DNA of 32,212 nt from Alphaproteobacteria bacterium RIFCSPHIGHO2_02_FULL_46_13. Lineage in GTDB: Bacteria; Pseudomonadota; Alphaproteobacteria; Micavibrionales; Micavibrionaceae. The translations under genes were made by a program, and so were the position numbers. Position 1 is the first letter of the stretch; every line of letters starts with the position of its first letter. Location: NCBI GenBank assembly GCA_001767915.1, contig MEMI01000013.1, forward strand, positions 1-32,212, written 5' to 3'. Of this stretch, positions 1 through 32,212 are shown in pieces. The notes beneath the pieces were generated by a model. That model searched no databases and was not told the origin of the DNA. It worked only from the letters and a program-made list of their open reading frames with translations.

Positions 1-378
1 ATCATCTTTGGACGCATTCCTGACGAACTGTCAAAACGCCATAAAGATCCCAAAAAACAAATTTTATCTTTGTTTGACCTGAAAGCCGAAGAATTCGCGC
101 TCAACAATTTTAATGGCTGTCTGGCGATTAATGCCAAAGTGGAGTTTGACGGTAGTGATCATGAGATCGAGGCGGCCTGTAGCGGGTTTTACCAGAAGTT
201 AGAGGCCTATGTGGCCGAGTTATGCGCTGCGGCTAAACTCAAGTCCCCCAAAACACTCGCCCATCAGATTATTCTGTTATTTGCGGGTTCCGTGGTGATG
301 GGGCAGATGCACCGTGATCCGGACGCCCCGAATGTTGCCAAGGAAATTGTCAAAACTTTGTTGAAGGGTGCAGTTTAG
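1..378 (+). CDS. TetR-family transcriptional regulator, C-terminal part (5' truncated by window edge)
   Basis: Open frame from base 1 (IIFGRIPDELSKRHKDPKKQILSLFDLKAEEF...) to stop at 376-378; helical C-terminal half resembling TetR ligand-binding domains; no HTH in window. Confidence 0.5.
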   Translation: MIFGRIPDELSKRHKDPKKQILSLFDLKAEEFALNNFNGCLAINAKVEFDGSDHEIEAACSGFYQKLEAYVAELCAAAKLKSPKTLAHQIILLFAGSVVMGQMHRDPDAPNVAKEIVKTLLKGAV

Positions 379-390
379 GGGGCTGTCTAT

Positions 391-921
391 TCAGTTCGTT
401 TCGTTGCTTTTTATATCTGTGTACATATAAAATTCAAAATCTTCGTTTTTTTCTTTTTCTAGGGTGGCTGATGCCTTATCTAAACAAAACGCATTGGGCC
501 GTATGAAGGGATTAATTTTTACTTCAAAAGCTTTGAACACTTTGCCATCTTGTATGAAGGCCAATCCCCATTCGCTCTTATCAGTAAAATAGGGAATTTT
601 TACACCGTTTTTAATAGGAAATTTTCCGACGTGTCCTCGTTCCTGAAAGGGGGCATCATATACCCCCAAATGACAAACGCTATCCCATTGAAAATCTGTC
701 AGGTCACGGATTGCAATCTCCGTTTTTCCTTCGGCAACCATTTTTTCAAATTGATTGTTAAAATAGCGCTGGTCGGGGGTTAGATAGAATAGATTAAAGA
801 CATATAGGCCTATTAAAAATAAAAGCCCTATTCCCAATATTTGGGGGATGGAAATTCGTTTTTTTTGAGAGGTCATTGCACTCAACTTTCGTTTGCCGAT
901 CTGATTGGTTGGCTGATTCAT
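391..921 (-). CDS. Hypothetical protein with single N-terminal TM segment
   Basis: ORF with TM stretch IPQILGIGLLFLIGLYVFNLFYL; ATG at 921 preferred over the GTG at 927. Confidence 0.55.
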   Translation of the reverse strand: MNQPTNQIGKRKLSAMTSQKKRISIPQILGIGLLFLIGLYVFNLFYLTPDQRYFNNQFEKMVAEGKTEIAIRDLTDFQWDSVCHLGVYDAPFQERGHVGKFPIKNGVKIPYFTDKSEWGLAFIQDGKVFKAFEVKINPFIRPNAFCLDKASATLEKEKNEDFEFYMYTDIKSNETN

Positions 922-1039
922 ACTCACAACAGGATAAATATCCTAAACTATCAACATAAAACTATAGATTAGAAGCCGTGTCGGGGGAAGGCATAACAAA
1001 ACCCTTTATTGCTCCCTTAAAACTCTGCTAGATAACCGC

Positions 1040-1942
1040 ATGGACAGTTTATTGACACCTTCTTCTTCGCCTTCGGAATATTCGACATCGACTGCGGGGG
1101 ATTTTTTTTCGTTGCTCAAGCCTCGGGTCATGAGCCTTGTGGTCTTTTCGGGGTTTGCGGGGTATTGGGTGGCGCCTGACCGTGCGGATTTGCATCCGTT
1201 TTTGGCGTTGATTGGGATGTTAGCTTTGGCGCTGGGCGCTGGGGCATCCGGGGCATTTAACATGTGGTATGACCGCGATATTGACGCGGTGATGAACCGC
1301 ACCAAAACGCGCGCCATTCCGATGGGTAAAATTACACCTGATGATGCGCTGGGATTTGCGATTTTTACAACGATTTTGGCTGTTCTGATGATGGCCTTGG
1401 CGACCAACCTGATGGCCGCAGGGATATTGGCCTTTGCGAGCTTTTTCTATGTGGTCGTTTATACGGCTTTTCTGAAACGCAGGACTGCACAAAATATTGT
1501 GATTGGTGGCGCGGCAGGGGCGTTTCCGCCGATGGTCGGGTGGGCGATGGTCACGGGGGATATTACGTTTTCCAGTGTGCTGTTGTTCCTAATTATTTTT
1601 ATTTGGACTCCGCCGCATTTCTGGGCGTTGGCGCTTTTTGCGAATGAAGATTATAAGCGCGCCGAAATCCCGATGATGCCTGTCACCCACGGGGCAAAAC
1701 ACACCAAATGGCAAATGTTGGTTTATACGGTCATTTTGCTGCCTGTGACACTTGTTCCGAGTTTTATCGGGTTGGCGAACTGGGTTTATGCGGGGGTTGC
1801 TTTTGCCCTTGGCGCGCTATTTATTCTCTCTGCCATCCGCGTTCTGGGGGCTGAGGACATGAAACCTGCCAAGCAGATGTTTGGCTATTCGGTTTTTTAC
1901 CTCTTTGCTCTTTTCTTAACCCTGATGTTATGTCACAATTAG
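1040..1942 (+). CDS. ctaB: Protoheme IX farnesyltransferase (heme O synthase)
   Basis: FSLLKPRVMSLVVFSGFAGY and NMWYDRDIDAVMNRTKTRAIP motifs of UbiA-type heme O synthases; polytopic; adjacent to ctaG/coxC. Confidence 0.95.
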   Translation: MDSLLTPSSSPSEYSTSTAGDFFSLLKPRVMSLVVFSGFAGYWVAPDRADLHPFLALIGMLALALGAGASGAFNMWYDRDIDAVMNRTKTRAIPMGKITPDDALGFAIFTTILAVLMMALATNLMAAGILAFASFFYVVVYTAFLKRRTAQNIVIGGAAGAFPPMVGWAMVTGDITFSSVLLFLIIFIWTPPHFWALALFANEDYKRAEIPMMPVTHGAKHTKWQMLVYTVILLPVTLVPSFIGLANWVYAGVAFALGALFILSAIRVLGAEDMKPAKQMFGYSVFYLFALFLTLMLCHN

Positions 1943-1961
1943 AGGATCAAAAGGTCTATTT

Positions 1962-2189
1962 ATGGAACAACAAAATACTACTCCTGAAATTACTCAAGAC
2001 GCCGCATTTAAAAAGCGCCGCGACCAGAAAAACTGGATTGTGTTGGGCTTGATTGTAGGATGTATTGCGTTGATTTGGTCTGTGACTATGATCAAAATTA
2101 GAAATGGGATGGAAATAGCTCATCCTGTTGGGTTGTCCGTAGAGGGCGCGCCACAAAAAGCTAACGAAGGGGGCAAAGATGCTCAGTAA
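1962..2189 (+). CDS. Small single-TM protein in the oxidase cluster (CoxF-like position)
   Basis: 75 aa, one TM (WIVLGLIVGCIALIWSVTMI), between ctaB and ctaG as in other alphaproteobacterial cox clusters. Confidence 0.6.
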   Translation: MEQQNTTPEITQDAAFKKRRDQKNWIVLGLIVGCIALIWSVTMIKIRNGMEIAHPVGLSVEGAPQKANEGGKDAQ

Positions 2190-2508
2190 ATTTGTCGTGT
2201 TCAGTGCAGTTATGATGGCGATTGGGTTTTCTTCCGTTGCGAAAGCCGAAGAGCAATTAATGGTTTTATGGCCTAAACAACGTGCGGCGCATCAGGTCGT
2301 TATGGATGACCACGCCGCCACTTATAAAGCCCGCGGTCAGGCTTATGTCGACCATTTATATGCAACGGGTGGTGAAGAGCCAATGCCAGCCGCCGATGAT
2401 TTATCAATGAGTGGTGAAATTGAGCCTGTGCCGATCAATGTCGGTCAGGTTGCTGAAATGGTTAAAGAAACTGATCCTGATACCCAGACAGCGGCGACCC
2501 CTCATTAA
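2179..2508 (+). CDS. Small secreted hypothetical protein
   Basis: 109 aa with signal peptide (MLSKFVVFSAVMMAIGFSSVAKA); overlaps the preceding CDS by 11 bp, same strand. Confidence 0.6.
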   Translation: MLSKFVVFSAVMMAIGFSSVAKAEEQLMVLWPKQRAAHQVVMDDHAATYKARGQAYVDHLYATGGEEPMPAADDLSMSGEIEPVPINVGQVAEMVKETDPDTQTAATPH

Positions 2509-2531
2509 TTTTATAAATAGAATTTCATTCA

Positions 2532-3140
2532 ATGGATGATTTAAGCAAAAAGAACCGCAGGACAGGCTATATTGTTCTGGGGCTAGTTCTGGGGATGTCG
2601 GCTCTGACCGCGTCGTCTGTTGAGCTTTATAAGCTTTATTGCAAAATGACGGGCTTCGGCGGGAAGGCCGAGCAATCCGAGACGGCCAAATCTGATGTGA
2701 TTTTGGATCGTGAGATTAAAGTCCGGTTTAATACCGATGTGAGCGTCAATCTTCCTTGGGAATTTAAGGCTGACCAAGAACCTCTTACCCTGAAATTGGG
2801 GCAAGAGGCCGCCGTTTCCTTTTCCGCCACCAATCTGGGCAATCAGGGCTTTGCGGGAACGGCTCTTTATAACGTTGATCCACCTGCTGCGGGTGTTTAT
2901 TTTCATAAGAACCAATGTTTTTGTTTTGATTATCAGTTGATCGCGCCCAAAAAAGAGGCTCATTTCCCTGTGGTTTTCTACATTGATCCCGCGTTGGATA
3001 AAGATCCGCAGTTAAAAGATTTGAAATCCATCACCCTATCTTATAGTTTTTTTAAGGCGGACTCTCCAGAATTAGAGAAAGCACTTGAGGACTTTTATAA
3101 TAGCGGAAATTCAGGTACAACTTCAGTCAAGATTAAATAA
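2532..3140 (+). CDS. ctaG: Cytochrome c oxidase assembly protein CtaG/Cox11
   Basis: N-terminal TM anchor plus CFCF copper-binding motif (KNQCFCFDYQ) and Cox11-like beta domain. Confidence 0.93.
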   Translation: MDDLSKKNRRTGYIVLGLVLGMSALTASSVELYKLYCKMTGFGGKAEQSETAKSDVILDREIKVRFNTDVSVNLPWEFKADQEPLTLKLGQEAAVSFSATNLGNQGFAGTALYNVDPPAAGVYFHKNQCFCFDYQLIAPKKEAHFPVVFYIDPALDKDPQLKDLKSITLSYSFFKADSPELEKALEDFYNSGNSGTTSVKIK

Positions 3141-3181
3141 ACACCAAAACTTTAGACGATTTAAGCCAGAGGAATAAATTT

Positions 3182-4102
3182 ATGTCAGATACTATTGAAT
3201 ATGGAACGACTGGGAAGCCCCATCCATACCACATTGTTCGCCCGAGCATTTGGCCTTTGGCAGGAGCATTCGCAGGCGGGTTGTTTGCACTGGGGATGAT
3301 TTTGTTTATGCACCGCGCGGATATTAAAGAATTCCATTTCGGTATCTGGGCACCATTGCTGGGTGCGGCCTCTATTATGGCTGTCATGTTTTTCTGGTGG
3401 AAAGATATTATTTTTGAAACAGTGACTGAGGCCGTTCACAATAAAATCACCGAACGTGGATTGCGGATGGGGATGGCGTTGTTTATCGCGTCTGAGGTCA
3501 TGTTCTTCGTTGCCTTCTTCTGGGCGTTCTTTGATGTGTCCATCTATGCGGACGAGGCTATCCAATATATGCGGGTTGCTTATACATCAGGCATTTGGCC
3601 ACCTCCGCAGTTCGAAGCTGTTCCACCGTTTGGCCTTCCATTTTTGATGACCATGATTTTGTTGCTTTCTGGTACAACCGTGACTTGGGCGCACCATGCG
3701 ATGCTTGCCGGTAATCATAAAAGTGCCAAAGAAGCTTTGATCTATACTGTGATTTTGGGTGTCATTTTCTTGTTCGTTCAAGGATATGAATATCACCATA
3801 CCGAATTCAAATTTGGTGACGGGTCATTTGCGTCCACATTCTATATGGCGACGGGCTTCCACGGCTTCCACGTTTTCGTTGGGACAGTGTTCTTGGCGAT
3901 TTGTTTGATCCGCGAAACCAAAGGGCATTTTACCCCTGACCGTCATTTCGGTTTTGAGGCGGCTGCTTGGTACTGGCACTTTGTGGACGTTGTTTGGTTG
4001 TTCCTGTTTATCGCTGTCTATATCTGGGGCGGTACAATCGGAATCGGATCTGACGAAGCTGTCCGCGCTGCGCATCAAGCGATTGCAGCCGGTGCTCAAT
4101 AA
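3182..4102 (+). CDS. coxC: Cytochrome c oxidase subunit III
   Basis: HPYHIVRPSIWPLAGA, SEVMFFVAFFWAFF, GFHGFHVFVGT, WYWHFVDVVWLFLF motifs. Confidence 0.97.
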   Translation: MSDTIEYGTTGKPHPYHIVRPSIWPLAGAFAGGLFALGMILFMHRADIKEFHFGIWAPLLGAASIMAVMFFWWKDIIFETVTEAVHNKITERGLRMGMALFIASEVMFFVAFFWAFFDVSIYADEAIQYMRVAYTSGIWPPPQFEAVPPFGLPFLMTMILLLSGTTVTWAHHAMLAGNHKSAKEALIYTVILGVIFLFVQGYEYHHTEFKFGDGSFASTFYMATGFHGFHVFVGTVFLAICLIRETKGHFTPDRHFGFEAAAWYWHFVDVVWLFLFIAVYIWGGTIGIGSDEAVRAAHQAIAAGAQ

Positions 4103-4461
4103 TGACTGAAATCTCCTCCCTGATCGCATCCATTGCTTGTAAATGTCCGCGCTGTGGGGAGGGTGATTTGTTTAATACCGGTTTATCCAACCTGACTTTA
4201 CGCGACGCTTGCGACAAATGTGGATTGGATCTCAAAAAAAACGACAGTGCTGATGGCCCTGCCGTTTTTTTGATTTTTGTTCTTGGTGCGGCTCTTGTGC
4301 CGATGGCCTTGATCTTTGAAAATCTGGTGGCTCCCCCGTTATGGGTGCATGCTGTCCTTTGGGGAACGATTGCGCTTGCCGTCACTATCGGGAGTTTAAA
4401 GCCCATTAAATCGCTTGTGATCGGTATCCAGTATCGCCACCGTCCGGCGGATTGGGAATAA
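4102..4461 (+). CDS. DUF983 family protein
   Basis: CKCPRCGEGDLF ... CDKCGLDLKKNDSADGPAVFLIFVLGA is the typical DUF983 pattern; stop/start overlap with coxC. Confidence 0.9.
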   Translation: MTEISSLIASIACKCPRCGEGDLFNTGLSNLTLRDACDKCGLDLKKNDSADGPAVFLIFVLGAALVPMALIFENLVAPPLWVHAVLWGTIALAVTIGSLKPIKSLVIGIQYRHRPADWE

Positions 4462-4463
4462 CA

Positions 4464-4495
4464 GATGATCTGATGATCGGATGATCAGATGATCG
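4464..4495. repeat. Four tandem copies of 8-bp unit GATGATCN
   Basis: GATGATCT GATGATCG GATGATCA GATGATCG read directly; last copy runs into the GGAG just upstream of surf1. Confidence 0.9.
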
Positions 4496-4509
4496 GAGAC
4501 AATAATAAT

Positions 4510-5226
4510 ATGAAACAAAAATTTCCTGTGATTGCCAGTTTGGTATGTTTTGTGGCCGTGGTTGTCTTGTGCACTATGGGGGCATGGCAGGTTCAGCGGC
4601 TTCAGTGGAAAAATGATTTACAGCGAAATCTGGATGCGGCTTTTTCAACCAAAAACCCGCCCCCTTTGATCGAGGCGCAATTTTCAAAAATTGAACCCGG
4701 TCAGGTTGTGCGCGGGGTAGCCAACGGAGTATTGGATGTATCAAAAGCTGTGATGGTGCATGGGCGGATTGAAAACGGCAAATCTGTTGTTGCTGTGGTC
4801 GCCCCGTTGAAAATGACATCTTCTCATGTGTCCGTTCCTGTCGAAATCGGGTGCGGTGATCCGGCAATTATCGGGCAGTTACCTTCATTAAAGCCAAAAG
4901 GTGTTAGCATCGTTGGTGTTTTGCGGCAGCCCAGATGGTCGTTTGTCACCCCGCCCAATATTCCGGACAAGGGCGAATGGTGGCGTATGGACGCTCAAGA
5001 ATTCGGAACATATTGGAAGGTCGAGAATTTGCAAAATGCAGTGCTGACCTCGGAAGAAATATTGGATTTCGGATATCCGTTATGGCCTAAACTGACCCCT
5101 TGCACGATTGAGAAAACATTACGCAATGACCATGCGTCTTATGCCTTCTTCTGGTTTCTCATGGCGGGATCTTTATCTGTCATTTGGGTCATCAGGTTTT
5201 TAAAACCTTATTTACAATCTGCATAA
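4510..5226 (+). CDS. surf1: SURF1 family cytochrome oxidase assembly protein
   Basis: MGAWQVQRLQWKNDL motif near N-terminal TM, C-terminal TM (YAFFWFLMAGSLSVIWVIRFLKPY), position in cox cluster; ATG at 4510 preceded by GGAG at 4495-4498. Confidence 0.9.
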   Translation: MKQKFPVIASLVCFVAVVVLCTMGAWQVQRLQWKNDLQRNLDAAFSTKNPPPLIEAQFSKIEPGQVVRGVANGVLDVSKAVMVHGRIENGKSVVAVVAPLKMTSSHVSVPVEIGCGDPAIIGQLPSLKPKGVSIVGVLRQPRWSFVTPPNIPDKGEWWRMDAQEFGTYWKVENLQNAVLTSEEILDFGYPLWPKLTPCTIEKTLRNDHASYAFFWFLMAGSLSVIWVIRFLKPYLQSA

Positions 5227-5588
5227 AGAACTCTGACGCCATTTTCATCATCCCATTTACTGCGTAAATAAATATTACCGCTGAGCCGTGTATGGCAGGT
5301 AAAAAGGGGCATAATGGTGCGGATGGTGAGTTCGACTTTATAGCCCGGGAAGAACGGCCCCGTTGAGCAAACAGCAACGGTTTCGCCATCTTGCAAATTG
5401 AAATTCTTTTCGTGGCGCAGGATTTTGCCTTTGAATTTATAAGATTCTGTTTTGATGACGCCCATCACTTGTTGATTGGCGGAATTGACAATAGTGGCAC
5501 ATTCCTTAAACGGTGTCACATCCGCCGCCCATCCCGCATGGGGAAGGGTCATGAATAAGAGAAGGGTAAAAAAGAGGTGTTTTGTCAT
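5208..5588 (-). CDS. Small secreted hypothetical protein, four Cys in the mature part
   Basis: 126 aa, signal peptide MTKHLFFTLLLFMTLPHAGWAA; 3' end overlaps surf1 by 19 bp. Confidence 0.6.
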   Translation of the reverse strand: MTKHLFFTLLLFMTLPHAGWAADVTPFKECATIVNSANQQVMGVIKTESYKFKGKILRHEKNFNLQDGETVAVCSTGPFFPGYKVELTIRTIMPLFTCHTRLSGNIYLRSKWDDENGVRVLYADCK

Positions 5589-5590
5589 GT

Positions 5591-7777
5591 TTATTGCTGA
5601 GAGAAGAAGTCGAGTTTACCCGTATAGAGACGCATAAATTCAACAAATTTCTGGGATGGGACTGGTCTGGAATAACGATACCCTTGAACCTCGTCACAGC
5701 CTTCGGAAATCAGGAATTGCTCGTGGGCGGCTGTCTCCACCCCTTCCGCAATAATCTTGAGGTTGAGGGAGCGTCCGAGGGCAATAATGGTTCTGGCGAT
5801 TGCCGCATCATCCGTATTGTTGAGGGCGTTGCGGATAAAGGATTGGTCAATTTTCAAACGGTCAATCGGGAATTGGCGCAAGTATGACAGGGAAGAATAA
5901 CCCGTACCAAAGTCGTCAATCGCGAGTTCAACGCCCAGAGCATGCAATTCTTTCAGGGTTTTGATGGTTTGTTGAATATCTTCCATGAAGGCACTTTCGG
6001 TGACCTCTAACTCCAAGAAACGCGGATTGATTTTTGTTTTTTCTAACACGGATTTGGTGAAAGCCACCAAGTCACTTTGTTGGAATTGTTCGCCCGATAC
6101 GTTGACCGCGATGCGGATCGGGTGACCGGAATCATGCCATCTCTTGGCTTCCAGACAGGCTTGCTCCATGACCCATTCACCAATTGGGACGATCAGGCCG
6201 GATTGTTCTGCAATCGGAATAAATTCAGCGGGGGAGATAAATTTTCCGCCTTCTTTGCTATTATCTGGTTTGAACCAACGGAGTAGAGCCTCTGCGCCAA
6301 TAATACGACCCGTCCTTAAATCCAATTGTGGTTGATAGTTTAAGGTCAGTTGGTTGTTTTCCAACGCGTTCCGCAAGTCACGCAACATCTGGAAGCGCGC
6401 CTGTACGGCTTTGTCAAAGTCTTCAAGATATTCGCGGATACAATCGCGGCCATCTTCTTTTGCACGGTTCAGGGCGATATCTGCATTTTTCAAAACCTGA
6501 TCGGGATCAATCGCATCATCAGGGAAAGTAGACACACCGATGGAGGCCCGAACCTGAAAACTTTCGTTAAATACGCGGAAAGGATCGTGGGAGATGATGC
6601 TGCGGATTTTCTCGCCAACATCTTTCGCGGTAATCATATCATTGTTGAGAATATAGGTGATTGCAAACTCATCCTCACCTGTTCTGGCAACAACAGCGCT
6701 TTCGGGCAATGAAGATTTCAAGCGACGTCCAACCGCCCCCAAAATAGCATCGCCCACGTTATGCCCCATGGAATCGTTCACATCTTTAAAATGGTCGAGG
6801 TCAACGGCAATAACGGCGAGGCGTTCAATATTGGTATTGTCGGTATTGGCCTGACGTACATAGTCGGATAATTTCTGGATAAAGAAAGTCCGGTTCGGCA
6901 AGTTTGTTAAAACGTCGTAATAAGCCAGTTTGTGGATTTGGCTTTGCGCTGTTGTTTTTACCTGACGCAAGTTTTTGGCGTTTTGTTTAATGAGTTCTTC
7001 GGACGCTGCTATAGCACTCCCGATTTCATCACCTGAATTATAAGGGGAACGTATAATATTGGGCGATTCAGGATTGGCAATCGCCATCGATAAGTTATCA
7101 CGCAGGAAAATAATCGGTTCAAGCAACCATTTTGAAAGCGCAATCATTAGAATGGTTGTGACGAAGGCCGATAGCAAGAACATAATCAGAATGTTTTGGC
7201 GGACATACTGTGCCACCTTGTTCATTGATTTTTCTGAATCAAGGCGCACTACTATATAGTAGGGGCGACCACCTAAGTCATTGGGGCGCAGGATAGTTTC
7301 GTAATTAAGTCTATCGTCAGAGAAATAAGTTTTGTTAAGGTCGTTTTCCGACACGATAGTCAATGCGACTGGCTCGCCTGCCATCGACAGTAAATTGTAA
7401 TTTGTGGAATAAATGGTTATTCCCCTGATGGGGGTGAGAGCCATAATGCGTTGTTGTTGCTCAATTCCTATGGGGGAGGCGAGACTGTTTTGCCCACGAT
7501 AGTCAATCATCGGCGAAATCACACTGACGGCGCGATCTTTTAAGTCGAATAATTCTTGTTCTTGGTGACTTTTAAGAGTGAATGCAAGAATGGACGCCTG
7601 CACAGTCATAATGGTCAAAAACACAGCCACAACAATTTTCCAGCTTAATCGACTGTTCCAGATTCTGGGCGAGTTTTCAGGGTTCCCGGCTAATGACCAG
7701 GAAAAAAGGCGTCCAGTTTTCTTTTCTTCGCTGACTTCCGGCACAGAAGCTGCGTCCCCCTCAAAAGTTCTTTCCAT
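5591..7777 (-). CDS. Membrane GGDEF/EAL protein, probable c-di-GMP phosphodiesterase
   Basis: Two TM segments flanking a periplasmic region; GGDEF domain with GEDEF in place of GGDEF; EAL domain with GAEALLRW, ELEVTES, AIDDFGTGYSSL, KIDQSFI, EGVET. Confidence 0.93.
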   Translation of the reverse strand: MERTFEGDAASVPEVSEEKKTGRLFSWSLAGNPENSPRIWNSRLSWKIVVAVFLTIMTVQASILAFTLKSHQEQELFDLKDRAVSVISPMIDYRGQNSLASPIGIEQQQRIMALTPIRGITIYSTNYNLLSMAGEPVALTIVSENDLNKTYFSDDRLNYETILRPNDLGGRPYYIVVRLDSEKSMNKVAQYVRQNILIMFLLSAFVTTILMIALSKWLLEPIIFLRDNLSMAIANPESPNIIRSPYNSGDEIGSAIAASEELIKQNAKNLRQVKTTAQSQIHKLAYYDVLTNLPNRTFFIQKLSDYVRQANTDNTNIERLAVIAVDLDHFKDVNDSMGHNVGDAILGAVGRRLKSSLPESAVVARTGEDEFAITYILNNDMITAKDVGEKIRSIISHDPFRVFNESFQVRASIGVSTFPDDAIDPDQVLKNADIALNRAKEDGRDCIREYLEDFDKAVQARFQMLRDLRNALENNQLTLNYQPQLDLRTGRIIGAEALLRWFKPDNSKEGGKFISPAEFIPIAEQSGLIVPIGEWVMEQACLEAKRWHDSGHPIRIAVNVSGEQFQQSDLVAFTKSVLEKTKINPRFLELEVTESAFMEDIQQTIKTLKELHALGVELAIDDFGTGYSSLSYLRQFPIDRLKIDQSFIRNALNNTDDAAIARTIIALGRSLNLKIIAEGVETAAHEQFLISEGCDEVQGYRYSRPVPSQKFVEFMRLYTGKLDFFSQQ

Positions 7778-8074
7778 TTATTCTTTCCATACGGATCAAA
7801 ATTTAGGATTTCTCCACCATATATAAGCCTAACCTGTGTTGGTTAATACTTCGTATAAATAATACCTAATATAAAAGGTATAGCCTTTTTTGTTGATCGG
7901 CCAGAACTATGTTTCTCAGTACATAATTTTTACCATTAAGGCATAAAGACACCAAGGTCTTTTGCTATTGCTTTGCAAAAGAAATTTTTTAACTGATAAT
8001 TTCTGCGAAAAGCGAATTTTAAGGTTTTGGTTACCTGTTCTGTGATATTCTTTCATTTATATGGAGGTTCAAAC

Positions 8075-8245
8075 ATGAATCCCACGAAAGAAACAGGACG
8101 TGAGTATGTCTATGGCAATTTTGGCATCGATGATAGTTGCAAGTCTTATGGCTGGCACGGCGATATTGAAGCAATCATCGCTGAATACGAAGCGTCTTCA
8201 GAAAGCCAAAGCAAGATCATCAAGACTTGCGATAAACCCCGTTAG
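8075..8245 (+). CDS. Small hypothetical protein (56 aa), possible leader ORF upstream of cysS
   Basis: ATG at 8075 preceded by GGAGG at 8063-8067 (7 nt spacing); MNPTKETGREYVYGNFGIDDSCKSYGWHGDIEAII... Confidence 0.5.
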   Translation: MNPTKETGREYVYGNFGIDDSCKSYGWHGDIEAIIAEYEASSESQSKIIKTCDKPR

Positions 8246-8259
8246 AAAGTAAGCTTATT

Positions 8260-8277
8260 CCTCAATTCTATTTGAGG
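8260..8277 (+). promoter_or_regulatory. Short hairpin overlapping the cysS Shine-Dalgarno
   Basis: CCTCAA (8260-8265) / TTGAGG (8272-8277), 6-nt loop; right arm overlaps GAGGG at 8274-8278, 7 nt before the cysS ATG. Confidence 0.35.
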
Positions 8278-8285
8278 GCTTACCA

Positions 8286-9665
8286 ATGCGGACTTTTAAA
8301 CTTTACAATTCTTTGACACGCGCAAAAGAAGATTTTGTGCCGAAAGATGTTGGACATGTCAGACTCTACGCCTGCGGACCCACAGTTTATAACGTTGCTC
8401 ATATTGGAAACGCACGGATGGCGGTGGTCTTTGACGTCCTCGCCAGTGTCATGCGCGTTCTCTATCCTCGCGTCACCTATGTCTCGAACATCACGGACGT
8501 GGATGATAAAATCATGGATGCGGCGCGCGAAAGCGGCGAGACGATTGAGTTTATCACAAGAAAATATGAAGCCATCTACAACGAAGACATGGCCGCACTT
8601 GGTGTAGCAAAACCCGATATCCAGCCGCGTGCCACCGAACATATCCCTGAAATGATTAAACTGATGGAGCAATTGATTGCCCGTGACCATGCCTATGTTG
8701 CAGAAGGTCATGTGTTGTTCAATGTTCCGTCTTTCCCGCAATATGGCGGGCTGTCGGGGCGTTCCCGCGATGATCAGATTGCAGGTGCTCGGGTGGAAAT
8801 TGCCCCTTATAAGCGGGATCCTGCGGACTTTGTGCTGTGGAAACCCTCAACGCCCGACCAAGTGGGTTGGGATTCGCCATGGGGGCGGGGGCGTCCGGGG
8901 TGGCATATTGAATGCTCGGCTATGGCTGAAAAACATCTGGGGTTGCCGATTGATATTCATGGTGGCGGCGCGGATTTGAAATTCCCGCACCATGAAAACG
9001 AAATCGCGCAAAGTTGCTGCGCCCATGGGCATAATGATCTGGCGTCCTTTTCCAAATATTGGATGCATAACGGTTTCCTGACCGTTGAGGGCGAGAAAAT
9101 GTCGAAATCTCTCGGCAATTTTACAACGGCGCGTGATTTGCTGGATCAGGGTGTCGCGGGTGAAGCCATTCGCTATACGTTACTCTCCGCCCATTACCGC
9201 CAGCCATTGGACTGGTCGATGCAGGGGCTGGAAAGCTCCAAAAAATCACTCGATAAATTCTATAAGATTTTGGATGATTTAAAAAATGTTGCAGATATTG
9301 ATGCAGCAATTCCGGATGAGATGATGGATGCGCTCTGCGATGAACTGAACACGCCAAAGGCCTACGCCGTATTAAATGCGCTTGCCAAAACCGCAGCAGA
9401 AACCAAGACCCCCGAGGGCAAAGCCGCCTTTAAAAAGGCTGCAAATATTCTGGGTTTCCTGAAAGCTGATCCTGCTGTATGGCTCGCGCAAGATAAGATT
9501 GCCTCAGGCATCGATGCCGCATGGGTGGACGCTCTGGTCGCAGAACGTGTTGCAGCAAAAGCCTCCAAAAATTTCGCTCGAGCTGATGAGATTCGCAAAA
9601 TCCTCGCTGAGAAAAACATCATGATTGAGGATTCTGTGACTGGTACGACTTGGCGGATTGGGTGA
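8286..9665 (+). CDS. cysS: Cysteinyl-tRNA synthetase
   Basis: [68 protein letters not shown]. Confidence 0.98.
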
Positions 9666-9672
9666 AAATCAG

Positions 9673-10248
9673 ATGGAGATGAAAAACACTTCTTTTGATA
9701 AACCATCTTCATTTGCTCCGCATTTCATAGTGAATCTTGAGAAGCCGCTATCGTTGTTTGGCGGTTATCTTACAATTGGGATGTTTTTTTTATTTGGGAT
9801 CATGCTCTTTATGATTGGCAAATATGATGTAGCTGCGCTCTCTATTGGGGCGATGCTATTAATGTATGCCTCAATTTTTCATCATAAAAGAATGATAAAT
9901 GAACGCGTTATTATTGCGGCATCAACGGAGGGAATTTATTTGCAGCCCTTCAATCTATATGTCCCGTTTGAGTGCGTAGAGGGGGTTTTCGAAGAAACTG
10001 AACGTCTGAGAGGATATACAATTGTTTCTTTGAAGCTATATTTCTATGTGCCATATGGGCAATTGGGTTATTTAAGAAAAAAGCTTATTTGGAGATTTTC
10101 TTGGCCAAGTCTGCTGCGTCAAGAAAGTGAGCGTTGTCTGGTACAAATTGGTATTCCTTATACCGTGGGGAAAGGGCAGCCTCTCAGCTATTCTAAACAG
10201 GAAATAGCTGAAACACTGAATATGATGGCAGCAAATTACAAAAATTAG
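9673..10248 (+). CDS. Hypothetical membrane protein
   Basis: Paired hydrophobic segments FGGYLTIGMFFLFGIMLFMIGKYDVAALSIGAMLLMYASIF; ATG at 9673 chosen. Confidence 0.55.
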   Translation: MEMKNTSFDKPSSFAPHFIVNLEKPLSLFGGYLTIGMFFLFGIMLFMIGKYDVAALSIGAMLLMYASIFHHKRMINERVIIAASTEGIYLQPFNLYVPFECVEGVFEETERLRGYTIVSLKLYFYVPYGQLGYLRKKLIWRFSWPSLLRQESERCLVQIGIPYTVGKGQPLSYSKQEIAETLNMMAANYKN

Positions 10249-10997
10249 CGTATCACTTTATCAATTGTTCTTGCTAATAAATCCAAATTCTCATCCCTCG
10301 CCAATCTATGATCTCCATCTTCAACAATGATAATTTCGGGTGGGATGGATGAGGTGATGTGCGTCGCCAATTTTTGTGCAACTTTATAGGGTACAACTTC
10401 GTCCAGTTTTCCGTGCAGCAAAGTGACGGGGAAGGTTAGATTTAAAGGTTTATCGAAGATGAGGTGCTGCGCGCCGTCTTCGAAGAGTTTGAGGGTGAGG
10501 GTGTCGCCATCGGGGGTGGTGATGTGGCCCTGTTGTTTGCACAAATTTTGTTGCGCTTCTGTCATTTCGTGATTCCAGACCCAGTCGGTAAAATCAGGGG
10601 CGGCGGCGATGCCGATGAAGGCTTTGATGCGGTCGCCGAGGATTTTGGCGATTAAAAGTCCGATCCATCCGCCCATGGAGGAGCCGATTAAAATCATATC
10701 GCCTGTGATGGTGGCGGTGATGACGGCGAGGGCGTCCTGTGTCCAGTCGCCGATTGAGCCATCACGGAAATCTCCGTCTGACGCGCCGTGGCCGGTATAG
10801 TCGAAACGGAGGAGGCGGTAGCCTTTTTCTGCGCATAGATTGTCCAGAAAGACGGCTTTTGTACCTGTCATATCCGAACGGTATCCGCCCAGAAAGACGA
10901 GGGTGGGCGAGGGTTGAGAGCCTTCGCGCAGGCGGTAAGCCAGTTTTTTGCCGTTATTTAAGGTTAAATATTGCAGAGTGTCTTTTGAATTCGTCAT
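10245..10997 (-). CDS. Alpha/beta hydrolase
   Basis: LVFLGGYRSDMTGTKA, RFDYTGHGASDG, nucleophile elbow GSSMGGWIG, C-terminal DGDHRL. Confidence 0.9.
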   Translation of the reverse strand: MTNSKDTLQYLTLNNGKKLAYRLREGSQPSPTLVFLGGYRSDMTGTKAVFLDNLCAEKGYRLLRFDYTGHGASDGDFRDGSIGDWTQDALAVITATITGDMILIGSSMGGWIGLLIAKILGDRIKAFIGIAAAPDFTDWVWNHEMTEAQQNLCKQQGHITTPDGDTLTLKLFEDGAQHLIFDKPLNLTFPVTLLHGKLDEVVPYKVAQKLATHITSSIPPEIIIVEDGDHRLARDENLDLLARTIDKVIR

Positions 10998-11065
10998 GTC
11001 TCATGCTATAAATCCCCCGCCGACATTGCAAGACGCAAAGTAAGTACCAAGTATGTGAGAAAAAT

Positions 11066-12235
11066 ATGGCTAAACCAAAACCCGAGTTAAAAAAGCGCAG
11101 ATTAACTATATTGCAGGTTATTCCCAATATGGGGGCGGGTGGTGCTGAACAAACAACTGTGGATGTGACGGCGGCACTGACCAAGGCGGGGCATAAGGCA
11201 ATTATTGTATCCAATGGCGGCCCGCGGGTGATTGAATTGCAACGGGCTGGCGGATTGCATATTGAAATGCCCGTCCATTCCAAAAACCCGTTGATGATCT
11301 GGAAGAATGCTGGGCGTTTGAAACGTCTCATTCGCGAGCATAATGTTGATATTATCCATGCCCGTTCCCGCGCGCCCGCGTGGAGTGCCTTGAAGGCCGC
11401 GCGTGATACAGGCATCAAGTTTCTGACCACTTGTCATGCGCCATTTAATATTCGCGGGTCGAAATGGAAACGCAAATATAATTCGAGCATTGCACAAGGG
11501 GATCTGGTGATCGCCAATTCGGAATTTGTTGCGCATTATCTGGTCGATAATTATGACGTTGCGGTTAATAAAATTCGCGTTATTCCGCGCGGTATTCCGA
11601 TGGAAAAATTCGATGTGGCGAAAGTATCTGCCGACCGGATGCTGAAACTGTCTGAAACATGGCGGATTCCAGAAGTTGCAACGCTTGTCCTGTTGCCCGG
11701 TCGCCTGACCAGATGGAAAGGGCAGACTGTGTTGATAGAGGCGATGTCGAAATTGAAACGCAAAGACGTGTATTGCGTATTGCTGGGGGATGCACAAGGG
11801 CGCACCGAATACCGTGATGAACTGGAAGGCATGATCCATGATTACCATCTGGAAGACCGTGTGCGCATTGCCGAACATTGTGATGACATGGCGGTTGCTT
11901 ATAAAATGGCCAATGTTGTTGTGTCTGCATCAATTGAGCCCGAAGGGTTCGGGCGGGTTGCGGTTGAGGCACAAGCCATGGGTGTTCCGACCATTGCCAC
12001 CGCCATTGGCGGGTCAAAGGAGACGATCATTCCTGATGTGACAGGGTGGTTGGTGCCCCCTAATGATTCGGATGCACTGGCGAAGGCGATTGATAAAGTG
12101 TTGTTATTATCAAATGATGAGCGTGACCATATTGCTGTGCAGGCGGCGTACCATGCCCGTGCCAATTTTACCAAGGAACAGATGACGGATGCGACATTGA
12201 TCGTTTATGATGAATTGGTAAGTCGAGGGAAATAA
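11066..12235 (+). CDS. Glycosyltransferase family 4
   Basis: IPNMGAGGAEQTTVDV N-terminal motif; LLPGRLTRWKGQTVLIEAM; EPEGFGRVAVEAQAMGVPTIATAIGGSKETI. Confidence 0.92.
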   Translation: MAKPKPELKKRRLTILQVIPNMGAGGAEQTTVDVTAALTKAGHKAIIVSNGGPRVIELQRAGGLHIEMPVHSKNPLMIWKNAGRLKRLIREHNVDIIHARSRAPAWSALKAARDTGIKFLTTCHAPFNIRGSKWKRKYNSSIAQGDLVIANSEFVAHYLVDNYDVAVNKIRVIPRGIPMEKFDVAKVSADRMLKLSETWRIPEVATLVLLPGRLTRWKGQTVLIEAMSKLKRKDVYCVLLGDAQGRTEYRDELEGMIHDYHLEDRVRIAEHCDDMAVAYKMANVVVSASIEPEGFGRVAVEAQAMGVPTIATAIGGSKETIIPDVTGWLVPPNDSDALAKAIDKVLLLSNDERDHIAVQAAYHARANFTKEQMTDATLIVYDELVSRGK

Positions 12236-12252
12236 TTTTCGGACGTGCGTAC

Positions 12253-12579
12253 TTAAGCTTCGGGAGAGGCTGCTTTAGAGTTTGCATTGCGGGCACATAA
12301 TTCACTTAAATACTCAATCATATCCAGAACATGCGGGTGACTGACCGAATAATAGATGGTTTGGGCATCGCGTCTGGTTTTTACCAGATTATCTTCGCGC
12401 ATTTTGGCGAGATGTTGCGAAAGAGCGGACTGAGAGATGCCTACAATCCCCTCTAATTCCCCTACAGATTTTTCGCCCTCACACATGGCGCATAGCGCCG
12501 TCAACCTCTTCGGATTCGAAAGAGATTTGAGAATGAGCGAAACTTGCTGAATTTCAGTTTTTAAACCTTCAATATTCAT
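12253..12579 (-). CDS. ArsR-family HTH regulator, BigR/SqrR-like
   Basis: LKSLSNPKRLTALCAMCEGEKSVGELEGIVGISQSALSQHLAKMREDNLVKTRRDAQTIYYSV; Cys at residues 30, 33 and 95. Confidence 0.88.
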   Translation of the reverse strand: MNIEGLKTEIQQVSLILKSLSNPKRLTALCAMCEGEKSVGELEGIVGISQSALSQHLAKMREDNLVKTRRDAQTIYYSVSHPHVLDMIEYLSELCARNANSKAASPEA

Positions 12580-12612
12580 GTCACAACCTTAAGCGGTAGT
12601 TAAACAGAAAAT

Positions 12613-13383
12613 TTAGTCACTTGGCAAGGCTTTTTTGTCTGGGAGACATGCGAAAATTGCAGAACTTAATTTTGCAGGCAATAAGGATAGCAATTTCAAC
12701 CCGATAGACATCTGCCATGGAAAACTGATGCGGGGTTTTCCGGCGTCAATATCTTTGATCATGCGCGCGACAGCGACATCTGTTTTCATCAAAAATGGCA
12801 TCGGGAAATCATTATTATCTGTCATTCTGCTTTGGATAAAGCCCGGGCAAATGACGGTGACTTTGACATGAAATGCTGCAAGTTTTGTGCGCAATGATTC
12901 CCCGTAAAAACGCACGGCAACCTTTGATGCGGAGTAGGCCGGAGCGGAGGGCATGGGAACGTAGCCGGCAAGAGAGCTGATCAGGACAATATGCCCTGAT
13001 TTTTTTGCAACCATGTGGGGCAAAGCCGGATAAATCGTATTTAAAACCCCTGTCAGATTGACATCGAAAATTTGATAGTCTTTGGTGATGTCTTCGATCA
13101 TCTGCCCGCTAAATCCGCCTGATATGCCCGCATTGGCAATGACGAGGTCAAGGCCGTGTTGTGCGGTTATATCTGTGACCCAGTCGGCTAGGCGCGCACG
13201 GTCTGTGACATCGATTGCGTTTGCATAGACCTCAGCGCCTTTTTGGCGGCAAGCATCGGCCACGTCGTTTAATCGTTCCAAATTTCGCCCGCATAGAAAA
13301 AGTTTTACATTTTGTGCAGCATATTGATGGGCAAATTCTGCGCCTAAGCCACTTGATGCCCCTGTAATCAATATATTTTTCAT
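12613..13383 (-). CDS. SDR family NAD(P)-dependent oxidoreductase
   Basis: ITGASSGLGAEFA, NAGISGG, SSLAGYVPMPSAPAYSASKVAV. Confidence 0.93.
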   Translation of the reverse strand: MKNILITGASSGLGAEFAHQYAAQNVKLFLCGRNLERLNDVADACRQKGAEVYANAIDVTDRARLADWVTDITAQHGLDLVIANAGISGGFSGQMIEDITKDYQIFDVNLTGVLNTIYPALPHMVAKKSGHIVLISSLAGYVPMPSAPAYSASKVAVRFYGESLRTKLAAFHVKVTVICPGFIQSRMTDNNDFPMPFLMKTDVAVARMIKDIDAGKPRISFPWQMSIGLKLLSLLPAKLSSAIFACLPDKKALPSD

Positions 13384-13455
13384 GTGATGCGCCGTTTCTG
13401 CAAAAGTTTCTATAAAAGGTGATGACAGACTCTAACAAATATGTAGAATTACACC

Positions 13456-14094
13456 ATGTCATTTCTTCCGATCAAACGTCGCGGTCTTCTTTTTATTCTT
13501 TCGTCTCCGTCAGGAGCCGGAAAGACAACGATTACCCGCGCCCTGCTGGAGCAGGATAAGCAATTGAGTATTTCCGTCTCGGTCACAACCCGCGCACCGC
13601 GTCCCGGTGAGGTTGACGGCAAGGATTATTTCTTTGTCACCAAGGAAAAATTCGACCAGATGGTTGAAAATAATGAATTACTGGAGCATGCCAAGGTCTT
13701 TGGCAATTATTACGGAACGCCTTTGATGCCCGTTGAAAAGGCACTGGCTAACAGCCAGGATATTATCTTTGATATTGATTGGCAGGGGACACAGCAGTTA
13801 AAGCAAAAATTGGTCAATGACCTTGTCACAGTCTTTATCCTGCCGCCTTCCCAAGAGGAACTGGAGCGTCGTTTGCGTTCCCGCCAGCAGGATAATGATG
13901 ACATTATCAAAGAGCGTATGAAAAAGGCGTCTGACGAGATTTCGCATTATTCTGAATATGATTACATCATTGTGAATCACGACCTCAATCGCTCTATTTT
14001 TACCGCGCAGGGGATTCTGGAGGCGGAACGGAGCAAAAGACGCCGAATCACTGATCTGCCGAACTTTGTCAGAACATTGATGGGCGAGGCCTGA
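13456..14094 (+). CDS. gmk: Guanylate kinase
   Basis: ILSSPSGAGKTTITRALLEQD, SVSVTTRAPRPGEVDGKDYFFV, HAKVFGNYYGTP, DIDWQGTQQL. Confidence 0.97.
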   Translation: MSFLPIKRRGLLFILSSPSGAGKTTITRALLEQDKQLSISVSVTTRAPRPGEVDGKDYFFVTKEKFDQMVENNELLEHAKVFGNYYGTPLMPVEKALANSQDIIFDIDWQGTQQLKQKLVNDLVTVFILPPSQEELERRLRSRQQDNDDIIKERMKKASDEISHYSEYDYIIVNHDLNRSIFTAQGILEAERSKRRRITDLPNFVRTLMGEA

Positions 14095-14248
14095 TTGCCC
14101 CGCTCTGAAGGTGTGGTTGTCTCTCTGCCGATTATCGTGTAGATTCAAATCAAGTTTTTTGATGAAATTTTAATATTTCAGTGGTGAACTGGACTATAGT
14201 ACTCAAAAATGTCTTTTATAAATTTCTAGAATTTTAGTTAGGTAAAAT

Positions 14249-14986
14249 ATGTCCGACTTTAATCCTGCAACATCGCAGAATCAAAATCCTACAAGACCCG
14301 CCCGTCCTGCTGGCGCTCCGGTCAAAAAGCCTGTTGCCAAGCCCTCCGCTGATCAAAGCGAAGTCGAGATGCTGAAAACCGTTGGGTCGGTGATTGTGCG
14401 GAACGAATTTTACCGTGACGGATACCGTACTTTGCTGAGAATTGCCGTGATTGAGGCGATGATTATTCTGGCGCTTGTCGGGGCCATGTATTTCGTCATT
14501 CAGGTTCATCAACCTGAAAATCGTTATTTTGCAACGACTGAAGATGGTCGTCTGGTTCCGATGGTTGCGTTGAGCGAGCCAAACTTGAGTGTTCCGGCAC
14601 TGATGTCATGGAGTGCGCAGGCGGCAACCGAAGTGATGACCTTTGGTTTCAATGACTATAAACGCCGTTTGCAGCAAGCCTCTAGAAACTTTACACGTCT
14701 TGGGTGGGTCAGTTTTACGTCCGCTCTAGAAAAATCGCGTATTATCGAGATGGTGGAGGCCAATGGTCAGGTTGTCTCTGCAGCACCTGCCAGTGCGCCG
14801 ATCCTGATTTCCGAAGGGGTTGTGAATGGGCGTTACCAATGGCAGGTTCAGGTGCCGCTGGTTGTGACTTATCAGGCGGGTTCATCTGTTCGTGATGATA
14901 AAATGCTGGTTACTTTGTTGCTTGTTCGGGTGCCAAAACTCGAAAGTCCAAACGGCGTTGGGATTGAACAATGGATTGCCAGATAA
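14249..14986 (+). CDS. icmL: Type IVB secretion inner-membrane protein DotI/IcmL
   Basis: VRNEFYRDGYRTLLRIAVIEAMIILALVGAMY TM region and NRYFATTEDGRLVPMVAL typical of IcmL/TraM; synteny with icmK/E/G/C/D/J/B downstream. Confidence 0.85.
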   Translation: MSDFNPATSQNQNPTRPARPAGAPVKKPVAKPSADQSEVEMLKTVGSVIVRNEFYRDGYRTLLRIAVIEAMIILALVGAMYFVIQVHQPENRYFATTEDGRLVPMVALSEPNLSVPALMSWSAQAATEVMTFGFNDYKRRLQQASRNFTRLGWVSFTSALEKSRIIEMVEANGQVVSAAPASAPILISEGVVNGRYQWQVQVPLVVTYQAGSSVRDDKMLVTLLLVRVPKLESPNGVGIEQWIAR

Positions 14987-15111
14987 AAAAGCCTCTTAAA
15001 AACGACAAAATATTGTATAAGAACGATTTATTGTCACCATATTGATATTGCTCTTGTGGTTTTTCCAGTATATCCTTCACTTGATTTTTAAGTAAACCGC
15101 ACGGGGTGCGC

Positions 15112-16338
15112 ATGACGAAATTTTACCTTTTCCGCATTCAGATGGTCATGATGATGGCCATCCTTATCTGTGTGGGGTCTGTTTCACAGGCTCAGACACC
15201 ATCAACCGGGTCGCCGCCGAGCGATTCGGCGACGCAGACTTTAATGCAGGATACTGCGCCGGCAGATGCTCCTTCAAAGGTTGATGCTTCTGGTGCGACG
15301 CCAGCGGGATTTCCTGCCGCCTCTAATGAGGCTCCGCCAAATCTGTCGGATTATCTAAATAATGCAGGGGTGGTGCAAGATGCATCAAAGTCGGCTGCCA
15401 CAAATGCATCGACCTCCAAATCAGTTGATAATGGAACTGTCGCTATTCCGACGATGGAAATGAATGCTCTCTCGGGTGGAGCTACTGCGCCCGCCCCTGT
15501 AGAATTGTCTCCGGAAGCAACAAAAGCTGCGGCTTCTGCGTCCATCAGAAAAGATGCATTTGGCGCAACAACGGATCAATTAATGCCTCTGAAGCCTAGT
15601 GAAATCCGTCGGATGCTTGAGCTTTATGATGAAACAAAGCAGGCGTCTGAAACCCCTGTTTATCCCTCTCCCGAGCCAGAATCGGCTTTTGTGAGTGCGT
15701 CTCTGGATCCGGGTGCAAAGCCGTTGATTATCAAGACTGCTGTAGGAAATGTGACCACAGTCAGTATCGTTGATTTGACAGGTCAGCCATGGCCAATCCA
15801 AGATTTGACATGGGCTGGAGATTTCCAAGTCGAGCAGCCTGAAAGTGGCAGCCATATGTTGCGTATTACTCCGACCTCTGAATTTGCAAGCGGGAATGTC
15901 TCGATGAGATTATTGGGATTGAATCCGCCTGTTATTTTTAGCCTGAAGGCTGAACGCAAAACTGTTCATGTTCGTCTGGATGTCCAAATTCCTGAAGTCG
16001 GTCCAAACGGTGTTTTGCCGCCGATGGATGTTCCTGTGTCAACCAAGGCAGGTGATGATTTCATGACCTCGGTATTGGTTGGTGTGGTGAAGGGCAAAGA
16101 TACTGAACAGCTGAGAGTTGATGGTATTGACGGTCGAACCACGGCTTTTGGTAAGGGGGGCATGGTTTATGTGCGTACACCTTATACAATGTTGTCCCCG
16201 GCATGGAGCAGTTCTGTTCAGTCCGCCGATGGAACCAAAGTTTATGCATTGAATTTTAGCCCTGTTATCCTTTTGTCTGATAAAGGGAAAATGGTGAGAG
16301 CCTACCTCTCACACAAGGAGATGTCTGATGAGCAATAG
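15112..16338 (+). CDS. icmK: Type IVB secretion protein DotH/IcmK
   Basis: Signal peptide, low-complexity N-terminal half, conserved domain (AVGNVTTVSIVDLTGQPWPIQDLTWAGDFQVEQP...HMLRITPTSEFASGNVSMRLLGL..PVIFSL) of IcmK/TraN; gene order. Confidence 0.85.
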   Translation: MTKFYLFRIQMVMMMAILICVGSVSQAQTPSTGSPPSDSATQTLMQDTAPADAPSKVDASGATPAGFPAASNEAPPNLSDYLNNAGVVQDASKSAATNASTSKSVDNGTVAIPTMEMNALSGGATAPAPVELSPEATKAAASASIRKDAFGATTDQLMPLKPSEIRRMLELYDETKQASETPVYPSPEPESAFVSASLDPGAKPLIIKTAVGNVTTVSIVDLTGQPWPIQDLTWAGDFQVEQPESGSHMLRITPTSEFASGNVSMRLLGLNPPVIFSLKAERKTVHVRLDVQIPEVGPNGVLPPMDVPVSTKAGDDFMTSVLVGVVKGKDTEQLRVDGIDGRTTAFGKGGMVYVRTPYTMLSPAWSSSVQSADGTKVYALNFSPVILLSDKGKMVRAYLSHKEMSDEQ

Positions 16339-17836
16339 TAATAATTTTGACCCGCCCGAAGATGTTGATTTGGATCAAATTCCTGATAGGGACGTTGATT
16401 TCGATGATTTTGAAGATAACAAAGACAAGTCATTAGGCGCGTCATGGAAAAGCAGCCCTCTCTTTAAATTCGGGGTTGTTGCTCTTGTTATTATTATCGT
16501 TATCGCATTGGTTTCTATTCTCAGTGGCGATAAAATTAAGGCGCCGGTTTCTTCCGTTGGTAAGGGAACCAATATCAAGGAAGCTCCTGGTATTAAAGAA
16601 GTCTCTCCAGTTATGAAAGAAGCGATTGAAGAGAAAAACGACCAGCGTATTGATGAGGCTCAAAAACAAGGAATGAGTGCCATTCCAACGCCTATTGCGC
16701 CTCCGAAAACTCTTTTGGAAGTGCCAAAGGACGATGCTCAATCAGAAGACCCATTGCTTAGATGGCAGCAAATGCAAACTGAGCGCGCAAAAGCTCAGCG
16801 CGAGCAGCAAACAGCACAAGATCAGCAAACTCAAGTTGATCCACAGCGCGAGGCTAAAGTCACCGCCTTATCACAAGCCATGACCCAACAAATAAGTGGG
16901 ATTTGGGGCGCACAAAAAATGTCGGATATGAAGCATATGAATGTCTTCACTAAAGTTGAGGGTCTTGGCGCAACAGATGCAAATGGCAATCCTACGATGA
17001 CAAATGTGTCTACAAATGGCGTGCAGCAATTGATTGATCAAACGCCTGCCAAGGTTATTGTCCCTGCAGGTAAAATTGAATATGCCCAGATGATTTTGGA
17101 AGCAAACTCGGATATTCCGGGGCCTGTTGTGGCTTTGATCGCATCAGGACAATTTAGTGGTGGCAAATTGATTGGTAAATTCCAAGCGCAAGATGAATAT
17201 CTGGTGATTACCTTCTCAACTTTGGTTACTAAAAAGGGAACAAGCATTCCGATTAACGCATATGCTTTGGATCCTGGAACATCATTGACCGGTTTGGCGA
17301 CAGATGTTGATCACCGTTATTTTAAACGAATTATTCTTCCAGCGGCTGCAAAATTTGTTGAAGGCTTGGGGAGTGCTTATGGTGAAACTACAAGCGAAAC
17401 GACGCAGAACGCAACAACTACGACTACGGCCACTACCGACCTAAACCCAAAACAAGAGTTTGGTAAAGCGGTTAGCGAAGCGGCTAAAACCGTTGGCGAG
17501 GTCTTGAGTGAGGACGGAAAAGATACTAAGCCGTTGGTTATTGTTGCTGCGGGGACTCCGATGGGTATTCTGTTTATGGATGCGATCACGGATAAGGATG
17601 TTTTGAGGGCGCGATCCGGTGTTTCGGGTGGCTCTCAAGGTGCGGGCCAGCAAATGCCTGTTCAGCAAGGGTACCCTCAACAGCAGCCTGCTGGGTTTAT
17701 GAACCAAATGCAGCAGCTTCAATACGGTCTTCAGGGGCAGCAATATCTTCAACAGCAGAATGGGGCTTATAATACCAATGGAGTGCCGGGGGGCTATGGC
17801 ACAACGACCGGAACCACGACCTCTGGTATTCAGTAA
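16328..17836 (+). CDS. icmE: Type IVB secretion core protein DotG/IcmE with C-terminal TrbI/VirB10-like domain
   Basis: N-terminal TM; KVIVPAGKIEYAQMILEANSDIPGPVVALIASGQFSGGKLIGKFQ...; AAGTPMGILFMDAI; overlaps icmK stop; Gln-rich tail. Confidence 0.88.
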   Translation: MSNSNNFDPPEDVDLDQIPDRDVDFDDFEDNKDKSLGASWKSSPLFKFGVVALVIIIVIALVSILSGDKIKAPVSSVGKGTNIKEAPGIKEVSPVMKEAIEEKNDQRIDEAQKQGMSAIPTPIAPPKTLLEVPKDDAQSEDPLLRWQQMQTERAKAQREQQTAQDQQTQVDPQREAKVTALSQAMTQQISGIWGAQKMSDMKHMNVFTKVEGLGATDANGNPTMTNVSTNGVQQLIDQTPAKVIVPAGKIEYAQMILEANSDIPGPVVALIASGQFSGGKLIGKFQAQDEYLVITFSTLVTKKGTSIPINAYALDPGTSLTGLATDVDHRYFKRIILPAAAKFVEGLGSAYGETTSETTQNATTTTTATTDLNPKQEFGKAVSEAAKTVGEVLSEDGKDTKPLVIVAAGTPMGILFMDAITDKDVLRARSGVSGGSQGAGQQMPVQQGYPQQQPAGFMNQMQQLQYGLQGQQYLQQQNGAYNTNGVPGGYGTTTGTTTSGIQ

Positions 17837-17871
17837 CAATCATTTTAAGGTACACCATAAGAAGGTAAGCT

Positions 17872-19134
17872 ATGTCTGATAAGAAAATAGATGATCAAAA
17901 ATTTGAAAATCAATCATCTGATTATGATGAAACATATGAAGATGATGTGACTTATACAGAAGATGATTCTGACCAGTGGTCCGATGATGCTGATTTGGGA
18001 GATGATGAAGATTCCGCAAGTGAGCAGGCCCCACCAGCGAAAAAGAAAACATCAAACCTGACCATTGCAATTATTCTGGTTGTTGCAGTTGTTGGTGTTT
18101 TTGGCTTTATGGTTCTCAAAGGTAATAGTGGAGACGTGCCACAACCTAGTGCTGAAAATCAGGCCGCTGTTGCTATTGATGCGGATGCAGCGATGACACC
18201 GCCCGTTACACAAGCGGATCAGTCCAATATTACAGATCTTAAAAATCAAGCTGATCAAGACAACCAAGGTGACCAAACAGCTAATATTACGCCGCCGACC
18301 CCAGCGGCCGTTGCAGATGAACCACCACAAGGGTTGATGGATAACCCCAATTTGATGGATTCCAATGCCAAAGCTGATGTCAGCCCAGCTGACGCCAAGC
18401 CTATTGTTGGCTCTGTACCAGCCACTTCCGGTGCAGATCAGACTTCTGCTGTCCCATCTGAAGAAGTTGTTAATGCGATTTCTCCGACGGTGAAGCCAGT
18501 TTCTGATTTCCCAACTGTTGACTCTATTAAAAAGCCGGATTCGGCGCCTGTACCTGTTATGACGGGTGCAACAGGCTCTGTGGATGTTGATCCTTCAGTC
18601 GAGCAATCTAATAAAGCCGCTGAGCTGAAAGCCCAGATCGATGCCGCTCAGGCTGAAATTTCTAACTTAGAAAAGAAAATTTCTGATCAGGCTGCGGAGT
18701 TAGAGGCTCAAAAGCAAGCTGTTGCTAAAGCAACTGCTCAGGCTTCTGTTACTGCATCTGGTGTTTCTGAGGCAGAAGTTGCTGCCTTAAAAGAACAAAT
18801 CGCGGATCTGGAAGAAAAATTGGCTGCAAAAGCAGAAAAACCTTCAAAAGTTGTTGTTGCCGAGGCATCTTCTACAGACGAAAGTGAATATGTTGTAAGC
18901 AAGCCCGTTGTCAAAAACAAGCCTGTTGCGGCTAAGCCAAAACTTGCTTTAAAACAAACATGGTCTTTAAAAAGTGCCGGAACTGGCAAAGCGATTCTCT
19001 CTGATAAGGCAACTGGTGATTTGAAGACAGTCAGAGTAGGGGACGTGGTGTCAGGACTGGGGCGCATCGTTAGCATTTCCAATATCAATTCATCATGGGT
19101 TGTAAAGGGAACTTTGGGGTCTGTTTCTGAATAG
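17872..19134 (+). CDS. icmG: DotF/IcmG-like type IVB secretion protein
   Basis: Acidic cytoplasmic N-terminus, one TM (LTIAIILVVAVVGVFGFMVL), coiled coil, small C-terminal domain (KQTWSLKSAGTGKAILSDKATGDLKTVRVGDVVSGLGRIVSI); synteny. Confidence 0.7.
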   Translation: MSDKKIDDQKFENQSSDYDETYEDDVTYTEDDSDQWSDDADLGDDEDSASEQAPPAKKKTSNLTIAIILVVAVVGVFGFMVLKGNSGDVPQPSAENQAAVAIDADAAMTPPVTQADQSNITDLKNQADQDNQGDQTANITPPTPAAVADEPPQGLMDNPNLMDSNAKADVSPADAKPIVGSVPATSGADQTSAVPSEEVVNAISPTVKPVSDFPTVDSIKKPDSAPVPVMTGATGSVDVDPSVEQSNKAAELKAQIDAAQAEISNLEKKISDQAAELEAQKQAVAKATAQASVTASGVSEAEVAALKEQIADLEEKLAAKAEKPSKVVVAEASSTDESEYVVSKPVVKNKPVAAKPKLALKQTWSLKSAGTGKAILSDKATGDLKTVRVGDVVSGLGRIVSISNINSSWVVKGTLGSVSE

Positions 19135-19307
19135 ACGACAATAAGCACCACTCAATCCCCACAGACTTAAGGATTCTTTAAGAAACTGATGCTACCTTTA
19201 TATGGTTGGGTAATGGGTTTTAAGAAATTTAGGAAACTTGCTTTTTCCCTTAGAATCTGCTTTAATTGAGTTAAGGAATACCGTGATAAAACGGTCGGGT
19301 GTGCACT

Positions 19308-20348
19308 ATGAAAAAATTGAAAAATTCGCTCTATAAATTACCTTTTTTCTCATTTATGACAATTTCAATTCTTCTGTCGTCTGTGAAGCAATCTCACGCG
19401 GCGAGTGCCGTCGATGTTTTGGTTCAGATGGGGCTTGCTAAAGCGAATGCTCTTATTGTCAATACCATCAATGGCGCGGTAGGCTTAGGGTCTTGTCAGG
19501 GTAATGGGCAGATTAGCGATGTGATTTGTAATGTGATGGGGGCTTCATCGGGGCTTCCGGGGCTTGTTACCGCTCTTGCTTATCTTTTTGGCATTATCTT
19601 AGCTGTTGCGGCTCTGTTCAAATTAAAAGACCATGTTTTGAATCCATCACAGACGCCATTGTCAGATTCATTGAAGAGGTTTTTGGCGGGCGGTGCCCTT
19701 TTCACTCTGCCATTGATAACCGAGGCTGCACAAAATGCCCTGACCGGCGGAAATATGGATTCAAGTCAGGTGACCGTTTATAACGGTCAGGCCGCCAACG
19801 CGAGTGGCCTTGACGGGATGCTGGTCTCGCTCTTTGCTGATATTTATGAGCCTATGATCAATATCATATTTGCGTTTGGCTATCTGGCTGGGCTTATTTT
19901 GGTTGTTGCGGGTATTGGTCGCATTATTAAGACAGCTCAGGATGGACCCCGTGGCCCTGCTGGCATGGGCACGATTATGATGTTTGTTATTGCGGGCGTT
20001 TTGTTTTCTCTTAGTAGTATTATGGGGGCGTTCTCAAGCAGCATGTTCCAAAGTTCTACGGTTGCAACATTTGCAGTGTTGGAGACGTCAACAGGCGATA
20101 CAGTGATTGATCAACACGTTCTTGCGATGATTTCTACAGTTCTTGTTTTTATGACTATAATAGGGTATATTAGTTTCATGCGCGGATTTTTTATTATAAA
20201 AGACGTTGCAGAAGGTGGTGGACAAGCTTCGCTCATGGCTGGTGTGACACATATTTTTGGTGGTGCATTGGCTGTGAACTTGGGACCGTTATTAAACGCG
20301 GTACAAAGTACTTTAGGTTTGAGTGATATTGGTATAACATTCTATTAG
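19308..20348 (+). CDS. icmC: IcmC/DotE-like protein with N-terminal IcmD-like domain
   Basis: C-terminal GYISFMRGFFIIKDVAEGGGQASLMAGVTHIFGGALAVNLGPLLNAVQSTLGL fits IcmC/DotE; residues 82-148 match the IcmD product encoded next door; synteny. Confidence 0.75.
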   Translation: MKKLKNSLYKLPFFSFMTISILLSSVKQSHAASAVDVLVQMGLAKANALIVNTINGAVGLGSCQGNGQISDVICNVMGASSGLPGLVTALAYLFGIILAVAALFKLKDHVLNPSQTPLSDSLKRFLAGGALFTLPLITEAAQNALTGGNMDSSQVTVYNGQAANASGLDGMLVSLFADIYEPMINIIFAFGYLAGLILVVAGIGRIIKTAQDGPRGPAGMGTIMMFVIAGVLFSLSSIMGAFSSSMFQSSTVATFAVLETSTGDTVIDQHVLAMISTVLVFMTIIGYISFMRGFFIIKDVAEGGGQASLMAGVTHIFGGALAVNLGPLLNAVQSTLGLSDIGITFY

Positions 20349-20376
20349 ACTGAACATAGCATTGAGGAGGAAAATC

Positions 20377-20781
20377 ATGCTGAAATTGAACAAAAAAATG
20401 AATAAACTTGCTGCCTATACATCTGCTTCCCTTGTAACTGGGCTTATGTCCTCTACAAGTGCAAAAGCTGCTGATGCAAGTTTCACAACTATTTCCCAGA
20501 CTATTACCGGACAAATCGGTGGTCTTCCTGGGTTTATTACTGCGATTTCTTACATCATGGGGACATTGTTTGCTGTTCTCGGTATTCTTAAAATTAAAGA
20601 TCACGTTGAAAACCCAAGCAATACACCTTTAAAAGATGGCGCTATCCGTCTTGCTGTTGGTGGTGGACTGTTCGTGGTTCCATTGATTACAGAAGCAATG
20701 CAAAACTTGCTGGGTACTGGTACTGGTGTTGATGTTCAATCTATGAAAAACATCAATACTTATAACACTGTTACACCATAA
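20377..20781 (+). CDS. icmD: IcmD/DotP-like membrane protein
   Basis: Signal peptide, GLPGFITAISYIMGTLFAVLGILKIKDHVENPSNTPLKDGAIRLAVGGGLFVVPLI; SD GAGGAGG at 20364-20370; synteny. Confidence 0.75.
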   Translation: MLKLNKKMNKLAAYTSASLVTGLMSSTSAKAADASFTTISQTITGQIGGLPGFITAISYIMGTLFAVLGILKIKDHVENPSNTPLKDGAIRLAVGGGLFVVPLITEAMQNLLGTGTGVDVQSMKNINTYNTVTP

Positions 20782-20802
20782 TCGCGTTCTTATTCTAAGC
20801 GT

Positions 20803-21510
20803 ATGAAAAATATTAAAGTCAATTTGGGGATTGCCCGTTCATCGGGCAATCTTCGTCTATCAAAGGGGGCTAATGCTGTTAGTCCTACTGTCATGACGCC
20901 TGAGCTTAAAAAAATGATTTTTGAGCGAGATGAGCAGACATGCCAATGCTGTGGTTTTAAAGCCGACAAATATCAAGATATTCACTTTATCGACAATAAT
21001 CCCAAAAATCTGGATCCTGAGAATTTACTGACAACCTGTATTTTTTGTCATCAATGTTTTAATTTGGAACAAGCGACTGCCATGCGCTCTGGCGTTTTGA
21101 TCTGGTTGCCTGAGATTTCACAAATTGATCTTCATCATATTATGCGTGCAGTATATGTTGCACGGATTTCCCAAGGGCCAATGGCCGAGGCAGCGCGCGT
21201 GACGCTTGATTCGCTCATGGGGCGTCGTGAAGAAGCCCGCAGACGTATCCAAACCGATGATCCTTTCGTTCTATCCACGGTTCTGAAAGATTTCCTGACC
21301 GGAAAATATTATGCGGAAAGAAATGAAAAATTGCAGGGCGTCAGGTTGTTGCCGTTGGATCGCCGTTTGATCAAAGAGGCTGATTTGGAATTTAACCAAT
21401 TTCCCCAGATTTTGGCTTATTGGAGATCAAAAGATGGTCCGTTTGGTGGCCGTGCACCAACACTTTGGACAAATCTTTATAAAAGCGCTCTCAAAGAATT
21501 AAATTCATAA
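20803..21510 (+). CDS. icmJ: Type IVB secretion protein DotN/IcmJ (zinc-binding, HNH-like fold)
   Basis: RSSGNLRLSKGANAVSPTVMTPELKKMIFERDEQTCQCCGFKADKYQDIHFI...LLTTCIFCHQCFNLEQA; paired CxxC motifs; synteny. Confidence 0.88.
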   Translation: MKNIKVNLGIARSSGNLRLSKGANAVSPTVMTPELKKMIFERDEQTCQCCGFKADKYQDIHFIDNNPKNLDPENLLTTCIFCHQCFNLEQATAMRSGVLIWLPEISQIDLHHIMRAVYVARISQGPMAEAARVTLDSLMGRREEARRRIQTDDPFVLSTVLKDFLTGKYYAERNEKLQGVRLLPLDRRLIKEADLEFNQFPQILAYWRSKDGPFGGRAPTLWTNLYKSALKELNS

Positions 21511-21601
21511 TTTTTTTTAGTCAATTTCTGGTCATATGCAGTTTTCTATTTCTACAAATCCTGTATAGTATCAAGACATTAAATCCAACTGATTGATACA
21601 C

Positions 21602-24589
21602 ATGAATATTTTTCAAAAAATTCTTTATCCGTTCCAAGGAGCCTTGCGCCAATCTGTGGGCAGTTTTATCAGATTGGAGACAATGGACAGTGAATTCACA
21701 ATGGCGGCCAGTGACGGGTCGCTTGTGACTTATTTGAAAATTGACGGCAGCAGACAAATTATTGGTGAAGAAGAATATAATTTTCTGATTGAGGCCGCGA
21801 CCATTAAGCTGGGTGCAAAATTTGACCGCCCCGGTCATGCCATGCAAATTTATTTCTCAAGAGATCCTGCACGTATCCGTGCCCATCTTGATGTTTTGAA
21901 CAGGCCTGTTTTTGCAACTGCCGCCAATACGGGTCTGGAGATCAGCGACCTGATCGAAGAGAAAGTGAAAAACCTTTCAACCATTTTGAGTCATGAGGAA
22001 TGTTATTTCGTTTTGTGGACACGTCCGTCGTCCATGACAAAAAGTGAAATTCAACGCGTCCGTGAAGAGAAGCAAGTACAAAATAAAAAATGGGTCAATG
22101 CGCCGTATGGACAAAATCCTTTGGCAGGGGTCGAGAGCCTTCGTACCAGACATAAAAGTTATACAACTGCTATCCAGCAGGCGCTGGACGAGATGGGCAT
22201 CCGTGCTGAATTTTTAGAGGTTCATAAGGCTTTGCGTGCTGTCCGTAACAATATGTTCCCATCACGCGCCAATGAAGATTGGAGAGCCTGTCTCCCCGGC
22301 GACCCAATCCCTGCACGTTCCCCTCTCAATCAGTTTGATTTGTCTGATATTATATGGCCATCCATTGCCGACCAGATTTGTGTCGGTGATGCAAGGTTGA
22401 CAGGCGGCCCTGTTGTGCAAATTGATGACATGAATTGGGCTGGTGCGGACATGACGTTGGGACCGATGGAGGTTGCTCCGTTTCCGATGCTTCTGAACCG
22501 CCTTTATGATTCAAAAGTACCATTCCGTATTTCATTGCTGGTTGAAGGCGGTGGGGTTGAGGCAACGGCGTTTAAAACATTGGTCGCAACATTGATGAGT
22601 GTCACCAATGTCGTCAATAAACAGATTAAATATTCTCTGGAAGGGCTGCAAGCCCTTGCGCGGAGTGAGCCTGTCGTCAAGTTGCGCGTGTCATTTGCGA
22701 CATGGGCGCCGAAATCTGATCCTAATTTAATTCAAGACAGACTGTCGATTTTGATGCAGTCGGTTGAAAGCTGGGGCTATGCTCAGGTGAGTTCGGCCTC
22801 TGGTGATCCGTTGGATTGCGTCATGTCATCTGCGATGGGAATTCATTGTGCGGGTACTGCGCCACTTGCGATTGCTCCGATGCGTGAAGTGATGAAGCTG
22901 GTTCCATGGCAACGTCCGTCGAGCCCGTTCTCTCAAGGCGCGATTATGCTGCGGACACCGGACGGGAAAGTCTGGCCTTATCAAACCGGTACAAACCTGA
23001 CCACCACTTGGTTTGATTTGATTTTTGCGCAGCCGGGTGCTGGTAAATCTGTTCTGATGAATACGTTGAACCTTGGGACAATTTTGACCCCAGGTCTCAA
23101 TAAATTGCCGTTTATCGCTATCATTGATATTGGTCCGTCTTCATCGGGGCTTGTCTCGCTGATTAAAGAGGCGTTGCCGATTGAGCGACAGTTCGAGTCG
23201 AACTATTACCGTCTGCAAATGTCTAGATCTTACGCGATTAACCCGTTTGATACGCAGCTTGGATGTCGTTATCCATTGATTGACGAGCGCAGTTATTTAA
23301 CCGAGTTGATGACCTTGCTCTGTACCCCGCCTGGTAATGACAAGCCGTATGACGGTATTCCGCAGTTGGCGGGATTGGTTGTTGACGAGATGTATCGCTG
23401 GCGCGATGACAATATGGCGAATGCTGAGCCACGTCCGTATTTGCCGCGTTTGGATGGCGAGATTGATGATGCGATCCAGAAACATAATATTCATTTGCCA
23501 ACCGACCCTTATTGGTGGGACGTTGTTGAAAATCTGTTTGACCGCGGATTATATATGGATGCGATCCGTGCGCAACGTCATGCTATGCCAACATTGAATG
23601 ATGCGATTACGGCGGCACGTCGCCCGCAAATTCGCTCCCTTCTTGAGGAAACAGCGATTGGCGGAAGTAGTGAATCGGTGATTTCTGCGTTTGAGCGGAT
23701 GATTACGTCTGCCGTTCGTGACTTCCCGATTTTATCGTCAGTCACGCAGTTTGATATTGCGGGGGCGCGTATTTGCTCCCTCGACTTGATGGATATTTCT
23801 CCGCAAGGGGATGATACTGCGGATCGTCAGACAGCCGTCATGTATATGTTGGCACGTCAGGCATTGGTCAGAGCATGGTGGGTGGGCAAAGAATCCCTTC
23901 CGTTTATGCCTGAAAAATTCCGAGATTATCATGAATTGAATTTGCAGGATTTGGCAGAGTCACCGAAAAGACTTTGTTATGACGAGTTCCATCGAACCAG
24001 TTCTTCTGGCTCTGTCCGTGCACAGGTTGTGCGTGACGTTCGTGAGGGGCGGAAACGCGGTGTGCAGATCGTTCTGGCGTCTCAATTATTGGGCGACTTT
24101 GATGATGATATGGTTGATTTGGCAACGGGGGTTTGGGTTCTAGGGACTGCCGTGTCCGACAAGGCAGTTGATGATATTCGTGATCGTTTCGGTTTGTCAT
24201 CCACCGCCAGAAATATCATTCGTTATCGTTTGACGGGGCCACGTGCGGGTGGTGCGCCTGCCCTTCTGATCCTTGGTACCAACGAAGGACGGTATGAGCA
24301 GCATTTGATCAATACGCTGGGGCCGATTGAATTATGGGCGTTTGCGACATCGGTTGAAGATGTGATTATTCGTAACCGCCTTTATGCCAAGTTTGGTGCA
24401 GGGCGCGCGCGGCAAATTCTGGCCGTATCTTTCCCAGGCGGAAGTGCGCGGAATGAACTCAAGCGTCGGATTCTTTTGAAATCTGATTCAGCCGATTCAA
24501 AGGCCGCTGCACAAAGCGCTATTATTGACGAGTTGGTTGAAGAATTGATTGATACTTATAATAAACAAGCTTTAGCAGGAAAAACTTAA
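21602..24589 (+). CDS. icmB: Type IVB secretion ATPase DotO/IcmB (VirB4-like)
   Basis: Walker A FAQPGAGKSVLMNTLNLG, Walker B-like KRLCYDEFHRTSSSG, ~1000 aa; ATG at 21602 chosen over TTG at 21593. Confidence 0.92.
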   Translation: MNIFQKILYPFQGALRQSVGSFIRLETMDSEFTMAASDGSLVTYLKIDGSRQIIGEEEYNFLIEAATIKLGAKFDRPGHAMQIYFSRDPARIRAHLDVLNRPVFATAANTGLEISDLIEEKVKNLSTILSHEECYFVLWTRPSSMTKSEIQRVREEKQVQNKKWVNAPYGQNPLAGVESLRTRHKSYTTAIQQALDEMGIRAEFLEVHKALRAVRNNMFPSRANEDWRACLPGDPIPARSPLNQFDLSDIIWPSIADQICVGDARLTGGPVVQIDDMNWAGADMTLGPMEVAPFPMLLNRLYDSKVPFRISLLVEGGGVEATAFKTLVATLMSVTNVVNKQIKYSLEGLQALARSEPVVKLRVSFATWAPKSDPNLIQDRLSILMQSVESWGYAQVSSASGDPLDCVMSSAMGIHCAGTAPLAIAPMREVMKLVPWQRPSSPFSQGAIMLRTPDGKVWPYQTGTNLTTTWFDLIFAQPGAGKSVLMNTLNLGTILTPGLNKLPFIAIIDIGPSSSGLVSLIKEALPIERQFESNYYRLQMSRSYAINPFDTQLGCRYPLIDERSYLTELMTLLCTPPGNDKPYDGIPQLAGLVVDEMYRWRDDNMANAEPRPYLPRLDGEIDDAIQKHNIHLPTDPYWWDVVENLFDRGLYMDAIRAQRHAMPTLNDAITAARRPQIRSLLEETAIGGSSESVISAFERMITSAVRDFPILSSVTQFDIAGARICSLDLMDISPQGDDTADRQTAVMYMLARQALVRAWWVGKESLPFMPEKFRDYHELNLQDLAESPKRLCYDEFHRTSSSGSVRAQVVRDVREGRKRGVQIVLASQLLGDFDDDMVDLATGVWVLGTAVSDKAVDDIRDRFGLSSTARNIIRYRLTGPRAGGAPALLILGTNEGRYEQHLINTLGPIELWAFATSVEDVIIRNRLYAKFGAGRARQILAVSFPGGSARNELKRRILLKSDSADSKAAAQSAIIDELVEELIDTYNKQALAGKT

Positions 24590-24594
24590 AACGC

Positions 24595-25098
24595 ATGGCT
24601 AAGCCTAAGGTTTCAAAACCGCCTAAACCACCCAAAGAACCTATGTCTCCCGGCACAAAGAAAAAATTGTACTGGGGCGGTGGTTTGGCTTTTTTTGGTC
24701 TTATTGTCATGATGGCGATGACTCCTCAGCAGGGAAGCATGCGCTATGGCATTTGCCGAGTATTTATTGAGTTGAATGATCTTTATCCCAAAGAAATCAC
24801 TTATTTGAGTGTTGAAGATGGTGACCCCGTTAAAATATATTACAAGAAGGTCGATCCGTTTGGTGTCGACTCTGTGAATCTGGCCGAGTGTTATTTCAAG
24901 AGAAATAGCAGAGGGGAATTTCTAGACGAGCTGTCAAAGGTTGATATTAACGGGAAGTTCAGGGCGTATGAGGCTGAAAAACCGGAAAATATAAAGCGGT
25001 TTAACACTGGTATTCCAGCCATTCTTGCCAATCCACCCAATCTGGATTTACCCAATTTCTCGCAGGATAACATCGCTGCTTATAAAGATACCGATTAG
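24595..25098 (+). CDS. Unrecognised single-TM protein, last gene of the icm block
   Basis: Lys/Pro-rich N-terminus (MAKPKVSKPPKPPKEPMSPGTKKK), TM (LYWGGGLAFFGLIVMMAM), ~120 aa predicted periplasmic domain; 5 bp after icmB stop. Confidence 0.75.
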   Translation: MAKPKVSKPPKPPKEPMSPGTKKKLYWGGGLAFFGLIVMMAMTPQQGSMRYGICRVFIELNDLYPKEITYLSVEDGDPVKIYYKKVDPFGVDSVNLAECYFKRNSRGEFLDELSKVDINGKFRAYEAEKPENIKRFNTGIPAILANPPNLDLPNFSQDNIAAYKDTD

Positions 25099-25109
25099 AG
25101 TCTGATTAC

Positions 25110-25850
25110 CTAATTTGAGTCGGGGACAGGGTTTTTGAGCTCTTCGGGGACATCGTCTGATGTTTCATAGAGATACCATGTCGGGTCTTTTGATTTCATA
25201 TCCCGTCCGAACGTCCAGACATCATTCATCGCGATCAATTTATCAGGATTGCCGTGCGTGATATTCCCTTCACGGTCACGGATGACGATTGTTTCTTCGG
25301 CCAAAAATCTCAACTTGATATAGGCCATGCGATCAATGCGCTTGATCCCCATAATTTTGCAATCTTTCACCACATGGACATCGGTTGCGAGTGTTTCGCC
25401 TTTGTTTTTCCGGTCTTCAATGGCTTGCTCAAAGGTTGTATAAACCCCATCAGAGAGCAGCATTTTCAGTGTTTTCAGATCGCCTCTGGAAAAGGCTTCA
25501 ACGATCATCGGGAAAGCTTCTTTTGCACCATTTATAAAATCTTTCGGATTAAAAGACGGGTCGATATGCATATAATCGATCATTTCCTTGGCAGTATCTT
25601 CACCCCCTTCAATCGGGATGCTGTCCATAGCTGCTTTCGGAGGAATCACGGCTGTGTCGTTTTGCGGAACGCTGAGGTCGATAATACGCCCCGAATCGGC
25701 AGGTTTCTGATTCTGTTGCTGGCGTTCCTTAATACGTTCGATAATATCTGAACGATCCATTTCTGAGCCATGTTTTGACCCAATGGTGTTGCGTAGCCAA
25801 ACAACAAGAACAACGGCAATAACAATATAGATAAGGAGATCAATCGGCAC
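25110..25850 (-). CDS. Tim44/TimA family protein
   Basis: N-terminal TM then GAKEAFPMIVEAFSRGDLKTLKMLLSDGVYTTFEQAIEDRKNKGE...DVWTFGRDMKSKDPTWYLYET. Confidence 0.92.
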   Translation of the reverse strand: MPIDLLIYIVIAVVLVVWLRNTIGSKHGSEMDRSDIIERIKERQQQNQKPADSGRIIDLSVPQNDTAVIPPKAAMDSIPIEGGEDTAKEMIDYMHIDPSFNPKDFINGAKEAFPMIVEAFSRGDLKTLKMLLSDGVYTTFEQAIEDRKNKGETLATDVHVVKDCKIMGIKRIDRMAYIKLRFLAEETIVIRDREGNITHGNPDKLIAMNDVWTFGRDMKSKDPTWYLYETSDDVPEELKNPVPDSN

Positions 25851-26020
25851 GGGTTTAACCTTTCAAAATTACATCTTTATAATAAGGCTTTTCTGCGGTG
25901 AGACAAGTCACATATGGGGGGATGAGCTGTCTAAATGCGTGCCTACTTGTAGATTTTATTGAATTCTGCTAACCCAAAGGACAAATTCACTTTAAAGCGT
26001 ATCAAAACGAGAGCGTAAAA

Positions 26021-26524
26021 ATGGCAGATATAGATAACCAACAAGTTGCAATGGCGTCCAACCTTCCTGTGATGGTGCATGCCCAGTATGTCAAGGATGT
26101 ATCCTTTGAAAACCCGTCTGCACCTTTTTCATTGAGGGCAGGTTTGGAAGCCCCAAAATTAGACGTCAATATCAATCTGGATGCGCGCAATCTGGAAGAC
26201 CCGCAAATTAAGTCACTCTACGAAGTTGCCTTGAGAATATCCGTCAATGCAACACGCGGCGATCAGACGGTTTATATTGCAGAAGTTTTATATGCGGTTG
26301 CAGCATCCATGCCGAATATTGCAGAGGAACATCATCATCCTTTATTGCTGGTCGAAATTCCAAAACTGGCCTTCCCGTTTGCCCGCAAAGTTCTGGCGGA
26401 TTTGATCCAAGATGGCGGGTATTCGCCGTTGTTGTTGGGGCCTGTTGATTTTGCGTCCATGTATATGTCCCGCTTTGGTCAAAAGGGGCAGGATGATCTG
26501 GCGCAGGTTGCCAACGCCAATTAA
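26021..26524 (+). CDS. secB: Protein-export chaperone SecB
   Basis: AQYVKDVSFENPSAPFSL, NATRGDQTVYIAEVLYA, HHPLLLVEIPKLAFPFARKVLADLIQDGGYSPLLLGPVDFASMY. Confidence 0.97.
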   Translation: MADIDNQQVAMASNLPVMVHAQYVKDVSFENPSAPFSLRAGLEAPKLDVNINLDARNLEDPQIKSLYEVALRISVNATRGDQTVYIAEVLYAVAASMPNIAEEHHHPLLLVEIPKLAFPFARKVLADLIQDGGYSPLLLGPVDFASMYMSRFGQKGQDDLAQVANAN

Positions 26525-26544
26525 GAATATAAATATACTTATTT

Positions 26545-26577
26545 AGCAATAGACTCCTTCGGGGGTCTATTGCTTTT
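26545..26577 (+). terminator. Rho-independent terminator after secB
   Basis: AGCAATAGACTCC-TTCG-GGGGTCTATTGCT followed by TTT: 13-bp stem with one G-T pair, UUCG tetraloop. Confidence 0.9.
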
Positions 26578-26696
26578 GGGCTTTTGAGCGATATGCGGTG
26601 CAGCACAGATTTATTGGGCTGTTTTTCTTTTCTTCATATATTCATGTTTACAATTAATTATATCATCAAAAAAGAAGAACCCGAATTGGAGTCATT

Positions 26697-27254
26697 ATGT
26701 CTGACGTCGTGCAGCAAAAAACTTTGAAGCCCATTCCATCTGTCGAGCGTGTCACCGAGAATTTATCGGTGGGCGATTTGAATGATTTATGTGACGCCAC
26801 CGAAGAAGCTATTGAAGCGGGCGGTGGTTTCGGTTGGGTTGAATTACCCAACCGCAGCATATTGGAAAGATTCTGGCAGGGCGTGATGGCGATGCCTGTT
26901 CGCATTTTGCTTGTGGCGCGGCTGGACGGGGTGATTTGCGGGACGGCACAGCTAGTGCGCCCACCCAAAAACAACGAAGCTCAGGCCACTTCTGTTACCA
27001 TTACGGGGTTATTTATTGCCCCATGGGCGCGCGGACAGGGATTGTCACGGCGTTTGCTCGATCTCGCTGAAAAAACCGCCCTTAAGGAAGGGTTTAAAGT
27101 GATTAATCTGGATATACGCGAAACCCAGACTGCCGCGATTAAGCTATATGAAAGTAATGGGTACCATTTGATTGGTACCCATCCGTATTATGCGATGATT
27201 AATAATGAATATGTGGCAGGTCGGTATTACTACAAGCTGCTTTCACATTCATAA
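26697..27254 (+). CDS. GNAT family N-acetyltransferase
   Basis: VTITGLFIAPWARGQGLSRRLLDLAEKTALKEGFKVINLDIRETQTAAIKLYESNGYHLIG. Confidence 0.92.
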   Translation: MSDVVQQKTLKPIPSVERVTENLSVGDLNDLCDATEEAIEAGGGFGWVELPNRSILERFWQGVMAMPVRILLVARLDGVICGTAQLVRPPKNNEAQATSVTITGLFIAPWARGQGLSRRLLDLAEKTALKEGFKVINLDIRETQTAAIKLYESNGYHLIGTHPYYAMINNEYVAGRYYYKLLSHS

Positions 27255-27758
27255 CTAGTGGCCGCAGCCACCTTTTCCGCCACAGCTTTCGCCGTGTTGA
27301 TGGTCGTCCTCAACCTCATGGTCATGTGAATGTCCGTGTCCACCGCAGCATCCGCCTTCGTGGCTGTGTGAATGGTTATGAACGGGGATTTGAATTTCTG
27401 CCAATGGATCATTTTCAACGAGCATTGCAACTTCGCTGAACACTGCGGCGTTTTCCATCATCTGGTCGCGCAATTGTTCGTTTTGTTCGCCAATGGTTTG
27501 GAAGAAGCTAGCCGCATCACGCAGCAATTGTGCCGCGAGCATCGCATGGGTCGGCGCATCTTTTTCATCCAGATCAGGTTGTGCAGGGTCTTTGATTTTA
27601 CCCAATGGATCGCTTTCAACCAAGGTGGCAACTTCACCGAACACAGAGGCGTTTTCCATCATTTGTTCGCGCATCGGTTCGTTTTGTTCGCCGATGGTCT
27701 GGAAAAATCCGGCAGCGTCGCGCAGCAATTGTGCGGCAAGTTGGGAATGAGTTGGCAT
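27255..27758 (-). CDS. Two-repeat helical protein with His/Cys-rich C-terminal tail (putative metal-binding)
   Basis: Two ~54-aa repeats (PTHSQLAAQLLRDAAGFFQTIGEQNE... / PTHAMLAAQLLRDAASFFQTIGEQNE...) then HNHSHSHEGGCCGGHGHSHDHEVEDDHQHGESCGGKGGCGH; SD-like AAAGGA upstream of ATG at 27758. Confidence 0.85.
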   Translation of the reverse strand: MPTHSQLAAQLLRDAAGFFQTIGEQNEPMREQMMENASVFGEVATLVESDPLGKIKDPAQPDLDEKDAPTHAMLAAQLLRDAASFFQTIGEQNEQLRDQMMENAAVFSEVAMLVENDPLAEIQIPVHNHSHSHEGGCCGGHGHSHDHEVEDDHQHGESCGGKGGCGH

Positions 27759-27794
27759 GTGTTTTCCTTTCAAGTGGGACAAGTGGGAGATTGG

Positions 27795-28670
27795 TTATGA
27801 GTTTAAATTTCTAAACGGGTGAGCAAGATAGCTCCCCATGATTTTGACGTCTTTGGCAAAGAAGTTAAGTTCTTCAAGTGCCAGTTGCAAATGGCGGTCT
27901 TCCAGATTTCCCAAAACCTCGGCATAAAAACGTGCAGCATGGAATTGTGGGTCGATATAGCTTTCTAACTTGGTGATTTGAACGCCGTTGGTCGCAAACC
28001 CGCCCAATGCTTTATACAGGGCGGCTGGCACGTTGCGGACTTCAAAGAAGAAGCTGGTCAGGATTGCTCCTTCACTGGCGTGAGGCTGCACCATTTCAGG
28101 AGAGAGAACCAGAAAGCGTGTGGTGTTGTTTTGAATATCCTGAATGCCTTCTTTCAGGACATCAAGGCCATATAATTCACCCGCGAGACGGGAGGCAATG
28201 GCGGCTTGTGTTTTATCGGCTTTCTGGGCGACTTCGGCGGCGGCGCCAGCTGTGTCGGCGTGGATATGGGGACGTAAGCCAAGTTCTTTGATAATCTTGC
28301 GGCATTGGGGAATGGCGTGGACGTGACTATGGACATCGGTCACATCTTTGATGTCTGTTCCTTTTACGCCCAAGAGGCACATCGAAATCGGCTGGAAATG
28401 TTCGCCGATAATAAATAGTTTTTTTGCGGGGAGGAGGTGGTGAACGTCTGCGACACGGCCTGCCAGTGAATTATCAACGGGGATCATCGCCAAGTCGGTT
28501 ATGCCTGATTCAACGGCCTGAAATGCATCTTCGAAGGTTTCACAGGGCAAGGTTTCCATGTTCGGATAGACAGCGCGACATGACATATCGGAAAATGCCC
28601 CCAAAGCACCTTGGAAGGCAATTTTGCCTGTACGGCTATTCGCTTTGGCGGATGCATTGATAAAAGTCAT
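27795..28670 (-). CDS. pheA: Prephenate dehydratase
   Basis: KIAFQGALGAFSDMSC, PVDNSLAGRVADVHHLL, NNTTRFLVL, ACT-like domain with ITKLESYID and FYAEVLGN. Confidence 0.95.
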   Translation of the reverse strand: MTFINASAKANSRTGKIAFQGALGAFSDMSCRAVYPNMETLPCETFEDAFQAVESGITDLAMIPVDNSLAGRVADVHHLLPAKKLFIIGEHFQPISMCLLGVKGTDIKDVTDVHSHVHAIPQCRKIIKELGLRPHIHADTAGAAAEVAQKADKTQAAIASRLAGELYGLDVLKEGIQDIQNNTTRFLVLSPEMVQPHASEGAILTSFFFEVRNVPAALYKALGGFATNGVQITKLESYIDPQFHAARFYAEVLGNLEDRHLQLALEELNFFAKDVKIMGSYLAHPFRNLNS

Positions 28671-28831
28671 TTTTCCTAGCCTTTTTTATTACAATTCTTC
28701 TCTAAAACAGGCTTTTTCAAAAATAAGTCTGTGATATAGTGTCGCTTGACGGAAATGGATTTATAGGGTCTGTTCTCGCTCAAAACAACATAAATTTCTC
28801 GGGACATTCCGAAAATCAGAAGGTACGCAAG

Positions 28832-29419
28832 ATGAATATGAAATATAATATGGCTTTGGCCGCTTTGGTTGTCGCAGGAATCGCTGCTTGGCTCACTGGA
28901 TTTGTATCCCAACAAGCCGTTCACTCCGAAACCTTGGCAAAGGACGCTGTCACCATTGAAGCTGCAGCTGCTCCGACGGCTGGTGGGTCTGCCAAGATTG
29001 CAATGCCTGAGCCGATTTTAGATATGATTGCGACTGCCGATATTGAGCGTGGTAAGGCTGTTGCGAAGGCCTGTGCGGCTTGTCATGGCTTTGAAAATGA
29101 TGGTAAAAACGGTGTGGGGCCGAATTTGCACAGCGTTGTTGGTCGTAAAAAAGATGCAGTAGCTGGTTATTCCTATTCCGGTGCTTTGGTTGCTCAAGGT
29201 GGTGATACATGGACTTATAGTGAATTGAATAAATTCCTGTGGAAGCCAAAAGTATATGCTCCAGGTACAAAAATGAGTTTCGTTGGGATTAAAAAACCTG
29301 AAGATCGTGCGGCTGTGATTGCTTATCTTCGTAGCATCAATAATGCACCTGCCCCAACAGAAGCTGAAATTGCAAAAGATAAGGCAGATTTGACACCTGC
29401 TGCAGAAGCTAAAAAATAA
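28832..29419 (+). CDS. Membrane-anchored class I cytochrome c (CycM-like)
   Basis: N-terminal TM/signal anchor; heme motif CAACH; GVGPNLHSVVGRK; KMSFVGIKKPEDRAAVIAYL. Confidence 0.92.
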   Translation: MNMKYNMALAALVVAGIAAWLTGFVSQQAVHSETLAKDAVTIEAAAAPTAGGSAKIAMPEPILDMIATADIERGKAVAKACAACHGFENDGKNGVGPNLHSVVGRKKDAVAGYSYSGALVAQGGDTWTYSELNKFLWKPKVYAPGTKMSFVGIKKPEDRAAVIAYLRSINNAPAPTEAEIAKDKADLTPAAEAKK

Positions 29420-29440
29420 GAATGATGTGAAATGTTCTTT

Positions 29441-29467
29441 AAAAAGCCCGCCATCAGGCGGGTTTTT
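29441..29467. terminator. Probable bidirectional terminator
   Basis: AAAAAGCCCGCC-ATCA-GGCGGGTTTTT between convergent genes. Confidence 0.85.
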
Positions 29468-30142
29468 CTATTCGGCTTCCAGAAGGCTGTAAAAGGCATA
29501 TTTGCCTGATCCATCGGTCACGCAGAGAGCAGGAATTTCTTTACAGGTTGCGCAATTTGTCTCTGTGAAGTCGTCGTTTGTGCCTGTATGCAGGTCATCA
29601 GACACAAACAAATTCTGGAGAGATTCCCCCGTAACGGTTGGAATGGTTGACGCGCCTGTGATTTTCTTATTGATCTCGGCGCAGACGGTTTGTTTGATTT
29701 CATAGGCTGTAAAGACAACATCTTGGGCGGTTGTCGGAGTCCATTCAATATTGTTGAAACGCCCGATATAGTAACCTGCGGCCAGACCCGTTTTGTCATC
29801 GGCTGAGGCTTTTAAAGGAATGGGTTTGTAATTGAAACCACCGCCATCAGGATGAAAGAGTTTATGGATCGTTGGGGCGTCATTAAAGTTTGTATCCGAG
29901 GGAACGATAAAATCAATCATACCGACAGTTGCGCCCGTTTGCTGCATCTGGGCGATTGCGCTAGAGGCTGCGGCTGCATAGGCGATTATTTCGCCGGCAA
30001 CGATTTTGCTCTCGCCCTCTGATAATTCGCTCGGGGCATCATTTTGGCTTGCTGATTTGCTGATTAAAAACATTAACGACCCCAAAAGCCCTACGGCAAT
30101 CAGGATATAGACAAATACATTTCCTTTTTGATTTTTAATCAT
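29468..30142 (-). CDS. Secreted/pilin-like hypothetical protein
   Basis: MIKNQKGNVFVYILIAVGLLGSLMFLIS N-terminus resembles a (pseudo)pilin signal; Cys-containing C-terminus (NCATCKEIPALC). Confidence 0.6.
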   Translation of the reverse strand: MIKNQKGNVFVYILIAVGLLGSLMFLISKSASQNDAPSELSEGESKIVAGEIIAYAAAASSAIAQMQQTGATVGMIDFIVPSDTNFNDAPTIHKLFHPDGGGFNYKPIPLKASADDKTGLAAGYYIGRFNNIEWTPTTAQDVVFTAYEIKQTVCAEINKKITGASTIPTVTGESLQNLFVSDDLHTGTNDDFTETNCATCKEIPALCVTDGSGKYAFYSLLEAE

Positions 30143-30212
30143 CTGTCTAGTTTATCATAGCCTTATCGGTTACGGAATGGTTTAATAGAGGCCTCATTAT
30201 CAGGAGCGTAAC

Positions 30213-31433
30213 ATGACATATGCATTTTCTCTGGACATCCTATCGCTTGCCATAGGTTTCTTGGCGGGCGGGTTATTGGTCTTGGCGATTTTTATGCCGA
30301 AGCTGGCACGCCAGAAGGAAAGCCAAAATTATATGCAACAGGTCTTTGACCAATTGGCGCAGGATTCGCTCCGCAAATCGCAAGAGCAGTTTCTGCAGAT
30401 GGCGGAAGAGAAACTGAAACAATCGCAAAAAGACGGTTCATACGATCTTGAAAAACGTCAAAAGGCAGTGGCGGATCTGGTTGACCCGATTGGCAAGAGC
30501 CTCAAAGAAATGGAAAGCAAAATCGAGACATTGGGGAAAGCGGGCGCTGGGCTCGAAGCCCAACTCAAAACCTTTGCCGAAGATCAACGTTTCCTCCGCG
30601 ACCAAACACAAAACCTTGTCCAAGTCCTCCGCAACCCGACAGCGCGTGGGCGTTGGGGGGAAATGCAATTGCAACGGACGTTTGAATTGGTGGGGTTTGT
30701 CGAAGGGGTTCACTATACCTCGCAAAAGGCAGTGCAGGCGGACGGCAATACACAGAAACCGGATTTTATCGTGACCCTCCCGAACGGTGTACAAATCGTG
30801 ATTGATGTGAAAACACCACTTGATCCCTATTGGCAAATGATGGATGAGGCAGGCACACAGGCGGAGGGAAATGCAGCAATCGATTTCCGCAAAAAAGTGC
30901 GCGACCATTTAAAAGCATTAAGTGCCAAAGATTACTGGCGTCAATTTGACAGCCCTGAATTTGTGGTGATGTTTCTCCCCTCTGAAAGCCTTTATTCCCT
31001 TGCGGTATCACAGGATCAGTCGTTGCTGGAGGAAGCTTCGCGTGCCAATATTATTCTGGCGTCCCCCACCACGATCATGGGGTTGTTGCGCGTCGTGATG
31101 TATGGATGGCAGCAACAAAAGATTGCGGAAGAGGCCAGTACGGTGGCAACATTAGCGTCCGATTTATATCGCCGCGTGTCTATCTTCGGTGACCATATGG
31201 GGAAATTGGGGCGCAGTCTGGGGAGTGCTGTGGAAGGCTATAACAAAGCCGTCGGATCACTCGATCAAATGGTGCTTCCGGCTCTCCGTAAATTCAAAGA
31301 TTTACAGGTGCCGACAGGGGGCAAGGAATTGCCGGATGTCACCCCGCTCGAATCCACCCCGCGCCTCGTCTCCGCCCCTGAATTACAGGCGGATTATGTG
31401 GATAATGTCACTGCGCTGGAACGCAAATCGTAA
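30213..31433 (+). CDS. rmuC: DNA recombination protein RmuC
   Basis: TM anchor, coiled coil, then NPTARGRWGEMQLQRTFELVGFVEGVHY, KPDFIVTLPNGVQIVIDVKTPLD, MFLPSESLYSLA. Confidence 0.95.
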   Translation: MTYAFSLDILSLAIGFLAGGLLVLAIFMPKLARQKESQNYMQQVFDQLAQDSLRKSQEQFLQMAEEKLKQSQKDGSYDLEKRQKAVADLVDPIGKSLKEMESKIETLGKAGAGLEAQLKTFAEDQRFLRDQTQNLVQVLRNPTARGRWGEMQLQRTFELVGFVEGVHYTSQKAVQADGNTQKPDFIVTLPNGVQIVIDVKTPLDPYWQMMDEAGTQAEGNAAIDFRKKVRDHLKALSAKDYWRQFDSPEFVVMFLPSESLYSLAVSQDQSLLEEASRANIILASPTTIMGLLRVVMYGWQQQKIAEEASTVATLASDLYRRVSIFGDHMGKLGRSLGSAVEGYNKAVGSLDQMVLPALRKFKDLQVPTGGKELPDVTPLESTPRLVSAPELQADYVDNVTALERKS

Positions 31434-32051
31434 TTATTTATTGAGACCTTTGGCAACCGGATCACGATAGGCAAAGAGGGATGACGGGAGTTTCAAGCCT
31501 GTTTGAATGTCGAATAATTCTGTCTCGGTAATATTGCCGACAGAATCCACAACGCGCCATTTTTTCAGTTGGTATTTAGGGGATTCGGTAAAGGCTAGAG
31601 TTAGCTCTCCGGCCTTTGGTTGCTTCGTTTGGATCACTGTAATCTGGGTGTAGCCACCAGCGCGCATAATACTTTTGACTTTTAAATCACCTGATAATTT
31701 GAAGTCCTTACGCAATAGAAAATCGGCGAGCGTTTGACCAATCGGCGCGTTACTTTGTTGTTTCATTTCGCCGTCATAGAAATAGATAAAGTACCCATCC
31801 GCCACGACAAAATCCGTGCTCGGCGGATCATATTCAAAACGGAGTTTCCCCGGGCGGCTCAGATAAAATGTTCCGCGAGATTGTGTGCCGTCAGCGTTGG
31901 TTTGAATGAAGCGGGATTTCACGGTTTTCAGTTGTTGAAAATAGGATTCGGCTTGAACAGCTTCCTGCGGGGTGGCGGCTATTGCGTGGCCGAAACCAAT
32001 CAGGAGAACGGCAAGGGATAAAACAAGAGTTTTCAACATTTTTAAGGCCAA
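31434..32051 (-). CDS. lolA: Outer-membrane lipoprotein carrier protein LolA
   Basis: Signal peptide; YFQQLKTVKSRFIQTNADGTQSRGTFYLSRPGKLRFEYDPPS. Confidence 0.92.
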   Translation of the reverse strand: MALKMLKTLVLSLAVLLIGFGHAIAATPQEAVQAESYFQQLKTVKSRFIQTNADGTQSRGTFYLSRPGKLRFEYDPPSTDFVVADGYFIYFYDGEMKQQSNAPIGQTLADFLLRKDFKLSGDLKVKSIMRAGGYTQITVIQTKQPKAGELTLAFTESPKYQLKKWRVVDSVGNITETELFDIQTGLKLPSSLFAYRDPVAKGLNK

Positions 32052-32137
32052 TCGGGGTTTTCAGGTTCACTTCATCATATAGACCATAACGCAAAAAAGG
32101 GGAAGACTCACCCGATAATTTTGCTTATGGTGGGCGT

Positions 32138-32212
32138 ATGATGACAGCACAAAACTTACCAGAATCGCAGAATTTACCCCCTTATTTACAGGGATTGAAC
32201 CCGTCACAGTTG
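32138..32212 (+). CDS. Start of UvrD/PcrA-like helicase (truncated at window edge)
   Basis: MMTAQNLPESQNLPPYLQGLNPSQL: N-terminal LNPxQ pattern of superfamily 1 helicases; only 25 codons visible. Confidence 0.5.
   Translation, partial: MMTAQNLPESQNLPPYLQGLNPSQL

What the first reader, a model, noticed from the sequence alone, without database searches (positions are those of the whole stretch)
14249..25098. Chromosomal Dot/Icm-like (type IVB) secretion block icmL-K-E-G-C-D-J-B in a probable alphaproteobacterium
Sequence: nine consecutive + strand genes whose products match IcmL, IcmK, IcmE, IcmG, IcmC, IcmD, IcmJ, IcmB in that order. Established knowledge: Legionella has icmL-K-E-G-C-D-J-B in the same order. 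Inference: the host looks alphaproteobacterial and the block lies between gmk and a Tim44/SecB pair without mobility genes, so it looks like a resident secretion apparatus rather than a conjugative element. Pieces not seen here include dotA, dotB, dotC, dotD, dotL/icmO, icmM, icmP, icmT and the icmQ/R/S/W accessory genes; they may lie elsewhere or be absent.
Basis: partly seen in the sequence, partly recalled or inferred. Interest (0 to 1): 0.8.

Follow-up and report, generated by a model that had tools for sequence, protein, structure and literature searches.

The report
Injection machine in bacterial-predator order Micavibrionales
The window carries the core of a Legionella-type (Dot/Icm, type IVB) injection machine that is built into the chromosomes of nearly all sequenced members of an order of bacteria whose best-studied member preys on other bacteria, and its gate proteins are present in several different copies, so it is a strong candidate for the predators' killing or feeding device.

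Summary
Window 14249-24589 encodes DotI, DotH, DotG, DotF, DotE, DotP, DotN and DotO (IcmL-K-E-G-C-D-J-B), followed by an unnamed ORF9. The missing parts lie elsewhere in the same genome: dotD-C-B-icmT beside ribosomal-protein genes, dotM-dotL, three tandem dotA genes, and four tandem copies of an exported helical protein. I assign the last to the IcmX/TraW class from its position before dotA in a relative, a TraW bridge hit, and a Foldseek match to Legionella's DotA-IcmX protochannel.

The host belongs to Micavibrionales. All 142 sampled genomes of the order have DotH, DotL or DotA (132, 132 and 135 have each), including Micavibrio aeruginosavorus ARL-13, whose genome paper reported no evidence of a type IV system. 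No PF03432 relaxase was found in the window genome and relaxases are patchy in the order, so this is a resident machine rather than a conjugative element. DotL is closer to Legionella DotL (41% over 680 aa) than to IncI1 TrbC (29% over 527 aa).

I propose contact-dependent protein delivery, most likely into prey bacteria. The target is inferred, not shown. Presence of this type in seven marine Micavibrionales was noted in passing in 2022; order-wide conservation and the multiplied gate appear new.

The parts
14249..14986 (+). dotI/icmL (VirB8 class, inner-membrane complex)
   Evidence: PF11393 1e-62; NF038072 201 bits over cut-off
15106..16338 (+). dotH/icmK (VirB9 class, outer-membrane core)
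   Evidence: PF12293 2e-69; PDB 6x62 Legionella DotH 9e-37; single copy in 132/142 genomes of the order
16328..17836 (+). dotG/icmE (VirB10 class); short form, 502 aa
   Evidence: TrbI 7e-13; NF033900 4e-45; TraO 1e-31
17872..19134 (+). dotF/icmG, fast-evolving (46% identity within the genus where dotO is 95%)
   Evidence: NF038218 8e-6; position
19299..20348 (+). dotE/icmC, double-length: two TraQ/TraR-like units
   Evidence: NF033883 TraQ 3e-13, two stretches; N half vs DotP 48% over 88 aa, N vs C halves hhalign 95%
20377..20781 (+). dotP/icmD (TraR position; TraR is listed as VirB2/pilin class in PMC12624023)
   Evidence: homologous to the DotE N half; weak TrbC/VirB2 Pfam hit 0.03
20803..21510 (+). 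dotN/icmJ (coupling-complex subunit)
   Evidence: NF038221 9e-26; PDB 5x1h DotN 2e-19
21602..24589 (+). dotO/icmB (VirB4 ATPase; Walker A GAGKS)
   Evidence: 59-71% identical across other genera and families of the order; TraU homologue in 3767 plasmid records
24595..25098 (+). ORF9: new T4BSS-linked inner-membrane protein, one TM helix plus a small alpha/beta domain
   Evidence: follows dotO in 69/80 loci; AF2 pLDDT 89; no family or significant fold match
29468..30142 (-). F21: pilin-like single-TM exported protein, beside rmuC; paralogue of the ORF next to dotL on contig C50. Association with the machine is inferred from that paralogue
   Evidence: E 2e-13 to the dotL neighbour; family beside dotL in 20 of 30 DotL loci

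Best explanation
This is the core of a resident chromosomal type IVB (Dot/Icm-kind) secretion machine of Micavibrionales. Shown: the core complex (DotC, D, F, G, H), the inner-membrane parts (DotA, E, I, P, IcmT), the ATPases (DotB, DotO) and the coupling complex (DotL, M, N) are all encoded in one genome, and those tested (DotH, DotL, DotA, DotO) are kept across the order. Inferred: DotL-DotM-DotN selects protein substrates, DotO and DotB power the machine, and substrates pass the DotA-IcmX gate into a touching cell, most likely prey. In the family of M. aeruginosavorus the gate is multiplied (three or four tandem DotA paralogues and two to five IcmX-class paralogues with variable N-termini). 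The gate and stalk are therefore probably swapped or mixed for different prey or different stages of attack.
For: Components. Order-wide: DotH in 132/142 genomes, DotL in 132/142 (54 of 54 genera), DotA in 135/142; every genome has at least one of the three, so single absences look like assembly gaps. ARL-13 (genome length 2,481,983 equals PMC3189940) has the whole set. Vertical descent: in the DotL tree families f1, f2, f5 and f6 are clades and monophyly of the order is not rejected (p-AU 0.32). Purifying selection: dN/dS about 0.02-0.1 for DotO, I, H, N, P within the genus, dS near saturation. DotL 41% over 680 aa to Legionella DotL against 29% over 527 aa to IncI1 TrbC. IcmX class of the repeated exported protein: it lies directly before dotA in G427, that copy hits TraW (3e-5), and the AF2 model's only significant PDB match is the Legionella DotA-IcmX protochannel 9ngy (prob 1.00, E 7e-4). 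Multiplied DotA. Not conjugative: no PF03432 relaxase in the genome and relaxases patchy in the order, 55/142. Precedent for a T4BSS that kills bacteria by contact: P. putida IsoF, PMC9519443. M. aeruginosavorus is an obligate epibiotic predator (PMC3189940).
Against: No substrate, effector, immunity protein or expression datum was found. Predation is documented only for a few Micavibrio strains; most genomes here are MAGs of unknown lifestyle. The IcmX assignment rests on a moderate model (pLDDT 68.5, TM-score 0.3) and a bridge hit below cut-off; direct profile comparison with one TraW sequence failed. IcmS/W/Q/R were not tested, and the DotL C-terminal tail that carries IcmSW in Legionella is not conserved. 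Only one relaxase family (PF03432) was searched.
Confidence: 0.6

Rival explanations
1. The same machine injects effectors into eukaryotic cells (protists, algae, sponges), as in Legionella and Coxiella, and Micavibrionales are more often eukaryote associates than assumed.
For: The known effector-secreting relatives (Legionella, Coxiella) act on eukaryotes; DotL is close to Legionella DotL; PMC9418006 treats pT4SSi, including seven Micavibrionales, as a sign of host association.
Against: The cultured member is an obligate predator of bacteria, and the machine is universal in the order rather than limited to host-associated members; no eukaryotic-like effectors were sought.
Confidence: 0.2
2. 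It is a conjugation (DNA-export) machine, either resident and mobilising integrative elements in trans or a fixed former conjugative element.
For: Same gene order as IncI plasmids; alphaproteobacterial plasmids carry relatives of DotO at 39-44% and of DotN; relaxases exist in 55/142 genomes.
Against: No PF03432 relaxase in the window genome; the T4BSS is universal and relaxases patchy; genes are split over at least five chromosomal loci next to housekeeping genes (gmk, rplJ/rplL, polA, mltA); DotL does not group with the IncI1-type coupling proteins.
Confidence: 0.12
3. The apparatus works mainly as a surface stalk or adhesin (attachment to prey or surfaces) rather than as a translocator.
For: Expansion of IcmX/VirB5-class tip proteins and pilin-like F21 proteins; surface-lectin-like tandem genes beside dotA.
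Against: The coupling complex DotL-M-N and the ATPases DotB and DotO are conserved in the order or genome, which a pure adhesin would not need.
Confidence: 0.08

Closest known systems
[quoted passage not shown]
   Same: Same core, ATPases and coupling proteins, same icmL-K-E-G-C-D-J-B order; DotL 41% identical over 680 aa; DotN present; DotA-IcmX gate class
   Different: DotG half-length (502 aa against the 1008-position model), DotE double-length, DotA tripled, IcmX-class protein multiplied, loci scattered, DotL tail not conserved; ORF9, F21 and the 183-aa protein between dotM and dotL not in the known set; chaperones not found or not testable
IncI1/R64-type conjugation system (MPF_I)
   Same: Same gene order traM-N-O-P-Q-R-T-U, all core homologues, short DotG like TraO
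   Different: No PF03432 relaxase in the genome, chromosomal and order-wide, DotL 29% over the shared domain only, one TraY and one TraW there
Pseudomonas putida IsoF kib T4BSS
   Same: T4BSS; shown to kill bacteria by contact with an effector-immunity pair (PMC9519443)
   Different: A horizontally acquired island in a few strains; here vertically inherited across an order and with a multiplied gate
T4BSS-like genes of alphaproteobacterial plasmids and other alphaproteobacterial orders (Acetobacter, Methylorubrum megaplasmid, G256/G447/G522 loci)
   Same: DotO 39-57% identical; dotD-C-B-icmT order; dotM-183aa-dotL after dotO in some
   Different: Single clusters with duplicated dotI in the chromosomal ones; relaxase nearby in Acetobacter

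Membership tests
Type IVB (Dot/Icm-kind) secretion system | Outer-membrane core DotC, DotD, DotH, DotG, DotF | tested here: met
   (DotF weak)
Type IVB (Dot/Icm-kind) secretion system | ATPases DotB and DotO | tested here: met
   (part of dotB reads N in the held genome)
Type IVB (Dot/Icm-kind) secretion system | Inner-membrane DotA, DotE, DotI, DotP, IcmT | tested here: met
Type IVB (Dot/Icm-kind) secretion system | Coupling complex DotL, DotM, DotN | tested here: met
Legionella Dot/Icm effector-delivery system | IcmX gate partner of DotA | tested here: inconclusive
   Structure and bridge evidence for an IcmX/TraW-class protein; no direct sequence match
Legionella Dot/Icm effector-delivery system | IcmS/IcmW/LvgA adaptors and IcmQ/IcmR | not tested
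   No model or sequence in hand; DotL tail that docks IcmSW is not conserved
Legionella Dot/Icm effector-delivery system | IcmF and DotU/IcmH | not tested
Legionella Dot/Icm effector-delivery system | Translocates protein effectors into a target cell | not testable with these tools
   Needs an experiment
Conjugative T4BSS (IncI/MPF_I) | Relaxase (MOBP) and oriT linked to the tra genes | tested here: not met
   No PF03432 match in the genome; other relaxase families and oriT not searched
Conjugative T4BSS (IncI/MPF_I) | Carried on a plasmid or integrative element | tested here: not met
   Housekeeping neighbours, GC equal to flanks, order-wide single copy

The most novel reading that the evidence does not exclude
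Micavibrionales use an inherited Dot/Icm-kind machine as their predation device, with a set of interchangeable gate/tip modules (DotA and IcmX-class paralogues, arisen more than once) that match the injector to different prey or attack stages.
Probability: 0.3. Interest if true: 0.9.

Novelty: new variant of a known kind. Interest (0 to 1): 0.72.

Why it matters
[quoted passage not shown] A complete T4BSS in that very genome, kept across the order, gives a directly testable predation candidate. It also changes the picture of Dot/Icm machines from something centred on intracellular Gammaproteobacteria to an ancient inherited machine of an alphaproteobacterial order. The multiplied DotA and IcmX-class genes bear on the recently solved DotA-IcmX gate, since none of the other systems compared here has several different gates.

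Tried and rejected
IncI-like conjugative element: rejected as the main reading (no PF03432 relaxase, universal, DotL not grouping with TrbC). Recent horizontal island: rejected (GC, synteny, DotL tree). ORF9 as TraV: hhalign negative. ORF9 as a VirB8-like fold: Foldseek not significant. IcmX-class protein against TraW directly: negative, and no direct NCBIfam, Pfam, PHROGs or PDB sequence hit. DotO phylogeny with Legionella: not possible, no Legionella DotO in hand and the phylum sample held none that matched closely; DotL used instead. Plasmid search for the IcmX-class protein: none. The promoter and terminator scan was close to chance or uninformative.

Full report
What is there. The nine + strand ORFs at 14249-25098 are real, and eight of them are T4BSS genes in the order dotI-H-G-F-E-P-N-O. 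The block sits between gmk and a Tim44/secB pair, has the GC of its flanks (46.0% against 46.2 and 47.0%), and the flanking genes scanned are housekeeping. The window is one contig (C13) of a 2.13 Mb, 97% complete genome.

The rest of the machine. In the same genome C44 holds dotD-dotC-dotB-icmT followed by a TcpQ/STN-domain gene and, after one outer-membrane gene, two ORFs that read as rplJ and rplL. C50 holds dotM, a 183-aa protein, dotL and a pilin-like gene. C36 holds three tandem dotA genes next to mltA. C33 holds four tandem copies of an exported helical protein, 32-40% identical to each other, one with about 300 extra N-terminal residues.

Who has it. A DotO-alignment scan of named genomes returned 80 loci, all alphaproteobacterial, Proteobacteria/Pseudomonadota or Micavibrio-labelled MAGs. 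One genome of the order (G047) has a single contig of exactly 2,481,983 bases, the published length of M. aeruginosavorus ARL-13 (PMC3189940); the order is therefore Micavibrionales, by inference from that match and the titles. Across its 142 held genomes DotH occurs in 132 (50 of 54 genera), DotL in 132 (54 of 54 genera) and DotA in 135 (53 of 54 genera). No genome lacks all three. ARL-13 itself has dotI-H-G-F-E-P-N-O-ORF9, two IcmX-class genes, icmT, dotD-C-B, dotM-dotL and three dotA, although its genome paper says there is no evidence for a type III or IV system. In the rest of the class DotH was found in 12 of about 381 sampled genomes; 10 of these 12 also have a DotL relative at 42-60% identity, and several carry the machine in one cluster.

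Descent. The DotL tree recovers families f1, f2, f5 and f6 as clades, does not reject one Micavibrionales clade (p-AU 0.32), and separates the IncI1-type TrbC proteins from a group that includes Legionella DotL. Window DotL is 41% identical to Legionella DotL over 680 aa and 29% to IncI1 TrbC over 527 aa. Within the genus the window genes evolve under strong constraint (dN/dS about 0.02-0.1 where dS is not saturated), except dotF, which is 46% identical where dotO is 95%.

Not conjugative, as far as tested. PF03432 relaxase is absent from the window genome and patchy in the order (55 of 142). Other relaxase families and oriT were not searched.

The multiplied gate. In the sampled genomes of family f1 there are three or four tandem dotA genes (two in view for G072, whose fetched stretch began inside the cluster), while most sampled genomes of the other families have one; f6 G126 has three that arose on their own branch and f4 G113 has two. 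The exported protein (F8) lies divergently before dotI in 33 of 80 named loci, often in tandem. It has no family or PDB sequence match. I suspected the VirB5/TraW/IcmX class because in genome G427 its homologue lies directly before dotA and because IcmX and TraW are the VirB5-class partners of DotA and TraY (PMC12624023). Two results then agreed: the G427 homologue hits the TraW model at 3e-5, below its cut-off, and a Foldseek search of the F8 model gave one significant PDB match out of 350,542 chains, chain AP1 of 9ngy, the Legionella DotA-IcmX protochannel (prob 1.00, E 7e-4). The DotA chains of that entry are 1048 aa and labelled from FP1, so AP1 (417 residues) is taken to be IcmX. The model is only moderate (pLDDT 68.5), so this remains likely rather than shown.

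Other differences. DotG is short (502 aa against the 1008-position Dot/Icm model), like TraO. DotE is double-length across the order. The DotL C-terminal tail, which in Legionella carries IcmSW, is not conserved. ORF9 follows dotO in 69 of 80 loci; it has a TM helix and a confidently modelled small domain without a significant fold match. A pilin-like family (F21) flanks dotL in 20 of 30 DotL loci, and a paralogue lies in the window at 29468-30142. The 183-aa protein between dotM and dotL recurs in ARL-13, G121, G140 and one other-order genome.

How it most likely works. Shown: the parts list, its order-wide conservation and the copy numbers. Inferred: DotL-M-N recruits proteins, DotB and DotO power transport, and DotA with the IcmX-class protein forms the gate through DotC-D-F-G-H into a touching cell. 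Because the cultured member of the order is an obligate predator of bacteria and a T4BSS of P. putida is known to kill bacteria by contact (PMC9519443), prey delivery is the reading I rank first (about 0.5-0.6). Eukaryotic hosts, DNA transfer and pure adhesion remain open.

Novelty. Needham et al. 2022 (PMC9418006) mention pT4SSi in seven marine Micavibrionales. I found no open-access paper that reports the system in M. aeruginosavorus, its order-wide conservation or the multiplied gate; subscription papers and preprints were not searchable.

Noticed in passing
L007 16654-20000 and L008 (contig C36 of the window genome, beside dotA): At least four similar tandem or nearby genes for exported surface proteins of about 430-550 aa sharing one repeated N-terminal domain, next to the dotA cluster; possible adhesins.
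   Followed up: partly
L059 10744-11295: A 183-aa protein between dotM and dotL (also in ARL-13, G121, G140 and one genome of another order); candidate new coupling-complex subunit, no family.
   Followed up: partly
L238, L240, L242 (other alphaproteobacterial orders), just before dotI: A small GcrA-like regulator gene lies directly before dotI (weak hits, 6e-3 to 1e-6), hinting at cell-cycle control of the machine.
   Followed up: no
L002 7821-8906: A TcpQ plus secretin-N (STN)-domain protein follows icmT; a relative lies beside icmT in ARL-13. Possibly a second DotD-like outer-membrane part.
   Followed up: partly
window 25110-25850, L007 6120-7304, L002 15017-15604: Tim44, mltA and smr genes, from memory often neighbours in Alphaproteobacteria, are split here and each lies on a contig with a T4BSS fragment; may mark an old rearrangement.
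   Followed up: no
L222 297-1484 and 11203-15021 (Methylorubrum extorquens AM1 megaplasmid): DotO 44% identical to the window's and a weak IcmX-class homologue on a megaplasmid typed MPF_I but non-mobilizable; DotN lies over 200 kb away, so a scattered, perhaps resident T4BSS there too.
   Followed up: partly
L040 14478-17833 (ARL-13): Flagellar flgK- and flgL/flagellin-like genes sit directly between the IcmX-class genes and the TcpQ-like/icmT genes.
   Followed up: no
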